From positions 3,351,051-3,415,050 of the forward strand of contig NZ_CP124862.1 in assembly GCF_030013905.1 (NCBI RefSeq): a stretch of 64,000 bases of DNA, written 5' to 3'. Position numbers and translations under genes: made by a program. Shown here piece by piece: positions 1-64,000 of the stretch. The DNA is from Petroclostridium sp. X23. Lineage in GTDB: Bacteria; Bacillota; Clostridia; SK-Y3. Below the pieces are notes generated by a model that was given only the letters and a program-made list of their open reading frames with translations, ran no database searches and was not told the origin of the DNA. Positions within the stretch are counted from its first letter, which is position 1. Each line of letters begins with the position of its first letter.

Positions 1-450
1 CAAATGGGAATAGAAGCATTAAAAGATAAACCTACTCACTTTCTTAGCTTCGGGCAGAAGAAACGGGTATGTATAGCCGATATATTGGCAATGGAACCGG
101 AAGTGATTGTTTTTGATGAGCCTACAGACTCTTTGGATCCTGTTCATGCTGATGAGATGTTTCAACTGATGGATAAACTCAATACTCAGGGAAAAACGAT
201 CATACTTTCTACTCATGATATTGATAGAGTATATGGTTGGGCCGACCATGTATTTGTACTTAAAGAGGGGAAGGTGTTTGCAGAGGGAAGTGCAGTCCGA
301 ATCTTTCATGACGATACGTTACTAAAAAATGCAGGCTTGAAAGTGCCGTGGATCATGGAGGTTTACAAATGGCTTCAAAGTAAAGAAGTCATTAAGGCTA
401 ATATTAGCGTACCGAGAAACAAAGAAGAACTGTTTGGATTAATAAAATAA
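1..450 (+). CDS. cbiO: Energy-coupling/cobalt-type ABC transporter ATPase, C-terminal part (cut by window edge)
   Basis: The reading frame is open from base 1, so this is the 3' part of a gene that starts outside the window; 149 residues are visible. They show the ABC signature (LSFGQKKR), Walker B followed by the D-loop (VIVFDEPTDSLDP) and the switch histidine (LSTHD). This is the ATP-hydrolysing half of an importer. The layout resembles CbiO/EcfA ATPases, and cbiX starts 20 bp downstream, which supports cobalt or nickel uptake for corrinoid synthesis. The assignment to the cobalt branch rests on this neighbour; a different ECF substrate is possible. Confidence 0.85.
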   Translation, partial: QMGIEALKDKPTHFLSFGQKKRVCIADILAMEPEVIVFDEPTDSLDPVHADEMFQLMDKLNTQGKTIILSTHDIDRVYGWADHVFVLKEGKVFAEGSAVRIFHDDTLLKNAGLKVPWIMEVYKWLQSKEVIKANISVPRNKEELFGLIK

Positions 451-470
451 TAGATAAAGGAGTGCAGCAT

Positions 471-836
471 ATGAATAAAGGCATATTAATTATAGGACAT
501 GGCAGCAGGGCGCTAGAAGCGCAGCAAACATTCGAAAGCATTATAGATAAATTAAAAGCAAAAGGCTATCAAAATATTGAGGGTGCACATATGGAACTGG
601 CAAAGCCCAATATCCGTGAGGCTGTGGAGAAACTGGACAAACAAAAAGTTGATATGATTGTAGTTGTACCGCTTTTTATATACAGCGGTATTCACATAAA
701 GGAAGATATTCCGCAGATTCTTGAGGAGATAGGGCGGGATTATCCGCATATAACCATTAAGATGGGCAGCGCGTTAGGTGATGATGACCTATTGGTAAGT
801 TTGTTAGAGAAGAGAGTTAAAGAAATGATTACATAA
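471..836 (+). CDS. cbiX: Small sirohydrochlorin cobaltochelatase (CbiX family)
   Basis: A 121-residue protein with the N-terminal chelatase signature IIGHGSR and a second histidine in YSGIHIKEDIP, both typical metal-binding positions of CbiX/SirB chelatases. The length fits the short single-domain form, which works as a homodimer. It inserts Co2+ into sirohydrochlorin in the anaerobic cobalamin pathway. The start at 471 has AAAGGAG 8 bases upstream; a GTG at 462 overlaps that ribosome site and was rejected. It sits directly behind the ABC ATPase gene, so uptake and insertion of cobalt are probably co-transcribed. No other cob genes are visible in this window. Confidence 0.85.
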   Translation: MNKGILIIGHGSRALEAQQTFESIIDKLKAKGYQNIEGAHMELAKPNIREAVEKLDKQKVDMIVVVPLFIYSGIHIKEDIPQILEEIGRDYPHITIKMGSALGDDDLLVSLLEKRVKEMIT

Positions 837-929
837 TTTGCGCTTATACATAAAAAGTAAAATTTGCTACAATATTCACGCATTATATGCTATAATTACT
901 TTAATAAATGCGTAAAGAGGATGAATGTT

Positions 930-1835
930 ATGTCTGAAACAATGCTGCCAAAGGCCTGGGAGGGGCTTATTAGTAAAGGGACATTTCTGCCGGTCATTAT
1001 AAAAACATTGGAAAGAATTCATGATACAACATGGTCTATGGAGCCGAGCCGGCACGATCATTTTGAAATGGTGTATATTAAGAGAGGAAATGCAGTATTC
1101 CATATCGCAGGTCAAGATGTGCATATGGGGCCAAATGATATTGTCATTATTAAGCCTTTTCAGCTTCATAAATTCAATGTAAAGTCACAGGCTGGATGTG
1201 AATTTATTGTTCTGAGTTTTAAATTCCAGGACCAGCGGGATAAAGAGTATTCAGATATATCATTAAATGATTTTATAGAATTTGTAAAAAATAAGGAAAG
1301 CGGATCGTTTATTACACTAAAAGTCAGCAGAAAAAATGATATTGTTTATGTAATGAATAGGATTTTAAGAGAGCGAGAAAAGCAGGATATTTGGGGAGAT
1401 TTTTTAAGCTACCTGTTAATTATGGAGTTATTTGTGCTTGTTTCTCGTGCCCTTAAGATGGAATGGGAAGAAAGTATAAAGAATAAAAGCTTGAAATTAA
1501 AAGAGCTTATGCATATTGCAAAACAATATATGGAAGTGAACTATGAGAAAGATTTGACGCTAACGGATGTATCGAAGTATGTATTTTTGAGCCAGAGTTA
1601 TTTTGCCCATGCATTTAAAGAAGAGTTTGATATCAGTCCTAAAAGTTACTTGCTGAAGGTAAGAATAGATAAATCAAAGGAACTGCTTGAAAAGACTGAT
1701 TTGAAAATCAGTGATGTGGCGCTTAGTGTTGGTTTCTCCAGCCAGCAAAGGTATAACGATATGTTTAAGAAATATGTCGGGATGACACCTCTGAAATATA
1801 GAAAAAAGGTAAAGGCGGATAAATTAAATAAGTAA
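930..1835 (+). CDS. AraC-family transcriptional regulator
   Basis: A 301-residue protein. The N-terminal half looks like a cupin sensor (RHDHFEMVYIKRGNAVFHI, then the IIKPFQLHKF strand). The last 100 residues carry the two helix-turn-helix motifs of AraC/XylS proteins, ending in the signature GFSSQQRYNDMFKKYVGMTP followed by PLKYRKK. The start at 930 has AAAGAGG 9 bases upstream. An in-frame TTG at 864 would place the TATAAT-like promoter sequence at 891 inside the gene. The effector and target are unknown; it is monocistronic, and the next gene, leuB, lies beyond a terminator. Confidence 0.85.
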   Translation: MSETMLPKAWEGLISKGTFLPVIIKTLERIHDTTWSMEPSRHDHFEMVYIKRGNAVFHIAGQDVHMGPNDIVIIKPFQLHKFNVKSQAGCEFIVLSFKFQDQRDKEYSDISLNDFIEFVKNKESGSFITLKVSRKNDIVYVMNRILREREKQDIWGDFLSYLLIMELFVLVSRALKMEWEESIKNKSLKLKELMHIAKQYMEVNYEKDLTLTDVSKYVFLSQSYFAHAFKEEFDISPKSYLLKVRIDKSKELLEKTDLKISDVALSVGFSSQQRYNDMFKKYVGMTPLKYRKKVKADKLNK

Positions 1836-1850
1836 AAATACGTATAATAT

Positions 1851-1888
1851 AAAAATAATGTTTCTATAACAGTAAACATTATTTTTTT
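1851..1888 (+). terminator. Rho-independent terminator after the AraC gene
   Basis: Inverted repeat AATAATGTTT / AAACATTATT with an 11-base loop, followed by a run of seven T. It closes the AraC transcript 16 bases after the stop codon. Confidence 0.8.
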
Positions 1889-2004
1889 ACGCTAGTATTT
1901 CATAGTAATAGGGAAGAATTATTAGAATGTTTGTTCTAAAATATAAACTAATCAATAAACTAGTTGATGGTTTAAATAAAATTATATAAATTTTTGAGAG
2001 GAGG

Positions 2005-2085
2005 ATGGAGAGTTATAAGAATGGAATGCAGCGGACAAGATATCGTTTTGCATTTCGAGTTCTAATCTCCAAATTAACGATATGA
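2005..2085 (+). promoter_or_regulatory. leuB leader: overlapping short uORFs and start-sequestering hairpin
   Basis: leuB has no ribosome site directly before its ATG. Instead a strong GAGGAGG lies about 80 bases upstream. One 26-codon frame starts at 2005 and ends in TGA at 2083-2085, overlapping the leuB ATG as ATGA. A second frame of 14 codons starts at 2021 with GGAGAG at good spacing and ends at 2065. ATATCGTT at 2039-2046 can pair with AACGATAT at 2076-2083, which covers the start codon. Translation through the leader could open the hairpin and couple initiation. Neither peptide is leucine-rich, so classical attenuation is not indicated. Confidence 0.5.
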
Positions 2086-3146
2086 ATTTTAAGATTGCGG
2101 TAATTCCCGGTGACGGTATTGGTATTGAAGTTACTGCACAGGCAGTAAAAGTATTAAAAACGGTAGGAGAGAAGTTTGGTCATGTATTTGAGATGACCGA
2201 GGCAGATGCCGGCGGATGTGCAATTGATAAACACGGGGAGCCCTTGCCGGCACAGACGTTAGAAGTTTGCAAGAATAGTGACTCCGTATTATTAGGTGCT
2301 GTCGGAGGTCCGAAATGGGATACGCTTCCCGGAAGCCAAAGGCCTGAACAGGCATTGCTAGGGTTAAGGAAAGGATTAGGTTTGTTTGCAAATCTTCGTC
2401 CGGCGGTATTGCATCAGGCATTGAAAGATGCTTCACCGTTAAAACCGGAGATTATCGGGGACGGGCTGGATATAATGGTGGTCAGAGAACTGACCGGCGG
2501 AATATATTTTGGTGACAGAGGACGCACAGAGGATGCAGCCTTTGATACTATGAAATATAGCGTCGGTGAGATCGAAAGAATAACAAGAGTAGCTTTTGAA
2601 ATCGCAATGAAGAGAAATAAAAATATAGTATCGGTAGATAAAGCGAACATTCTTGAAAACTCCAGATTGTGGAGAGAGGTTGTTGAAAAGGTAGCCAAGG
2701 AATATCCGGGAGTACAAGTGAGCCATATGTATGTTGACAATGCAGCAATGCAGTTGGTAAGGAATCCAAAGCAGTTTGATGTTATTGTAACCGGAAATAT
2801 GTTTGGAGATATCTTATCCGATGAAGCTTCTATGATTACAGGTTCTATCGGTATGCTGCCGTCTGCAAGCCTTGGTGCCGGAAAATTGGGCATGTATGAG
2901 CCCGTACATGGTTCAGCTCCCGATATAGCAGGACAAGACAAGGCAAATCCTATTGCCACCATTATTTCAGTTGCGATGATGTTAAGGTATTCTTTTAACC
3001 TTACCCAAGAAGCTGATGTCATAGAAAAAGCCGTAAGTAGTGTATTGGATAAAGGGTACAGAACCGGTGATATCATGAGTGAAGGAATGCAGCTAGCGGG
3101 TACAGCGGCAATGGGACAACTAATCATTGACGAGATACAAGATTAA
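2082..3146 (+). CDS. leuB: 3-isopropylmalate dehydrogenase
   Basis: A 354-residue protein of normal LeuB length. It opens with [21 protein letters not shown] and contains the substrate and metal segments [32 protein letters not shown] and the [23 protein letters not shown] block, then the NAD-binding [18 protein letters not shown]. It oxidises and decarboxylates 3-isopropylmalate to 2-oxoisocaproate in leucine synthesis. Unusually it stands alone: leuA, leuC and leuD are not adjacent. Initiation appears to depend on the leader described at 2005-2085. Confidence 0.95.
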
Positions 3147-3182
3147 ATTGTATTTTCAAGGTTAGAGTTTTTTATCTATATC

Positions 3183-3233
3183 AAAAGTCAAGAGGACGGG
3201 GATGTTGTCAACAACCCCGTCCTCTTGGCTTTT
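3183..3233 (+). terminator. Strong terminator after leuB
   Basis: AAAAGTCAAGAGGACGGGG pairs with CCCCGTCCTCTTGGCTTTT (19 positions, one G-T pair), with a 12-base loop. The GAGGACGGGG core resembles the hairpin cores of the dispersed palindromic repeats in this window. Confidence 0.85.
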
Positions 3234-3362
3234 ATCGTCTTTTCCTGATTTATCAGCTTTTTTGTACTACCTTTTTATTCCGGTTTTATATTAATATAGT
3301 ATGTGTTATAATACAATTAGTATACATAATATACAAATCGTAAGGTAAGGGGAGGGGGTTTT

Positions 3363-4214
3363 TTGAAGCTTTTAACCATAAATATTGTGATTTTACCTCT
3401 TATCCTTATGCTAATGACGGCCTGTACCAGCGTAAAAAAAGAATTTGAGGCTGTCCCTGAAAGTATTGTATCTACTGCTGTTGAAGTCAAGTCTCTTGCT
3501 GCTTTGCCAGAAGAAATCAAAGAAAAGACGGTAAAAATCATGACCTATAATATAAGACATGGTGTGGGGGTAGATAATAATTATGATTTGGATAGAATAA
3601 TCTCAGTTATCAAAGAGGCAGACCCGGATATCGTATCTTTAAATGAAGTAGATCATATGATGCCGCGCACCTATATGCAAAAGCAGGATAAAATTATTGC
3701 AGATGCGCTGGGATACAATCTGGTTTACGGTTTTAATATTAACTTTGGAAGTAAGTATGGCAATGTGTTATTATCTAAACATCCTATTACAACATATATT
3801 AATGATGCATTACCCAAGAACAAGATGTCGGAGCCAAGAGGATTAATCCAAGCTGACGTCAATATTGATGATAAAACAATAAAAGTCCTCTCTACGCATT
3901 TATCCATTAATAGCGAGGAAAGACCGGAACAAATAGTGTATATAATAGAAAAATTAAAAGAGCTTGACGGACCCACAGTCTTAATTGGTGATTTCAATGC
4001 AGCGCCGAGCTCCAATGAAGTAAAACAGATAAGTGAAATGATGGAGGACAGCGCTAAAGAAGAATATGGCACTTTTCCGGCAAACGATCCAACATTCAGA
4101 ATAGACTATATATTTGTTTCTGAGGAACTTGAAGTAAAAAACAATAAGGTCATAGAAAGTGAGGCATCAGATCATCTTCCTGTATTGGCAGAAGTAAGTT
4201 TAAAGGAATACTAA
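3363..4214 (+). CDS. Endonuclease/exonuclease/phosphatase-family lipoprotein
   Basis: A 283-residue protein using a TTG start with GGAGGGGG 5-6 bases upstream. It begins with a lipoprotein signal ending in the lipobox LMTAC, so it should be anchored outside the membrane. The mature part is an EEP-fold metal-dependent phosphoesterase: IMTYNIRHG, DIVSLNEVD, VLSTHLS, VLIGDFNAAPSS and SDHLPVLAEV hold the Asn, Glu, His and Asp active-site positions. Substrates of this superfamily range from nucleic acids to sphingomyelin and inositol phosphates; nothing here distinguishes them. Monocistronic between two terminators. Confidence 0.8.
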   Translation: MKLLTINIVILPLILMLMTACTSVKKEFEAVPESIVSTAVEVKSLAALPEEIKEKTVKIMTYNIRHGVGVDNNYDLDRIISVIKEADPDIVSLNEVDHMMPRTYMQKQDKIIADALGYNLVYGFNINFGSKYGNVLLSKHPITTYINDALPKNKMSEPRGLIQADVNIDDKTIKVLSTHLSINSEERPEQIVYIIEKLKELDGPTVLIGDFNAAPSSNEVKQISEMMEDSAKEEYGTFPANDPTFRIDYIFVSEELEVKNNKVIESEASDHLPVLAEVSLKEY

Positions 4215-4220
4215 AATTAT

Positions 4221-4266
4221 GGAATAATAAGAGGTTATTTGCAATCTCTTTATTATTCCTATTTTG
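4221..4266 (+). terminator. Terminator after the EEP lipoprotein gene
   Basis: GGAATAATAAGAG pairs with CTCTTTATTATTCC (one bulged T), followed by TATTTTG. The remaining sequence up to 4487 is AT-rich and shows no gene. Confidence 0.65.
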
Positions 4267-4487
4267 TTATTGGTTTTGTATACAATAATCATTAGTTTTT
4301 GTTCAAACCCATGGATTCAGCCTGATACGGAAACTTCGCTTGACAATAATTTTTCGTATTGTTATACTAATTTAGAGGTAATAAAGCTATAAATAATAGT
4401 ATGTGTAGGTATATATTCGTATGGATACTGTGTACTAATCTACTAATTTTTTTTGCATTTGACACCTACATATAAACAGAGTTCTAA

Positions 4488-4823
4488 CCTTCAAAGGCTG
4501 AAAAAGCTATTTATACTGGAGGCGCTGCTTTCTTGAATGTATTGGCTCCATGTCCGAGAGGTTGGAGATATGATACGCCTAAATTAATGGATATGTGCAA
4601 ATTAGCAGTTGAAACTTGCTTCTGGCCATTATATGAAGTAATTGATGGTAAATATATTATTAGCTATAAGCCAAAGAATAAGTTTCCTGTTGAAGAATAT
4701 TTGAAACCGCAGGGAAGATTCAGACACTTATTCAAAAAAGGCAATGAGCATATGATCGCTGAAATTCAGGCAGAAGTAGATAAGAGATGGAATGAGCTTC
4801 TGATTCTTGCCGGAGAAGCATAA
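4488..4823 (+). pseudogene. porB: 3' remnant of 2-oxoacid (pyruvate):ferredoxin oxidoreductase beta subunit
   Basis: The frame begins right after an in-frame TAA and encodes about 111 residues that match only the C-terminal third of PorB: the LAPCPRGWRYDT segment, the ETCFWPLYEV stretch, then EEYLKPQGRFRHLF and a terminal EIQAEVDKRWNELL helix. Intact PorB is about 310 residues and carries the TPP-binding motif, which is absent here. A TTG at 4533 has a GGAGG upstream, but that GGAGG lies within what was porB coding sequence (codons for TGGAAFLN), so a functional small protein is unlikely. The remnant suggests that an oxidoreductase operon was cut here and replaced by upstream DNA. Confidence 0.8.
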
Positions 4824-4869
4824 TATATAGATAAAGATTGAGAGTATTCATTCTCAATTCTCATTTAAG

Positions 4870-4909
4870 GGTCGGTCCTGATTGATTTAGTCACGGGGCC
4901 GGCTTTTTT
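4870..4909 (+). terminator. Terminator, copy A of an identical 40-bp pair
   Basis: A GGTCGGTCC / GGGGCCGGC stem followed by six T. It is identical over 40 bases to the terminator at 7836-7875 after the S-layer gene, so the S-layer gene lies between two direct repeats. Confidence 0.75.
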
Positions 4910-4918
4910 GCATTTTCT

Positions 4919-5069
4919 TATAGGAGACTGTGATAAAGTCGAATTTAGCACGAAGAGAAAATCGGACATGGGGACTGGTCTGCTGTCAGGCCCGGTCTTT
5001 GGCCGGACTGCGGCCCTGTCCCCGTGTCCGATTTTCGAGCGATTAGGCACTTTGGCACATCCTCCTATA
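4919..5069. repeat. Palindromic intergenic repeat, family P, copy 1 (complete)
   Basis: About 151 bp bounded by TATAGGAG and CTCCTATA. The inner arms include GATAAAGTCGAATTTAGCAC on the left and CGATTAGGCACTTT on the right, and a GC-rich central hairpin (AAAATCGGACATGGGGAC / GTCCCCGTGTCCGATTTT). Related copies lie at 22191, 27092, 39234, 48240 and 54639, all between genes. It encodes nothing; it resembles a MITE or REP-type element that may also act as a terminator. Confidence 0.75.
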
Positions 5070-5164
5070 TGATTATGTGAAATAAATGTATAAATATTGA
5101 ATAATGTGTATAAATGTGATACAATTTCCAAGTGTTTTACTAATTTTACAAAGGGAGGGTGTCT

Positions 5165-7762
5165 ATGGTTGTTCATATGAAAGGGGTTGCGAAGCTCCTT
5201 ATAGTTTTATTGGTATCTTTTACTATATTTAATGCATCTATTGCTGATGCTTTTGTAGTGGCCGACCCCATGGTCGTAGGCCCGATAACAGAGGTGTCTA
5301 AGATTGGAAGTTATGATTTGGCCAAAATACGCATTGATGAAAAGCTGCTGGGGAATTTTTGCAATGGTGATGTTGTAATATTGACACTGCCTAGTGGAGT
5401 GGAGTTCGATGGTGGACCTGTAGTGACTTTTGCAGGAAGCGGTGCTGATGATTTTGATTCTGCAATAGTCACTAAAGTATCTAGCAGAATATACCACATT
5501 AATATCAAAATTCCTGATATAAGAACAAATACGGCGGTAATGAATTTTACTATACCTGTAAACGTAACTTCTCTAGGTTCTGCTGAAATCTGCGTGAATA
5601 TAGCTGCTCCCGGTACAGCAATCAGGGAAGGGAGTTTTGTAGTTGGAAGATTTGTTTCGGACTTTGGTGATATTGAATTAAGTCCTCTGCAGAAAGTAAT
5701 GGTGCAAGGTCTAAGCTTATCGGCACAAAACAGAGATCTATTTGCAACGGAAATCTTGGGTCCGCTTAAAACAGTTTATTCGGAAGTATATGTAACTCCT
5801 CAGCTTGTAGACTATGGTTGTTATATCTTGGGGTCTGTAAGTACTTCGGATATGGAAAAAGCATTAAAAGCGTATGTACCGTATTCAACCGTGAAGAAAC
5901 GAATAATTGAGGCTGCGATCAAGGAAGGTCTGCCGGTATCACTAAACAATACTACAGGTTTCCCCAATATTGCGGATGCAATCAATAATGAAGTAACCGG
6001 TGACCCAACGAATGATATCGGATTGAGACTTGTTGTGAAGATGCTTTCGACAGTTACATCAATCACAGGACCGATAGCCTTTAATGATGCTAATGATACA
6101 TCAAAAATTGATTTTAAATTAGAAGGTTATGAAACTGTCAAATCAACGGTATCTTCTCTTATTGATTCTGTTGAAACCTTGAAGGCCGGTATTAGTACTT
6201 ATGAAGGAGACACGAATTTCGATAAATTGCTAATGTACGCTGAACAATTGGTGAATAGCCAGCCTTCAGAAGTAGCTGCTTTTAAGACATTCTTAAAGAG
6301 TAATGGCGATATTTTTGAAGGGACTGTAGAGGCACCTGATGATGATGACGACAACGATGGTAATACCGAGGCCCCTGGCAATACTGGCGGAGGAACGCCA
6401 ACGAGCGAGGGAACTCAAGTAGGAGATGCGGATGAATTCATTAAAGATGGAAGTAAGCAGTTAGAAAAGGTTATTAGCGTACAAGCCCCTGATAGAAATG
6501 CAAAAGAGCAAGCAAAAAAAGCCATTGAAGATGCGGTAAAAGAAGCAGCAAAAATAAATGTTAACAGTAAGGACGTCAAAGTCCAAGGAACAACGGCAGC
6601 ACTAGAGGTTAAAGCAGATACTTTAAAGGCTGCAGTTGCCAATGCAGTAAAGGTTGCTCAACAATTAACTAAGCAGGCTAAAGATGCCGGTGTAGATGTA
6701 ATGGTTCAGAGAATCGTGACAATTGAGGTGCCTAGAGCAGAAGGTGTTAAAGAAGTAGAAACGAAGTTTCCGGCAGATATTTTAAGTACTGCTAAAACAA
6801 GTGGTATCGATAGAATTGCGGTAGATACGGGCATTGCCACGGTAGCAATAGCGTCAGATGCATTGAAGGATAGCATTGTATCGGGAGCTGAGAAGATTGA
6901 GCTTTCTGTTGCGGCCGTAGATAAGACCCAGTTGTCTGCGGAAATTGCTGAAAAAGTAGGAAGCCAGCCGGTATATGATTTTAACCTTTCTGTAGATGGG
7001 AATAAAATAAGCAAATTTGAAGGGGAAAATCCGATAGAAATTTCCGTAGATTATACACTTGCTGCTGGTGAAGACCCTGATAAGATTGTTATTTACTATA
7101 TCAACGATAATGGCGAACTAGAAGCAGTGAAAAATTGCAGATATGATCCTGATACAGGAAAAGTTACATTTAAAACAAATCACTTTAGCAAATATACGGT
7201 TAAAGAATCTGATGTTACTTTTAAGGATGTTTCGACAGTGCCATGGGCAAAAACTTCTATAGAAGCACTTGCTGGGCGAGGTATTATCGGGGGTATAGGT
7301 GAGGATAAGTTTGACCCTGATAGCAATATTACCAGAGAGCAATTTGCCAAGATGATTGTGGAAGCCTTTGATCTGATGGATGAAGCGGCAACGACGACAT
7401 TAAGCGATGTCGATAAAAACGCGTGGTATGCAAAGCATATAGCATCTGCGCAAAAATCAGGTGTAATAAACGGTATTGGTGACAGCAAGTTTGGTGTAGG
7501 CAGCAAAATTAGCAGGCAAGATATGGCTGTAATGGCATATAGAGCTGCTCTGAAGGCTAATGCAAGACTTGAAACGACTAATGCTAAGGAAGAATTTGCA
7601 GACGAAGAATCTATCGATTCCTATGCAGTTGAAGCAGTATATGCAATGCTGCAGGCTAACATTATTAATGGCGTAGGCAGTAATACATTTAGGCCAAAAG
7701 ATTATACAACAAGAGCAGCTGCTGCAAAAGTCATCTACTTATTATATAAAACATTACCCTAG
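5165..7762 (+). CDS. S-layer-homology (SLH) domain surface protein
   Basis: An 865-residue exported protein; the ATG at 5165 has AAAGGGAGGG 7 bases upstream. A signal peptide ends near SIADA. Residues about 25-200 form a beta-rich domain not recognised here, followed by a helical region and an acidic Asp/Gly/Thr linker near residues 395-425 (APDDDDDNDGN). A segment rich in Ala, Lys and Val follows to about residue 680. Three SLH repeats occupy the C-terminal 180 residues (each with a GIIGGIG, GVINGIG or IINGVG turn and a TRE, SRQ or TRA motif), expected to bind pyruvylated secondary cell-wall polymer. Monocistronic, between two identical terminators. Confidence 0.85.
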   Translation: MVVHMKGVAKLLIVLLVSFTIFNASIADAFVVADPMVVGPITEVSKIGSYDLAKIRIDEKLLGNFCNGDVVILTLPSGVEFDGGPVVTFAGSGADDFDSAIVTKVSSRIYHINIKIPDIRTNTAVMNFTIPVNVTSLGSAEICVNIAAPGTAIREGSFVVGRFVSDFGDIELSPLQKVMVQGLSLSAQNRDLFATEILGPLKTVYSEVYVTPQLVDYGCYILGSVSTSDMEKALKAYVPYSTVKKRIIEAAIKEGLPVSLNNTTGFPNIADAINNEVTGDPTNDIGLRLVVKMLSTVTSITGPIAFNDANDTSKIDFKLEGYETVKSTVSSLIDSVETLKAGISTYEGDTNFDKLLMYAEQLVNSQPSEVAAFKTFLKSNGDIFEGTVEAPDDDDDNDGNTEAPGNTGGGTPTSEGTQVGDADEFIKDGSKQLEKVISVQAPDRNAKEQAKKAIEDAVKEAAKINVNSKDVKVQGTTAALEVKADTLKAAVANAVKVAQQLTKQAKDAGVDVMVQRIVTIEVPRAEGVKEVETKFPADILSTAKTSGIDRIAVDTGIATVAIASDALKDSIVSGAEKIELSVAAVDKTQLSAEIAEKVGSQPVYDFNLSVDGNKISKFEGENPIEISVDYTLAAGEDPDKIVIYYINDNGELEAVKNCRYDPDTGKVTFKTNHFSKYTVKESDVTFKDVSTVPWAKTSIEALAGRGIIGGIGEDKFDPDSNITREQFAKMIVEAFDLMDEAATTTLSDVDKNAWYAKHIASAQKSGVINGIGDSKFGVGSKISRQDMAVMAYRAALKANARLETTNAKEEFADEESIDSYAVEAVYAMLQANIINGVGSNTFRPKDYTTRAAAAKVIYLLYKTLP

Positions 7763-7835
7763 AGAGAAAATTATGAAGAATATTTTTCTAGTATTATAGA
7801 TTAGCAGGTGTACTGCGGGTAATCTTTTGTCTAAA

Positions 7836-7875
7836 GGTCGGTCCTGATTGATTTAGTCACGGGGCCGGCTTTTTT
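7836..7875 (+). terminator. Terminator, copy B of an identical 40-bp pair
   Basis: Same 40 bases as 4870-4909: GC-rich stem, then six T. It ends the S-layer gene transcript. The rest of 7763-8112 holds only the rpiR promoter. Confidence 0.8.
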
Positions 7876-8050
7876 ATACTCTAGAAAACATAAGTGAGGA
7901 GTGGATAGTGAAAAGAGTATAAAGGCTCCCCACTCCTGATTTAATGACTATTAATGTGTACTCTTTATCGCAATAGATATAATAATAAATTTGATACCAG
8001 AGTAATATGGAAGCTGTGAAGAAAATTTTCTACAAATTTAATAAAAACTC

Positions 8051-8079
8051 TTGAAAATAATTACCCATAAATGTATAAT
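8051..8079 (+). promoter_or_regulatory. Promoter of the first rpiR operon
   Basis: TTGAAA (8051-8056), 17-base spacer, TATAAT (8074-8079), 33 bases before the rpiR ATG. A near-copy with the same spacing, sharing 20 identical bases across the -35, is found at 15137-15165 without an adjacent gene. Confidence 0.7.
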
Positions 8080-8112
8080 AAAATTACTTACTGGATGAGA
8101 GGATAATAAAAT

Positions 8113-8976
8113 ATGACAAATGAATTAAATCAAATTCCGGGATGTCTTGTGAGAATTGAGAATATCTATTCATCGTTAAGAGATTCAGAGAAGAAGGTAT
8201 CTGATTATATAAAAGGCAATTATCAGGATATCATTCACTTGACTATTACAGAATTAGCTGAGAAATCTGAGACCAGTGAATCAACGATTGTTAGACTCTG
8301 TAAAAGCTTAGGCTATAGAGGATTTCAAGAACTAAAGATTAACCTTGCGAGAGAAATTATTCAGCCATCTCATCAAATACATGAGGCGCTGGAAAAAAGT
8401 GACGATGTACTAACCATCAAGCAAAAAGTGTTTAATGCCGATGCACAGGCCATACATGACACGTTGAAAGTGTTGGATGATAATGAGTTTAAGAAAGCGG
8501 TTGAACTAATTTCTCAAGCCAATCATGTGGAAATGTACGGCGTAGGAGGTTCTAGTGCTGTAGTATTGGATGCGCAGCACAAGTTTTTGAAGGTTGGTTT
8601 AAAATGTTCGGTATATACAGACACTAATTTGCAAGCGATGTCGGCGTCTTTACTTGGTAAAGGCGATGTTGTTATAGGTATATCACATTCCGGCGGAAGT
8701 AAGGATATTATTGAAATACTGGAGATTGCTAAAGAAGCAGGTGCTGCTACCATTAGCATTACGAATTATAGCAAATCTCCGATCTTAAAAGTCAGTGATG
8801 TTGTATTATTTACTGCCTCAAAAGAAACCGCTTTTAAAAGCGACGCACTAGCATCAAGAATCGCAGAGTTGGCGATCATTGACGCATTATTTGTAGCCGT
8901 TTCCTTTACCGGATATGAAAAGTCATTTAAGAGTATACAAAAAACAAGAGATGCTACCGCATCAAGAAAGTATTAG
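8113..8976 (+). CDS. RpiR/MurR-family regulator with SIS domain
   Basis: A 287-residue protein. Residues 1-80 form the RpiR helix-turn-helix (LTITELAEKSETSESTIVRLCKSLGYRGFQELK). Residues about 125-265 form a sugar-isomerase (SIS) phosphosugar-binding domain (VEMYGVGGSSAVVLDA, ISHSGGSKDIIEIL). Such proteins sense a phosphorylated sugar and repress or activate the adjacent catabolic genes. The dehydrogenase gene begins 17 bp downstream, so the regulator heads its own operon. It is a clear paralogue of the protein at 15477. Confidence 0.9.
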   Translation: MTNELNQIPGCLVRIENIYSSLRDSEKKVSDYIKGNYQDIIHLTITELAEKSETSESTIVRLCKSLGYRGFQELKINLAREIIQPSHQIHEALEKSDDVLTIKQKVFNADAQAIHDTLKVLDDNEFKKAVELISQANHVEMYGVGGSSAVVLDAQHKFLKVGLKCSVYTDTNLQAMSASLLGKGDVVIGISHSGGSKDIIEILEIAKEAGAATISITNYSKSPILKVSDVVLFTASKETAFKSDALASRIAELAIIDALFVAVSFTGYEKSFKSIQKTRDATASRKY

Positions 8977-8993
8977 AATAAGGAGGTTGTAAA

Positions 8994-10031
8994 ATGAAAG
9001 CTGTAGTTTTATATGGTGCGAATGATTTTAAAACCGTAGAAGTAGACAAACCGGTAATTAATAAAGATGAAGTATTACTAAAAGTTAAAGCCAGCGCAAT
9101 TTGCGGTACTGACTTGAGAATCTTAGAAGGTAAAAAAACTAAGGATGTAAGATATCCTTCTACTATAGGGCATGAAATGTCCGGCGTGCTTGAAGAAATA
9201 GGAGCAGATGTGAAGGAGTTTGCGGTAGGAGATAGAGTTTCTATAGCGCCGGTAATCCCTTGCCATGGATGCTATTATTGTTTAAGCGGCAGAGAAAATG
9301 CTTGTCAAAATAGAGTAGCTATTGGATACCAATTTGATGGAGGTTTTGCAGAATATGTAAGAATCCCTGCCATTGCTATAAAATATGGACATGTAGTGAA
9401 ATTGGCAGATCATGTTTCATTTGAGGAAGGTGCTTTAGCTGAGCCATTGTCATGCTGTATTAATGGCATTAAAAAGGCAGGTATTACGCTAAATGATAGG
9501 GTATTGATCGTGGGTGCCGGACCGATAGGATTAATGCATCTGCAGCTTGCAAAATCAGCAGGCGCAAGTAAGATCATTGTAAGTGAGCCTATAGACAGCA
9601 GAAGAGCAATGGCTAAGAAATTCGGTGCAGATATTATCGTGAATCCTGCAACCGAGGATCTGAAAGATATCGTCATGCAGCACACCGATGGATATGGTGT
9701 AGACAAAATCATTATGGCAATAGGCGTTCCTGCTATTGTAAATGATACATTAAAGCTAGCAAGAAAAGGTGGAACTATAAATCTATTTGCGGGATTTGCC
9801 GGTACAGGAGAATGCACAATAGAAGCGAATGTTATTCACTACAATGAAATTAATGTAAATGGAACGACGGCCTTTACAAGACTGGATTATCTCAGTGCGG
9901 TATCGCTTATCGCTGCGGGAAAAGTTAATGTCAAAGACCTTGTGTCCCATGTATATAAGATTGATGATTTTACAAAAGCATATGAAACATGTAAATCCGG
10001 TGAAGGCGTAAAAGTGTTAATAGAACCTTAA
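8994..10031 (+). CDS. Zinc-dependent medium-chain alcohol/polyol dehydrogenase
   Basis: A 345-residue MDR-family enzyme with AAGGAGG ideally placed. Catalytic zinc ligands are in ICGTD and IGHEMSG; the structural zinc lobe is CHGCYYCLSGRENAC. The Rossmann segment VLIVGAGPIGLMHLQLAK binds NAD(P)H. It is most like sorbitol/threonine/2,3-butanediol-type dehydrogenases and probably oxidises a polyol or sugar alcohol. The neighbouring aldolase, kinase and RpiR regulator point to a sugar alcohol pathway, but the substrate cannot be read from sequence. Confidence 0.85.
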   Translation: MKAVVLYGANDFKTVEVDKPVINKDEVLLKVKASAICGTDLRILEGKKTKDVRYPSTIGHEMSGVLEEIGADVKEFAVGDRVSIAPVIPCHGCYYCLSGRENACQNRVAIGYQFDGGFAEYVRIPAIAIKYGHVVKLADHVSFEEGALAEPLSCCINGIKKAGITLNDRVLIVGAGPIGLMHLQLAKSAGASKIIVSEPIDSRRAMAKKFGADIIVNPATEDLKDIVMQHTDGYGVDKIIMAIGVPAIVNDTLKLARKGGTINLFAGFAGTGECTIEANVIHYNEINVNGTTAFTRLDYLSAVSLIAAGKVNVKDLVSHVYKIDDFTKAYETCKSGEGVKVLIEP

Positions 10032-10087
10032 ATTTATTTAGAAAACTTTCAAATTCAAATCAATTAAAGAAAAGAGGAAATAATATT

Positions 10088-10924
10088 ATGGCAATGTTAG
10101 GAAAAGCAGTAAGAATGAGTAGATTGGTAAATCCAAAAAGTAATAAAATGATGGCGATAACAGTTGATCATGCGATTTCAAGAGGAATTGCACCCATGAA
10201 AGGTTTAATGCCCATTCAGGACACTATAAATAAAATCTTAGTAGGGAAACCGGATGCATTAACAATGACAAAAGGTATTGCAGAGCACTGTATGTGGGAA
10301 AATGCCGGTAAAGCTTCTATTCTATTAAAATGTTCTAGTTATTCACCGGTACATCCAACATATGATATTGCCTTCGGTACTGTTGATGAAGCAATACGTA
10401 TGGGGGCTGATGCTGTCTCTATTGGTGCAATGACATTAGGAGATTATCAGGCCCAACAATTCACTGAAATTGGAAAATTTTCCGAAGAATGTATGGTGAA
10501 GGGGATGCCATTAGTAGGGCATGTCTATCCAAAAGGTGAAAGTGTTCCTAAAGATAAACAAACTGCATGGGAAAATATCGCTTATTGTTGTAGAGGTGCT
10601 GCAGAGTTAGGAATTGATATTATTAAAACAACTTACACTGGAGATCCGGAAAGTATGGCAAAAGTTGTTGAGAGTTGTCCTGCAAGAGTAGTTATTCAAG
10701 GTGGCGACGCTTGTAACACACTTGATGACTATTTGAATATGACAAAAGATGCAATGGATTGTGGTGTTGGAGGAGTCACAATGGGTCGTTTTGTTTGGGA
10801 TTACAAAGATATTTCAGCATTAGTTGTTGCATTACGATATATTATTCACGAAGGATATAGTGTTAAAGAAGCAAAAGAATTATTGGTTCAATTAGAAAAT
10901 GATAAAAACTATGATGCGTTTTAA
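10088..10924 (+). CDS. DhnA/LsrF-type class I aldolase
   Basis: A 278-residue TIM-barrel protein of the DhnA-type family. The strand-1 Asp is in ITVDHAIS, the Schiff-base lysine is probably in IIKTTYTG, and the phosphate-binding end is GVGGVTMGRFVW. Family members cleave or condense phosphorylated ketoses (LsrF on phospho-AI-2, DhnA-type fructose-bisphosphate aldolase, ADH synthase). Here it lies between a dehydrogenase and an FGGY kinase, so a retro-aldol split of a phosphorylated ketose is the likely role. Start at 10088 behind AAAGAGGAAATA. Confidence 0.8.
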   Translation: MAMLGKAVRMSRLVNPKSNKMMAITVDHAISRGIAPMKGLMPIQDTINKILVGKPDALTMTKGIAEHCMWENAGKASILLKCSSYSPVHPTYDIAFGTVDEAIRMGADAVSIGAMTLGDYQAQQFTEIGKFSEECMVKGMPLVGHVYPKGESVPKDKQTAWENIAYCCRGAAELGIDIIKTTYTGDPESMAKVVESCPARVVIQGGDACNTLDDYLNMTKDAMDCGVGGVTMGRFVWDYKDISALVVALRYIIHEGYSVKEAKELLVQLENDKNYDAF

Positions 10925-10957
10925 TTATACACGGTAGTTGTATATTAGGAGGATAAT

Positions 10958-11062
10958 TTGCATCATTACTTATTAGGTATTGATATAGGTACTGGAAGTA
11001 TTAAAGTTGCAATTATTGATGAACAGGCAAAGATAGGCAGCATCGAATTGAAAAGTAATTGA
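10958..11062 (+). pseudogene. N-terminal remnant of a second FGGY carbohydrate kinase
   Basis: A TTG with a perfect AGGAGG opens a 34-codon frame whose first 20 residues (HYLLGIDIGTGSIKVAI) copy the ATP-binding N-terminus of the kinase that starts at 11076 (QYLLGIDIGTSSTKVAL). The frame then stops at 11062. This is the truncated head of a paralogous kinase; the intact gene follows 13 bp later. Either a tandem duplication was mostly deleted, or an older kinase was displaced. The leftover ribosome site may still help translation of the intact gene, which has only a weak one. Confidence 0.75.
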
Positions 11063-11075
11063 TGGGAATGATTGG

Positions 11076-12596
11076 ATGGAAAATCAATATTTGTTAGGAA
11101 TAGATATTGGTACTAGCAGTACTAAAGTTGCTTTGCTTAGCGTCGAAGGTTCTCTCATCGCGATAGAAAGACAGGAACACTCCATTCTCAGCCCCCGTGA
11201 AGGATGGGCTGAGCTTTCTATTGACGGTTTGTGGAATGAATTCTTAATTTTGCTAAAAAAAATATCTAAAAACCATAAGGTAGACTTAAAATCGATAAAA
11301 GCAATAGGAATAAGCTGTTTATGTCCGGGTTTGATGCCTTTTGATAAACATGGAAAGGCATTATTAAATCCCATCATTTTTATGGACAAAAGAAGCAGTA
11401 AAGAAACGGCACTTATAAGAGATAAAATTTCTGAAGAAGAATTATCGAAAATATCTAGCAATAAGCTAATGCCTGGGGCGTGTTCGCTTACCAGTATGCT
11501 TTGGATTAAAGAGAATATGGAAGAAGTATATAGAAATACAAAATATTTCGGACATATTAACACATTCTTTGTTCAAAAGTTAACAGGTAAATTTGGAATA
11601 GATTATACCAATGCGTCTTACACCGGTTTATTCGAAACCGTACAAAGACAAGAGTGGTCTGAAGAGATTTGCAAAAGGGTAGATATTGACATGGAAAAAC
11701 TCCCACCTCTTATTCCCTCAGATTCAATCGCCGGAAATTTAATATCTGAAGAAGTGATTGAAATTGGATTACTAAAAGGGATTCCTGTTGCTATGGGAGG
11801 TGCCGACACAGCATGTTCTGCATTGGCAGTAGGTATTATAGAGCATAACCAAGTCTTTGAGTCGGTAGGTACGACAAACGTTATTACTGTTTGCTCTGAG
11901 AAGCCCGTATTTGATGTCCGCTTTATGAATAGATGCCATGTCATCAAAGATAGATGGTTGTACCATGGCGCTATGTCTAGCACAGGTGCGTCATTAAAGT
12001 GGTTCAGGGATGAATTCTGTTCAGATTTAATAATAAGTGAAAAAGAAACCGGTGTCAGCGCATACAAAAAAATGGATGAACTTGTTTGTCAGTCGATGCC
12101 AGGAGCAAACGGGCTGATCTTTTTACCCTATCTATCCGGCGAAAGAACACCGGTATGGGACCCTAATGCAAGAGGTGTATTTTTTGGTCTCACCTTGCAG
12201 ACAAAAAAGGCGGATATAGTTCGCTCTATCTTGGAAGGATGCGGATATGGCCTCAAGCAAATAATTGAAATAGCTGAGTTTATGACCGGCGAAAAGATCA
12301 ATGAATTTGTAGCTATTGGCGGTGGTGCAAAGAGTGAGGTATGGGGACAAATAAAAGCTGATATTACTGGAAAAACTATTAGGGTATTAGATCTTAATGA
12401 TGCTGCAGTAATAGGTGCCATGCTGCTTGCAGGATTGGCAGCAGGGATTTATAAAAATCCTATCGAAGCGCAATCTTATATCAGTAAAAATATGTATATA
12501 ACGTTATATCCCCAGAAGCAATCACAAAATATTTATAATAGCAGGTTTGAAACATATAAATCTTTATACCCTAGACTAAAAGAGTTATTTTCTTGA
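11076..12596 (+). CDS. FGGY-family carbohydrate kinase (xylulokinase-like)
   Basis: A 506-residue kinase of normal length. N-terminal ATPase lobe LGIDIGTSSTKVALLS; ISCLCPGLMPFD; a central GGADTACSALAVG; the FGGY signature region SGERTPVWDPNARGVFFGL; and the C-terminal AIGGGAKSEVWGQIKADITG adenine-binding segment. It phosphorylates a sugar or sugar alcohol with ATP; closest in feel to xylulokinase/gluconokinase-like members. It is the last gene of the rpiR1-dehydrogenase-aldolase-kinase operon. Its product could feed the aldolase upstream or the transketolases downstream. Confidence 0.85.
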   Translation: MENQYLLGIDIGTSSTKVALLSVEGSLIAIERQEHSILSPREGWAELSIDGLWNEFLILLKKISKNHKVDLKSIKAIGISCLCPGLMPFDKHGKALLNPIIFMDKRSSKETALIRDKISEEELSKISSNKLMPGACSLTSMLWIKENMEEVYRNTKYFGHINTFFVQKLTGKFGIDYTNASYTGLFETVQRQEWSEEICKRVDIDMEKLPPLIPSDSIAGNLISEEVIEIGLLKGIPVAMGGADTACSALAVGIIEHNQVFESVGTTNVITVCSEKPVFDVRFMNRCHVIKDRWLYHGAMSSTGASLKWFRDEFCSDLIISEKETGVSAYKKMDELVCQSMPGANGLIFLPYLSGERTPVWDPNARGVFFGLTLQTKKADIVRSILEGCGYGLKQIIEIAEFMTGEKINEFVAIGGGAKSEVWGQIKADITGKTIRVLDLNDAAVIGAMLLAGLAAGIYKNPIEAQSYISKNMYITLYPQKQSQNIYNSRFETYKSLYPRLKELFS

Positions 12597-12616
12597 ATTA
12601 GGATAGTAATTTTGGT

Positions 12617-12658
12617 AAAAAGCACTTTGGAAAAGAACATTTTTCCAAAGTGCTTTTT
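12617..12658 (+). terminator. Terminator ending the rpiR1-kinase operon
   Basis: Perfect 18-bp stem, AAAAAGCACTTTGGAAAA with its complement, 6-base loop, the descending arm ending in a T run. Confidence 0.9.
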
Positions 12659-12749
12659 GTTCCATATTAAATAAATTAAAAGAATATACAGATAATACAA
12701 ATTAAATGCTTGCCAATAAAAAATATTATATAAATCATATAAAAATGTA

Positions 12750-12778
12750 TGGACATATTGAAATTAATTGTGTATAAT
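12750..12778 (+). promoter_or_regulatory. Promoter of the first transketolase copy
   Basis: TGGACA (12750), 17-base spacer, TATAAT (12773). The spacer end ATTAATTGTG and the -10 match the promoter at 15349-15377 before rpiR2, showing that this promoter once served an rpiR gene, now deleted to a stub. Confidence 0.65.
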
Positions 12779-12791
12779 GAGGGCATGTTAT

Positions 12792-12837
12792 GGAACTTGT
12801 TCCTTAATATAGTGTAATATTTTGAAAGATGTTTCAA
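12792..12837 (+). promoter_or_regulatory. Two candidate RpiR operators
   Basis: Just downstream of the -10 lie two palindromes: GGAACTTGTTCC (12792-12803) and TTGAAA-GATG-TTTCAA (12822-12837). Degenerate versions occur at the same places after the rpiR2 promoter (15391-15402 and 15421-15436). Position and conservation suggest binding sites for the SIS-domain regulators. Confidence 0.45.
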
Positions 12838-12871
12838 GGCAGCAGATTTATTAGGGAATTAAAAGGGATTT

Positions 12872-12982
12872 ATGGAAGAACATAATGGACGACTTCTAGT
12901 CGATGTAACAAGAAATTATGAAAAAGTCATGGGCAATGTAAAGAAAGTAAAACAGACATTCAGGTTAAAAAGAATTTACTAA
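12872..12982 (+). pseudogene. Remnant of an RpiR regulator (in-frame internal deletion)
   Basis: A 36-codon frame beginning MEEHNGRLLVD and continuing with the last 25 residues of the RpiR protein encoded at 15477-16358 (VTRNYEKVMGNVKKV and on to RLKRIY). Identity with the intact gene begins at 12905. Almost the whole HTH and SIS domains are missing, so no regulatory function is expected. It shows that this locus once had the order promoter-rpiR-transketolase, as at 15349-18153. Confidence 0.8.
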
Positions 12983-12996
12983 AGGTGGTGTTTTTT

Positions 12997-13839
12997 ATGA
13001 AATCTTATACTGGAGAAGATATAAGATATCTAAAGCAGCAGGCTAACGTCATAAGAAAAGATATCATTCACATGACGCATAAAGCAAAAGCCGGTCATCC
13101 CGGAGGATCATTATCAGCGACGGATATCGTGGCCGCGCTATATTTTCATGTAATGAATGTAGATCCTAAGAATCCGGAATGGGAAGATAGAGACAGATTT
13201 ATTTTATCAAAGGGGCATGCGTGTCCGGTTTGGTACGCGGCCCTGGCTGAAAAAGGATATTTTGGCATAGAGCATTTGGATACTTTAAGACAATTCCACT
13301 CTATTCTGCAAGGGCATCCGGACATGAAGAAAACTCCGGGTATTGATATGACTTCCGGTTCTTTAGGAAATGGGTTGTCACTAGGAATCGGTATGGCTCT
13401 AGCAGCAAAAAGAGATAAACGTAAATACAATGTATACGTGATGTTAGGCGATGGTGAAATTCAAGAAGGAATGGTTTGGGAAGCTGCCATGTCAGCATCT
13501 CATTACGGATTGGATAATATCGTTGCGATAGTTGACTATAACGGACTGCAAGTAGATGGTTGGACGAAAGAAGTAATGAGTGTTCACCCTGTTGTAGAAA
13601 AATGGGAAGCTTTCGGCTGGAATGTCATAGAAATTGACGGGCATAACATGAACGAAATCTTAGATGCATTCCAAATGGCACATAAAATAAAAGGCCCGGT
13701 AGCCATTGTTGCAAACACTGTAAAAGGCAAGGGAATATCCTTTATGGAAAATGTAGCGGTATGGCATGGTTTAGCTCCTAACGATGAAGAAGCGGAACAA
13801 GCCTTTAAAGAGTTAGCAAAGGAGGCTGAATTAATATGA
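12997..13839 (+). CDS. Transketolase, N-terminal subunit (copy 1)
   Basis: A 280-residue TPP-binding half of a split transketolase. It has KAGHPGGSLSATDI, the ILSKGHACPVWYAAL segment and the TPP motif GDGEIQEGMVWEA...IVDYNG (GDG-x25-NN type). The ATG at 12997 has AAAGGTGG 6 bases upstream; a GTG at 12985 overlaps that site. Its stop overlaps the start of the C-terminal half as ATGA, implying coupled synthesis of the two chains. The active enzyme transfers two-carbon ketol units between phosphosugars. The encoded protein is identical to copy 2 at 16373. Confidence 0.9.
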   Translation: MKSYTGEDIRYLKQQANVIRKDIIHMTHKAKAGHPGGSLSATDIVAALYFHVMNVDPKNPEWEDRDRFILSKGHACPVWYAALAEKGYFGIEHLDTLRQFHSILQGHPDMKKTPGIDMTSGSLGNGLSLGIGMALAAKRDKRKYNVYVMLGDGEIQEGMVWEAAMSASHYGLDNIVAIVDYNGLQVDGWTKEVMSVHPVVEKWEAFGWNVIEIDGHNMNEILDAFQMAHKIKGPVAIVANTVKGKGISFMENVAVWHGLAPNDEEAEQAFKELAKEAELI

Positions 13840-14777
13840 CAAAGCAGATTGCTACAAGACAAGCATTCGGCCAAGAATTAGTTGAAATAGGAAAAGAAAG
13901 AAACGATTTTGTGGTTATGGACGCGGACATCGCAAAATCCTGTTCCACAGATTTATTTCACAAGGCATTTCCTGAGAGATCCTATAACTTTGGTATTGCA
14001 GAGCAGAACTTTATGGCGATTGCGGCAGGATATGCGTCAACAGGAGCAACAGTATTTGCAGCAACCTACAGTGTATTTGCAAGTATGAGAGCTTGTGAGC
14101 AGATTAGAACCTTTATCTGCTATCCTAAACTAAACGTACGTGTGATTGCAAGCCACGGCGGACTGCAAGTAGGGGCCGACGGTGCAACTCACCAAGCGAT
14201 TGAAGATATAGGGATTATGAGGTCTATTCCTAATATGACAGTGATCCAACCTTCTGACGGCGTATCGGCAAAGCTGGCAGCAAGAGCGGTAATGGACTAT
14301 GAAGGTCCTGTATATATCAGAGTATTGAGAAATCCTTCACCTATCTTATTCGATGAAAGCTATAAATTTGAGATTGGCAAAGCAGTTGAGTTAAAAGACT
14401 ACGGTACTGATGTTACGCTGATCGGAACAGGCGCAATGGTATTAAAAACATTAGAAGCTGCCGAAAAGCTAAAAGAAGAAGGCATCAACGCAAGAGTACT
14501 GGAAGTCCATACATTAAAACCGATTGATGAAGAAGCGATTTTAAAAGCAGCAAAAGAAACCGGCGGTATTGTAACAGTAGAAGACCATAATATCTTCGGA
14601 GGTCTTGGAAGTGCTGTAGCAGAAGTGCTAAGCGAGAAGCATCCGGCATTCTTAAAGAGAGTTGCTATTCCTGACGTATTCGGTGAATCAGGAGACTCAG
14701 AACTTTTATATGAACATTATGGATTAGCCGTAAAAGATATCATCAGTGCTGCAAAAGAAATCGTATCAAAAAGATAA
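13836..14777 (+). CDS. Transketolase, C-terminal subunit (copy 1)
   Basis: A 313-residue pyrimidine-binding and C-terminal half. Key segments are FNFGIAEQNFMAIAAG with the catalytic Glu of TPP enzymes, ASHGGLQVGADGATHQAIEDIG and the C-terminal VEDHNIFGGLGSAVAEVL. It pairs with the N-terminal chain encoded just before it. Identical in protein sequence to the copy at 17212. In this copy the SDR and TRAP genes that should follow have been deleted, leaving a five-codon SDR stub fused to a dctM scrap. Confidence 0.9.
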   Translation: MTKQIATRQAFGQELVEIGKERNDFVVMDADIAKSCSTDLFHKAFPERSYNFGIAEQNFMAIAAGYASTGATVFAATYSVFASMRACEQIRTFICYPKLNVRVIASHGGLQVGADGATHQAIEDIGIMRSIPNMTVIQPSDGVSAKLAARAVMDYEGPVYIRVLRNPSPILFDESYKFEIGKAVELKDYGTDVTLIGTGAMVLKTLEAAEKLKEEGINARVLEVHTLKPIDEEAILKAAKETGGIVTVEDHNIFGGLGSAVAEVLSEKHPAFLKRVAIPDVFGESGDSELLYEHYGLAVKDIISAAKEIVSKR

Positions 14778-14797
14778 CAATAAGGGAGGCGTATAAA

Positions 14798-14953
14798 ATG
14801 AATCTTCAAGGATGGCATTAGGTGTACCTATCGCCATTTCTTTAGGATTTGGAACGGTAATAGCCATGTTGGCTACCGGAAAGTACCCGGTTCTTGCGGC
14901 AGTTCACAGAATGATTCCCGGGGTTGATTCATGTATTTTCCTTGCCATTCCTT
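14798..14953 (+). pseudogene. SDR start fused to a dctM remnant (deletion scar)
   Basis: An SDR ATG at 14798 with GGGAGG reads five codons (MNLQG), then hits dctM sequence and stops (WH, TAG). Bases 14812-14953 match dctM bases 20901-21042, with about six differences over 142 bases. The joint shares two bases (GA) between parents. The scar proves that an ancestral copy had the order transketolase-SDR-dctPQ-dctM and lost about 2.7 kb. A 66-codon frame starting at 14812 is part of this remnant, not a gene. Confidence 0.85.
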
Positions 14954-15348
14954 GCTGTTTATATATGGATAATACAACTGTAGGGGCGCGCACTGCGCAT
15001 ACGTATCGGTAATTTCTGGTGTTTGTCGGTCCATAAGCCGTTGGTTATCGGGATAAGATAGACTTTGACTGTAAACTAAGTACCAAACTAAAAAATAAAT
15101 TATGAAAAAAATATTCAACAAATTTACGGTCCACTCTTGAAAATAATTACCCGATGAGATATAATGAAACCACTTACTAAAAAATCATGCAATATGTTAC
15201 AGAATAGTATTAAATTTTCTAAAGATTGTTAACAGTAGGTGCTGCCAATATTAGTATAGAAAATTCTTCAGATAAGCTGATAGTATACAAAATACACAAA
15301 ATAAATAATCGTTAAAAAAATATCTTATATAAATTAGCTAAAAATCTA
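14954..15348. other. Non-coding rearranged spacer
   Basis: No gene. It contains a short GTAGGGGCGCGC repeat scrap (about 14982), then from about 15083 sequence related to the region before rpiR1 (7993-8098), including a full orphan promoter at 15137-15165. From about 15200 it is AT-rich with no recognisable content. Confidence 0.6.
15137..15165 (+). promoter_or_regulatory. Orphan duplicate of the rpiR1 promoter
   Basis: TTGAAA, 17 bases, TATAAT. The 20 bases ACTCTTGAAAATAATTACCC are identical to 8047-8066 before rpiR1. No gene starts in the following 300 bases, so it is a relic or gives a long leader to rpiR2. Confidence 0.55.
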
Positions 15349-15377
15349 TAGACATTAGACTATTAATTGTGTATAAT
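15349..15377 (+). promoter_or_regulatory. Promoter of rpiR2-transketolase-SDR-TRAP operon
   Basis: TAGACA (15349), 17-base spacer, TATAAT (15372). Palindrome-like sites follow at 15391-15402 and 15421-15436 (TTGAAA-AGTT-TTTCAG), related to those at 12792-12837 and likely autoregulatory operators. Confidence 0.65.
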
Positions 15378-15476
15378 AAGAATAACAAATGAAACTTATT
15401 CCATAAATAAATATATAATATTGAAAAGTTTTTCAGACAGAATACCCGTGTCTGACAAATCTAGGAGGAGAGATTT

Positions 15477-16358
15477 GTGGAAGAAAAAAACATACCGTTA
15501 TTAGCTGACGGAGATCAGACAGAATACCTAAGCAGGATAAGAAATCATTACTCACTTTTAAGCGATGCAGAAAAGAGGATAGCAAATTATATATTGCAAA
15601 ATAAAACAAGTATCGTAGATATTCCAGTCAAAGAACTCGCAAAAAAGACCGACTCAAGTCCCGCCACCATCATAAGATTTTGTCAAGCGCTTGGTTTTAA
15701 AGGTTACGCTGAGCTTAAGTTCTATATAGAAAGGGAGTTGTTGTCTCCCTTTGGCGAAAAAGAAGAGATTAACCCAAACGATTCGATTAAAGTGCTGAAA
15801 CAGAAAATATTCCAATTTCAAAAACAAGTCATAGATGATACCCAAATGGTACTAAACGATGAAGAATTAGAAAAAGCAATCAACGCAATCTCAAAAGCAC
15901 AAAAGATTGAATTGTATGGAGAAGGCGGATCCGGAGCGATTGCACTAACAGCATTTAATATATTAATGCAGATCGGGCTTCCCTGCCAGGTGCATAACGA
16001 CGCTTTTTTACAGGTAATGTCGGCATCCCAGCTTAAAAAGGGAGATGTGGCGATAGGCATAGCGCACAGCGGAAGGGTTATTAATACTTTGGATGCATTA
16101 AAAGTAGCCAGGGAGCAAGGTGCGACCACCATATGCATTACAGGATACGCAAATTCGCCAATTACAGAGTATTCCGACATTGTACTATATACAAGTTCAA
16201 AGTCCTCGAGCATGTTAAGTGATATGCCGGCGGCACGTATTAGCGAGCTTTGTGTGATTAGTATCTTACAGCTGGGCGTTGTAACAAGAAATTATGAAAA
16301 AGTCATGGGCAATGTAAAGAAAGTAAAACAGACATTCAGGTTAAAAAGAATTTACTAA
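15477..16358 (+). CDS. RpiR/MurR-family regulator with SIS domain (second)
   Basis: A 293-residue protein starting at GTG behind GGAGGAGA. N-terminal helix-turn-helix (VKELAKKTDSSPATIIRFCQALGFKGYAELK) and a C-terminal SIS domain (IELYGEGGSGAIALTA, IAHSGRVINTLDAL) that should bind a phosphosugar. It is the intact form of the remnant at 12872. The transketolase genes follow 14 bp downstream, so regulator and enzymes are one operon. It and the 8113 protein may sense the same intermediate. Confidence 0.9.
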   Translation: MEEKNIPLLADGDQTEYLSRIRNHYSLLSDAEKRIANYILQNKTSIVDIPVKELAKKTDSSPATIIRFCQALGFKGYAELKFYIERELLSPFGEKEEINPNDSIKVLKQKIFQFQKQVIDDTQMVLNDEELEKAINAISKAQKIELYGEGGSGAIALTAFNILMQIGLPCQVHNDAFLQVMSASQLKKGDVAIGIAHSGRVINTLDALKVAREQGATTICITGYANSPITEYSDIVLYTSSKSSSMLSDMPAARISELCVISILQLGVVTRNYEKVMGNVKKVKQTFRLKRIY

Positions 16359-16372
16359 AGGTGGTGTTTTTT

Positions 16373-17215
16373 ATGAAATCTTATACTGGAGAAGATATAA
16401 GATATCTAAAGCAGCAGGCTAACGTCATAAGAAAAGATATCATTCACATGACGCATAAAGCAAAAGCCGGTCATCCCGGAGGATCATTATCAGCGACGGA
16501 TATCGTGGCCGCGCTATATTTTCATGTAATGAATGTAGATCCTAAGAATCCGGAATGGGAAGATAGAGACAGATTTATTTTATCAAAGGGGCATGCGTGT
16601 CCGGTTTGGTACGCGGCCCTGGCTGAAAAAGGATATTTTGGCATAGAGCATTTGGATACTTTAAGACAATTCCACTCTATTCTGCAAGGGCATCCGGACA
16701 TGAAGAAAACTCCGGGTATTGATATGACTTCCGGTTCTTTAGGAAATGGGTTGTCACTAGGAATCGGTATGGCTCTAGCAGCAAAAAGAGATAAACGTAA
16801 ATACAATGTATACGTGATGTTAGGCGATGGTGAAATTCAAGAAGGAATGGTTTGGGAAGCTGCCATGTCAGCATCTCATTACGGATTGGATAATATCGTT
16901 GCGATAGTTGACTATAACGGACTGCAAGTAGATGGTTGGACGAAAGAAGTAATGAGTGTTCACCCTGTTGTAGAAAAATGGGAAGCTTTCGGCTGGAATG
17001 TCATAGAAATTGACGGGCATAACATGAACGAAATCTTAGATGCATTCCAAATGGCACATAAAATAAAAGGCCCGGTAGCCATTGTTGCAAACACTGTAAA
17101 AGGCAAGGGAATATCCTTTATGGAAAATGTAGCGGTATGGCATGGTTTAGCTCCTAACGATGAAGAAGCGGAACAAGCCTTTAAAGAGTTAGCAAAGGAG
17201 GCTGAATTAATATGA
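16373..17215 (+). CDS. Transketolase, N-terminal subunit (copy 2)
   Basis: A 280-residue TPP-binding half, identical in protein sequence to the chain at 12997. Here the operon is complete: rpiR2 upstream, C-terminal half overlapping by ATGA, then the SDR and TRAP genes. The split transketolase fits a dedicated catabolic enzyme rather than the housekeeping pentose phosphate enzyme, which is usually a single 660-residue chain. Confidence 0.9.
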   Translation: MKSYTGEDIRYLKQQANVIRKDIIHMTHKAKAGHPGGSLSATDIVAALYFHVMNVDPKNPEWEDRDRFILSKGHACPVWYAALAEKGYFGIEHLDTLRQFHSILQGHPDMKKTPGIDMTSGSLGNGLSLGIGMALAAKRDKRKYNVYVMLGDGEIQEGMVWEAAMSASHYGLDNIVAIVDYNGLQVDGWTKEVMSVHPVVEKWEAFGWNVIEIDGHNMNEILDAFQMAHKIKGPVAIVANTVKGKGISFMENVAVWHGLAPNDEEAEQAFKELAKEAELI

Positions 17216-18153
17216 CAAAGCAGATTGCTACAAGACAAGCATTCGGCCAAGAATTAGTTGAAATAGGAAAAGAAAGAAACGATTTTGTGGTTATGGACGC
17301 GGACATCGCAAAATCCTGTTCCACAGATTTATTTCACAAGGCATTTCCTGAGAGATCCTATAACTTTGGTATTGCAGAGCAGAACTTTATGGCGATTGCG
17401 GCAGGATATGCGTCAACAGGAGCAACAGTATTTGCAGCAACCTACAGTGTATTTGCAAGTATGAGAGCTTGTGAGCAGATTAGAACCTTTATCTGCTATC
17501 CTAAACTAAACGTACGTGTGATTGCAAGCCACGGCGGACTGCAAGTAGGGGCCGACGGTGCAACTCACCAAGCGATTGAAGATATAGGGATTATGAGGTC
17601 TATTCCTAATATGACAGTGATCCAACCTTCTGACGGCGTATCGGCAAAGCTGGCAGCAAGAGCGGTAATGGACTATGAAGGTCCTGTATATATCAGAGTA
17701 TTGAGAAATCCTTCACCTATCTTATTCGATGAAAGCTATAAATTTGAGATTGGCAAAGCAGTTGAGTTAAAAGACTACGGTACTGATGTTACGCTGATCG
17801 GAACAGGCGCAATGGTATTAAAAACATTAGAAGCTGCCGAAAAGCTAAAAGAAGAAGGCATCAACGCAAGAGTACTGGAAGTCCATACATTAAAACCGAT
17901 TGATGAAGAAGCGATTTTAAAAGCAGCAAAAGAAACCGGCGGTATTGTAACAGTAGAAGACCATAATATCTTCGGAGGTCTTGGAAGTGCTGTAGCAGAA
18001 GTGCTAAGCGAGAAGCATCCGGCATTCTTAAAGAGAGTTGCTATTCCTGACGTATTCGGTGAATCAGGAGACTCAGAACTTTTATATGAACATTATGGAT
18101 TAGCCGTAAAAGATATCATCAGTGCTGCAAAAGAAATCGTATCAAAAAGATAA
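17212..18153 (+). CDS. Transketolase, C-terminal subunit (copy 2)
   Basis: A 313-residue partner of the preceding chain, with the FGIAEQN catalytic segment. Identical in protein sequence to copy 1. The SDR gene begins 20 bp downstream behind GGGAGG, so dehydrogenase and transketolase are made together. Confidence 0.9.
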   Translation: MTKQIATRQAFGQELVEIGKERNDFVVMDADIAKSCSTDLFHKAFPERSYNFGIAEQNFMAIAAGYASTGATVFAATYSVFASMRACEQIRTFICYPKLNVRVIASHGGLQVGADGATHQAIEDIGIMRSIPNMTVIQPSDGVSAKLAARAVMDYEGPVYIRVLRNPSPILFDESYKFEIGKAVELKDYGTDVTLIGTGAMVLKTLEAAEKLKEEGINARVLEVHTLKPIDEEAILKAAKETGGIVTVEDHNIFGGLGSAVAEVLSEKHPAFLKRVAIPDVFGESGDSELLYEHYGLAVKDIISAAKEIVSKR

Positions 18154-18173
18154 CAATAAGGGAGGCATATAAA

Positions 18174-18929
18174 ATGAATCTTCAAGGAAAAGTTGCCATT
18201 GTCACAGGGTCAGGTTCAAAAAGAGGAATTGGTAGAGCGATTGCGCTTTGCTTGGCAGAAAAAGGCGCGGACATCGTTGTTGCAGATATGAACTTAGAAG
18301 GCGCAAAAGAAGTTGCAAAGGAAGTAGAAGCATTAGGAAGAAAAGCCCTGGCGGTAGTAGCCAATGTAACGGAGCCGGGCAGTGTTCAGCAAATGGTAGA
18401 TGAAACACTAAAAGCATTTGGAAAAGTAGATATTCTAGTTAATAACGCAGGAATTACACAGCCAATTACAACACTAGATATGACATTAGAAGACTTTGAA
18501 AGGATCATAAAAGTAAACTTAACAGGAACTTTCCTATGTTCTAAAGCAGTCATGAAACCAATGATGGAGAAAAAATACGGCAGAATTATAAACATCAGTT
18601 CCGTTTCAGGAAAACGCGGCGGCGGCGTATATGGCGGTTCCCACTACTCCGCAGCAAAAGCAGGTGTATTAGGATTTGCCAAAGCTTTAGCCAGAGAAGT
18701 GGTAGAGCATGGTATCACTGTAAATAGTGTTGCACCGGGACTCATTGCGACAGATATCCGTGTAGGTCTTCCAATGGAAAAAGAAAAAGCGATTTGGGAA
18801 ACCATTCCGATGAAGCGTCCCGGTACAGCGATGGAAATCGCAGAAACCGTTGCTTTCCTAGCTTCAGATGGGGCTGCATATATCACCGGAGAAGATATAG
18901 ACGTAAACGGTGGTTCACACATGGATTAA
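18174..18929 (+). CDS. Short-chain dehydrogenase/reductase
   Basis: A 251-residue classical SDR. The nucleotide-binding glycine motif is VTGSGSKRGIGRAIA; NNAG is present as LVNNAGI; the catalytic Ser is in INISSVSG and the Tyr/Lys pair in HYSAAKAG; the C-terminus ITGEDIDVNGG is typical of FabG-like members. It likely interconverts a polyol or acid and its keto form with NAD(P)H. The site between transketolase and TRAP genes suggests that it acts on the imported substrate; fatty-acid FabG function is unlikely. Confidence 0.85.
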   Translation: MNLQGKVAIVTGSGSKRGIGRAIALCLAEKGADIVVADMNLEGAKEVAKEVEALGRKALAVVANVTEPGSVQQMVDETLKAFGKVDILVNNAGITQPITTLDMTLEDFERIIKVNLTGTFLCSKAVMKPMMEKKYGRIINISSVSGKRGGGVYGGSHYSAAKAGVLGFAKALAREVVEHGITVNSVAPGLIATDIRVGLPMEKEKAIWETIPMKRPGTAMEIAETVAFLASDGAAYITGEDIDVNGGSHMD

Positions 18930-18984
18930 AACCCAAAGGTTTTAATATATAAAAAACTATTCATTTTTAAGGAGGAGTATTATT

Positions 18985-20055
18985 ATGAGAAAAGGCTTAG
19001 CAGTAGTTTCAATGTTATTGGTATTTGTAATGCTATTTGCCGTAGGTTGTACACCGGTAGGCAAAGAGCCTGCTCCGGCAAAAGAAGAGCCAGCGAAACA
19101 GGAACCGGCAGCTCAAGAACCTGCAAAAAAAGAAGAAAATAAAGATGCAGAAATCGTTTTGAAGCTTGGATATGGTGCGCCAACCAGCAATCCTAGACAT
19201 CTTGTTGCAGAACAGTATTCAAAATGGGTAAGTGAGCAGACAAACGGTAAAGTTAAAATCGAATTATATCCGGCAGAAATGTTAGGAACCGACAAACAGA
19301 TGGCAGAAGCTGTTACAATGGGTACTTTGGATATGAGTATCAATGCGCATGGTGTTATTGCAAGTTATGAGCCAAAATTAGCAGCTATTGAGCTCCCATT
19401 CCTATTCGATGCTCCTGAAAAAGTAGGTAAGGTATTGGATGGAGAAATCGGTGAAGAATTAGCGAAAAATCTTCCGGCAAAAGGAATGAGAATATTAGCT
19501 TATTGGGAAAATGGTTTAAGACATATCACAAACAGCAAAAAAGCTATTGAAAAGCCTGAAGATTTAAAAGGATTAAAGATCAGAACACCGGAAAACAAGA
19601 TGACCCTTGCTATATTTAAAGCATTGGGCGCAAGTCCGGCACCACTGGCATTCCCAGAGTTATACCTTGCATTGTCACAAGGCGTGTTTGATGGGCAGGA
19701 AAACCCGGTTACCAATATTCATGCAGCAAAATTTGATGAAGTTCAAAAGTATATCTCTATTACCAATCATAAATATGAAAGCTGTCCTTTGATCGTAAGT
19801 GAAACAGTGTGGGGTAAATTACCTGCTGATGTTCAAAAAGTGTTAAAAGAAGGCGCGGTTAAATTTGCGCAAGAGCACAGAAAAATGATTCAAGAGAATG
19901 AAGCAAAACTGCTTGCAGATCTTGAATCCAAAGGTATGAAAGTGAGCAGACCTGACTTGAAGCCATTCCAAGAAGCTACAAAGTCCGTATATGCTGAATG
20001 GGAATCTGTATTAGGAAAAGATCTGATTGAAAAGATTCAAGCAGCTGCGAAGTAA
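18985..20055 (+). CDS. dctP: TRAP transporter solute-binding lipoprotein (DctP family)
   Basis: A 356-residue protein. Lipobox FAVGC at the end of the signal peptide anchors it outside the membrane. A flexible Pro/Ala/Lys/Glu linker (residues about 30-55) precedes the DctP fold (LGYGAPTSNPRHLVAEQYSKW, the ELYPAEMLGTDKQMAEAV segment, then ALSQGVFDGQENPVTNI). The conserved Arg region LKIRTPENK, which usually contacts a carboxylate, is present, so the ligand probably carries an acid group, though polyol-binding members exist. Followed by a hairpin before dctQ. Confidence 0.9.
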   Translation: MRKGLAVVSMLLVFVMLFAVGCTPVGKEPAPAKEEPAKQEPAAQEPAKKEENKDAEIVLKLGYGAPTSNPRHLVAEQYSKWVSEQTNGKVKIELYPAEMLGTDKQMAEAVTMGTLDMSINAHGVIASYEPKLAAIELPFLFDAPEKVGKVLDGEIGEELAKNLPAKGMRILAYWENGLRHITNSKKAIEKPEDLKGLKIRTPENKMTLAIFKALGASPAPLAFPELYLALSQGVFDGQENPVTNIHAAKFDEVQKYISITNHKYESCPLIVSETVWGKLPADVQKVLKEGAVKFAQEHRKMIQENEAKLLADLESKGMKVSRPDLKPFQEATKSVYAEWESVLGKDLIEKIQAAAK

Positions 20056-20083
20056 GCATCAGTAAAGATTATGTAGATTAAAT

Positions 20084-20118
20084 AATAATGTCTAGGAGCA
20101 CTTGTCCTAGACATTATT
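20084..20118 (+). terminator. Hairpin between dctP and dctQ
   Basis: AATAATGTCTAGGA pairs with TCCTAGACATTATT, 7-base loop, no long T run. A leaky terminator or mRNA-stabilising hairpin here would raise the binding protein above the membrane subunits. Confidence 0.55.
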
Positions 20119-20199
20119 ACTAATATTTATGTAGACGAGTGATCTATATAAGTTGAATTAAATAATTGGACTATTAGTCTAATATTCATGTTGATGATT

Positions 20200-20284
20200 A
20201 GTAAGGCCGTATGGAAATACGGCCGAAAACAGGAATACAGACATAGGACATTTAATCGGACGTATTGCCATACGTCCCTACATG
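20200..20284. repeat. Small GC-richer double-hairpin repeat
   Basis: Two hairpins in the 309-base gap between dctP and dctQ: GGCCGTAT-GGAA-ATACGGCC (20205-20224) and GGACGTATTGCCATACGTCC (20258-20277), followed by CTACATG. Its higher GC and hairpins resemble the other dispersed intergenic repeats. No gene is present in this gap. Confidence 0.5.
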
Positions 20285-20364
20285 TTTTGCATAATTAGAT
20301 CGTTACAAATATTTAATTCATCATATATAGTGAGGGTTAATAGTATGGTAAGGAGGTATTAAAA

Positions 20365-20865
20365 ATGAATAGTTTAATAAAAAAGCTAAGCGATATGACA
20401 AATTTCATTGCTGTTAAGATTTCTTTAGTATTAATTATTGCATTGACCATACTGACAACGATGGGCGTTGTCTATAGATATGTTTTACAAATGCCCTTGG
20501 TATGGCTGTATGAAACCAGTGTTGTTATTTTTGCATGGATGATATTTTTGGGTGCAAGCATTGCGTTTAAACAAAGAGAGCATATTAAATTAGAATTTCT
20601 GGTTAGCTCGGTACCGGAGAATGTAGCGAGAATGTTAAAAATAATTATTGAAATCATTACAATCGCATTTTTAGTATTCGTTATAAAAGAAGGTTTTGAA
20701 ATCGTAAAAAACACATGGAATCAGACCTATAATACCATTAATCTTTCTACTGCCTGGTTTTATTTATCTTTCCCGGTCAGTGCGGTATTTATGGTAATCC
20801 ACTTAATAGAAGCTGTTTTAGAATTATTATTTGAAAAGAATACCATGGCGAAGGAGGGACAATAA
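20365..20865 (+). CDS. dctQ: TRAP transporter small membrane subunit (DctQ family)
   Basis: A 166-residue protein with four predicted membrane segments and the DctQ-typical PLVWLYETSVVIFAWMIFLG and FKQREHIKLEF stretches. It bridges the binding protein and the large permease. Its TAA overlaps the dctM ATG by one base, so the two are translationally coupled. AAGGAGG lies 9 bases before the start. Confidence 0.9.
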   Translation: MNSLIKKLSDMTNFIAVKISLVLIIALTILTTMGVVYRYVLQMPLVWLYETSVVIFAWMIFLGASIAFKQREHIKLEFLVSSVPENVARMLKIIIEIITIAFLVFVIKEGFEIVKNTWNQTYNTINLSTAWFYLSFPVSAVFMVIHLIEAVLELLFEKNTMAKEGQ

Positions 20866-22142
20866 TGGGTGCTATATTGATGGTTGCTTTCGCGTTAATG
20901 ATGGCATTAGGTGTACCTATCGCCATTTCTTTAGGATTTGGAACGGTAATAGCCATATTGGCTACCGGAAAGTATCCGGTCCTTGCGGCAGTTCACAGAA
21001 TGATTTCCGGGGTTGATTCATATATTCTCCTTGCCATTCCTTTCTTCATCCTGGCAGGACAGCTCATGAATACCGGGGGAATCACCAAGAAGATATTCAG
21101 ATTTGCATCAGCTTTGGTAGGACACATTCCGGGAGGGCTTGGACATGCGAATATCGTAGCAAGTATCATTTTCTCAGGAATGTCGGGATCTGCCGTTGCC
21201 GATGCCGGAGGACTGGGACAGGTAGAAATGGAAGCCATGACCGATGAAGGATATGATGCGGACTTTAGTGCGGCGGTAACTGCTGCATCGGCGACCATTG
21301 GTCCCATCATTCCGCCAAGTATTCCTATGGTTGTTTATGGTGCGGCTGCGGAAGTTTCCATCGGAGCATTGTTTTTAGGTGGTTTTTTTCCGGGACTATT
21401 ATTAGGTCTTGCTTGTATGGCATTAGTTTATGTGATGTCAGTAAAAAGAGGTTATCCTAAGAAAGACCGTTTGGATTGGAAAGAGATATGGGTATCTTTT
21501 AAAGAGTCCTTCTTATCTCTCTTAACACCGGTTATCATTATCGGAGGAATCTTGGGAGGAATCTTCACCCCTACGGAAGCAGCGGTTATTGCTGCGGTAT
21601 ATTCCTTCATTTTAGGGTTTATCGTTTATAGAGAAATCACTGTAAAAGACTTGATGCAGATGTTGGTGAATACCGTAGTAGCCACCTCAACGGTTGTATT
21701 GATTATCGGGGGAGCAGCTTCTTTCTCATGGGTTGTTGCAATGGAAGGAGTACCGCAAAAAGTCGCAAGTTTCTTGCTGTCAATTACATCTAATCCGTAT
21801 GTTATTATTTTGTTATTAAATATTGTATTCTTAATTTTAGGTATGTTTATGGAAAGCTTATCAGTTCTTTTGATTACCGTTCCATTCTTAATGCCTTTAA
21901 TAACGCAGTTAGGGTTAGACCCGGTGCACCTTGGGGTAGTCCTTGTACTGAACTTAATGATTGGGCTGTCCACGCCGCCGGTAGGAATGTCGCTGTTCGT
22001 ATGTGCTAAGATTGCGAATGTAAAGCTTGAAAGGTTGTATAAGGCAATGATACCGTTCTTGGTTCCGCTGATTGCGGTATTGTTAATTGTTTCATACTTC
22101 CCGGATACGGTGCTGTTGCTGCCGAGATTATTCTTAAAATAG
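20865..22142 (+). CDS. dctM: TRAP transporter large permease (DctM family)
   Basis: A 425-residue, about 12-helix permease with the DctM motifs LGVPIAISLGFG, FSGMSGSAVADAGGLG and IIPPSIPMVVYG, and the repeat-half equivalents near GVPQKVASFL and STPPVGMSLFV. It carries out Na+-driven uptake of the substrate delivered by DctP. Last gene of the operon. Part of its 5' region survives as a 96%-identical scrap at 14812-14953. Confidence 0.92.
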   Translation: MGAILMVAFALMMALGVPIAISLGFGTVIAILATGKYPVLAAVHRMISGVDSYILLAIPFFILAGQLMNTGGITKKIFRFASALVGHIPGGLGHANIVASIIFSGMSGSAVADAGGLGQVEMEAMTDEGYDADFSAAVTAASATIGPIIPPSIPMVVYGAAAEVSIGALFLGGFFPGLLLGLACMALVYVMSVKRGYPKKDRLDWKEIWVSFKESFLSLLTPVIIIGGILGGIFTPTEAAVIAAVYSFILGFIVYREITVKDLMQMLVNTVVATSTVVLIIGGAASFSWVVAMEGVPQKVASFLLSITSNPYVIILLLNIVFLILGMFMESLSVLLITVPFLMPLITQLGLDPVHLGVVLVLNLMIGLSTPPVGMSLFVCAKIANVKLERLYKAMIPFLVPLIAVLLIVSYFPDTVLLLPRLFLK

Positions 22143-22148
22143 ACTTAT

Positions 22149-22189
22149 AATAAAATAGCTCCCAGATAAAAGCTGGGAGCTATTTTATT
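22149..22189 (+). terminator. Terminator of the TRAP operon
   Basis: Perfect 16-bp stem AATAAAATAGCTCCCA with its complement, 9-base loop, T-rich tail. Confidence 0.9.
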
Positions 22190-22190
22190 A

Positions 22191-22316
22191 TTTAGCACAT
22201 AGAGGAAATCGGACACGGGGACTGGTCTGCTGTCAGGTCTGGTTTTTGGCCGGACTGTGGCCCTGTCCCCGTGTCCGATTTTCGAACGATTAAGCACTTT
22301 TTTACATCCTTCTATA
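22191..22316. repeat. Palindromic intergenic repeat, family P, copy 2
   Basis: Lacks the left terminus and begins at TTTAGCACATAGAGG. The central hairpin (AAATCGGACACGGGGAC ... GTCCCCGTGTCCGATTTT) is nearly identical to copy 1, and the right arm ends ACATCCTTCTATAG. Confidence 0.75.
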
Positions 22317-22380
22317 GACAAAAATATTTCTAATACTATATAATAAGAACACTTGAATTCGGTATGGGAGGCTCCAGTGA

Positions 22381-23427
22381 ATGAATAATTATCCATCATT
22401 TCACGAAAAGAAAGAATATTTATCAACTTCCGGTGTAAATATAGTATTCTTAATAGGAACGCTGGCATTATTTATTATAGATATTCTTACGAATTTATTT
22501 ATGAAGGGAAAAGGTATCAAAATCGGTCCCAATATATTTTATTTGATAGCTTTAATCACGGAATTTTTATTTATATTATTACCAGCATATCTTTACGTAG
22601 TCTATACCAAAAAGAACATAAGAAAGGTATTAAGGATAAATAAACTGTCACTTGCAAATGTTTTGATTATCATCGGGATAGCGATATTTTTAATGCCATT
22701 GACCGGATTTGTGAATTATATTGTAATATATATTGTAAGTATGATTGGAAGACCTATTCCTAATCCTATTCTTGATATCGGCGATTTAAAAGGCTTTCTC
22801 GTTGGTACGGCGGTGATTGCGGGTTCAGCAGGAGTTTGTGAGGAAGTCATGTTTAGAGGTGTGATATTACGCGGGTATGAGAAATATGGAAGGGGTACAG
22901 CGCTTATTGTAACTTCCCTTCTATTTGCTGTAATGCATAGGAATATTCAAAATGTTATCGGCATTTTTTTTATAGGGCTTGTAATCGGGTACATTGTATA
23001 TAGAACAAATTCTATCTTTGCTGGGATGATTGCGCATTTTACCAATAATGCTATTGTTGTGCTCATCATGTACGGTTTTAATATGCTTTCAAATAAGATG
23101 GGAATAGACCTGAATGAGCTTGCACAAAAGCAGCAGGCAGCAGGAATGCCGCGGATGGATATGATGGCAGCGATTTTATGGTTTGTAATTGTAGGTTTCT
23201 CAGCTGTAGTATTTATTGGATTGCTTACCCTATTAAGATATAATACACGGGATATGGTGCAAGAACAGATGAATTTGGATACCTATTCGGCACAGCATAA
23301 GGAAGATATAGGATGGCTGCAATATGGTCCATTAATGATTGGTTTGAGCTTCATTTTAATAAAGTTTATACAGGATGTTTACTATATCTTATCTTTATCT
23401 ATGCCTGAATGGATGAAGCTGATATAA
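22381..23427 (+). CDS. CPBP-family intramembrane metalloprotease
   Basis: A 348-residue membrane protein with eight or so hydrophobic segments. The CPBP (Abi/Rce1-like) active-site motifs are present: CEEVMFRGV (two Glu and Arg), FAVMHRNIQ and AHFTNNA (His ligands). These glutamate proteases cut prenylated or bacteriocin-type substrates; no bacteriocin gene is visible nearby, so the target is unknown. Monocistronic between repeat copy 2 and a strong terminator. Confidence 0.85.
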   Translation: MNNYPSFHEKKEYLSTSGVNIVFLIGTLALFIIDILTNLFMKGKGIKIGPNIFYLIALITEFLFILLPAYLYVVYTKKNIRKVLRINKLSLANVLIIIGIAIFLMPLTGFVNYIVIYIVSMIGRPIPNPILDIGDLKGFLVGTAVIAGSAGVCEEVMFRGVILRGYEKYGRGTALIVTSLLFAVMHRNIQNVIGIFFIGLVIGYIVYRTNSIFAGMIAHFTNNAIVVLIMYGFNMLSNKMGIDLNELAQKQQAAGMPRMDMMAAILWFVIVGFSAVVFIGLLTLLRYNTRDMVQEQMNLDTYSAQHKEDIGWLQYGPLMIGLSFILIKFIQDVYYILSLSMPEWMKLI

Positions 23428-23441
23428 AGAGAAAATAAATT

Positions 23442-23488
23442 GTACGTAAAAGAGCCGGATTATAATATAATCCGGCTCTTTTACGTAC
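23442..23488. terminator. Perfect bidirectional palindrome/terminator
   Basis: A 47-base perfect palindrome: GTACGTAAAAGAGCCGGAT and its complement around a short centre. The AAAAGAGCC...GGCTCTTTT core gives a T run on both strands. Confidence 0.85.
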
Positions 23489-23664
23489 ATACAGTGCTTT
23501 CAAATAATATTGATTACCTTTTTTGCAGTAGGACTCTTGCCATTCAGACCGCTTAGAGGCTAGCCATCAAATCCGTATATAACGTAAAATTTTATTGTGC
23601 AGTAAAGTAAAGAAAAAAGCATATAATAAGTAACAGACAAAAATCTATTCTTGAGGTAAAAGAG

Positions 23665-24693
23665 ATGTTGTCAGTGATTATGAATGTAATGAAGGCATTG
23701 AATGTGTCTTTTACAAAAAGCAATATATATAAACTTTTGGTAGTAGGCCTAATTAGCTTATTTATCTGTGCGGCGGCGTATTACCATTATGAAAGTCCCG
23801 TCAATCAGGATTTGGGTATTGGAGATGCCATATGGTGGGGATTGGTGACATCGACAACGGTAGGATACGGTGATTTTTATCCCACTACATTAGGGGGAAG
23901 AGTAGTAGCAACAATACTGATGCTTGTAGGTATAAGCTCCTATGGCTTTATTACCGCTGCGGTAGCATCGATTTTTGTAGAAAACAGGCTAAGGAAAGGA
24001 ATGGGTTTGATGGGTGTGAAAATAGAAAATCATATTGTAGTGATTGGATGGGGCAGCAAAAGTAAAATCATCATAGAAGAACTGGTGCAAGAGGACCCGT
24101 GTGCAAAAGTTGTGATTGTTGATGATATTGAGCAGCTTGACCTGATTTATGATAGTGTCTATTTTGTCCATGGGGATACAACAAAGGATGATACCCTCGT
24201 AAAAGCGAATATACAAAAGGCAAGCACAGTAATGGTGATAGCCGATGAAAAATTAATAAACTCAGGTATGGCAGATGCAAAGTCGGTTCTAATATGCCTT
24301 GCAGTAGATAAGCAAAATAGTAATGTACATCTTATTGCTGAAGTATTGAATGAAGAAAATGTTCCCCACTTTCAGCGCGCCAATGTGGACGATATTATTA
24401 TAAGTAACCAGATGAGTGGTAGGATCATGGTAAGAAGTGCATTATATAAGAATGTAAGTACTGCATTAAAAGAGTTATTGACGGCTGCATATGGAAATGA
24501 AATATATGAATGCAGAGTACAGGATGAAGATGTAGGGGTACCATTTAAAGAGTTATGCTGGGCATATATGGAGAAAAAAGATGCGATTATATTAGGAATT
24601 GCAAATGGTAAATTAATCCTTAACCCTGAAAAAAATAGATTGACAACGAAAGATGATGTTATCATATATATAGCTCGCAATAGAATAGTCTAG
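23665..24693 (+). CDS. Two-TM potassium channel with RCK/TrkA-N domain
   Basis: A 342-residue protein: first membrane helix at about residues 20-40, pore loop with the K+ selectivity filter STTVGYGD at about residues 70-77, second helix to about 110, then a Rossmann RCK-N domain (IVVIGWGSKSKIIIEEL) and an RCK-C domain at the C-terminus. It is an MthK/GsuK-type ligand-gated channel. The glycine motif is GWGSKS, so the nucleotide-binding pattern is incomplete and the gating ligand is unclear. Confidence 0.88.
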   Translation: MLSVIMNVMKALNVSFTKSNIYKLLVVGLISLFICAAAYYHYESPVNQDLGIGDAIWWGLVTSTTVGYGDFYPTTLGGRVVATILMLVGISSYGFITAAVASIFVENRLRKGMGLMGVKIENHIVVIGWGSKSKIIIEELVQEDPCAKVVIVDDIEQLDLIYDSVYFVHGDTTKDDTLVKANIQKASTVMVIADEKLINSGMADAKSVLICLAVDKQNSNVHLIAEVLNEENVPHFQRANVDDIIISNQMSGRIMVRSALYKNVSTALKELLTAAYGNEIYECRVQDEDVGVPFKELCWAYMEKKDAIILGIANGKLILNPEKNRLTTKDDVIIYIARNRIV

Positions 24694-24832
24694 ACGCCTA
24701 AAAAATTTAAAAAATCATATTCACAAAAATCCGTGAAAGTGTTAATATTGATTTGTAATATTTTCAATTAATCCATATATATTATTATATCATTTATTTT
24801 AGGGTACATGCCCTATACAGGGAGATGATTAT

Positions 24833-25834
24833 GTGAGGATAGGTCTGCCAAGAGCATTGGTTTACTATTATTACTATCCTTTATGGAAATGCTTGTTTGA
24901 AGAACTAGGTGCAGAAGTTGTCATTTCTGATATCACGTCAAAAAGTCTTATTCAGAAAGGGATAAAAGTTACCGTACCTGAGATATGTCTTCCGATTAAA
25001 ATTTTTAATGGTCATGTTATCAACCTTTTATCTAAAGAAATAGACTATATTTTTATTCCACGGTTTGTGAGTATAGAAGCGGATAAATGGTTCTGTCCAA
25101 AATTTATCGGTTTGCCGGAATTGGTGAGTTATACCATTGAAGAGGCCGGTCAAAAAATGTTGACAGTAGATATTAACGGAAAACGGGAGGATACCTGTGA
25201 ATGGAAAAATTACCGTCCATTATGCAACGTATTAAATGTTACTGAGAAACAGTTGAAGAGAGCCTTAAAGACCGCGGCACGCCATTGGAAGCTTTTCAGG
25301 GACTATTGCATGTCCGGCCTTTCTATGGAGGAAGCGGAGCAGGCATGTATCGGTCAAGATAAAAAGCCGCAAATTTCGAATGAAAATCCTGCAGAAATAA
25401 CTCTGGGAGTCTTAGGATATGTTTACAACATATATGATTCATTCGTAAGTATGGATATTATTAAAAAATTAGAGGAGATGGATGTCAAAGTAATTACTTT
25501 TGATATGATGAATCAAAAAGACATTACAAATAGATTTGGGAAAAAGTCAAAAAGATTGTATTGGACTTTCAGTGACAAGATCTATGGGACAGCCGTTTCT
25601 CTGCTGGAACAAGGAGAGATCGACGGATTGATTCATGTTACTGCTTTTGGTTGCGGTCCGGATTCTGTTACCGGAAAATTGATGGAGTTAGAAAGTGAAA
25701 ATTATCAAAAGCCTTTTATGACATTAAGAGTGGATGAGCATACTGGAGAAAGTCATCTGCAGACCAGAGTAGAAGCTTTTGTTGATATGATAAAAAGAAA
25801 GAAATATGCTGATCAAAGGAGCGAATCCGCATGA
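24833..25834 (+). CDS. 2-hydroxyacyl-CoA dehydratase activator-associated protein (DUF2229-like), part 1
   Basis: A 333-residue protein starting at GTG. The opening IGLPRALVYYYYYPLW, the CLPIKIFNGH segment and the later FGCGPDSVTGKLMELE place it in the DUF2229/COG3580 group. In many Clostridia this region is fused to an ATPase activator in one protein of about 1,400 residues; here it is separate. Its stop overlaps the next start by ATGA. Conserved cysteines (C in PEICLP, in DKWFCPKF and in FGCGPD) suggest an iron-sulfur cluster. The physiological reaction is unknown. Confidence 0.75.
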   Translation: MRIGLPRALVYYYYYPLWKCLFEELGAEVVISDITSKSLIQKGIKVTVPEICLPIKIFNGHVINLLSKEIDYIFIPRFVSIEADKWFCPKFIGLPELVSYTIEEAGQKMLTVDINGKREDTCEWKNYRPLCNVLNVTEKQLKRALKTAARHWKLFRDYCMSGLSMEEAEQACIGQDKKPQISNENPAEITLGVLGYVYNIYDSFVSMDIIKKLEEMDVKVITFDMMNQKDITNRFGKKSKRLYWTFSDKIYGTAVSLLEQGEIDGLIHVTAFGCGPDSVTGKLMELESENYQKPFMTLRVDEHTGESHLQTRVEAFVDMIKRKKYADQRSESA

Positions 25835-26985
25835 AGGTTTCTTTTCCCTATATGGGTTGTGTTACAGGTTATAGAAAATTATTTGAACGACTTGGACATG
25901 AAGTAATCATGCCGCTTAAACCGACGCAAAGAACCATTGACCTAGGAGTAAAGTATAGTCCCGAATTCATCTGTTTTCCTTTTAAAGTAATGATGGGTAC
26001 ATACATTGAAGCTGCACAAGCCGGTGTTGAAATGATTATCTCATCCGGAGGACATGGACCTTGCAGAGCAGGCTTATATGGAGAAGTCCATCAAAGAGTG
26101 TTAAAAAGTATGGGATATGATATTGACATCGTTATTTTCGATTCAATTTTTAAAGATTTCGGCGAGTTCTATGGTAATCTAAGAAAAGTAAAAAACGGAT
26201 CTTCCATATTTAAAATTGCGAAAGATATTTGGTTTGTTTATCAGTTGATCTACCAGATGGATCAAATAGAAAAGAAGATAAAACGATTAAGAGCATATGA
26301 GGAAACAAGGGGAGACTTTAATAGAGTGCGGTCTGAAATCCAAAAGATGTATGATTTATGTCAAGTAGAAAATGACCTCCAAGATATTTATCAAAAGGCA
26401 CATCAAATGCTGGATGCAGTTCCAATAACCGAAGGGCCTGATAAAGAAAAGATAAGAATAGGAATTGTAGGAGAAATTTATGTCATTATGGAAAGCTCTG
26501 TGAACATGGATGTTGAGCAAGTGCTGAATAACATGGGCGTAGAAGTGGAAAATGTTCAATATATTTCTGATTGGGTCAATCACAATATAAGGCCGGGATT
26601 TATTGGGGGAAGCACATCTCATCAGATGATAGAAAAAGCTCGAAGCTTTGTAAAAATTAACTGTGGCGGGCATGATATGGAGAATATCGGATGGATGGTA
26701 AATTTTAAAGAACGGGGCTTCGATGGTATCATACATCTCATGCCGTTCGGGTGCTTGCCGGAGCTTGTGACTCAAAGCGCGGTACCTGCAATATCCAAAC
26801 AGCTTAATATCCCTATCCTATCGCTTTCATTGGACGAACAGATGGGGACAGCGAATAATCAGACAAGGGTGGAAGCTTTTATAGATCTGATAAAAAACAA
26901 GAAGAGTATTTCTAAAGAACAGAAAGCCTTGGATCAAGAAGATGCTTGGACTTCCCAATATTTAAAACATGAGATGGCAGGATGA
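25831..26985 (+). CDS. 2-hydroxyacyl-CoA dehydratase activator-associated protein (COG3581-like), part 2
   Basis: A 384-residue protein beginning VSFPYMGCVTGYRKLFERLG, with PEFICFPFKVMMGTYIEAA, SSGGHGPCRAGLYGE and a C-terminal MPFGCLPELVTQSA. The spaced cysteines resemble HgdB-like dehydratase subunits that hold a [4Fe-4S] cluster. It is translationally coupled to the preceding gene. With the ATPase at 27324 it makes up the three parts of what is often a single fused protein in this class. Function beyond this family link is unknown. Confidence 0.75.
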   Translation: MKVSFPYMGCVTGYRKLFERLGHEVIMPLKPTQRTIDLGVKYSPEFICFPFKVMMGTYIEAAQAGVEMIISSGGHGPCRAGLYGEVHQRVLKSMGYDIDIVIFDSIFKDFGEFYGNLRKVKNGSSIFKIAKDIWFVYQLIYQMDQIEKKIKRLRAYEETRGDFNRVRSEIQKMYDLCQVENDLQDIYQKAHQMLDAVPITEGPDKEKIRIGIVGEIYVIMESSVNMDVEQVLNNMGVEVENVQYISDWVNHNIRPGFIGGSTSHQMIEKARSFVKINCGGHDMENIGWMVNFKERGFDGIIHLMPFGCLPELVTQSAVPAISKQLNIPILSLSLDEQMGTANNQTRVEAFIDLIKNKKSISKEQKALDQEDAWTSQYLKHEMAG

Positions 26986-27323
26986 TGTTTAGTGAATAAC
27001 GAATAATGAATAGTGAATAGTGTACAGTGTACAATGGACAATTATGCAGGTTGTTATATAACGAAAGTCAGATCTGCAATTTATCAAGATGTATAGGAGA
27101 ATGTGATAAAGTCCGATTCAGTACATAGAGGAAATCGAACTTGGGGACTGTCCCTGCTGTTTGCCTGGGTTTGGCATAACAGAGGGACTGTCCACATGTT
27201 TGATTTTCGACCAGTTAAGCACTTTACCACATTTTCCTACAAGTGTACTATCAAACGAGTTGTCGTAGGGGCGGATAAGTTTAAACAAGCAGTATTGATG
27301 TAAAGATGACGGGGGAACATACA
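26986..27323. other. Intergenic repeat-rich stretch
   Basis: No gene. It starts with a degenerate GAATAATGAATAGTGAATAG run and GTGTACAGTGTACAATG (26995-27040), then carries family P copy 3 (27092-27241) and a GTAGGGGCGG scrap (about 27266). Confidence 0.6.
27092..27241. repeat. Palindromic intergenic repeat, family P, copy 3
   Basis: TATAGGAGAATGTGATAAAG at the left, AAGCACTTTACCACATTTTC then CTAC at the right. The central hairpin has changed (GGGGACTGTCCC ... GGGACTGTCCAC), so the core evolves faster than the arms. Confidence 0.7.
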
Positions 27324-28292
27324 ATGAAGATATATGTGGGGATTGATGTAGGTTCAGTGAGCACTAATGTTATTGCTATGGACCAGAATTATAATGTAGT
27401 CTATAAAGAATATATACGTACCAACGGACAGCCGTTGGAATCAGTAAAAAAAGGTCTCAAAATGCTTGGAGAAAATATTAATAGTACTATAGATAAAATA
27501 GCTGGGATAGGAACAACCGGAAGCGGAAGGCAGTTGGCAGGAATCATGGTTGGGGCGGATATAATAAAAAATGAAATCACTGCCCATGCTTCTGCGACGG
27601 TGCAGTTTTACCCCGATGTAAACACTATTTTTGAGATTGGCGGACAGGATTCCAAGATCATACTTATTAAAGATAAAATGGTGGTGGATTTTTCTATGAA
27701 TACTGTTTGTGCAGCAGGGACCGGTTCGTTTTTGGATCATCAGGCGGAACGGTTAGGGGTTCCTATTCAAGAATTTGGAGACTTTGCATTAACCGCGAAA
27801 AAAGATGTAAGAATTGCAGGCAGATGTACTGTTTTCGCTGAATCAGATATGATTGCAAAACAGCAGTTCGGATTTTCAAAAGCTGAAATTATCAAAGGGT
27901 TATGTGATGCACTAGTGCGAAACTATATCAATAACCTTGGCAGAGGAAAGACATTAAAGCCTCCTTTTGTATTTCAAGGAGGAGTAGCTGCTAATAAGGG
28001 AATAAAAGCTGCTTTTGAGCGCGAGGTAGGATGTGAAATTATTATTCCGCAACATTTTAATGTGATGGGTGCCATTGGTGCTGCCATTCTTGCCAAGGAA
28101 TATATTGAGAGATCAGGGAAAAAGTCTAAATTTAGAGGGTTTGATGCTGCAGATTTTGATTTTATTCCTGCTAGCATGGAATGTAATGGATGTGCAAACT
28201 GTTGTGAGGTAGTCAAGGTAGATTTAAACGGAAAAACAGTGGCAATGTGGGGGGATAAATGCGGCAAATGGGCTAATTCAATTGCCGGATAA
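27324..28292 (+). CDS. BadF/BadG/BcrA-type ATPase, dehydratase activator
   Basis: A 322-residue ASKHA-fold ATPase: phosphate-1 loop VGIDVGSVSTNVIAMD, GIGTTGSGR, the cluster-ligand segments EIGGQDSKII and NTVCAAGTGSFLDHQ, IAGRCTVFAESDMI, and adenosine motif FQGGVAANKG. In the family it hydrolyses ATP to drive one low-potential electron into a 2-hydroxyacyl-CoA dehydratase or benzoyl-CoA reductase. The C-terminus adds an extra CNGCANCCEV cysteine cluster. Start chosen at 27324 behind GGGGGA. No dehydratase subunits are nearby, so the partner may be the two proteins upstream. Confidence 0.85.
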   Translation: MKIYVGIDVGSVSTNVIAMDQNYNVVYKEYIRTNGQPLESVKKGLKMLGENINSTIDKIAGIGTTGSGRQLAGIMVGADIIKNEITAHASATVQFYPDVNTIFEIGGQDSKIILIKDKMVVDFSMNTVCAAGTGSFLDHQAERLGVPIQEFGDFALTAKKDVRIAGRCTVFAESDMIAKQQFGFSKAEIIKGLCDALVRNYINNLGRGKTLKPPFVFQGGVAANKGIKAAFEREVGCEIIIPQHFNVMGAIGAAILAKEYIERSGKKSKFRGFDAADFDFIPASMECNGCANCCEVVKVDLNGKTVAMWGDKCGKWANSIAG

Positions 28293-28312
28293 CTTATGAA
28301 GATACTGTGTTA

Positions 28313-28345
28313 AAGTGTAGGGGCAGGCCTCGTGTCTGCCCTGCT
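28313..28345. repeat. GTAGGGGCAGGC-type hairpin repeat
   Basis: GTAGGGGCAGGCCTCGTGTC followed by TGCCCTGC. Same family as 47521-47599 and 53886-53961. Confidence 0.55.
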
Positions 28346-28433
28346 ATATTTTTAGGATACGTGATATTTTTGATATTCATCATAGTATTTAATTTACAGA
28401 ATAATTAATTATAAATCCACAAAAAATACTATT

Positions 28434-28850
28434 ATGATAATACGTTTCTTTATATATGGAATTATAGGATGGGCTATGGAGATCTTTTGGACAGGTATGT
28501 GGTCTGTTTTTCAAGGAGATATTAGATTAAGAGGAACTACATATCTTTGGATGTTTCCTATATATGGGTTAGCGATTCTTTTGGAACCAATTCATGATAG
28601 AATCCGATTCATGCCTTGGATTATTAGAGGAGGTGTTTGGGTACTTCTAATCTGGGGAATAGAATATATTTCGGGATGGGCGATAAGAAGTGTTATAGGA
28701 GTATGTCCCTGGGATTATTCAGGAGCTACCGAGTATCAAATCAACGGCTTAATACGTCTTGATTACGCTCCGGCATGGTTTGCAGCAGGATTAATATTTG
28801 AAAAGCTGCATGATACTTTGACTAGAGTTTTAGAGTTTAGATTAAGATAG
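28434..28850 (+). CDS. Putative ABC-transporter type IV-like membrane protein (CmpB family)
   Basis: A 138-residue protein with about four membrane segments. Conserved features are GIIGWAMEIFWTG near the start, RLRGTTYLWMFPIYG and the C-terminal RLDYAPAWFAAGLIFE, resembling the small CmpB-like family. The family has no firm function. No good ribosome site is visible and the start is taken as the first ATG. Confidence 0.6.
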   Translation: MIIRFFIYGIIGWAMEIFWTGMWSVFQGDIRLRGTTYLWMFPIYGLAILLEPIHDRIRFMPWIIRGGVWVLLIWGIEYISGWAIRSVIGVCPWDYSGATEYQINGLIRLDYAPAWFAAGLIFEKLHDTLTRVLEFRLR

Positions 28851-28857
28851 GTATATT

Positions 28858-28893
28858 GTTCACAGTTCACAGTTCACAGTTCACGGTTCACAG
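28858..28893. repeat. TTCACAG tandem repeat
   Basis: Five imperfect 7-base units (GTTCACA). Shorter runs of the same unit occur at 48226-48237, 53839-53851 and 63729-63757, always just after a gene. Confidence 0.75.
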
Positions 28894-29086
28894 AATAATT
28901 GATGTTTTTCTACAGTGGATCGGTAATTGTGGACTGTTGTGGAAATTTTTTATAGTACAGCTATAATTGGTAGTTTTCTTCAATATCACATCATTATATA
29001 AATTTCATAAATACTTTGGAACTTTTGAGTATAGATGTCCGTCTAATAGTATCAGTATATTTATAGATGTATATGGGGTGTTGGAT

Positions 29087-29527
29087 ATGGTAAAGCGATT
29101 ATCAAAAACATTACTAATCTGTATGGGAGTCATTATTTCTCTTACCGCCTGTGGCGCAAGAGTCGTAAATAGAACTGGTACGAAAATGGCTCCGGGAGAA
29201 ATTGCTGTCAAATCAGTTACGCATGATGCGGATAAAGTATTAAAATTGGGGGATAAGGTCCATATAAAAGTAGAAGTTGAAAATTTTGATCCGGAGCTTA
29301 CAGCTGAAATGGGGACCACAGAGATATTTGCCAGAATAGCTAATCAGCCGGGTGAAATCATATTAAGAAATGATGGTACACTTGGAGATACTGCAGCAGA
29401 TGATAGCTTTTTTGAAGGTGAATATGTAGTGAATGAGAAAAGTAAAAGGGTAGTAGATGGGAAGATTGCTGTGAATACATATAGGGAAGAAGTGTTTTCT
29501 AATCAGAGCATCACTATTCAGCCATAA
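29087..29527 (+). CDS. Small lipoprotein with choice-of-anchor-like domain
   Basis: A 146-residue protein. The ATG at 29087 gives a lipoprotein signal ending in the lipobox LTAC; an upstream extension from 28967 would bury it. The mature part looks like one beta-sandwich domain with the pattern ILRNDGTLGDTAADDSFFEG, typical of choice-of-anchor X domains of surface proteins. Function unknown. Followed by a 21-bp hairpin; the hydrogenase promoter lies beyond it. Confidence 0.65.
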   Translation: MVKRLSKTLLICMGVIISLTACGARVVNRTGTKMAPGEIAVKSVTHDADKVLKLGDKVHIKVEVENFDPELTAEMGTTEIFARIANQPGEIILRNDGTLGDTAADDSFFEGEYVVNEKSKRVVDGKIAVNTYREEVFSNQSITIQP

Positions 29528-29542
29528 AGAGATAGCAAAGTG

Positions 29543-29596
29543 TCATGGGGACGGTGTTATTGACAACGCTTTTTATCAATAACACCGTCCCCATGA
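29543..29596 (+). terminator. Long hairpin after the lipoprotein gene
   Basis: Perfect 21-bp stem with core GGGGACGGTGTTATTGA and its complement. There is no T run after it on this strand, so it may be a repeat that doubles as a terminator. The GGGGACGG core resembles the family P hairpins. Confidence 0.6.
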
Positions 29597-29607
29597 TACT
29601 CATATAG

Positions 29608-29630
29608 AGATAAAAACCGTATCTAAATAA
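29608..29630 (+). promoter_or_regulatory. Conserved 23-bp element upstream of the hydS promoter
   Basis: AGATA-N7-TATCT followed by AAATAA; all 23 bases are identical to 34697-34719, and both copies end 42-43 bases before the -35. A partial second copy (AAAACCGTATCT) lies at 29642-29653, about three helical turns away. It is not seen before adhE. Probably a binding site for a regulator shared by the two hydrogenase operons. Confidence 0.6.
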
Positions 29631-29672
29631 CAATATTCATAGAAAACCGTATCTTATAAGCGGGCGATATTA

Positions 29673-29724
29673 TTGACAATTAATTAACAAAACCGTATAA
29701 TAGTAATTGTTAATAATTTAACAT
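29673..29724 (+). promoter_or_regulatory. hydS operon promoter with Rex box
   Basis: Consensus promoter TTGACA (29673), 17 bases, TATAAT (29696-29701). Five bases later is TTGTTAA-TAAT-TTAACAT (29707-29724), one mismatch from the Rex operator TTGTTAA-N4-TTAACAA. The -35 itself lies in a second, weaker Rex-like site (TTGACAA-TTAA-TTAACAA). Repression when NADH is low is the expected effect. Confidence 0.85.
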
Positions 29725-29764
29725 AAGTATATTAAAATATAATAAACATTTGGAGGTGCCTTTA

Positions 29765-30013
29765 ATGTTGCAAATATATATTTGTGTGGGCAGTTCATGC
29801 CATTTGAAAGGCTCATATCACATTATTAAAACTTTTCAGAATATGATAGCGGACAACAAGTTAGAAGAAAAAGTTGAATTAAAGGCATCTTTTTGCTTAG
29901 GGCGTTGCACCGAAGGAGTTTCTATTAAAATCGGAGACGACTTTATACCCAATGTTACAGTATCTAATGCTGAGCAGAAGTTCATGGAACATGTAATGGA
30001 GAGATTAAAATGA
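29765..30013 (+). CDS. Thioredoxin-like [2Fe-2S] ferredoxin
   Basis: An 82-residue protein with GGAGGTG upstream of the ATG. The cysteine pattern CVGSSC ... SFCLGRC matches thioredoxin-fold [2Fe-2S] ferredoxins related to the NuoE C-terminal half. It should carry electrons to or from the hydrogenase-like protein encoded next, with which it overlaps by ATGA. A paralogue ends the HydABC operon at 38959. Confidence 0.85.
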   Translation: MLQIYICVGSSCHLKGSYHIIKTFQNMIADNKLEEKVELKASFCLGRCTEGVSIKIGDDFIPNVTVSNAEQKFMEHVMERLK

Positions 30014-31731
30014 GTATAATTAAATTTAAAGAAGCGAATTGTAAAAATTGTTATAAATGTATTCGAAGCTGTCCTGTAAAAGCAATCTCATTTAAAAATG
30101 AGCAGGCCCAGATTATTGATGAGCAGTGTATCCTTTGTGGACAATGTCTATTGGTATGTCCGCAAAATGCAAAAAGCGTTCGAAGTGATATTGATGAAGT
30201 AAAAAAATATATAGAAAAGAAAGAAAAAGTTTATGTAAGTCTGGCACCTTCTTTTGCCTCAGCATTTCATGTGTCTGACTGCAGAAAGGTTTTTTCGGCA
30301 TTAAAATTGCTTGGTTTTACACACGTTGAAGAAACATCCATAGGAGCAGCAAGAGTTTCCAAACAATATGAAAAAATTATTAATGAAGGCAATATGGAAA
30401 ATATTATTACTACAGCATGTCCCACTACGGTGCTATTAATAGAGAAGTATTATCCGGAATTAATCCCACAGATAGCCCCTGTGGTATCGCCTATGATTGC
30501 GCATGCGAAAATGATGCGGGCGGTATATGGCTCGCGAATAAAAGTAGTATTTATTGGTCCGTGTATTTCTAAAAAGGATGAATGCAATGATTTGCAGAAC
30601 GATGGCATGGTAAATGCGATTATCACATTTGACGAATTAAACAAGTGGCTGGAAAGTGAAGGGATAGATTTAGATGCATTGGAACCGGAAGAACCTAAAG
30701 GAATCAGTAATGCATTGGCAAGGTTTTATCCTGCACCGGGCGGCATCATCAGGACATTAGGCAAAGAGGAAAGAAAAACATATAAATGCGTAAGTGTCGA
30801 TGGTGTAGATCGATGTATGGATATATTGGATTCTATAAAAAACAAAGAAGTGAGCAATTACTTTATAGAAATGAACGCTTGTCCGGGAGGATGCTTGGGA
30901 GGACCTTGTCTCAAATCTGTTAGAAATGGATATTTGGAAGCAAAAGACAAACTGGTTGAGTATGTCAGAAAGAATTTAAAGGAATCTTCTCCGGCTGTGG
31001 TAGAAGATGTGAATGTCAAACTAAGAAAAGTATTTGTTGATAAATCACGGAGTGATACACCTCCTACCGAGGAAGCTATACGAGGGATTCTCAGTAAGAT
31101 AGGCAAGTTTGACGAAAGTATGGAATTAAACTGCGGGGCTTGCGGATATTCTACTTGTAGAGAAAAAGCAATCGCAGTATATTATAACAAGGCAGAACTC
31201 CATATGTGTCTGCCGTATATGCGTGAACGTGCGGAATCAATTTCAAATTTGATTATTGAAGCTACACCTAATGCTATTGTGGCATTAAATAAAAATTTAT
31301 CTATACAAGAAGTTAATCTGGCCGCGCAGCAGATGTTTGATTTGAATAAACAAGATGTCATCGGCAAGCATGTGTATACCATGTTTGATTGTGCTGATTT
31401 TGAATATGTAAGTGAAAGCGGACAAAATATCATCGGCAAAAAACATTATTATGAAAAATATGATATTACGGTAGAGCAGTCTATTATTTACGCGCAAGAC
31501 CAGCAAATTATTATTGCAATTATGAATGATATCACAAAAGAAGAGAAACAGCAGCACCAGATTTATAAAGTTAGATCCGAAACTGTAGATATCGCACAGA
31601 AGGTAATAGAGAAGCAAATGAGAGTGGCACAGGAAATAGCCAGTTTATTAGGGGAAACGACAGCGGAAACAAAAATAGCTTTAACAAAACTAAAAAAATC
31701 AATCTTGTCGGATATTGGTGAGGAACAATGA
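30010..31731 (+). CDS. hydS: PAS-containing sensory [FeFe]-hydrogenase (HydS, group C-like)
   Basis: A 573-residue protein: two [4Fe-4S] motifs at the N-terminus (C11, C14, C17, C21; C40, C43, C46, C50), then an H-cluster domain with L1 TTACPTT (C137), L2 IGPCISKK (C185) and L3 NACPGGCLGG (C291, C295). The proton-transfer cysteine of catalytic enzymes (TSCCP) is Ala here, as known for sensory or low-activity groups. A further four-cysteine cluster (C375, C378, C383, C400) and a PAS domain (about 410-515) follow. It probably senses H2 or redox state and signals to the overlapping phosphatase gene product. ATGA overlaps at both ends. Confidence 0.88.
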   Translation: MSIIKFKEANCKNCYKCIRSCPVKAISFKNEQAQIIDEQCILCGQCLLVCPQNAKSVRSDIDEVKKYIEKKEKVYVSLAPSFASAFHVSDCRKVFSALKLLGFTHVEETSIGAARVSKQYEKIINEGNMENIITTACPTTVLLIEKYYPELIPQIAPVVSPMIAHAKMMRAVYGSRIKVVFIGPCISKKDECNDLQNDGMVNAIITFDELNKWLESEGIDLDALEPEEPKGISNALARFYPAPGGIIRTLGKEERKTYKCVSVDGVDRCMDILDSIKNKEVSNYFIEMNACPGGCLGGPCLKSVRNGYLEAKDKLVEYVRKNLKESSPAVVEDVNVKLRKVFVDKSRSDTPPTEEAIRGILSKIGKFDESMELNCGACGYSTCREKAIAVYYNKAELHMCLPYMRERAESISNLIIEATPNAIVALNKNLSIQEVNLAAQQMFDLNKQDVIGKHVYTMFDCADFEYVSESGQNIIGKKHYYEKYDITVEQSIIYAQDQQIIIAIMNDITKEEKQQHQIYKVRSETVDIAQKVIEKQMRVAQEIASLLGETTAETKIALTKLKKSILSDIGEEQ

Positions 31732-32900
31732 GTTTATTTGTAGAAGCAAGCTTCGAAAGTTTACACAAACATAATGAGGAATTGTGCGGGGATAAAGTAG
31801 AAATCATCCGAAGCAGCGATTCGGTGATTATCGTACTTGCAGATGGTCTGGGGAGCGGAGTAAAGGCAAATATTCTGGCTACTTTGACCAGTAAAATTAT
31901 TGGAACCATGCTGACTAACGGAGCGGATATAGAAGAGGCTGTAGAAACAATTGCGAGCACGCTTCCCGAATGTAAGGAAAGAGGCATAGCCTATTCCACA
32001 TTTTCCATACTTCAGGTCTTTCGTTCGGGCGAGGCTTATTTGGTAGAGTTCGATAATCCTGCGGTGTTTTTTATGAAGAAAGGCAATTTTTGCGAGATTA
32101 AGAGCCAAACCAGGAAAATGAGCGGTAAGTTAATCAATGAGAGCAGATTCAAGGTAAGTCCTGAGGACTTGTTCATAATGATTAGTGACGGTGTGATTCA
32201 TGCCGGCATTGGAGGAACCTTAAATCTCGGATGGCAGAGAGAAAATGTCAAAGAATACTTGCAAAGAATCTATAAACCGGATATCACGCCTACAAATGTA
32301 GCAAAATTACTATTATCGGTTTGTGACAACTTATATATGAACAAACCGGGGGATGATACGACAGTAGTGGCTGTTAAGGTAAGAAATCCACTCACTGTGA
32401 CCATCATGGTAGGACCTCCGGTAGATCATGAAAAAGACAGCTGTGTAGTACAAAAGCTTATAGCTAATGAAGGTAAGAAAGTAGTCTGCGGAGGAACGAC
32501 CTCCCATATTGTTAGTAGGGAGCTGGATAAAGAAATAATAACCAATTTTAACTATTTTAATCCCTCAGTACCTCCAACAGCAGAAATTGAAGGGATTGAC
32601 CTCACAACAGAAGGAGTATTGACATTAGGGAAAACATTAACGCATATAAAGAAATATTGGTCTTCCGAGAGTACGATACAAGATATTTTGAAATTAAATC
32701 AAAGTGATGGGGCATCCCGATTAGCAAAGATTCTGCTTGAGCAAAGCACAATCGTGCATTTTCTTGTAGGAAGAGCGATGAATCCGGCGCATCAAAATCC
32801 GGATTTACCTTTGAATTTGAGTATTAAGCTTAATCTAGTTGAAGAAATAACCAAATATTTAAAGAGGATGGGCAAGGAAGTCATTGTGGAGTATTTTTAA
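31728..32900 (+). CDS. SpoIIE/PP2C-type serine phosphatase, output partner of HydS
   Basis: A 390-residue protein with a SpoIIE-type PPM phosphatase domain in residues 1-230: IIVLADGLGSGVKANILA and later MISDGVIHAGIG and PGDDTTVVAVKV give the metal-binding Asp residues. Residues 230-390 are a helical or mixed tail of unknown fold (VGPPVDHEKDS). PP2C-type genes are known beside group C hydrogenases. It probably dephosphorylates an anti-sigma antagonist or other regulator under HydS control; no such target is encoded here. Starts inside the hydS stop (ATGA); the TnpB-like gene begins 15 bp after its stop. Confidence 0.85.
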   Translation: MSLFVEASFESLHKHNEELCGDKVEIIRSSDSVIIVLADGLGSGVKANILATLTSKIIGTMLTNGADIEEAVETIASTLPECKERGIAYSTFSILQVFRSGEAYLVEFDNPAVFFMKKGNFCEIKSQTRKMSGKLINESRFKVSPEDLFIMISDGVIHAGIGGTLNLGWQRENVKEYLQRIYKPDITPTNVAKLLLSVCDNLYMNKPGDDTTVVAVKVRNPLTVTIMVGPPVDHEKDSCVVQKLIANEGKKVVCGGTTSHIVSRELDKEIITNFNYFNPSVPPTAEIEGIDLTTEGVLTLGKTLTHIKKYWSSESTIQDILKLNQSDGASRLAKILLEQSTIVHFLVGRAMNPAHQNPDLPLNLSIKLNLVEEITKYLKRMGKEVIVEYF

Positions 32901-32915
32901 TAGAGGATGAAAATT

Positions 32916-34520
32916 ATGATTTTAAGAACGATTACCCTAAAACTTCATAATCCTAGTAAAAGAAAAAAAGAAATAATAGATAGGGCCATGCGGAATTATT
33001 CTCGTGCTTATCAATATTTGTTAGATAAAGCTTATACGGAAATACAAGATATCAGAGACAATTATAAGGATAGGAACGGAAACTATAAGGCATTGAATAT
33101 TGCAAAGTGGATAGATAAGAGGATAAGCAAAGAATTAAATCAATTTGATATCCAGCCATTAAAAGACTCTCTAAAGTTGGATTTTGGCATGACATTAGCC
33201 AGTTATCTGAGTTTGAATGAGATTCAGCCCAATGCGAACTATCCTAAGGCCTATATTTCGCAGCAGGAATTTGAACAGAGATATGATCATATTCATCACC
33301 AGCTTATAAATGAAAAAATGCCTTTGTCTGAATTTGAGAAACAGATAAATAAAGTCATTAAAAAGAATGATACGCTTAAGCCGTTATTCTTTTGCAGATA
33401 TGATGCGAATAGGGATTATTGTTTACTATATGATGCACAGCGTAATAGATATTATGCAAAGATTTATTTAATGAATATTAAAGATGAAGATCGTAAAGTG
33501 ATTATCGATACAGGGACAAAAGAATTAAAGTATATACACAAAAATGGGGGACAGTTAACCAGCAGCGGTAGAAAAGAACGTTTTTTGATTTTGCCTCTTT
33601 CATTCGGAACATGGCAGGAACAACATTTAAAAAAAGCATTAGAGAATCCTGATCTTTTAAAGACTGCAAGATTAATAAAAAAGAATGGAGAGTATTATCT
33701 TTCCATAAGCATCAGTATGGAAGAATATGAAAAAATACAGGTTCAGACTTACCTCGGTATAGGAAGGGCAATGAGAAATCCGGTCCATTATACTGTGGTC
33801 GACAGGAATAATAGTATAGTTTGCAGTGAACCGGTACCGCTTCAGCATAACAAAAAGTATGTAAATAATAGATTGCCTCTTCATGAACTTCATAGAATTG
33901 CAAACAACATTGTAGAGGTTGCATATAAGGAAAAATCCCAAGTGATCATAAAATCTCTTATGGATCGAGGGGATAGATTGCAGTGGATAGATGCCGGCCA
34001 TGAAATGGCCATACCAGGCATTAACTGCAGCAGTTATAATCAGCTTGGACATATATTGGATTACAAGCTGCCTGAAAAAGGTCTGCCAACCCCAATTAGA
34101 ATCAGTCCTGCGGGTGTGTTCTGTACCTGCCCGGAATGCGGGTTGAATACAAGGCATAATAGGTTTTCAAAAGAACTGTTTATATGTACTGCCTGTGGAA
34201 AGACAATGAACATTGAACAGCTAGGGAGCTTAAATGTGGCCAGGAGATTGAATTGTAATAATGAACAAAGTCTTAAGATAAAGATTGAAAAAACGCCTGA
34301 TGGTGTGAGACTGACAAATAAAGTACTGGGATTAAACTATCATGTAAGAAATCCCCGTGAGAATATGGATGGTTTTATTCAGGAGATTGAAAGAACCGTT
34401 GAAGATTTTTATAAAAATATAAGTAAAAATACGAGAAACAAGGAATTCAAGAAGAAATACAGCTTAATTAAAAAGATAGAGCAAGCAGAAGATTTGAACG
34501 GTATTATTCAAATTGTATAA
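32916..34520 (+). CDS. Nuclease-dead TnpB-family protein (TldR-like) in the hydrogenase-sensor operon
   Basis: A 534-residue TnpB/OrfB-fold protein; start at 32916 with AGAGGATG upstream. The RuvC-I motif is LGIGRAMRN with Gly283 where TnpB has Asp; RuvC-II is VIIKSL with Lys346 for Glu; RuvC-III is GSLNVARR with Ser438 for Asp. The zinc ribbon is kept (C405, C408, C424, C427). All three catalytic acids are thus gone while the frame is intact and longer than typical TnpB (about 370-430). There is no tnpA, left end or target-site context; it follows the phosphatase gene by 15 bp with no terminator between. An omega-RNA-like scaffold follows. Inference: RNA-guided DNA binding without cleavage, as in TldR repressors. 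A decaying transposon gene is the alternative, but the long clean frame argues against it. Confidence 0.8.
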   Translation: MILRTITLKLHNPSKRKKEIIDRAMRNYSRAYQYLLDKAYTEIQDIRDNYKDRNGNYKALNIAKWIDKRISKELNQFDIQPLKDSLKLDFGMTLASYLSLNEIQPNANYPKAYISQQEFEQRYDHIHHQLINEKMPLSEFEKQINKVIKKNDTLKPLFFCRYDANRDYCLLYDAQRNRYYAKIYLMNIKDEDRKVIIDTGTKELKYIHKNGGQLTSSGRKERFLILPLSFGTWQEQHLKKALENPDLLKTARLIKKNGEYYLSISISMEEYEKIQVQTYLGIGRAMRNPVHYTVVDRNNSIVCSEPVPLQHNKKYVNNRLPLHELHRIANNIVEVAYKEKSQVIIKSLMDRGDRLQWIDAGHEMAIPGINCSSYNQLGHILDYKLPEKGLPTPIRISPAGVFCTCPECGLNTRHNRFSKELFICTACGKTMNIEQLGSLNVARRLNCNNEQSLKIKIEKTPDGVRLTNKVLGLNYHVRNPRENMDGFIQEIERTVEDFYKNISKNTRNKEFKKKYSLIKKIEQAEDLNGIIQIV

Positions 34521-34530
34521 AATGATATAG

Positions 34531-34694
34531 TGGTGTCTTTGCTGCCGCACCATAACCTGAAGTTAAGGAGAAATGCCTAACATCGGGTTGAAACTTACAT
34601 AGTAAGCATGAGATTCATGAAAGAGCAGCTATCTGACAATTTGACAAAGGATGCCTTAAGGGAAATCATTTTCCTCAGGCATCCTTTGTTTTTT
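34531..34694 (+). ncRNA. omega-RNA-like guide RNA downstream of the dead TnpB gene
   Basis: Begins 10 bases after the TnpB stop. Stem 1: TGGTG / CACCA (34531-34552). Stem 2: AACCTGA / TCGGGTT (34554-34560 with 34583-34589), enclosing GTTAAGG / CCTAAC. Stem 3: CTTAC-ATA-GTAAG (34594-34606), enclosed by GAA / TTC. The scaffold end CATGAGATTC (34607-34616) resembles IS605-type right ends, where the guide begins. A 29-base candidate guide (34617-34645, starting ATGAAAGAGCAGCTAT) runs to the terminator. I found no convincing full match to it elsewhere in the window by eye. Confidence 0.65.
34646..34694 (+). terminator. Terminator after the guide-RNA region
   Basis: AAAGGATGCCTTAAGG pairs with CCTCAGGCATCCTTT (one bulge), 11-base loop, then GTTTTTTG. 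It ends the hydS-dTnpB transcript and defines the 3' end of the candidate guide RNA. Confidence 0.85.
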
Positions 34695-34696
34695 GT

Positions 34697-34719
34697 AGAT
34701 AAAAACCGTATCTAAATAA
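34697..34719 (+). promoter_or_regulatory. Conserved 23-bp element upstream of the hydC promoter
   Basis: Identical to 29608-29630: AGATA-N7-TATCT then AAATAA. It ends 43 bases before the -35 of the HydCBA operon, matching the spacing at hydS. Confidence 0.6.
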
Positions 34720-34762
34720 TAAGTATTTCCAAAAAAGATTGTAAATATATAAAGTATTATGT

Positions 34763-34813
34763 TTGAAGCGTATATAAAGATATTATATAATGTGATTGTT
34801 AGTTTTTTAACAA
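34763..34813 (+). promoter_or_regulatory. HydCBA operon promoter with Rex box
   Basis: TTGAAG (34763), 17 bases, TATAAT (34786-34791). Four bases later is TTGTTAG-TTTT-TTAACAA (34796-34813), one mismatch from the Rex consensus. Same geometry as the hydS and adhE promoters. Confidence 0.8.
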
Positions 34814-34816
34814 TTA

Positions 34817-34854
34817 ATTTCAACAATCAACTGTATAGATAGAACAGTTGAAAT
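34817..34854 (+). promoter_or_regulatory. 5'-leader hairpin before hydC
   Basis: CAACTGT-ATAGATAGA-ACAGTTG forms a hairpin just after the Rex box. An upstream ATTTCAAC (34817-34824) can compete for the same GTTGAAAT arm, giving two exclusive folds. Possibly an mRNA-stability or regulatory structure. Confidence 0.35.
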
Positions 34855-34886
34855 AGATGTCCAACACGATGAAAGGGGAGTTCTAA

Positions 34887-35369
34887 ATGATTGAGAGTTA
34901 TCAGTTAGAAAAAGTAGATGAGATCATTGCAAAATATCAAAAGAAAAGATCTGCATTAATAGCGATTTTACAGGAGATACAAAAAGAATACAGATATCTT
35001 CCGGAAGAAGTACTTATGTATGTTTCTACAACAATGAATGTTAGTCCGGCTAAGGTTTTTAGCGTTGCAACATTCTATGAGAACTTTTCTATGGAACCTA
35101 AAGGGAAATATGTTATCAAAATTTGTGATGGTACCGCCTGTCATGTTAGAAAGTCCATACCCATCTTAAATGCATTGAGAACTGAACTTGGACTAAGTGC
35201 AGAAAAACATACTACCGATGATTTTTTATTTACTGTAGAAACCGTATCGTGTTTGGGAGCGTGCGGACTGGCACCGGTTATAACAGTTAACGATAAGGTA
35301 TACGCAAAAATGACACCGGAGTCCACAGGTAAATTGATCAAGGAAATCAGGGAGGCGGAAAAACAATGA
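34887..35369 (+). CDS. hydC: NuoE-like [2Fe-2S] subunit of NAD(H)-linked [FeFe]-hydrogenase
   Basis: A 160-residue thioredoxin-fold subunit with an N-terminal helical bundle. The four [2Fe-2S] cysteines lie in CDGTACHVR and SCLGACGLAP. It is the small subunit of the HydABC complex. The start at 34887 has AAAGGGGAG upstream. The gene ends in an ATGA overlap with the NuoF-like gene, matching a fixed stoichiometry. Confidence 0.92.
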   Translation: MIESYQLEKVDEIIAKYQKKRSALIAILQEIQKEYRYLPEEVLMYVSTTMNVSPAKVFSVATFYENFSMEPKGKYVIKICDGTACHVRKSIPILNALRTELGLSAEKHTTDDFLFTVETVSCLGACGLAPVITVNDKVYAKMTPESTGKLIKEIREAEKQ

Positions 35370-37237
35370 AAATACAAACAGTTGACCACCTTAAACAATT
35401 TGAGAGCCAGCTTAGCAAATCTCTAGATAAACAACAGCAAAAGGTATTGGTTTGTGCAGGAACCGGATGTGTAGCGGGAGGTTCCATTAATATATATAAC
35501 AGGATTGCAGAAATAGTAAAAGATAAAGGGTTGTTAACCCATGTTGACCTTGTAGAAGAAAATGAAGGGGTAGGCGTTAAGAAGAGCGGATGCCACGGTT
35601 TCTGTGAAATGGGCCCCCTGGTACGTATCGAACCGTATGGATATCTTTACATCAAGGTTCAGTTGGAAGATTGTGAAGAAATCGTTGAAACAACCTTGAT
35701 ACAAGGAAAACCTGTTGAAAGGTTGATGTATAATTGGGAAGGAAAAGCATATGCTGCCCAGGAAGAAATCCCTTTCTACAAAAAGCAAACAAGAATGGTG
35801 TTAGAAAACTGCGGACATATTGATGCGGAGTCAATCAAAGAATATATTGCCAAAGGCGGATACAATGCTCTAAGCAAGACGCTGTTTGAAATGACTCCTG
35901 AAGAAGTTTGCAAGATGATTTCCGATTCCAATTTAAGGGGAAGAGGCGGCGGCGGATATCCTGCAGGAAGAAAATGGTCCCAGGTATTGGCACAGCCGAG
36001 CCCCATAAAATATGTAGTATGTAATGGTGACGAGGGAGACCCGGGAGCATTCATGGATAGAAGCATTATGGAAGGGGATCCTCATAGAATGATCGAAGGG
36101 ATGTGTATCGCAGGATACGCAGCCGGCGCTTGTGAAGGATATATATATGTACGTGCGGAATATCCCCTTGCGGTTGACAGATTGAAAACAGCCATCGCTC
36201 AGGCCAGAGAGTGCGGACTGCTAGGTAATAATATTCTTGATTCGGGATTCAATTTTAATATCAATGTAAACCAGGGTGCAGGTGCTTTCGTATGCGGAGA
36301 AGGCAGTGCGCTTACCGCATCCATCGAAGGCGAGAGAGGTATGCCGAGGGTAAAACCGCCAAGAACCGTTGAAGCGGGTTTGTGGGCTAAGCCTACGGTG
36401 CTGAATAATGTAGAAACTTTTGCGAATGTGCCGCTCATTATTTTAAAAGGCAGTGACTGGTATAAATCCATAGGACCGGAAAAAAGTCCTGGGACCAAAG
36501 CATTTGCTATTACCGGTAATGTGAATAACACCGGTCTGATAGAAGTACCAATGGGAACGACCCTGAGAGAAGTTATCTTTGAAATTGGCGGCGGTGTTAA
36601 GGATAATAAAAGAATGAAGGCAGTGCAAATCGGTGGCCCTTCAGGTGCTTGTTTGACGGAAGAGCATCTTGACCTTCCGTTGGATTTCGATTCTCTTAAG
36701 AAAGTAGGGGCTATGATAGGGTCCGGCGGTCTTGTGGTAATGGATGAGGACACTTGCATGGTGGAAGTGGCGAGATTCTTTATGAACTTTACGCAGAATG
36801 AATCCTGCGGAAAATGTGTTCCCTGCCGTGAAGGAACAAAAAGAATGCTTGAGATATTAGAAGGTATCGTAGAAGGAAGAGGAACCTTAGAAGATCTTGA
36901 TCTTCTTTTGGATTTGGCGGATACCGTTGGCAGTACGGCATTGTGCGGATTGGGTAAAACCGCAGCGAATCCTGTAGTAAGTACATTGAAATATTTTAAA
37001 GATGAGTATATTGCGCATGTAGTAGATAAGAAATGTCCTTCAAAAACATGTCAGGCATTGAAGGTGCTGCGAATCAAAAAAGAACTATGTAAAGGATGCA
37101 GTAAATGTGCGAGAATATGCCCTGCAAATGCAATTGAAGGAAAAATAAAAGAACCTTATACAATTATAGCGGAAAAATGTATAAAATGCGGTGCTTGCTT
37201 ACAGTCCTGTGCGTTTAATGCAATTGAGGAGGTATAA
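35366..37237 (+). CDS. hydB: NuoF-like NAD(H)/FMN subunit of [FeFe]-hydrogenase
   Basis: A 623-residue flavoprotein: an N-terminal [2Fe-2S] thioredoxin-like domain (CAGTGCVAGG, KSGCHGFCEMGP), the NADH/FMN core (LRGRGGGGYPAGRKW, CNGDEGDPGAFMDRS), the [4Fe-4S] motif ESCGKCVPCREGTKR, and two C-terminal [4Fe-4S] motifs (CKGCSKCARICP and CIKCGACLQSC). The length and extra C-terminal clusters match HydB of trimeric electron-bifurcating hydrogenases, which use NADH and reduced ferredoxin together to make H2. Bifurcation itself cannot be shown from sequence. Confidence 0.92.
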   Translation: MKIQTVDHLKQFESQLSKSLDKQQQKVLVCAGTGCVAGGSINIYNRIAEIVKDKGLLTHVDLVEENEGVGVKKSGCHGFCEMGPLVRIEPYGYLYIKVQLEDCEEIVETTLIQGKPVERLMYNWEGKAYAAQEEIPFYKKQTRMVLENCGHIDAESIKEYIAKGGYNALSKTLFEMTPEEVCKMISDSNLRGRGGGGYPAGRKWSQVLAQPSPIKYVVCNGDEGDPGAFMDRSIMEGDPHRMIEGMCIAGYAAGACEGYIYVRAEYPLAVDRLKTAIAQARECGLLGNNILDSGFNFNINVNQGAGAFVCGEGSALTASIEGERGMPRVKPPRTVEAGLWAKPTVLNNVETFANVPLIILKGSDWYKSIGPEKSPGTKAFAITGNVNNTGLIEVPMGTTLREVIFEIGGGVKDNKRMKAVQIGGPSGACLTEEHLDLPLDFDSLKKVGAMIGSGGLVVMDEDTCMVEVARFFMNFTQNESCGKCVPCREGTKRMLEILEGIVEGRGTLEDLDLLLDLADTVGSTALCGLGKTAANPVVSTLKYFKDEYIAHVVDKKCPSKTCQALKVLRIKKELCKGCSKCARICPANAIEGKIKEPYTIIAEKCIKCGACLQSCAFNAIEEV

Positions 37238-37240
37238 AAG

Positions 37241-38923
37241 ATGAAGGGATATATGGTTGTAGACGGACAAAAAGTAGAATATAATGATGAAAAGAATGTA
37301 CTGGATGTAGTAAGAAACGCAGGCGTGGATTTACCTACATTTTGCTATCATTCTGAATTAAGTATATATGGCGCGTGCAGAATGTGTATGGTGGAAGATA
37401 AATGGGGCGGAACTTTTGCATCCTGTTCCACACCTCCTAAAAGCGGGATGGAGGTTTATACCAACACACCAAAACTTCAGAAGCACAGACGTATGATTTT
37501 AGAACTTTTGCTTTCAAATCACTGCAGAGATTGTACCGTTTGTGAGAAAAACGGAAAGTGTAAGCTCCAGGAACTGGCCGTCCGGTTTGGAATCAAGAAA
37601 ATACGTTTTAACAACATTGATAATCATCATCCGTTGGATGAAAGCAGTACCTCTATCACACGCAATCCTAACAAATGCATTCTTTGCGGCGACTGCGTGC
37701 GTATGTGTGAAGAAGTACAAGGGGTAGGCGTACTTGGTTTTGCGTATAGAGGCTCTAAAATAAAAGTGACACCCGCCTTCAATAAGCAGTTATCGGAAGC
37801 GGATTGTGTCAACTGCGGACAATGTACGGTTGTATGTCCTACAGGAGCGCTCATCGTTAAAAATGAGACTGACAAAGCGTGGAGTGTATTAAACAATCCT
37901 CAAAAAAGAGTGGTAGTTCAGATCGCCCCTGCAGTTAGAGTAGCCATTGGTGAAGAGTTTGGACTGCCTGCCGGTGAGATTGTAACAGGCAAGCTTGTAG
38001 CAGCATTGAGAAAGCTTGGTTTTGATGAAGTATATGACACTGCGATCGCAGCAGATTTGACTGTTATGGAAGAAACAAAAGAATTCATGAATAAGCTCAA
38101 GAAAGGCGATAATGCACTGCCATTATTTACTTCCTGCTGTCCTGCTTGGGTAAGATTCGCAGAACAAAAATATCCGCAATTGCAGCAATATATATCCAGC
38201 TGTCGTTCGCCTCAGCAGATGTTTGGAGCGGTCATTAAAGAACATTATAGAAGTATGAAAGAAATTGATAGCCGAGAAACCGTTGTTGTATCCATTATGC
38301 CATGTACAGCTAAAAAATATGAAGCATCCAGACCTGAACTGAGTGTAAATGGCGAACAAGATGTTGATATTGTATTGACAACGCAAGAATTAGCGCTGAT
38401 GCTTAAAGAAGCGGGTATTATATTCAATCAGCTTGAAGGTGAGTCACTGGATATGCCTTTTGGCCTTGCCAGCGGCGCGGGTGTTATTTTCGGTGTGACC
38501 GGAGGTGTAGCAGAAGCGGTACTCAGAAGATGCTATACGGAAAAAACAGCAAAAAATCTGAAAGAGATTGAATTTGTCGGAACCAGAGGTATGCAGGGCG
38601 TGAAAGAAGCGGTGGTAGAGATCGACGAAAAGCAGATAAAGATTGCGGTCGTTCATGGTCTGAAAAATGCGCAGGAATTAGTTGAGCAAATACAAGCAGG
38701 AGAAAAGCAATATGATTTTGTTGAAGTAATGGCATGCCCCGGTGGGTGCATCGGTGGGGCAGGACAGCCGCTTCCTGTAGATTCTTCAGTGAAACAGAAG
38801 AGAGCAAAAGGAATCTATAAGGCCGATAGAACATCGCAGATCAAGAGATCGGAAGAGAATCCGATGGTTGTTGCACTTTATAATGGCATGCTCAAAGATA
38901 AACATCACCTTCTCCATAGATAG
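37241..38923 (+). CDS. hydA: Catalytic [FeFe]-hydrogenase subunit
   Basis: A 560-residue enzyme. [2Fe-2S] ligands C35, C46, C49, C62; a His-Cys [4Fe-4S] site (H94, C98, C101, C107); two ferredoxin-like [4Fe-4S] motifs (CILCGDCVRMC, CVNCGQCTVVC). The H-cluster motifs are intact: L1 TSCCPAW (C299 proton transfer, C300 ligand), L2 IMPCTAKK (C354) and L3 MACPGGCIGG (C499, C503). It produces or oxidises H2 in the cytoplasm with HydB and HydC. The full catalytic set contrasts with the Ala-substituted L1 of the sensory protein at 30010. Confidence 0.95.
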   Translation: MKGYMVVDGQKVEYNDEKNVLDVVRNAGVDLPTFCYHSELSIYGACRMCMVEDKWGGTFASCSTPPKSGMEVYTNTPKLQKHRRMILELLLSNHCRDCTVCEKNGKCKLQELAVRFGIKKIRFNNIDNHHPLDESSTSITRNPNKCILCGDCVRMCEEVQGVGVLGFAYRGSKIKVTPAFNKQLSEADCVNCGQCTVVCPTGALIVKNETDKAWSVLNNPQKRVVVQIAPAVRVAIGEEFGLPAGEIVTGKLVAALRKLGFDEVYDTAIAADLTVMEETKEFMNKLKKGDNALPLFTSCCPAWVRFAEQKYPQLQQYISSCRSPQQMFGAVIKEHYRSMKEIDSRETVVVSIMPCTAKKYEASRPELSVNGEQDVDIVLTTQELALMLKEAGIIFNQLEGESLDMPFGLASGAGVIFGVTGGVAEAVLRRCYTEKTAKNLKEIEFVGTRGMQGVKEAVVEIDEKQIKIAVVHGLKNAQELVEQIQAGEKQYDFVEVMACPGGCIGGAGQPLPVDSSVKQKRAKGIYKADRTSQIKRSEENPMVVALYNGMLKDKHHLLHR

Positions 38924-38958
38924 GCTCAGGTTAATATCCATTTAAAGGAGTGAGAAAA

Positions 38959-39204
38959 ATGGTAACCATCCATGTATGTATTGGCAGTGCTTGCCATATT
39001 AAAGGAGCGTATAATATCATTAACGGATTCCAAACAATGATAGAAGATCAGAATGCAGGGGATAAAGTGACAGTGAAAGCGGCATTTTGTTTGGGAGAGT
39101 GTACAAAAGCAGTTTCGGTAAAAGTAAACGAAGGTTCTGTTTATTCGGTTGCAGAAAAAAATATAAATCAATTCTTTGAAGAACATGTAAGACCATTGTT
39201 GTAG
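38959..39204 (+). CDS. Thioredoxin-like [2Fe-2S] ferredoxin (second)
   Basis: An 81-residue paralogue of the protein at 29765, sharing CIGSACHIKGAYNII and AAFCLGECTKAVSVKV around the four cluster cysteines. The ATG at 38959 has AAAGGAG upstream. It ends the HydCBA operon. The two hydrogenase operons therefore each carry one such ferredoxin, first in one and last in the other. Confidence 0.85.
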   Translation: MVTIHVCIGSACHIKGAYNIINGFQTMIEDQNAGDKVTVKAAFCLGECTKAVSVKVNEGSVYSVAEKNINQFFEEHVRPLL

Positions 39205-39233
39205 TATAGGAATGTACTGATTTCGCTGATGAG

Positions 39234-39385
39234 TATTAGGAAATTGTGATAAAGTCGAATTTAGCACACAGAAGGAGTGAAGCACGGGGACGGACCTACC
39301 GCTGCGCTTGCTTTTTAGGGAAGCGGTAGGTCCGTCCCCGTGCTTTGCGACTGACCAATTAAGCACTTTTTCACATCCTCTTGTA
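39234..39385. repeat. Palindromic intergenic repeat, family P, copy 4
   Basis: Arms TATTAGGAAATTGTGATAAA ... TTAAGCACTTTTTCACATCC. The central hairpin differs (AGCACGGGGACGGACCTACC with its complement), again showing core replacement. It probably terminates the HydCBA transcript. The rest of the gap to 39600 holds the adhE promoter. Confidence 0.75.
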
Positions 39386-39513
39386 CCAAATATTCATCAG
39401 CGAAAAATACATCCGTAATATTAATTGTCTTTGATCAAATATCCCGTCGATAGAGTGGGCTTTTACGCACATAAAAAATTTCGGCAAATGTGTTATTTTT
39501 TTAACAATTAATA

Positions 39514-39565
39514 TTGACAATAATTTAACGAAGTAGTATAATTATAATTGTTAAATAGTTAACAA
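39514..39565 (+). promoter_or_regulatory. adhE promoter with perfect Rex box
   Basis: TTGACA (39514), 17 bases, TATAAT (39537-39542); five bases later TTGTTAA-ATAG-TTAACAA (39548-39565), a perfect Rex operator. The -35 sits in a weaker Rex-like site (TTGACAA-TAAT-TTAACGA), as at hydS. Confidence 0.9.
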
Positions 39566-39600
39566 ACTATTGGATATAAATGATTTAAGGAGGTTTTATC

Positions 39601-42207
39601 ATGAGTGAAAAAGCAGTTGGTAATGAAGTGAAAAAAGAAATAGATGTAAGGCAAACCATTGATCAATTAGTTTCAAAAGCTCAAAAGGCATTGAATAGAT
39701 TTATGGAGCTTGACCAAGAAAAAGTAGATCAAATCGTCAAGGCGATGGCAATGGCAGGGTTGGATGAGCATATGCGTCTGGCTCGCATGGCAGTAGAAGA
39801 AACCGGACGCGGTGTTTACGAAGACAAAATCACCAAGAATATATTCTCCACAGAATATATTTATCACAGCATTAAATACGACAAAACAGTAGGAGTTATC
39901 AATGAAAACGAGCTTGAGGGTTATGTGGAAGTAGCAGAACCGATAGGCGTTGTTGCAGGAGTGACCCCGGTTACCAATCCGACTTCCACAACCATGTTTA
40001 AATCTATTATTTCAATCAAAACCAGAAATCCTATCATTTTTGCATTCCATCCTTCTGCTCAGAAATGCAGTGCGGAAGCAGCAAGAATAGTCAGAGATGC
40101 AGCAATAAAAGCCGGTGCGCCCGAGGATTGTATCCTATGGGTAGAAGAGCCTTCATTGGATGCGACCCAGCTTTTGATGAACCATCCGGGTGTCGCTTTA
40201 ATTCTTGCTACAGGCGGTTCGGGCATGGTGCAGGCTGCATATAGTACAGGGAAACCTGCCTTGGGGGTTGGCCCAGGAAATGTACCTTGCTATATCGAAA
40301 AAACAGCAAGTGTAAAACGTGCGGCAACAGATTTGATTATGTCCAAAACCTTTGACAACGGTATGATCTGTGCATCCGAACAGGCTGTTATCGTTGACAA
40401 AGAAATCGCTCAGGAATTTGAAATATTTATGAAAGAAAATAAGTGCTACTTTTTAAATAAAGAAGAAATAGCGAAGGTTGAGAAGCTTGCGATCGATGAA
40501 AAGAAATGCGCAATGAATCCGGCGGTGGTTGGACAATCCGCATATGTGATTGCAAAGATGGCAGAAGTAAATGTGCCTCAGGATACCAAGATACTTATTG
40601 CAAAACTGGAAGGGGTAGGTCCCCAGTACCCATTATCAAGGGAAAAACTAAGTCCCGTTCTCGCATATTATGTAGTAGACAATGCGGAGCAGGGAATTAA
40701 GAAAGCTGAAGAAATGGTGGAATTCGGCGGTTTAGGGCACTCTGCAGTAATTCACTCTGAAGATGAACGTGTGATTAAAGAGTTTTCAAACCGGATCAAG
40801 GCAGGAAGATTGATCGTAAACTCTCCTTCTACACATGGTGCAATCGGAGATATTTATAACACCAATATGCCGTCTCTTACTTTGGGATGCGGATCCTTCG
40901 GAAAGAACTCAACAACTTCTAACGTATCGGCTGTCAACTTGATTAACAAAAAAAGAATGGCTAGGAGAATGGTAAACATGCAGTGGTTCAAGATTCCTGA
41001 AAAAATCTATTTTGAATACGGATCAACGCAGTATCTTGAAAAGATGCCTGACATCACCAGAGCTTTTATTGTAACAGATCCTTATATGGTAAAGTTGGGT
41101 TATGTGGATAAGGTTTTATATTATCTAAGAAAAAGGTCACAATATGTACACTGTGAAATCTTCTCTGAGGTGGAGCCGGATCCATCGGTAGATACCGTGA
41201 AAAAAGGCTGCGATCTTATGAATAAATTTCAACCGGATGTGATTATTGCGTTAGGCGGAGGTTCCGCGATGGATGCAGCTAAAGGGATGTGGCTGTTTTA
41301 TGAGCATCCTGAGACAGATTTTAACTCATTGAGATTGAAGTTCATGGATATTAGAAAAAGGGTATATAAGTTCCCTAAACTAGGAAGCAAAGCAAGAATG
41401 GTTGCCATTCCTACAACATCCGGAACAGGCTCAGAGGTAACCTCCTTTGCGGTAATCACAGATAAACAAAAGAATGTAAAATATCCGTTGGCTGACTATG
41501 AATTGACCCCGGATGTAGCCATCATAGACCCGAATTTTGTAATGACCGTACCACCGTCTGTTACAGCCGATACGGGAATGGATGTATTAACACATGCAAT
41601 TGAAGCATATGTATCGGTATTGGCATCCGATTTTACCGATGGATTAGCCATCAAGGCGATACAGTTGGTGTTTGAATATTTACCTAAAGCATATAAGAAC
41701 GGAAATGACAAGGTTGCTAGAGAGAAAATGCACAATGCATCCTGTATTGCGGGAATGGCCTTCACAAATGCTTTCCTAGGCATTAATCATAGTTTGGCGC
41801 ATAAATTAGGGGGAGAATTCCACATACCGCATGGAAGAGCAAATGCGATCCTGCTGCCCCATGTCATAGAGTATAATGCGCAGAAACCGACCAAGTTTGT
41901 ATCCTTCCCTAAATATGAGACTTTTATAGCGGATAAGAAATATGCAGAAATCGCAAAAGCGATAGAGTTACCGGCTTCAACTACCGAAGAAGGGGTTAAA
42001 AATTTGGTTCAAGCGGTAAAAGCATTAATGAAGGATATTAATGTTCCTACGACCATCGCAGATTGCGGTATAGATAAAAAGCTATTCACAGCAAAGGTAC
42101 CGGCATTGGCCGACAGAGCATTTGAAGACCAATGTACTACAGCAAATCCGAGAATGCCGTTAGTGAAAGAATTGGAAGAGATATACATGAAAGCATACGG
42201 AAAATAA
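39601..42207 (+). CDS. adhE: Bifunctional acetaldehyde/alcohol dehydrogenase
   Basis: An 868-residue AdhE. The N-terminal aldehyde dehydrogenase (to about 440) has GVTPVTNPTSTTMFK, the nucleotide-binding ATGGSGMVQAAYSTG and the catalytic Cys in MICASEQAV. The C-terminal iron alcohol dehydrogenase has ALGGGSAMDAAKGMW and the Fe ligands in GINHSLAHKLGG and HGRANAILLPH. It reduces acetyl-CoA to ethanol with two NADH and forms spirosomes in known members. Monocistronic, Rex-controlled, behind GGAGG. Confidence 0.96.
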   Translation: MSEKAVGNEVKKEIDVRQTIDQLVSKAQKALNRFMELDQEKVDQIVKAMAMAGLDEHMRLARMAVEETGRGVYEDKITKNIFSTEYIYHSIKYDKTVGVINENELEGYVEVAEPIGVVAGVTPVTNPTSTTMFKSIISIKTRNPIIFAFHPSAQKCSAEAARIVRDAAIKAGAPEDCILWVEEPSLDATQLLMNHPGVALILATGGSGMVQAAYSTGKPALGVGPGNVPCYIEKTASVKRAATDLIMSKTFDNGMICASEQAVIVDKEIAQEFEIFMKENKCYFLNKEEIAKVEKLAIDEKKCAMNPAVVGQSAYVIAKMAEVNVPQDTKILIAKLEGVGPQYPLSREKLSPVLAYYVVDNAEQGIKKAEEMVEFGGLGHSAVIHSEDERVIKEFSNRIKAGRLIVNSPSTHGAIGDIYNTNMPSLTLGCGSFGKNSTTSNVSAVNLINKKRMARRMVNMQWFKIPEKIYFEYGSTQYLEKMPDITRAFIVTDPYMVKLGYVDKVLYYLRKRSQYVHCEIFSEVEPDPSVDTVKKGCDLMNKFQPDVIIALGGGSAMDAAKGMWLFYEHPETDFNSLRLKFMDIRKRVYKFPKLGSKARMVAIPTTSGTGSEVTSFAVITDKQKNVKYPLADYELTPDVAIIDPNFVMTVPPSVTADTGMDVLTHAIEAYVSVLASDFTDGLAIKAIQLVFEYLPKAYKNGNDKVAREKMHNASCIAGMAFTNAFLGINHSLAHKLGGEFHIPHGRANAILLPHVIEYNAQKPTKFVSFPKYETFIADKKYAEIAKAIELPASTTEEGVKNLVQAVKALMKDINVPTTIADCGIDKKLFTAKVPALADRAFEDQCTTANPRMPLVKELEEIYMKAYGK

Positions 42208-42210
42208 TCA

Positions 42211-42267
42211 GTGAAAAAGCAGCAAAGCCCAGGAATATGTGATTCCTGGGCTTTGCTGCTTTTTCAC
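42211..42267 (+). terminator. Terminator after adhE
   Basis: Perfect 26-bp stem beginning GTGAAAAAGCAGCAAAGCCC, 5-base loop, with the T-rich TTTTTCAC on the descending arm. Confidence 0.9.
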
Positions 42268-42332
42268 CCTATTTACATATATCCTGATATAGTATACAAT
42301 TAATAAAAACATATGTTTGGGGGGTAGCTGTA

Positions 42333-43442
42333 ATGGAAAGTATATCCTTTATTCATTGCGGTGATATCCACTTGGATGCGAAATTTACCTCAACAGGACT
42401 AACCGAAATGAAAGCAAAACAAAGAAGGCAGGAAATACAAGATGCATTTATAGCCATTATTAACAAAGTGATAGAATTAGATGTACAAATACTTTTAATC
42501 GCCGGAGATCTTTTTGAACATGAATATATAAGCAAAAATACAGCGGAATTTATACAACGTCAATTAGAAAGAATTCCGAAAGTACGTATTTTCATATCTC
42601 CGGGAAATCATGATCCGTATACGGTAAACTCCTATTATTCCATATTGGATTGGCCAACAAATGTTCATATATTTAAAAGTACGATGGAGAAGGTAGAATT
42701 GACTGAATACAATATGGCGGTATATGGAGGAGCGTTTTCTAATAAGTATCGGTATGAATCTATATTAGATGAAATAAAAGATATCGACAAATCTAAAATT
42801 AATATATTGCTAACCCATGGTACATTAGATATCGGATCATCTGAATGTCCGTATCATCCTATCAGCAGCAGTCAGATCAAAGAGCTTGGATTCGATTACG
42901 CAGCATTGGGACATATCCATAAAATGAGTGGGGAAGATGTGGTAAACGATAGCAGGGTGGGCTATTGCGGAAGTCCGGAACCAATGGGATTTGATGAACC
43001 GGGGAAGCATGGCGTGATCTATGGCAAGATATCAGATAATGGTGTCCGCTTTCAAACCATAGCGCTTAGCAAAAGACAATGTATAACACAAGAAGTTGAT
43101 ATTTCCGGGGCAATAAACATGAACGAAATTGAAGAACACGTGAAAAAGTTGCTGGAAAACATGAATGACGATCTTGTTAGGATCGTTTTAACAGGAAAGA
43201 AAGCCAAGGAACTGGATATAGATGTGCAATTGATAACATCCCGCTTAGCTGATTGGTGTTTTTATTTAAAGGTTGTTGATCATACATGTCCGGATTATCC
43301 ACTGGACGATTTGCGAAAGCAGCAGAATCTTAAAGGTGTATTTGTCAGAAAACTGTTAAATGAAATAGATATGGAACAAGATGAGCAAAGAAGAAATTTG
43401 CTGTATAAAGCACTTTACCTGGGATTGGATGCGCTAAATTAA
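42333..43442 (+). CDS. SbcD/YhaO-like metallophosphoesterase DNA exonuclease
   Basis: A 369-residue protein with the Mre11/SbcD phosphoesterase motifs: CGDIHLDA, LLIAGDLFEH, SPGNHDP, LLTHGTLD and ALGHIHK. The C-terminal part would bind the partner ATPase. It starts behind GGGGGG. The next gene, 42 bp downstream, encodes the cognate SMC-like ATPase. The pair most resembles the YhaO/YhaN branch, a DNA-end processing complex. Confidence 0.88.
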   Translation: MESISFIHCGDIHLDAKFTSTGLTEMKAKQRRQEIQDAFIAIINKVIELDVQILLIAGDLFEHEYISKNTAEFIQRQLERIPKVRIFISPGNHDPYTVNSYYSILDWPTNVHIFKSTMEKVELTEYNMAVYGGAFSNKYRYESILDEIKDIDKSKINILLTHGTLDIGSSECPYHPISSSQIKELGFDYAALGHIHKMSGEDVVNDSRVGYCGSPEPMGFDEPGKHGVIYGKISDNGVRFQTIALSKRQCITQEVDISGAINMNEIEEHVKKLLENMNDDLVRIVLTGKKAKELDIDVQLITSRLADWCFYLKVVDHTCPDYPLDDLRKQQNLKGVFVRKLLNEIDMEQDEQRRNLLYKALYLGLDALN

Positions 43443-43483
43443 TCTCTTGTGCTAAATTAATTGGTTTATGAGGTGAACATTCA

Positions 43484-45754
43484 TTGAGAATAGATATGCT
43501 ATCAATCAATAACTTTGGAAGATTTGCCAAGAAGGAGCTTTTTTTTGAAAAAGGACTCAATGTGGTATATGGAGGAAACGAGGCAGGGAAGACGACCGTC
43601 CATATGTTTATGAAGGCAATGTTGTATTATCTGGATAAAAAAGAAGAAAAAAAATACTTGCCATGGGATTCCGGAAAGTTTGGGAATGCAAATATTTTAA
43701 CCTATACCCTTGATAATGGGCAGTCATATACGGTTGAAAAAAATTTTAACCGAAAAGCCACATCGGTGTATATGCTGGAGCCATATACCGAAGTAACACC
43801 TTTATTTCCTGTGCATAAAGGAAATGTGTTATTCATGGAAGAACAGACCGGACTCAGCCTTACGTCATTTGAAGCCTCTGTATTTATAAAGCAGATGGAA
43901 GTACGCACTGAAAAAAAAGATAACAAAGATGTGGTAGAACGGCTGGTGCGCTTAACACATTATGGAGATGAGAGTATTGATTATAATCAGGCTGTTAAGA
44001 AACTGGAGGAACTGAAAGACAGTATAGGTACGGGAAGTACAGGAAAACACAAAAAGCTTGTTCAGGCGAATCAACGGGTCGACCATTTGCAAGAGATGTT
44101 AATAAAAGCGAATGATGGTATTGGACAAGCGAGAGAAGTACAAAAAAACCTTGCTGAGTTAAAAGGGAAAAAGCAAATGATGGAGAATGAAATTGAGGAG
44201 TTAAGACTGCTCCAACACAGCAAAAGGATTCCTTTAATGCATCATTATGAACAGTTGGAAAACAGACTGGAACAAATTCTGATGAAGCGAGGAAGATTAG
44301 AACAACAGCTATTTATATATGAAAAGATCGCTCACCTTACTCAGAAAGATGTGGAAGAGTTAGAAAGGCACTTTAACGAATTTCAGCAAGCAGAAGGTCA
44401 TATGCAGGAAATTAAAGATAAAATGGGACAATATATAGTAGAAAGAGAAGCAGCTCAAAAACGTCTGCAGAGCGGTACACAAGATTGGGGGCAGGCAGAT
44501 GTACGCGCCCAGCTGATAGAAGATAAAATACTGCAGCTAGAGAATGGCCTGCGCATAGGGAAATGGGCGGCAATGGCAGGTGTACTGCTATCAGTTGCAG
44601 GTGCGATGCTGCTTGGAAACATCCACCCTTGGGGATATTCGTTATTTGCGCTGGTACCGGTCATATTTTTGCTGTTTTCAAGCTATGGTAATGGAGCAAG
44701 GTACAGGATGGAACAGTTGGAAATAAAGAATGAGCAGCTTGAAGAAAAAACAAAGTCCCATGAAAGTGTGCAGGTACTGCAGAAACTAATCAATGATATG
44801 CAATACGAATATGAGAAAAGCTTTGAGAAAAGGAATCATACTAAAAAGGCCCTTTATGAGTCATTTAAACAACTTGGCATACAGGATGTTGAAGAAGATT
44901 CGCTGAATATGGTCATGCACGAAATAATGCAAAGCTTCCATGCGCGTATGGAAATCATCAGACAGATAGAAGGATATAGAAAAGAAGCGGCGACGATGGA
45001 CGAAAGTTTGCAAATGACGAAAAAAGCTTTAGATGATATATGTTGGGATGAGCGGGAAGGAGTTGCCCCTCAGAAATATATGCAGCTTTCAGAAAAATAC
45101 GGGATTGATGAACAAATGACGGCGGTGCAGATGGCACAGTTAATTGATGAAAAAGAAACTAAAATGCGACAAATAGAACTGAGCATGGGTGCAATGAATA
45201 AAGAACTTGAATATTTATTAAAAGAATATACGCATCCCGGTGATTTGGAACAACAGATGGAACTGGCATTGGAAGAAAAGAAAGAGTATGAAGAAACCAG
45301 AGAAGCTGTGGATATTGCCAAACACTTTATGGAGCAGTCATTAAAAGAAGTGCAGCAAAATTATGCGCCTGTACTAAATCAGTATACAGGAGATATCATG
45401 AAAGTTGTCACCGGAAATAAATATTATGATGTAGATACCGCTTCCGATTTGAACGTATTAATCCGTGATATTGATCATGGCATGCTTGATTTAAAGGCAT
45501 TGAGCGCAGGAACTATTGATCAAATGTACTTTGCTTTAAGGCTGGCCATCACTAAAATGCTATCTGCTCATGAGACACTCCCGCTTATTGTTGATGAGCC
45601 TTTTTCTCAATATGATGATAACAGGTTGAAAAATATATTGAGTTTCCTAGTGCCGGCAGCGCAAGATAGGCAGATTGTCCTTTTTACCTGCCATAAAAGA
45701 GAATTGGAGTTTCTAGAGAGAATAGATGTAAATTATAATACGGTCATACTGTGA
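43484..45754 (+). CDS. SbcC/YhaN-like SMC-type ATPase
   Basis: A 756-residue protein using TTG behind GAGGTGA. Walker A GGNEAGKTT lies near residue 33; a long coiled coil follows (about 190-350 and 410-620), interrupted by two hydrophobic helices at about residues 360-405 (MAGVLLSVAGAMLLG, LFALVPVIFLLF). Signature and Walker B are in ALSAGTIDQMYFALRLAI and LPLIVDEPFSQYDD. The hydrophobic hairpin in the coil, seen in YhaN-type proteins, suggests membrane association of this nuclease complex. Confidence 0.87.
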   Translation: MRIDMLSINNFGRFAKKELFFEKGLNVVYGGNEAGKTTVHMFMKAMLYYLDKKEEKKYLPWDSGKFGNANILTYTLDNGQSYTVEKNFNRKATSVYMLEPYTEVTPLFPVHKGNVLFMEEQTGLSLTSFEASVFIKQMEVRTEKKDNKDVVERLVRLTHYGDESIDYNQAVKKLEELKDSIGTGSTGKHKKLVQANQRVDHLQEMLIKANDGIGQAREVQKNLAELKGKKQMMENEIEELRLLQHSKRIPLMHHYEQLENRLEQILMKRGRLEQQLFIYEKIAHLTQKDVEELERHFNEFQQAEGHMQEIKDKMGQYIVEREAAQKRLQSGTQDWGQADVRAQLIEDKILQLENGLRIGKWAAMAGVLLSVAGAMLLGNIHPWGYSLFALVPVIFLLFSSYGNGARYRMEQLEIKNEQLEEKTKSHESVQVLQKLINDMQYEYEKSFEKRNHTKKALYESFKQLGIQDVEEDSLNMVMHEIMQSFHARMEIIRQIEGYRKEAATMDESLQMTKKALDDICWDEREGVAPQKYMQLSEKYGIDEQMTAVQMAQLIDEKETKMRQIELSMGAMNKELEYLLKEYTHPGDLEQQMELALEEKKEYEETREAVDIAKHFMEQSLKEVQQNYAPVLNQYTGDIMKVVTGNKYYDVDTASDLNVLIRDIDHGMLDLKALSAGTIDQMYFALRLAITKMLSAHETLPLIVDEPFSQYDDNRLKNILSFLVPAAQDRQIVLFTCHKRELEFLERIDVNYNTVIL

Positions 45755-45952
45755 TAATAAATTAAAAACATCTACAATTTTATTGCGATTTATAGTGTAT
45801 TAATTTACAATGTTTATATATCATAAAAGCCGGTATAGTAAGAAGCGTTGTAATAGATATAGATTACGATAATAAAACAGATATATTAAAACAAGAATTA
45901 ACAAAGAGGAAGAATAATGCAGGTTAAAACAGTGATTTTCATATAGAAATGA

Positions 45953-46852
45953 GTGAAAAGGTTGTTCGGTTATGTTACCCCCTATAAAGATGAATTGAAG
46001 GTACGAGAGTATCATTGGTTTAAAGCATATTACTGTGGATTGTGCAAAGCTCTTGGGAAAGAGTTTAATCAAGCTGTAAGAATGGGCCTGAATTATGATT
46101 TTACCTTTCTTGCATTGTTATTATCCTCTATAGATGGACAAGATGAGAAAATCAACAAAGAGGGATGTATAACGAATCCTATTAAGAAAAAGCCGGTTGT
46201 ATGGATGAATGAGCACATTCAATACAGCGCATACATGAGTGTAATACTCACATATTTCAAGTTGTTGGATGACTGGAAGGATGATAGATCTATTCCTTCA
46301 TTATTTGCGCTGTGGGCATATGTACTTCCATTGCGGAAGGCTAGAAAGAAATATCCGGAAAAATATGAGGGTATTCGTAAAAGTCTTGGCAAATTATCGG
46401 AGTTGGAGAAAGCGAAATGTGACATAATAGATGAGAGTGCAGATGCTTTTGCTGTGTTGATGCAAGAGATTTTTGTACCTCCGTATATTACAGATGAGAA
46501 GATGCAAAGAATTCTGGCATGGGTTGGGTATAACCTTGGAAGATGGATTTATATTCTTGATGCTTTTCATGATGTTGAGACGGATATAAGACAAAAAAAT
46601 TATAATCCCGTATTATTACAATATAAGTATAATGTTAACGAGGATGCAGAAGCATTTATAACAAGAGTGAAGGAACAGATGGAAATGTCTTTGACTTTTA
46701 CACTGGATAATACGGCGAAAAGCTTTGAATTGCTTGATATAGAACGTAATAAAGCTATTTTGGAGAATATTATTTATATGGGAACCAGAGATAAGATGCA
46801 GCAAATATTTGGAAGAAAAAGGGGTTGTACTAAAAATGAGAAATCCTTATGA
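45953..46852 (+). CDS. DUF5685-like protein
   Basis: A 299-residue cytosolic protein beginning [19 protein letters not shown] and then [13 protein letters not shown], matching the small conserved family seen beside DnaJ-domain genes in Clostridia. A mostly helical core contains DDWKDDRS and [10 protein letters not shown], acidic pairs reminiscent of an isoprenoid-synthase-like helical fold (inference). Function unknown. The start is uncertain: GTG at 45953 or TTG at 45962, the latter giving the family-typical MFGYV. Its last 17 bases overlap the DnaJ-domain gene. Confidence 0.65.
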
Positions 46853-47465
46853 AGTTTTAGGAGTGCGGGAAAGCGCCGGTGAGGATGAGATAAAAAAAGC
46901 TTACCGTGATTTGGCGAGAAAATATCATCCCGATCAATATGCTAATAATCCGCTTTCGGATTTGGCACAGGAGAAAATGAAGGAAATAAATGAGGCATAT
47001 GATTATTTGATGAAAAATAAAGGCGCAAACCGCCAGTATAATCAAAGAAATACCCAGAGTAATAATTGGAATCAGCAGCAATATAATAATAGTAGCAGCC
47101 AAGGTGGTTATGCGCATATCCGGCGGTTGGTTGAGTCCGGAAATATAACGGAAGCAGACAGGATATTGGAAGAGATAAGCAACCGGGATGCAGAATGGTA
47201 TTTCTTAAAAGGTGCCGTATTTGTAAGAAGGGGCTGGTATGATCAAGCGCATCAATATTTTCAGCGTGCAGTAAACATGAATCCCAATAATGTTGAATAC
47301 CGTGCGGCATTAAATAATATTTCATTTAGAAATACCGGCTATAGAAACGTAGGAAGAGGCATGGGATATGGCGGAGGTATGTCTAATTGTGACTGCTGCA
47401 CATCCATGATTTGTGCCGACTGCTGTTGTGAATGTATGGGTGGAGATTTAATCAGCTGTTGTTAG
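46836..47465 (+). CDS. DnaJ-domain protein with TPR-like repeat and Cys-rich tail
   Basis: A 209-residue protein. The J-domain in residues 1-65 has a modified signature (YHPDQY, where canonical DnaJ has HPD-K). An Asn/Gln-rich linker (about 70-98) and a TPR-like helical pair (about 100-170) follow. The last 25 residues hold ten cysteines ([19 protein letters not shown]). The J-domain should recruit DnaK; the cysteine tail may bind metal or be lipid-modified. Overlap with the preceding gene indicates a functional pair. Confidence 0.8.
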
Positions 47466-47520
47466 GAAATTTGTAAATGAATGATATGGTATCTAAAAAC
47501 ACACAATATTTTTAATATAG

Positions 47521-47599
47521 GTAGGGGCAGGCCTTGTGTCTGCCCGAATAATTGGGATAGATATACATCTTTAGGGCAGACACAAGGCCTGCCCCTACA
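47521..47599. repeat. Inverted GTAGGGGCAGGC repeat pair
   Basis: GTAGGGGCAGGCCTTGTGTC then TGCCC, 30 bases of spacer, and the exact reverse complement ending GCCCCTAC. A large stem-loop between two genes; same family as 28313 and 53886. Confidence 0.75.
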
Positions 47600-47678
47600 A
47601 CAGACAATATAGTGAGAAATTAATGTATGGTATATATTTCTAGACAAGTATAGTAAATAGGATGAGGAGTGTATCGTT

Positions 47679-48212
47679 GTGACGGATACGAATAGAAGCA
47701 GCATAGGCAAAAAGGTCGCTCTTGGCGGTTTTGCAACCGCTCTGGCAGTGATATGCCTTTATATCGCCAGTATACTCCCAACCAATAGGTTGTTTTTTTA
47801 CGCAATAAGTTCTATGTTTCTCCTTGCACTGGTGGTAGAGTTTGGCACTGGCGCCGCTGTGGCTGCTTATGCGGCTACATCGATACTGGCACTCATCATC
47901 ATACCGAATAAGCTGATGCTTATTCCATATGTATTATTTTTCGGCTACTATGGAATTATCAAATTTTATATTGAAAAAATCAACCGTCTTGCATTGGAAT
48001 GGATTATCAAAATACTATTATTTAATGCTGCAATGTATATATTATATATCATTGTGATAGAAATATTATTTGAGAGTATTAATGCACGGTTTCCTATTTG
48101 GGTAACTATAATATTAGGAGAAGTAGCTTTTATTGTATATGATTACGGATATAGTGTAGCGATAGGTTATTATAAATACAGGCTGAGAAAAATGCTGAGG
48201 CTGGAAAAATAG
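47679..48212 (+). CDS. Integral membrane protein, ECF S-component-like
   Basis: A 177-residue protein with about five membrane segments and a basic C-terminus (YKYRLRKMLRLEK). The opening KKVALGGFATALAVICLYI resembles the first helix of ECF vitamin-transporter S components, but no substrate motif is recognised. GTG start behind GAGGAG. Monocistronic. Confidence 0.5.
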   Translation: MTDTNRSSIGKKVALGGFATALAVICLYIASILPTNRLFFYAISSMFLLALVVEFGTGAAVAAYAATSILALIIIPNKLMLIPYVLFFGYYGIIKFYIEKINRLALEWIIKILLFNAAMYILYIIVIEILFESINARFPIWVTIILGEVAFIVYDYGYSVAIGYYKYRLRKMLRLEK

Positions 48213-48239
48213 TATTGTTGGTTTACGGTTCACAGAAAT

Positions 48240-48292
48240 ATAGAGAAGAATACGATAAAATCCGATTCAGCACTGTTTCATATCCTTCTAAG
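48240..48292. repeat. Palindromic repeat, family P, copy 5 (collapsed)
   Basis: Only arm sequence remains: GATAAAATCCGATTCAGCAC joined directly to TTTCATATCCTTCTA. The central hairpin is deleted. A TTCACAG scrap lies just before it. Confidence 0.55.
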
Positions 48293-48340
48293 GACATGTT
48301 TGATTTCCAATGAACGAATAAAAGAAAGAGAGGCACAAAA

Positions 48341-49138
48341 GTGGAATACAAGTTATTAACCATAGATCTGGATGATACGCTTTTACGTGAAGATCTGACC
48401 ATCAGTGAGAGAAATATCAAAGCGATACGTGCTGCTGTTGAAAAAGGCGTCAAAGTAACATTGGCATCGGGAAGGGCTACGCAATCGGTACATCATTACT
48501 TAGATGTATTGGGTCTGGAGATTCCCGTCATTTCTTATCAGGGAGCAAGAATAGTAGATACCGAAACCGGAGAAGTAATGTATAAGAAAGAATTATCTCT
48601 TCAGGATGCAATGCCGATATTAAAATATGCGGAGGAAAATAATATCCACTGCAATATGTATATGAATGATACCGTTTATATAAACGAAATGACTGAGAGA
48701 GGAGAGTTTTATCGCAGCCTGTCCCAGCATGTGCCAATGCGAGAAGTAGGAAAATTGAGTGAATTTATAAGTGATCCCGCTACCAAAATTTTATTTATTG
48801 ATGAACATGAGAAGTTAAAAGAAATAAAATCCGAGCTAGAAAAGATAGTGGATGAAGAGGTATATATATTCTTCTCTAAACCTTATTTTCTTGAATTTAC
48901 TAATAAATTCGGGACTAAAGGTGCCGCTGTACGGTTTTTAGCAGATCATTTCAGAATAAAACGAGAAGAGACAATGGCAATCGGAGACACATACAACGAT
49001 ATCAGCATGATAGAATATGCTGGGTTAGGGGTATGCATGAGCAACGGCCCCAAAGAAGTTAGGAATCTAGCTGATCATGTCACACGATCCAATATGGAAG
49101 ACGGCGTGGCCCATGCCATTGAAAAGTTTATTCTTTAA
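48341..49138 (+). CDS. Cof-type HAD-IIB family phosphatase
   Basis: A 265-residue HAD hydrolase: motif I TIDLDDTLLRED with the nucleophile and general-acid Asp residues, motif II LASGR, and motifs III/IV in KGAAVRFLADHF and AIGDTYNDISMIEYAGLGVCM. The C2B cap places it with Cof/YidA-type phosphatases of sugar phosphates or flavin nucleotides. GTG start behind AGAGAGG. Substrate unknown. Confidence 0.9.
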   Translation: MEYKLLTIDLDDTLLREDLTISERNIKAIRAAVEKGVKVTLASGRATQSVHHYLDVLGLEIPVISYQGARIVDTETGEVMYKKELSLQDAMPILKYAEENNIHCNMYMNDTVYINEMTERGEFYRSLSQHVPMREVGKLSEFISDPATKILFIDEHEKLKEIKSELEKIVDEEVYIFFSKPYFLEFTNKFGTKGAAVRFLADHFRIKREETMAIGDTYNDISMIEYAGLGVCMSNGPKEVRNLADHVTRSNMEDGVAHAIEKFIL

Positions 49139-49232
49139 TAATATGCCATCCGATAGGAAATGCTAATAGCGACAATAGTTATTAACTATTAGCTATTAAC
49201 TGTTCACTATTAACTAAATAGGAGGGATTGTG

Positions 49233-49397
49233 ATGGCGAAAAAAGATGTATTGTATGATAATCGGCGTGCAGGCTTTAAAGGTGAGATGGTAGAAGAAAA
49301 AGATCTGAAGGATATGGATCCTGCCCAAAGTTACAAAAAGAAAAATCCCTATAAGACCCCGCCGAATAATATGACCACAAAAAAAGGATTTGAATAA
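49233..49397 (+). CDS. Small basic hypothetical protein (54 aa)
   Basis: A clean 54-codon frame (MAKKDVLYDNRRAGFKGEM ...) with GGAGGG 6 bases upstream and its own terminator directly after, so it is very likely expressed. The protein is highly charged and lysine-rich with a Pro-rich C-terminal stretch (NPYKTPPNN), probably disordered. No family is recognised. Confidence 0.7.
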   Translation: MAKKDVLYDNRRAGFKGEMVEEKDLKDMDPAQSYKKKNPYKTPPNNMTTKKGFE

Positions 49398-49444
49398 AAA
49401 AATGTCTGTATAAAGAATTAACTTTATACAGACATTTTTTTTTT
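49398..49444 (+). terminator. Terminator after the 54-aa gene
   Basis: Perfect 18-bp stem AAAAATGTCTGTATAAAG with its complement, 6-base loop, then a run of ten T. Confidence 0.9.
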
Positions 49445-49550
49445 GAATACGTATAAGAAGTACGTGACGTATTAAACAACATTAGTACTGTATCATGATA
49501 TACGTCCATGAAATAACTTGTATTAATATTTGGAGGTTGGAGGTTCTGTT

Positions 49551-50720
49551 ATGAAAAAAAACAAAGCTATATGCTTGATCTTGTCGGTAATGATGACAAT
49601 GACATTATTCGCAGGCTGTGGTCAGAAGAAAACGGAAGAGGCAGTAGTTCCGCTTACGCCGGTAGAGACATACAGCGTATCAAAAGGAGATATAAAGGCC
49701 ACCTATGCTGCGGTGGGGCAGGTTAAGCCGGTCTTGGAGGTGGATGTAATACCTAAATTGTCGGGTAAGGTTGAACGGGTTTCTAAAGAGATAGGTGACA
49801 GAGTAGAAGCAGGTGAAATGCTATTTACGCTTGAAAAACAGGATTTACATCAGTCATTGGAGCAATTGGATGCCCAACTCAGACAATCTTTGCTGCAGGC
49901 TGAAACAGCTTTACAGCAAGCTGAAATGCAAATGAACAACGCAAAGGCAGATTATACGAATAATCAAGTGCTGTTTGAAGGTCAAGCGATTTCCAAACAA
50001 ACGCTGGATAGTTATAAGAGAATCTATGAGGCAGCAGAAGTACAATATAAGAGCGCTCTTGACAATTACTTACTTTTGCAAAACAAGGCTGGGAAGTCTA
50101 CTATTGAAACGCAAAAAGAGGCAGTAGTACAAAAAGTTCAAGATTCAAACGTTAAAGCACCTATTTCAGGCATTATCGCGCAGAAAAATATTGAAGCAGG
50201 AGAGATGGCCACGCAGCAAGATGCGGCGTATACCATTGTTGACATGGATACGGTGGTTATTGAAACGACAGTAACTGAGCGCATTATTAACGAAATTCAC
50301 AAAGGCCAGGAGGTTCTTGTGACCATTGCGGCACTAGAAGGCAAAAACTTTCAAGGTATGATAGATGCGCTGAGTCCTGCAGTTACAGGTAAAAGTGTGG
50401 GATATCCGGTAAAAATAACCATTCCTAATGATAAGCATGAAATCAAACCGGGGATGTTTGCTGAAGTACATATTACTACCGATACAAAAGATAATGTTAT
50501 TATGATTCCGATAGAAGCGGTATTAAGCCAGGTTGGAAAGAGCTCTATATTCGTACTTGAAGGAGATATTGCAAAGAAACGTGAAGTACAGCTGGGACTA
50601 AAAGATGATAATTATTATGAAGTTGCTGAAGGACTTAATGAAGGAGAGCAGGTAATCATTAAGGGCCAGCAGTTTGTAATAGATGGAGAGAAAGTGCTGC
50701 CGGTAGGGGGGACTAAATAA
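49551..50720 (+). CDS. RND efflux periplasmic-adaptor-type lipoprotein
   Basis: A 389-residue membrane-fusion protein with lipobox FAGC. Biotinyl-lipoyl halves (VIPKLSGKVERVSKEIGDRV and VKAPISGIIAQKNIEAGEM) flank a coiled-coil hairpin (about 95-190), followed by beta-barrel and membrane-proximal domains. It should link the RND pump to the cell envelope; no outer-membrane partner is expected in a Gram-positive-type cell. Its stop overlaps the pump start by one base. The ATG at 49551 has GGAGG upstream. Confidence 0.9.
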   Translation: MKKNKAICLILSVMMTMTLFAGCGQKKTEEAVVPLTPVETYSVSKGDIKATYAAVGQVKPVLEVDVIPKLSGKVERVSKEIGDRVEAGEMLFTLEKQDLHQSLEQLDAQLRQSLLQAETALQQAEMQMNNAKADYTNNQVLFEGQAISKQTLDSYKRIYEAAEVQYKSALDNYLLLQNKAGKSTIETQKEAVVQKVQDSNVKAPISGIIAQKNIEAGEMATQQDAAYTIVDMDTVVIETTVTERIINEIHKGQEVLVTIAALEGKNFQGMIDALSPAVTGKSVGYPVKITIPNDKHEIKPGMFAEVHITTDTKDNVIMIPIEAVLSQVGKSSIFVLEGDIAKKREVQLGLKDDNYYEVAEGLNEGEQVIIKGQQFVIDGEKVLPVGGTK

Positions 50721-53700
50721 TGAAATTATCCGAGATAGCCATAAAAAGACCGGTAACTGTTTTGATGATGGTAATGATGATCATTGTATTAGGGGCAGTA
50801 TCATTAGCCGGGCTTAATATGGACCTGATGCCGGATATAACATTTCCTATCGCGGGTGTTATTACCAACTACTCCGGTGCCGGTCCTAAAGAAATTGAGA
50901 CCATGATCACCAAACCTATGGAACAAGCAGTAGGGACGGTAGATAACTTTAAGAAAGTAACTTCTATATCCGGAAGCGGCGTATCTACGGTAATGGTAGA
51001 GTTTACACAGGGAACCAATATGGATTATGCAGCGCTGCAATTGCGTGAAAAAACCGATATGGTGAAAGCAGCGCTTCCGGATGATGTGGATGATCCTATC
51101 ATTTTTCAGTACGATATGAGTATGATTCCCATTATAGAATTGGGGATGTCTTATGGGGACGATCTTGCAAATTTAAAAACATTGGCGGAAGACAAAATAA
51201 AAGACAGACTGGAACGCTTAAAAGGGGTTGCGGCAGTAGAAATTTATGGGGGTCTGGAAGAAGAAATCAAGATCAATATTATTCCGGAAAAGATGACGGG
51301 ATACGGTTTATCCATCGTGCAACTGAAGCAGATCCTTCAAGCGGAGAATCTTAATCTGCCGGGGGGAGAGCTAAAAGAAGGAAAGTCGGAATTTACTGTA
51401 AGAACAACCGGGGAATTTTCCAGCATAGAGGAAATAGAAGAACTTCCTATTGCTACCGCAAAAGGCAATATCCAATTGAAGGATATTGCAAGTATTCAAC
51501 AAGGGTATCAGGACAGTAAAACAAAAGCGATGATGAATGGAAAGCCCTGTGTATTGCTTTTGGTTAGAAAACAATCCGGATTCAATACGGTAAAGGTATC
51601 TGATGTCGTAAATAAAGAACTTGATATGATAAAAAAAGAGCTGGATCAGGTCCAGTTCGAAACCATCTTTGATCAGGCGGATTTTGTAAAACGTTCATTA
51701 GGAAGTGTAACCAGAAATGCCATTGTCGGGGGTGTGCTTGCAGTATTCATCTTGTTCATATTTTTAAAGAATATAAGAACAACTTTTATCATTGGCGTGG
51801 CAATTCCTATCTCTATTATTACTACATTTATATTAATTTATTTTAGTGGCATCACATTAAATATGATGTCCCTTGGAGGATTGGCACTAGGGGTAGGAAT
51901 GCTGGTGGATAACTCCATTGTTGTGCTTGAGAGTGTATATAGATATCGAGAGGAAGGCTTTAGCCGAATAGAATCGGCAAAACAGGGGAGCGGTGAAGTA
52001 GCGATGGCAGTTGTTGCCTCAACGTTGACTACCATTGCGGTATTCCTGCCGATTGCTTTCATACGGGATAATATGGCCATTGAGATGTTTAGAGAGCTGG
52101 CATTGACGGTAACATTTTCATTAGTCGCTTCTTTGGTGGTTGCGCTGACACTGGTACCTATGATGGCATCAAAGATATTAAAGATCGAGAAAATGGAGGA
52201 CTTGGTTGGGAAGCACACACCTATCGCGGCGATCGACCGTGGTTTTGAAAAGATATTTAAAGGGTTGGAATCTATCTATGGAAATATTCTCCGATGGGCG
52301 GTCGGACACCGAAAAACGATTGTATTGGGAACGATTGCCTTGCTGGTGATCAGCGGCATGATTGCGGTGATGTTTACCGGGGCTGAATATTTTCCACAAA
52401 CAGATGAAGGAATGTTTTCCGTTACGATTGAACTGCCTAAAGGCACAGTTGTAGAAGAAACCGTTGAGATAGCAGGCGCTATAGAAGAAGAAGTAGAAAA
52501 ATTCAAAGAACTCGAATATATATTTGTCATCACAGGATTTGATGGTAATAATGAAGACAGCAGTATGGCGGTGATTTACGGCTCATTTGGTTCTAAGGCA
52601 GATCGGGAGAAAGGAATAGGCCAGCTTTTGGATGAGCTGAGAGCAAAGACAAAAAACATTGCAGGAGCAAAAATCAGTATAGAAAAACTTAGTATGATGT
52701 CTATGGGAAGCGGAGGCAAGCCTATTACCATTAACATCAAGGGCGATGAGCTGGAAGTACTGGAGGATATCTCTAATCAATTGGTAGGTGAGGTAAGAAA
52801 AGTAGATGGAACAAGGGAAGTAAGTTCTTCTGTTTCCCAAACCGTACCGGAAGCCCAAGTGAAGATTAAAAGAAAGAAAGCCGGGCAGTACGGGATCTCA
52901 GCGTACACTATTGCGAATACGGTACAAACAGCGATTATGGGTCAAACAGCCACACAATACAAAGTAGCGGGTGAAGAGATCGAGGTTAAAGTAAGATTAA
53001 AAGCGGATGCCAGAAAAGATTTGCAAGACCTTGAACAGATTAGTATTCCGTCATCCGACGGCAGGCAGATCCCTTTATATGAAATTGCCGATATTATGAT
53101 TGATGAAGCACCGGCAAGTATCAGTAGAGATAACCAAGTAAGACAAGTAACTGTTACAGGAGATATCCATGGGAGAGATGCAAGAAGCGTATTTGTGGAT
53201 GTTCAAAGCAAAATTGACGGTATGAAAATTCCTAATGGATATGAAGTAAAGCTGGGCGGCGAAAGTGAAGATATGATTGAAGCGGCTATAGGATTTGGTC
53301 TTGCATTAGTATTAGCCATTATCCTGGTATATATGATCATGGCATCTCAGTTTGAGTCACTGCTGCACCCGTTTACAATTATGTTTACGGTGCCACTTGC
53401 ATTTATCGGGGTAGCATTGGCAATGGCTATTGCCGGGAAGCCATTTAGCGTACCTTCGTTTATAGGGGTTATTATGTTGGCCGGAATCGTTGTAAATAAT
53501 GCGATTGTATTGGTAGATTATATAAATACACTAAGGGGAAGAGGAATGGCAAGAAATGATGCTGTTTTCAAAGCAGGGCCGGTAAGATTGAGACCTATTC
53601 TTATGACTACCCTTACCACTGTTTTAGGTCTTGTCCCTTTAGCATTAGGCATAGGAGAAGGGGCGGAACAGCAGGCACCTCTTGCGATAACGGTTATTGG

Positions 53701-53833
53701 AGGATTGAGTTTTTCAACCTTGCTGACACTGGTATTTATTCCGGTACTGTATACAATGTTTGATGACTTTGGAAATTGGTTAAGGAAGGTTTTTGGAAAA
53801 AAACGTAAGGCTACTGCAACGGTTGGACAATAA
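50720..53833 (+). CDS. RND-family efflux pump (AcrB/HAE1-like)
   Basis: A 1,037-residue pump with 12 membrane helices and two large external loops. N-terminus KLSEIAIKRPVTVLMMVMMI, proton-relay helix 4 GVGMLVDNSIVVLESVYR and C-terminal helices with IMLAGIVVNNAIVLVDYIN are typical. Exports lipophilic compounds or drugs in exchange for protons. Co-translated with the adaptor upstream. No TolC-like gene or regulator is adjacent. Confidence 0.93.
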   Translation: MKLSEIAIKRPVTVLMMVMMIIVLGAVSLAGLNMDLMPDITFPIAGVITNYSGAGPKEIETMITKPMEQAVGTVDNFKKVTSISGSGVSTVMVEFTQGTNMDYAALQLREKTDMVKAALPDDVDDPIIFQYDMSMIPIIELGMSYGDDLANLKTLAEDKIKDRLERLKGVAAVEIYGGLEEEIKINIIPEKMTGYGLSIVQLKQILQAENLNLPGGELKEGKSEFTVRTTGEFSSIEEIEELPIATAKGNIQLKDIASIQQGYQDSKTKAMMNGKPCVLLLVRKQSGFNTVKVSDVVNKELDMIKKELDQVQFETIFDQADFVKRSLGSVTRNAIVGGVLAVFILFIFLKNIRTTFIIGVAIPISIITTFILIYFSGITLNMMSLGGLALGVGMLVDNSIVVLESVYRYREEGFSRIESAKQGSGEVAMAVVASTLTTIAVFLPIAFIRDNMAIEMFRELALTVTFSLVASLVVALTLVPMMASKILKIEKMEDLVGKHTPIAAIDRGFEKIFKGLESIYGNILRWAVGHRKTIVLGTIALLVISGMIAVMFTGAEYFPQTDEGMFSVTIELPKGTVVEETVEIAGAIEEEVEKFKELEYIFVITGFDGNNEDSSMAVIYGSFGSKADREKGIGQLLDELRAKTKNIAGAKISIEKLSMMSMGSGGKPITINIKGDELEVLEDISNQLVGEVRKVDGTREVSSSVSQTVPEAQVKIKRKKAGQYGISAYTIANTVQTAIMGQTATQYKVAGEEIEVKVRLKADARKDLQDLEQISIPSSDGRQIPLYEIADIMIDEAPASISRDNQVRQVTVTGDIHGRDARSVFVDVQSKIDGMKIPNGYEVKLGGESEDMIEAAIGFGLALVLAIILVYMIMASQFESLLHPFTIMFTVPLAFIGVALAMAIAGKPFSVPSFIGVIMLAGIVVNNAIVLVDYINTLRGRGMARNDAVFKAGPVRLRPILMTTLTTVLGLVPLALGIGEGAEQQAPLAITVIGGLSFSTLLTLVFIPVLYTMFDDFGNWLRKVFGKKRKATATVGQ

Positions 53834-53885
53834 ATCATTAGTTCACGGTTCATAGCCTCAAATAGTGAAAACTCAAGTGACTAGC

Positions 53886-53990
53886 TGTAAGGACGGACGA
53901 CCCTGTCCGCCCGGGATATTATTGGAGTATCTGCGGGTGGACACAGTCGTCCACCCCTACAAAAGAACCCAGCATATTATATGCTGGGAA
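53886..53990. repeat. GTAGGGGTGGACGAC-type hairpin repeat plus palindrome
   Basis: GGACGGACGACCCTGTCCGC at the left and GGTGGACACAGTCGTCCACC at the right form a GC-rich repeat of the GTAGGGG family. CCCAGCATATTATATGCTGGG (53968-53988) follows as a perfect palindrome that can end both converging transcripts. Confidence 0.6.
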
Positions 53991-54037
53991 ATTATAATTC
54001 TACATTTTGCTATCTGTAGACATCCGTTTAAGATCAT

Positions 54038-54499
54038 TTATCTGCCTTTGAAGATATCTTTAATTCCATCTTCTATAGATTTTTGAAGTTCTTTTTCTTT
54101 AATACCTTTCTGTGCAGCCACATCGGTTTTGATTTTTGATTTATATTCATCAATGAGCGGCTGCTTGTTTGCGTCAAGCTGTGCTTTCACATCTGTTGAG
54201 TACGCTGAAAGATCATTTTCTGCCTTTTTAATTTCTTCTTCGGTGTAGGCATCCAATTGACTGGTGATATCTTTCTTATATTTTTCCACATAATTTAAAA
54301 TATCTTTTGATATGGCATTTTTCTTTGCATCTAGACGTTGATTCGCTTTTGTTGCATTTTCAGCCTGAATGGTATTTAAGTATTCTCTTGCAATACTTAA
54401 AAAATCTATGTTAAGCGTTACTGCAAAAACGGTTGTCATTAAGCTGCATGTCAGGATAAAAATAGCAATACCGGCAAGATATTTCTTAGAGTTTTTCAT
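54038..54499 (-). CDS. Exported coiled-coil protein of unknown function
   Basis: A 153-residue protein on the minus strand. The ATG at 54499 has GGAGGTGA upstream on that strand. An N-terminal signal or anchor (YLAGIAIFILTCSLMTTVFAV) is followed by an almost wholly helical, Lys/Glu/Asp/Ala-rich region without cysteines, probably one long coiled coil outside the cell. It lies tail-to-tail with the RND pump gene. No family recognised. Confidence 0.7.
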   Translation of the reverse strand: MKNSKKYLAGIAIFILTCSLMTTVFAVTLNIDFLSIAREYLNTIQAENATKANQRLDAKKNAISKDILNYVEKYKKDITSQLDAYTEEEIKKAENDLSAYSTDVKAQLDANKQPLIDEYKSKIKTDVAAQKGIKEKELQKSIEDGIKDIFKGR

Positions 54500-54638
54500 T
54501 ATGTCACCTCCATAAATCACCTAAGATAATTATGTTTGTATAGAATAATTATCTCATCATACAAACATTATGTAAAGTAGTAAAATCTTCCTTATATATG
54601 AATAGTACTTGCTGTTGGTGAATAACTTGATAAGAGAG

Positions 54639-54690
54639 AACCATGTCGGATTTTCGAGCCATTAAGCATCTTTTTTACATCTTTCTAAAA
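54639..54690. repeat. Palindromic repeat, family P, copy 6 (right half only)
   Basis: CATGTCGGATTTTCGAGCCA then TTAAGCATCTTTTTTACATC, matching only the right arm of copies 1 and 2. The left arm and core are missing. Confidence 0.6.
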
Positions 54691-54745
54691 AGGTATATGT
54701 TGAAAGGCAGGCAGAATATCAAGATACAATTTGAGGTGAAATAAC

Positions 54746-55249
54746 GTGAGAAGAAACAATGGGCCGGTTATTGGAGTTATATTAATGCTATTAGGGATCC
54801 TCTTATTTTTCTATGACGGAAAGGTTGACATGTCTGCATGGAAGGTGGTGGTATGGGTAATTCCGATCGCATTATTGACTAGTGGGATACTTCTTCATAT
54901 ATTGTATTTTACCCGGCCTTATAGAAATAGAAGCATGTTGGTGCCGGGAGGGATTCTTATTACTTACAGTATTGTAGGGTTTATTTGTACAAGTAATAGA
55001 AGCTGGGATTTAGCATTTACATTGTGGCCGCTATTTCCGGTAGGCATCGCTGTGGGATTTATAGAATACAGCTTATCAAGGAGGAATAAAAATAATGTTT
55101 TTATACCGCTTTTGATGTTAATTGTGGTGAGCGTTATATTTGTATTTGTTAATCTGAATGTATTTACAAACAGCAACATTATTTCTGCTGCTCTATTTAT
55201 TATAGGATTCATATTTATCATCAAAAACAAAAGAAAGAGATTATTTTGA
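54746..55249 (+). CDS. Membrane protein with LiaF/DUF5668-like helices
   Basis: A 167-residue protein with about five membrane segments and a basic C-terminus (KNKRKRLF). The first segment NNGPVIGVILMLLGILLFF followed by WKVVVWVIPIALLTSGILL resembles the N-terminal bundle of LiaF-type proteins, without their soluble domain. GTG start behind GAGGTGA. Function unknown. Confidence 0.55.
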   Translation: MRRNNGPVIGVILMLLGILLFFYDGKVDMSAWKVVVWVIPIALLTSGILLHILYFTRPYRNRSMLVPGGILITYSIVGFICTSNRSWDLAFTLWPLFPVGIAVGFIEYSLSRRNKNNVFIPLLMLIVVSVIFVFVNLNVFTNSNIISAALFIIGFIFIIKNKRKRLF

Positions 55250-55373
55250 CTATATTATGTAAAGTTCATGTAAAATAAAAATTGTTTACTGTACATACCC
55301 CAAGGGTATAGTATATAATTAAAGAGTTACATAAAGTCAAGGAGTATGGAGCAAGATGAAGGAGGGCATGCAT

Positions 55374-57134
55374 ATGAAGAGGGGTATAAGGCTACATAGT
55401 ATACAATTCAAACTGACATTATGGTTTTCTATAATGATGCTGGTATTTGCTTTAGTAGCAGGTTATGAGAGCTATGTGGAATCGAAGAAAGAGCTTACCG
55501 AAGCGGGAATCAGAGACTTGACCCACTTAGTTAGTGGTTCTATTGGAGTAATGGAAGCTCTTAATGGTCAGGTGGAAGCCGGGAGGATGGATTTGGAAGA
55601 AGCGCAGGAAGCTGCCCGGGAAATTCTTAATGGACCGGTCATATCCGGGAAAGAGCGGGATATTAGTGAAGTAGGCGTGAAATATGAACATGACGGATAT
55701 GTTTATGCGTTGAACAGTAATAAAATACTTACCATGCATCCTATACTAGAGGGGAACGACATGACAGGGGTCCTGAGTAAGGATGCTAAAAAAGACTTTA
55801 TACAAGAAATTATATCGGACAAGCATAATATTACTGAGGTGAGATACCTATGGAATAATAAAGAGGGGGAAGTGCTCAGAGAAAAGATTGCAGTATCACA
55901 GTATTATGAGCCTTGGGATTGGTTTGTGGTTGTAGGGGCATATGCAGATGAGTTTGAATCCCATGCGGCACATATGGCGAAATCATTAATTTTACCTCTC
56001 CTATTGATGTTCACGGCAGGTATGATACTATTAATTTTTATAGTGAGAAGATTTACCAAACCGATTATAGACTCTTCCAGTGCGATGAAGGTATTTGCAA
56101 GTGGAGATCTAACCTATTATGTTGAGACAAAAGGAAAAGATGAAATCAGTCAGTTAGGACAGCATATAAATGCGGCTTCTTTAAAATTGAGTGGAATGTT
56201 GGGGAATGTGGTTAAGACAGCCGATGAAGTGGCAGTACATGCCGACAGTTTAAATAAGCATGCGGAGGAAAGCAGCAGGACCATTGAGCAGGTGGCTCAA
56301 ACCATTGATAATGTGGCGCAGGGTGCATCGGACCAGGCGGCATCAGCACAAAAAGGCGCTGAAATGATCCAGAAGCTGGATCGAGAAATTCAGAAGATAT
56401 CTAGTAATTCAGAAGTTATGGCAGATTCTGCCGTAGCATTAAGAAAGTCGAAGGAGCAGGGAACAAAGGCTGTAGAAATATTGAGAGAAAGATCGGAAAA
56501 AAATAATGATGCTACAGGAAAAGTTGTAGAGGGTATTGGTAGATTAAATGGGAAGTCTATGGAAATCGGCAGCATTATCACATTAATCAGCGGTGTAGCG
56601 GAACAAACAAATTTACTTGCTTTAAATGCGGCAATTGAAGCTGCTCGAGCAGGAGAGCAGGGGAGAGGTTTTGCCGTGGTAGCTGAAGAAATACGCCAGT
56701 TGGCGGAACAGTCACAGAAATCCGCTAAAGATATCGGTCGATTAATTATGGATATACAAAATGAAATAGAATCTAATCATTCTATCATGAACGAAGTAAA
56801 AGAAGTTGCAGATGAACAAATACGCGCGGTTGGAGATACTGATCATGCTTTCAACAGTATTGCAACTGTGAGTGAAGACATCGTATTCCAAATTGAAAAT
56901 ATAGCTCAGTCTATCAATCATATGCTAAAAGATTCGGAGAAGATTGTAGATGTTATTAATGATATTTCAGCAGTATCACAACAGTCGGCGGCTGCGGCTG
57001 AAGAAGTTGCCGCATCAACCCAGGAGCAGATTGCTTCGGTACAGGAAATCAGTTCTTCCGTAGATGTGCTGTCAAATATGGCCGATCATTTAAGGCAAAT
57101 GACAAAGCAGTTCAAATTAAAAAAAGATGAGTAG
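55374..57134 (+). CDS. Methyl-accepting chemotaxis protein with single Cache domain
   Basis: A 586-residue receptor: membrane helix at about 8-30, extracellular sCache-type sensor (about 35-200, with [18 protein letters not shown] and the later [14 protein letters not shown]), second helix at about 212-232, HAMP domain, and a long signalling coil with hairpin tip [20 protein letters not shown]. Start at 55374 behind GGAGGG. It should pass ligand binding to CheA/CheW; no other che genes are here. Cache_2-type domains often bind small carboxylates. Confidence 0.92.
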
Positions 57135-57143
57135 CAAATAAAA

Positions 57144-57172
57144 AAGGGAGCGGTTTTACAGCCGTTCCCTTT
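57144..57172. terminator. Shared terminator between chemoreceptor and yyaC
   Basis: AAGGGAGCGG pairs with CCGTTCCCTT, 8-base loop, with A-rich and T-rich flanks, so it can end both converging transcripts. Confidence 0.75.
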
Positions 57173-57180
57173 CTTCGTGT

Positions 57181-57804
57181 CTAAGACTGTAACTGTGTTT
57201 GAAGCTGGGGTGAGGTATTTAACTGTATATTGGTTACTCTTGGGTGATATTTCTTCCAGAGCACATACTTTAAGCCGGAAGTAATTAAATCGGTCATTTT
57301 CATTACGACACTAAGACGGGTATTCTGAAGAACAAGAAAATCAAGATATCCACTAAAATTAACTATCCCTGCAATAGAAATATGGCCAATTTCCGGTAAA
57401 ACCTTATTTACACCGGCACCCGGTTTCAAAGGTCCTTTGGTAATAGTCACATATCCGATATGATTCATTTTGCCCAGGCAAGCATCAATAGCAATGATTA
57501 ACGCGTTACGGTAGTTTTCTTTAATATAATTATAATTCTCTTCCAAATTTTTTGCGTGTACCGGTTGGTCTAAAGTACCTAGTATATGAACATTATCGTA
57601 GCGTAATGTGCTCAGTTTATAGCCTACCAAAGGTCCTAAGCTGTCTCCGGTAGAACGGTCGGTGCCGATACATACGATAATGATATTATCGTAATCAGGA
57701 AGTGTATGATCATCGAGCAATGTGGTAATTGCGGAAGTAAATTCTCTGAATGCACTGATTTTGTTAACATCAATGTATTTGGTATCTTGCTGAGCGTTTA
57801 TCAT
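57181..57804 (-). CDS. yyaC: Sporulation protein YyaC
   Basis: A 207-residue protein on the minus strand. The family hallmarks are IIVCIGTDRSTGDSLGPLVG and LIIAIDACLGK, with GPLKPGAGVNKVLPEIG; the fold resembles hydrogenase-maturation and GPR-like peptidases. It is conserved in endospore formers and expressed during sporulation; the exact reaction is not established. GGAGG precedes the start at 57804 on the minus strand. Confidence 0.88.
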   Translation of the reverse strand: MINAQQDTKYIDVNKISAFREFTSAITTLLDDHTLPDYDNIIIVCIGTDRSTGDSLGPLVGYKLSTLRYDNVHILGTLDQPVHAKNLEENYNYIKENYRNALIIAIDACLGKMNHIGYVTITKGPLKPGAGVNKVLPEIGHISIAGIVNFSGYLDFLVLQNTRLSVVMKMTDLITSGLKYVLWKKYHPRVTNIQLNTSPQLQTQLQS

Positions 57805-57997
57805 TAGGGTTCCTCCATCAGTATTATTTATATATCATATTTTTTCCACATAAGATGAACGTATACATTAATATATGTTTATGATAATAAATTGGATTTT
57901 AAGATAATTTCTAAAAAAATATTGTTAGATTTCCTACTATTAACAATTTATGTTTTTGTGATATAATCTTATAAAAGCATATGTGGGGGTAGGAATA

Positions 57998-59593
57998 GTG
58001 CATAATTTTTCTGAGCTGGATATACTAAAGATTGCAATATCTATGGAAGAAGACGGTGAAAAATTTTATAGAAAGATGTATGAGGATGCTCAGACGGATA
58101 CGGAAAAGCAGCAAATTTTTTTAGCTTTGGCCAATGAAGAAAAAAATCATGCAGTTTTTTTTAATAATATATATCAGGAAATGCTGCAGAAAACAAATCA
58201 TAAGGAATATGAATTGTTTGATAATGATACGATAGAAATGATAAAGTCGCTGGTAAGTGGTCTTGTGCTGCCGGAAGAAGATCATTTAAATAAGAAGCAG
58301 GATTTCAAAGAATTAATTAATAATATGGTTGAACAGGAATATAGATCAATCAAATTTTATTCGTCATTGCTGGAAAATACAAAAAATGATAATGTGACCA
58401 TATTTCTGCATCATGTGATCCGGGAAGAAGAGCAGCATGTAATTAAGCTAAAGGAAATGCTTTACTATAATAAAACCAGTGTGTCCATAGAGGAGCATAT
58501 CTACTTTGTTGAGAATATTTTAAACGGTATGCAGGACTGGGTAAGGGTAATAGATTTAGAGGATAACATTATCTATGCGAATGAAACAATGAAAGAGGAG
58601 CTGGGATACTATCTTGTAGGAAGAAAGTGTTTTGATGTGATAGGAAGGAAAGCTCCCTGCGATGACTGTGTATCCAGACAGGCTGCAAAAATAAGAGGGT
58701 CTGTGCAGAAAGAAGAGAAAATAAATGGAAAGATATTTTCTGTCATGAGTTCTCCGCTAAAGAATTTAAATGGCGAAATACAAGCTGTGATTGAAGTACT
58801 TCGTGATGTAACGCAATCCAAGCTCATGGAAGAGCAAATTAAGGCGCAGAATAAAAGATTCAGCGATGATTTAAAGATTGCAAGAAAGATGCAGTGTGGA
58901 CTGCTTCCGAAAGAAATGAGCACCGATAAAATAACATTTACCTATACCTATAAACCATGTGAGGCCATTGGCGGGGATTTTTTTGATGTTTTTGAAATCG
59001 ACCGCACACATATTGGTGTATATATTGCGGATGTATCGGGACATGGGGTACCGGCATCCATGCTAACCATGTTTCTCCGTCAAACCATACGTAAGGATAT
59101 TATCTCGCCTGCGCAGGTTTTAGAGCATCTTTATAAAAAATATAATGAATCGGATTTTGGTACAGAGATATATATTACCATGTTTTATGCAGTCATTGAT
59201 ATACAAAATAAAAAGATTAAATATGCAAACGCAGGACATAATACGCTGCCGATATTATTTAACAATGAGGATATGAAGCATTTAAATGCCTCAGGATTTC
59301 CCATCAGTAATTGGGTGGAAGAAGCTGATTATAAAGAATATGAAATGAATTTTAATAACAGAGATCGGCTGCTGCTTTTAACAGACGGCATCACCGACAT
59401 TTGCAGTCCGTCAGGACAAAGATATGATATGCGGTATATTGAAGAGAATATCATGAACAATAAAGATAAGAATATCGAAGAAATAAAAAATATAGTTATA
59501 AAAGATACATATAACTTTATTTATGGGGAAAAATTAGAGAATAATAAGATTTATGATGATATTACGTTGCTATTATTAGAATTATATGAATAG
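57998..59593 (+). CDS. Ferritin-like diiron / PAS / SpoIIE phosphatase fusion
   Basis: A 531-residue three-part protein, GTG start at 57998. Residues 1-160 form a rubrerythrin-like four-helix bundle with paired diiron motifs (EEDGEKFY, NEEKNHAVFF; EQEYRSIKFY, REEEQHVIKL). Residues about 165-275 form a PAS domain with three cysteines in RKCFDVIGRKAPCDDC. Residues about 285-531 form a SpoIIE-type PP2C phosphatase (GGDFFDVFEID, IADVSGHGVPASM, TDGITDICSP). Inference: O2, peroxide or iron/redox state at the diiron site controls dephosphorylation of an anti-sigma antagonist. No partner gene is adjacent. Confidence 0.85.
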   Translation: MHNFSELDILKIAISMEEDGEKFYRKMYEDAQTDTEKQQIFLALANEEKNHAVFFNNIYQEMLQKTNHKEYELFDNDTIEMIKSLVSGLVLPEEDHLNKKQDFKELINNMVEQEYRSIKFYSSLLENTKNDNVTIFLHHVIREEEQHVIKLKEMLYYNKTSVSIEEHIYFVENILNGMQDWVRVIDLEDNIIYANETMKEELGYYLVGRKCFDVIGRKAPCDDCVSRQAAKIRGSVQKEEKINGKIFSVMSSPLKNLNGEIQAVIEVLRDVTQSKLMEEQIKAQNKRFSDDLKIARKMQCGLLPKEMSTDKITFTYTYKPCEAIGGDFFDVFEIDRTHIGVYIADVSGHGVPASMLTMFLRQTIRKDIISPAQVLEHLYKKYNESDFGTEIYITMFYAVIDIQNKKIKYANAGHNTLPILFNNEDMKHLNASGFPISNWVEEADYKEYEMNFNNRDRLLLLTDGITDICSPSGQRYDMRYIEENIMNNKDKNIEEIKNIVIKDTYNFIYGEKLENNKIYDDITLLLLELYE

Positions 59594-59661
59594 AATTTGG
59601 TTATGTCAACATTTAGGACTTGCATTTGTTTTTAGGTTCTGTTATAATATATAATTTTGTT

Positions 59662-59690
59662 TTGACAAATAAACCTAAGTGTGTTATAAT
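59662..59690 (+). promoter_or_regulatory. Consensus housekeeping promoter of veg
   Basis: TTGACA, 17-base spacer, TATAAT: a perfect sigma-A-type promoter 36 bases before the veg ATG, consistent with the strong vegetative expression known for veg. Confidence 0.9.
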
Positions 59691-59726
59691 ATTAATGATG
59701 GCCTAGTATACAAAAGAGGTGATGTA

Positions 59727-59993
59727 ATGATAGAAAGAAATGATCTTTTTAAAATAAAAAAGAGTCTGGAGAATCATATTGGCCAACAAGTCCGCCTGAC
59801 AGCCAAAAAAGGACGTAAAAAATCAGTTATCAGACAGGGTATCATTGAAAGCACTTATCCAAGCATATTCATTGTAAAGCTTGATAATGAGACCGAAACA
59901 ACACGGCGGGTTTCCTACAGCTATACAGATATACTTACAAAAACGGTTGAATTAGTGGTATGCAGAAATAACGAAAATATTCAATGTAGCTAA
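59727..59993 (+). CDS. veg: Veg family protein
   Basis: An 88-residue protein of normal Veg length, with ENHIGQQVRLTAKKGRKKS and the GIIESTYPSIFIVKLD stretch characteristic of the family. Veg is abundant in growing Firmicutes; in Bacillus subtilis it affects biofilm-matrix gene expression and spore outgrowth. AAAGAGGTGAT precedes the start at 59727. It has its own perfect promoter and terminator. Confidence 0.92.
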   Translation: MIERNDLFKIKKSLENHIGQQVRLTAKKGRKKSVIRQGIIESTYPSIFIVKLDNETETTRRVSYSYTDILTKTVELVVCRNNENIQCS

Positions 59994-59994
59994 T

Positions 59995-60027
59995 AAAGAC
60001 GGTGAGCATCTTAGTTCACCGTCTTTT
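59995..60027 (+). terminator. Terminator after veg
   Basis: AAAGACGGTGA pairs with TCACCGTCTTT, 10-base loop, T run. Confidence 0.88.
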
Positions 60028-60048
60028 TACGTTTTTTTGTCATATTCT

Positions 60049-60079
60049 CCATATTGTCCTAATATATATTACATAGTAG
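60049..60079 (+). promoter_or_regulatory. Possible sporulation sigma-E/K-type promoter of sipL
   Basis: CCATATT (60049-60055), 16-base spacer and CATAGTAG (60072-60079) weakly resemble the ATATT / CATA elements of sigma-E promoters. sipL is under sigma-E in Clostridioides difficile. The match is imperfect. Confidence 0.3.
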
Positions 60080-60120
60080 AAAGTGTACAATGGATATCAC
60101 GTTAAGGGGGAGGATATATA

Positions 60121-61698
60121 ATGGCTCTTGAGCTTACGAAGGAACTTATCAATATAAATCAAGTGGTAGCAGAAGATTTTACACAGACATTGGTTGAGGG
60201 AGATATCATCGTTCCTGATGTTAAACCGGATATTTCAAGGATTCTTCAAGTAGACGGAACTACAGTGATTAATGGTAGAGAAGTGCAGTCGGATAGGGTA
60301 GTTATCAACGGGACAGTAAACTTTAAGATTTTGTATGTACCTGACGGGACTGATGAAGTCATAAAAAGTATTAATGCAAATACCAATTTTGTACACCAAC
60401 TGGATGTCAAGTCAGCGGTACAAGGCATGAAAGCGCAAGTGGAAAGCGACATAGAACATATAGAGTTCACCACAGTAAATAGCAGAAAAGTAAATGTAAA
60501 AGCAGTGGTTAGTATCGATTGCAAGGTGGTGAATGCGGTCAGTTTGAATATGGTTACCGATATTGAAGGTGAAGAGGATATTCAAGTCAAGAAAAAAAAT
60601 GTCAAGGCGTATAACATTGTGGCAGAAAGCACTGATCAGTTTGTAGTAAGTGAAGATATGGAGATTCCGGCCGGAAAGCCCTCCATCAAAGATCTGTTGA
60701 AGGTGGATACAAAAATCACCGGTAAGGATGTAAAGGTCATCAATGGAAAAGTTGTTGTAAAGGGAGAAATGAATGTATGCACGCTTTACATTGGAGATAT
60801 GGATGATAACTCAATACAGTTCATGGAACATGAAATTCCTTTTACCGAAATCTTTGATATGGATGAAGTAAAGGAAGGCATGCGTTGTGATCTTGATTAT
60901 GAAATAAAAGATTTTTATCATACTATAAAAGAAGATAGCGATGGTGAAGCTCGGGTCTTAAGTGTGGAAGCTGTTTTAGACGCAACGACTCGGGCAAGTG
61001 AAGAAGTTTCGGTAAATGTTGTGGCTGATTCCTATAGCCCTGATGTTGATATTGATATTGAGAAGAATATTTATGATATTGACGAAATCGTTAATGATAG
61101 TAAAACACAGACAACAATCAAACAGCTTATTGACTTGCCTGCTGAAATTCCCGACATTATACAGGTGTATAATGTCATCACCAAACCCTATATTTCAGAT
61201 ACAACTGTAGAAAGTGACCGTATCATCGTAGATGGTGTGGTAGATGCATATATTTTATATCTGGCAAATAGTGAAGAGAACCCCGTCTACAGCTTTAAGC
61301 AGGAACTGCCGTTTAAACACAACATTGATGTCAAAGGAGTTACAGCCGATATGGCATGTGATGTGAAAGTAGACATTGACCACTGCAGTTACAGTATGAA
61401 CGCGGCATCAGAGGTGGAAATAAGGTGTGTGGCGGCAATAGATTGCAAGGTAGTAAAGACTTCTAAAGTGGAATTAATAAGTAAGGCGGAAGTCTCGCCG
61501 GCTAGTGTTAAAAGTACAAAACCACGTCCGAGTATTGTTATTTATTTCGCCCAGCAGGGAGATACTTTGTGGGAAATTGCAAAGAATTATCGTACAACGG
61601 TAGAAGAGATCGCAACGATAAATAAGTTGGAGAATATAGAGCAAATTGCTGCCGGACAGCAACTTATCATTCCTAAAAGACAAAAAAAAGCAAGTTAA
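60121..61698 (+). CDS. sipL: SipL-like spore coat morphogenetic protein
   Basis: A 525-residue protein: repeated DUF3794 (SPOCS) domains over residues 1-460 (for example EGDIIVPDVKPDISRILQVDG and the related DLPAEIPDIIQVYNVITKP) and one C-terminal LysM domain (GDTLWEIAKNYRTTVEEI). This is the SipL arrangement, which binds SpoIVA through LysM and localises the coat around the forespore. No signal peptide, as expected for a mother-cell cytosolic protein. Behind GGGGGAGG. Confidence 0.88.
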   Translation: MALELTKELININQVVAEDFTQTLVEGDIIVPDVKPDISRILQVDGTTVINGREVQSDRVVINGTVNFKILYVPDGTDEVIKSINANTNFVHQLDVKSAVQGMKAQVESDIEHIEFTTVNSRKVNVKAVVSIDCKVVNAVSLNMVTDIEGEEDIQVKKKNVKAYNIVAESTDQFVVSEDMEIPAGKPSIKDLLKVDTKITGKDVKVINGKVVVKGEMNVCTLYIGDMDDNSIQFMEHEIPFTEIFDMDEVKEGMRCDLDYEIKDFYHTIKEDSDGEARVLSVEAVLDATTRASEEVSVNVVADSYSPDVDIDIEKNIYDIDEIVNDSKTQTTIKQLIDLPAEIPDIIQVYNVITKPYISDTTVESDRIIVDGVVDAYILYLANSEENPVYSFKQELPFKHNIDVKGVTADMACDVKVDIDHCSYSMNAASEVEIRCVAAIDCKVVKTSKVELISKAEVSPASVKSTKPRPSIVIYFAQQGDTLWEIAKNYRTTVEEIATINKLENIEQIAAGQQLIIPKRQKKAS

Positions 61699-61701
61699 TA
61701 T

Positions 61702-61728
61702 AAAAAAAGCGGCTAAGCCGCTTTTTTT
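61702..61728 (+). terminator. Terminator after sipL
   Basis: GCGGC-TAA-GCCGC flanked by seven A and seven T; works on both strands. Confidence 0.9.
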
Positions 61729-61796
61729 ATTATGAATATTTTTCTTCAGATAACAAAAAATATGTACAGGCTTCGCAAAAAAGGAGGATTGTTATT

Positions 61797-62306
61797 GTGA
61801 AGAAATATTCATATATGGTATTGTCGGTGATTGTAGGCAGCATTTGTATTACATTGTTATATGGGAATTTCAATACAAAAAAAGCCCAGCCTTCTATTTC
61901 CAATGATGTTGAAACAATTAGCTCTGCTTATGCACAGGATGCAAACTCAGAAAAGGATGTACAGCTTCTTGCGAGATGTGTAAACGGAGAAGCCAGAGGA
62001 GAACCATACATAGGCCAAGTTGCGGTTGCGGCTGTCATTCTGAATAGGGTGAAGCATCCGTCATTCCCAAATACGCTTTCGGGAGTGATTTACCAGCCTA
62101 AAGCGTTCACAGCTGTAGCAGACGGGCAGATCAATGTACCCATAGATACCAATTCAACGGTATTTAAGGCTTGCAGTGATGCTATGAATGGATGGGACCC
62201 CAGTGGCGGAGCAATATACTATTATAATCCGGCCAAGACAACAAATAAATGGATTTACAGCCGGGAAGTAATTAAAACCATAGGGAAGCATAAATTTGCA
62301 AAATAA
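61797..62306 (+). CDS. sleB: Spore cortex-lytic enzyme, SleB family
   Basis: A 169-residue exported hydrolase. An N-terminal membrane or signal segment (YMVLSVIVGSICITLLYG) is followed by the Hydrolase_2 domain with the catalytic Glu in CVNGEARGEPYIGQVAVA and VILNRVKHPSFP. It lacks the N-terminal peptidoglycan-binding domain of Bacillus SleB, so it is a short form. It cleaves spore cortex peptidoglycan at germination. GTG start behind AAAAGGAGG. ypeB follows after 12 bp. Confidence 0.88.
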   Translation: MKKYSYMVLSVIVGSICITLLYGNFNTKKAQPSISNDVETISSAYAQDANSEKDVQLLARCVNGEARGEPYIGQVAVAAVILNRVKHPSFPNTLSGVIYQPKAFTAVADGQINVPIDTNSTVFKACSDAMNGWDPSGGAIYYYNPAKTTNKWIYSREVIKTIGKHKFAK

Positions 62307-62318
62307 GGAGGCAGAATT

Positions 62319-63722
62319 ATGGGAATCAGAAAAAAGCTGCAGGATTTTAAAAGCAGACTGAGTGACAGGCATATGTACAGCATTGTGCTGGTAGTAACGG
62401 CAGTGATAGCCACTGCGGGCATATATCAGTATAAAAAGGCATTAAACTATAGAAATTATGTTGAGAATCAGTACAACAGATCTTTTCATGAGCTTGTGAA
62501 TTATGTCGAGAACCTGGAGACATCATTAGCCAAAGGAATGTTGGTGAATAGTCCCGACCAAATGGTGGTATTATCTTCCGAGATATGGAGAAAAGCAGCT
62601 TTTGCCCAAGCAAATATTGGTCAATTGCCTATTTCTCACGTACAGTTGGACAAGACATCCAAGTTTTTAACACAAGTAGGAGATTATACCTTTAGTCTTT
62701 CCCGGAAGGCTTTAAACAAAGAAGAAATAACCGATAAAGAATATGCGCAATTGGAGCAGCTTCATAAATACGCGGATACACTAAGCAAGACCCTTAACAA
62801 TATGCAGGACGATTTATATGCAGGCAGATTGAAGTTTGGTGAACTGCAGCAGGAAGGGAGAAAATATTTCAGTAAAGCGGCAAAAAATATTTCTGTGACT
62901 AAGATAGAAAACATAGAAAAAGAATTTGTAGATTATCCATCATTGATTTACGATGGTCCTTTCTCAGATCATATAGAAAGGATGGATCCAAGACTGCTCA
63001 AAGGTGCAACAGAGATGTCGCAGGAGAAAGCCCGGGATAAAGCTGTAAGCTTTATTGGAGGCAATAGGGCAAAAAATGTGGAGAATACCGGTGAAAGCAA
63101 TGGTGCTATAAAGACCTATACGTTTGCAATGAGTCCTGATCAGCAGCAAAATGGCAATAAGGATAGAAGAATATCTATCTCAATCACAAAAATGGGTGGA
63201 CATGTATTATGGATGCTGGACAACCGGGATGTTTCAAAAAGCAGCATGGATATCGATGAGGCGAAGAAAAAGGCAAAAGCTTTTCTGGAAGCCCAAGGGT
63301 ATAAGAGTATGAAGGAAAGCTACTATATAAAAAATGACGGCATTGCTACCATTAATTATGCGTACGTACAAGATGATATCATCATTTATCCCGACTTAAT
63401 AAAAGTAAAAGTTGCGTTAGATAATGGAGAGATTGTAGGTTTTGAAAGTCAGGGATATATTATGGCACACCAAGATACACGTAAGCTTCCGCCGATAAAG
63501 GTTACGGAAGAAGCAGCCAAACAAAAAATAAACAAGAGGCTAACAATTGATTCCGGCAGAATGGCAGTCATACCGCTGGAGTCAAAACGCGAAGTATTAT
63601 GTTATGAATTTAAAGGAAAGTTTGATGACAAAAATTTCTTAGTTTATATTAATGCAGAAACAGGGCAAGAGGAAAAAATATTGCTTCTGCTTGAAACGCC
63701 CAATGGTATATTAACAATGTGA
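62319..63722 (+). CDS. ypeB: Germination protein YpeB
   Basis: A 467-residue protein with one N-terminal membrane helix (about 20-36), a helical domain to about 200, and three PepSY-like domains in the C-terminal half (EKARDKAVSFIGG, DEAKKKAKAFLEAQGY, EEAAKQKINKRL). YpeB is needed to localise and stabilise SleB in the spore, and the two genes form one operon here as in other spore formers. RBS AAGGAGG. Confidence 0.93.
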   Translation: MGIRKKLQDFKSRLSDRHMYSIVLVVTAVIATAGIYQYKKALNYRNYVENQYNRSFHELVNYVENLETSLAKGMLVNSPDQMVVLSSEIWRKAAFAQANIGQLPISHVQLDKTSKFLTQVGDYTFSLSRKALNKEEITDKEYAQLEQLHKYADTLSKTLNNMQDDLYAGRLKFGELQQEGRKYFSKAAKNISVTKIENIEKEFVDYPSLIYDGPFSDHIERMDPRLLKGATEMSQEKARDKAVSFIGGNRAKNVENTGESNGAIKTYTFAMSPDQQQNGNKDRRISISITKMGGHVLWMLDNRDVSKSSMDIDEAKKKAKAFLEAQGYKSMKESYYIKNDGIATINYAYVQDDIIIYPDLIKVKVALDNGEIVGFESQGYIMAHQDTRKLPPIKVTEEAAKQKINKRLTIDSGRMAVIPLESKREVLCYEFKGKFDDKNFLVYINAETGQEEKILLLLETPNGILTM

Positions 63723-63728
63723 AGCTGG

Positions 63729-63757
63729 TTTACAGTTCACAGTTCACGGTTCACAGA
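63729..63757. repeat. TTCACAG tandem repeat, second main copy
   Basis: TTACAGTTCACAGTTCACGG followed by TTCACAG: four imperfect units right after ypeB, matching 28858-28893. Confidence 0.7.
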
Positions 63758-63862
63758 AATGTCTATCGTGGGTTGTGAACTTTTTTCTCAAATTTTACTT
63801 AACATAAAAAAGCATTGCGTGTAAAGACTAATACCAGACGCTAAAAAAAGGAGGCTGGTACT

Positions 63863-64000
63863 ATGAGTAGACGTTCTATGATGTCAGATAAGCTAAAATA
63901 TGAGATCGCAAAAGAATTGGGAGTCTACGACGTAGTTAAGACAGAAGGTTGGGGAAGTGTAAGTTCGCGTGACTGTGGAAACATCGTAGCTAAGGCAATT
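63863..64000 (+). CDS. Alpha/beta-type small acid-soluble spore protein (cut by window edge)
   Basis: 46 codons are visible before the window ends. MSDKLKYEIAKELGVYD and the segment WGSVSSRDCGNIVAKAI show the two alpha/beta SASP signature regions (KxEIAxELGV and GxxxSRxxGxxG-like). These coat spore DNA and protect it. The start has AAAGGAGG upstream. The Cys and Asn in the second motif (RDCGNIV) differ from the usual Gly-rich pattern, so it may be a divergent member. Confidence 0.85.
   Translation, partial: MSRRSMMSDKLKYEIAKELGVYDVVKTEGWGSVSSRDCGNIVAKAI

What the first reader, a model, noticed from the sequence alone, without database searches (positions are those of the whole stretch)
32916..34520. 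Nuclease-dead TnpB embedded in a hydrogenase-sensor operon: candidate RNA-guided regulator
Seen: a 534-residue TnpB-fold protein in which all three RuvC catalytic acids are replaced (G283, K346, S438) while the zinc-ribbon cysteines and the overall frame are intact. Known: TldR proteins are domesticated, nuclease-dead TnpBs that repress genes with a guide RNA; those described accompany fliC or oppF. Inference: this is a separate domestication tied to H2/redox sensing. I know of no described link between dead TnpB and [FeFe]-hydrogenase.
Basis: partly seen in the sequence, partly recalled or inferred. Interest (0 to 1): 0.95.

Follow-up and report, generated by a model that had tools for sequence, protein, structure and literature searches.

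The report
Frozen-guide dead Cas12f/TnpB hydrogenase regulator
A nuclease-dead relative of TnpB/Cas12f sits next to a hydrogen sensor in fermentative Clostridia with its own small RNA, whose last five or six letters match sites at a fixed distance upstream of the hydrogenase promoters, so it looks like a natural RNA-guided switch for hydrogen metabolism.

Summary
The gene at 32916-34520 has a Cas12f/TnpB fold. Across 31 orthologues the RuvC-I aspartate is always lost. All orthologues lie behind hydS-spoIIE (sometimes with adhE between), under purifying selection.

Directly downstream is an undescribed ~110-nt RNA with a covarying pseudoknot, ending GCAGC-TATCT-R and usually followed closely by a terminator. 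A motif, AAAACC[G/T/A]|TATCTA, upstream of the hydS-operon and hydCBA promoters repeats the RNA's 3' end behind a C-rich TAM (17 sites observed, 0.5 expected). In Caproiciproducens and a relative, RNA and DNA both read TATTT. Forty hydS-spoIIE loci lacking the gene have no such site. The window's 5.5-Mb genome has two non-coding copies of AAACCNTATCTA: these two promoters. Sites lie 55-57 (or 44-45, 26) bp upstream of the -35 box, which suggests activation.

I infer a TldR-like RNA-guided transcription factor whose guide is frozen at 5-6 nt, controlling H2/redox genes. Nothing was tested at the bench. Christensenella, Caloramator and one MAG lack an evident site nearby.

The parts
32916..34520 (+). 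Nuclease-dead Cas12f/TnpB-like protein, 534 aa (alternative start 32907); RuvC-I G283, RuvC-II K346, RuvC-III E434; ~100-residue C-terminal extension after RuvC-III present in all orthologues
34525..34637 (+). Conserved structured RNA (guide-RNA scaffold plus start of guide), not in Rfam; single copy per genome, only in tnpB+ genomes of those searched
34532..34551 (+). RNA hairpin 1 (GGTG...CACC) whose loop GCTGC (34541-34545) pairs with GCAGC (34625-34629) as a pseudoknot
   Evidence: covariation G-C->A-U in 5 and C-G->U-A in 1 of 25 sequences
34594..34606 (+). RNA central stem-loop CTTAC-ATA-GTAAG
   Evidence: 8-11 sequences with both-side changes at four of its five pairs
34630..34637 (+). 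Guide: TATCT + purine (TATCTGAC here), directly after the pseudoknot
   Evidence: matches targets
34645..34688 (+). Terminator-like stem-loop of the RNA, starting 10 nt after TATCT
   Evidence: fold; sequence
29612..29625 (+). Target site 1, AAAAACCG|TATCTA, distal site of the trx-hydS-spoIIE-tnpB operon promoter; CC lies 56 bp before the -35
29642..29655 (+). Target site 2, GAAAACCG|TATCTT, proximal site, 26 bp before the -35
34701..34714 (+). Target site 3, AAAAACCG|TATCTA, in the hydCBA promoter, 57 bp before the -35
29673..29701 (+). Sigma-70-type promoter TTGACA-17-TATAAT of the sensor operon
   Evidence: 12/12 match
34763..34791 (+). Sigma-70-type promoter TTGAAG-17-TATAAT of hydCBA
   Evidence: 10/12
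29707..29724 (+). Rex-operator-like palindrome just after the -10 of the sensor operon
   Evidence: 1 mismatch to TTGTTAA-N4-TTAACAA
34796..34813 (+). Rex-operator-like palindrome just after the -10 of hydCBA
   Evidence: 1 mismatch
29750..30013 (+). Thioredoxin-like [2Fe-2S] ferredoxin, first gene of the sensor operon (ATG probably near 29765)
   Evidence: Pfam PF01257
30010..31731 (+). hydS / hfsB: [FeFe]-hydrogenase-like putative H2 sensor with PAS domain
   Evidence: Pfam Fe_hyd_lg_C + PAS; PMC11837493
31728..32900 (+). spoIIE-type PP2C Ser/Thr phosphatase (hfsC)
   Evidence: Pfam PF07228
34887..35369 (+). hydC/nuoE subunit of the hydABC hydrogenase (first gene of the target operon); named from sequence, no family scan run
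35366..37237 (+). hydB/nuoF subunit; named from sequence, no family scan run
37241..38923 (+). hydA catalytic subunit; named from sequence, no family scan run

Best explanation
The protein is a domesticated, nuclease-dead Cas12f/TnpB that works with the RNA encoded directly behind it as an RNA-guided transcription factor. The RNA has a TnpB/Cas12f-type scaffold (hairpin, central stem, pseudoknot) whose guide has shrunk to the 5-6 nt TATCT-R fixed at its 3' end (8-10 nt match at some sites). The complex recognises a C-rich TAM (CC[G/T/A], usually after an A-run) and pairs the guide next to it at AAAACC[G/T/A]|TATCTA sites. These lie at set distances upstream of the -35 box of the hydS-spoIIE-tnpB operon and of hydABC, and in some genomes of a second hydABC-like operon, an iron-dependent alcohol dehydrogenase and a FAD/NAD-binding subunit of the NfnA/DHODH-B type. 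From there it most likely activates sigma-70-type promoters that also carry Rex-like operators, under control of the H2 sensor HydS and its phosphatase. Shown by computation: conserved locus, loss of RuvC-I Asp, co-conserved structured RNA, guide-like motif in promoters, matched RNA and DNA letters in the one lineage that differs, spacing. Inferred: RNA binding, R-loop formation, activation, and the HydS/SpoIIE link.
For: Conserved gene order in all tnpB+ loci; RuvC-I Asp lost 31/31, dN/dS about 0.03-0.11 in close pairs; Cas12f fold. RNA with covarying pseudoknot and stem, present in 14/14 tnpB+ genomes at E<=5.5e-15 and in no other of 391 class genomes better than 6e-4. AACCN followed by the RNA's own 5-mer: 17 sites in 13 of 21 TATCT loci against 0.49 expected (P~1e-20, optimistic because species are related and because the motif was found in these same loci; next 5-mer has 4); in the three TATTT loci TATTT 4 against 0.25 and TATCT 0. 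40 hydS-spoIIE loci of tnpB- genomes: 0 sites, 1.08 expected. Own genome: 3 AAACCNTATCTA in 5.5 Mb, two being the two hyd promoters and one inside a gene. In other tnpB+ genomes the non-coding AAAACCDTATCTA sites whose downstream genes were identified precede hydC, trx-hydS, hydB/nuoF-type, iron-ADH and NfnA/DHODH-B-type genes. Distance CC to -35 is 55-57 for 11 of 31 promoter-like matches (0.98 expected if uniform), 44-45 for five, 26 for three. RNA position 6 is always a purine, able to pair with target-strand T as A-T or G-T.
Against: No site was found near the locus in Christensenella (L034, L060-L062), Caloramator (L047, L069) or L048, and L042 has TATTTA where its RNA has TATCTA. Complementarity is only 5-6 nt in most genomes, and longer matches were not enriched. 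An acidic residue is retained at the RuvC-III position in most orthologues. Activation rests on site position only. No sigma factor or known activation domain was recognised; the C-terminal extension matches no family.
Confidence: 0.75

Rival explanations
1. Same RNA-guided complex, but it represses: as in TldRs, binding near the hydrogenase promoters blocks transcription.
For: TldRs studied so far repress (PMC13418256). One sensor-operon site lies only 26 bp from the -35 and tandem sites occur.
Against: Most sites lie 44-57 bp upstream of the -35, outside the region RNA polymerase core needs, at fixed spacing. Many of the distal sites precede poor -35 boxes (TTGAAG, TTGATG, TTGCCG), as expected for activated promoters.
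Confidence: 0.18
2. The DNA motif is the operator of another, unrelated transcription factor, and the RNA tail resembles it by chance or acts as a decoy.
For: Complementarity is only 5-6 nt; several lineages with the RNA lack the motif nearby.
Against: The motif is absent from 40 hydS-spoIIE loci without the gene; RNA and DNA both read TATTT in L063/L064/L066; the matching nucleotides are those just after the pseudoknot, where a guide is expected, and are preceded by a C-rich motif like the PAM of the nearest solved relative.
Confidence: 0.05
3. Decaying mobile gene: a TnpB left by an insertion sequence, carried along by chance.
For: Relatives of the fold are mostly transposon genes; two RuvC acids are lost in the window.
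Against: Found at one locus across several families, strong purifying selection, co-conserved covarying RNA; no close relative in viral contigs or plasmids.
Confidence: 0.01

Closest known systems
TldR (TnpB-like nuclease-dead repressors)
   Same: Dead TnpB-superfamily protein, guide RNA encoded next to it, TAM-adjacent promoter targets, domestication with a host pathway; a guide as short as 6 nt is enough in a characterised TldR (PMC13418256)
   Different: Known ones act on flagellin genes (and, from memory, accompany oppF) with longer, target-specific guides and repress. Here the guide is a conserved 5-6-nt stub, targets lie upstream of the -35, and the partners are an H2 sensor and a phosphatase
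CnCas12f1 and other Cas12f nucleases
   Same: Best profile match (8HR5) and whole-protein fold; C-rich PAM reported for a miniature Cas12f (Su et al. 2024 title, cited in PMC13186708; that it is CnCas12f1 is from memory), like the CC[G/T/A] motif here
   Different: No RuvC-I Asp, no spacer-length guide in the RNA, and a ~100-aa C-terminal extension
dCas12f-sigma systems (RNA-guided transcription; from memory; PDB 9n9m/9n9c dCas12f complexes appear)
   Same: Dead Cas12f relative bound upstream of a transcription start to promote transcription
   Different: No sigma factor gene recognised at this locus; target promoters have recognisable -35/-10 boxes
hfsABCD / HydS module of Thermoanaerobacterium and Ruminococcus albus (PMC11837493)
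   Same: Same PAS-hydrogenase sensor and Ser phosphatase pair, thought to regulate hydrogenases
   Different: 40 sampled loci without tnpB show no target motif; tnpB occurs in 14 of 107 genomes that have the phosphatase

Membership tests
TldR | TnpB/Cas12-superfamily fold | tested here: met
TldR | RuvC catalytic residues inactivated | tested here: met
   RuvC-I Asp lost in 31/31; RuvC-II Glu lost in 22/31; RuvC-III mostly E or D
TldR | Guide RNA scaffold encoded next to the gene | tested here: met
   covarying RNA directly downstream in all loci
TldR | Guide complementary to a promoter next to a TAM | tested here: met
   5-6 nt (up to 10) next to CC[G/T/A]; not found in 7 loci with upstream sequence
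TldR | Represses its target | not testable with these tools
   site position favours activation
TldR | Phylogenetic descent from a described TldR/TnpB clade | not tested
   no tree built against known TldR sequences
Cas12f CRISPR effector | Intact RuvC catalytic triad | tested here: not met
   RuvC-I Asp absent in all
Cas12f CRISPR effector | CRISPR array supplying spacers | not tested
   no dedicated array search was run; the RNA mostly carries only a short tail before its terminator
dCas12f-sigma RNA-guided transcription system | Sigma factor gene paired with the effector | tested here: inconclusive
   conserved neighbours are hydS, spoIIE, adhE, hydABC and a [2Fe-2S] protein; unlabelled ORFs were not all annotated
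IS200/IS605 or IS607 mobile TnpB | Several copies or scattered insertion sites | tested here: not met
   single copy, fixed locus

The most novel reading that the evidence does not exclude
A natural RNA-guided transcription activator whose guide has become a fixed part of the scaffold (5-6 nt), so that a programmable nuclease has turned into a regulator with one inherited class of DNA sites, controlling a hydrogen/redox regulon as the output stage of an H2-sensing hydrogenase.
Probability: 0.5. Interest if true: 0.96.

Novelty: new variant of a known kind. Interest (0 to 1): 0.92.

Why it matters
How HydS-type sensory hydrogenases pass their signal to transcription is open; hfsB was only hypothesised to encode a regulator of the other genes in its operon (PMC11837493). 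This locus offers a concrete, testable output: an RNA-protein complex with named sites in hydrogenase promoters. It would also show that RNA-guided nucleases can be domesticated into core-metabolism regulators across several clostridial families, that a guide can shrink and freeze, and, if activation is confirmed, that nature made a CRISPRa-like device without a dedicated sigma factor. Hydrogen and ethanol yields of these fermenters are of practical interest.

Tried and rejected
A longer guide after TATCT was tested first: no enrichment in local intergenic DNA, none in the window's genome for GACAATTTGA (15 hits, reversed control 24), none in G089 (68 against 108). Additional copies of the RNA elsewhere: none convincing. 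Cis-attenuation of a downstream gene: rejected because downstream genes differ and are often on the other strand while the RNA stays. Decaying IS gene: rejected. Mobile-element homes: viral contigs none, plasmids only distant TnpBs. C-terminal extension: no Pfam family; not modelled alone. The first genome-contig scan with a single sequence found nothing; the alignment scan worked.

Full report
Observation. The ORF at 32916-34520 encodes 534 aa. Pfam finds the Cas12f1-like zinc-ribbon domain above its cut-off. A profile of 14 orthologues hits CnCas12f1 (PDB 8HR5, E=6.6e-12) and other Cas12f/TnpB/Cas12e chains (8HR5 identified as CnCas12f1). An AlphaFold2 model from 31 orthologues (mean pLDDT 86.5) matches Cas12f, CasX and TnpB structures over about 500 columns. 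The catalytic residues were read from the alignment: position 283 (RuvC-I Asp) is S19 A6 T3 G2 V1; position 346 (RuvC-II Glu) is Q13 E9 Y4 K3 H2; position 434 (RuvC-III Asp) is E19 D9 K2 G1. The profile match to Cas12e, whose solved chain is named 'dLesCas12e' (a dead mutant), places G283 on the RuvC-I position and E434 on the RuvC-III position. That loss of the RuvC-I Asp abolishes cleavage is established for Cas12/TnpB and is inferred here.

Conservation. The gene is single copy in its genome. Orthologues of 58-62% identity occur in three other genera of the family and of about 30-51% in other Clostridia, among them Ruminiclostridium, Caloramator, Christensenella, Caproiciproducens and several MAGs. 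Every one lies behind hydS-spoIIE, in some with adhE in between. In a sample of 391 class genomes the phosphatase occurs in 107 and tnpB in 14 of those. dN/dS for close pairs is about 0.03-0.11. No close relative was found in viral contigs or plasmids.

The RNA. Directly downstream of tnpB in all loci is a conserved element: hairpin GGTG...GCTGCCGCACC, a variable stem in most, stem CTTAC-AGA-GTAAG, then GTGCAGCTATCT. RNAalifold on 25 sequences finds the GCTGC/GCAGC pairing, with 5 G-C to A-U and 1 C-G to U-A double changes, and a central stem with 8-11 double changes at four of its five pairs. The window RNA plus terminator folds 4.8 sd better than shuffles. No Rfam family matches. A covariance model finds it in each of 14 tnpB+ genomes once with a strong score (E<=5.5e-15), and nowhere else in the class sample better than 6e-4.

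The guide and its targets. Searches for a guide after TATCT failed, and in most loci a terminator-like stem starts within a few nucleotides. An unbiased count of k-mers in intergenic DNA then showed ACCGTATCTA (in context AAAACCGTATCTA) among the most widespread motifs, standing out from simple AT-rich and Rex-like sequences. It repeats the RNA's TATCT immediately after a CC-containing element. Sites are CC[G/T/A]|TATCTA in front of hydC or the trx-hydS operon. Given AACCN in non-coding DNA, TATCT follows 17 times in 13 of 21 loci (0.49 expected, P~1e-20 by Poisson; optimistic because the species are related and the motif was discovered in the same loci). In L063, L064 and L066, whose RNA reads TATTT, TATTT follows 4 times (0.25 expected) and TATCT never. 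This joint difference is one evolutionary event. The control set, 40 hydS-spoIIE loci from genomes without tnpB (102 kb of intergenic DNA, 680 AACCN), has none (1.08 expected). Across its 5.5-Mb genome the window organism has three AAACCNTATCTA: the two hydrogenase promoters and one inside an integrase-like gene. In other tnpB+ genomes non-coding sites lie before hydC, trx-hydS, a second hydB operon (70% identity), a NuoF-type operon, an iron alcohol dehydrogenase and a FAD/NAD-binding subunit of the NfnA/DHODH-B type; the remaining sites are inside genes. In tnpB- genomes 11 of 12 sites checked are inside genes. Position 6 of the RNA is always A or G, and the site has A at almost all loci, so A-T or G-T pairing is possible (inference). 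Some sites match further: 10 nt in L044, 9 in L050, 8 in L049 and L005.

How it probably acts. The CC lies 55-57 bp before the -35 in 11 of 31 promoter-like matches (0.98 expected if uniform), 44-45 bp in five and 26 bp in three. In the window operon promoter both a 56- and a 26-bp site are present, and L005 and L044 show the same pair, about 31 bp apart. Fixed spacing upstream of the -35, many of the distal sites before poor -35 boxes, is the pattern of an activator that touches RNA polymerase. This is inference from position. Rex-like operators overlap the start regions of both window promoters, and a perfect one precedes adhE. HydS and the PP2C phosphatase are natural upstream partners: HydS/HfsB is thought to sense H2 or redox state and hfsB was hypothesised to encode a regulator (PMC11837493). 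How they would control the complex is unknown. A ~100-residue C-terminal extension after RuvC-III is present in all orthologues and matches no family; it is a candidate effector part.

Comparison. The nearest functional precedent is TldR. A characterised TldR needs only 6 nt of guide (PMC13418256), which makes a 5-6-nt guide plausible. [quoted passage not shown] 2024, cited in PMC13186708; that this is CnCas12f1 is from memory), consistent with CC[G/T/A] here. The original TldR paper and the TnpB diversity survey were not held, so a mention of this clade there cannot be excluded; literature searches found no link between TnpB and hydrogenase regulation.

Limits. All evidence is computational. 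Four Christensenella loci, two Caloramator loci and L048 show no site nearby; L042 has one mismatch; L052, L065 and L068 are cut off upstream.

Noticed in passing
window 39548-39565, 29707-29724, 34796-34813: Rex-operator-like palindromes: a perfect TTGTTAA-N4-TTAACAA upstream of adhE and one-mismatch copies at the two hydrogenase promoters, so these promoters look doubly regulated.
   Followed up: partly
L059:11640-12240: A second target-like site downstream of tnpB precedes a small ORF (about 90 aa, MKLELDVYSAIC...) of unknown function with its own promoter and a Rex-like sequence.
   Followed up: partly
L053, L063, L064, L066, L069: In these loci a hydrogenase-like gene (matches hydS, presumably a monomeric [FeFe]-hydrogenase) is transcribed divergently from hydS, so the intergenic region with the target site may serve both directions.
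   Followed up: partly
L127 (G009): In one tnpB-negative genome the hydS-spoIIE pair is followed by what reads like a histidine kinase/response regulator pair, a possible alternative output stage.
   Followed up: no
L228 (G082): The only AAAACCDTATCTA site of the 12 checked in tnpB-negative genomes that is not inside a long ORF; downstream gene not identified.
   Followed up: no
L055:11498-11697 and L068:8706-8852: These two related loci carry much longer versions of the RNA (200 and 147 nt) with the same conserved ends.
   Followed up: no
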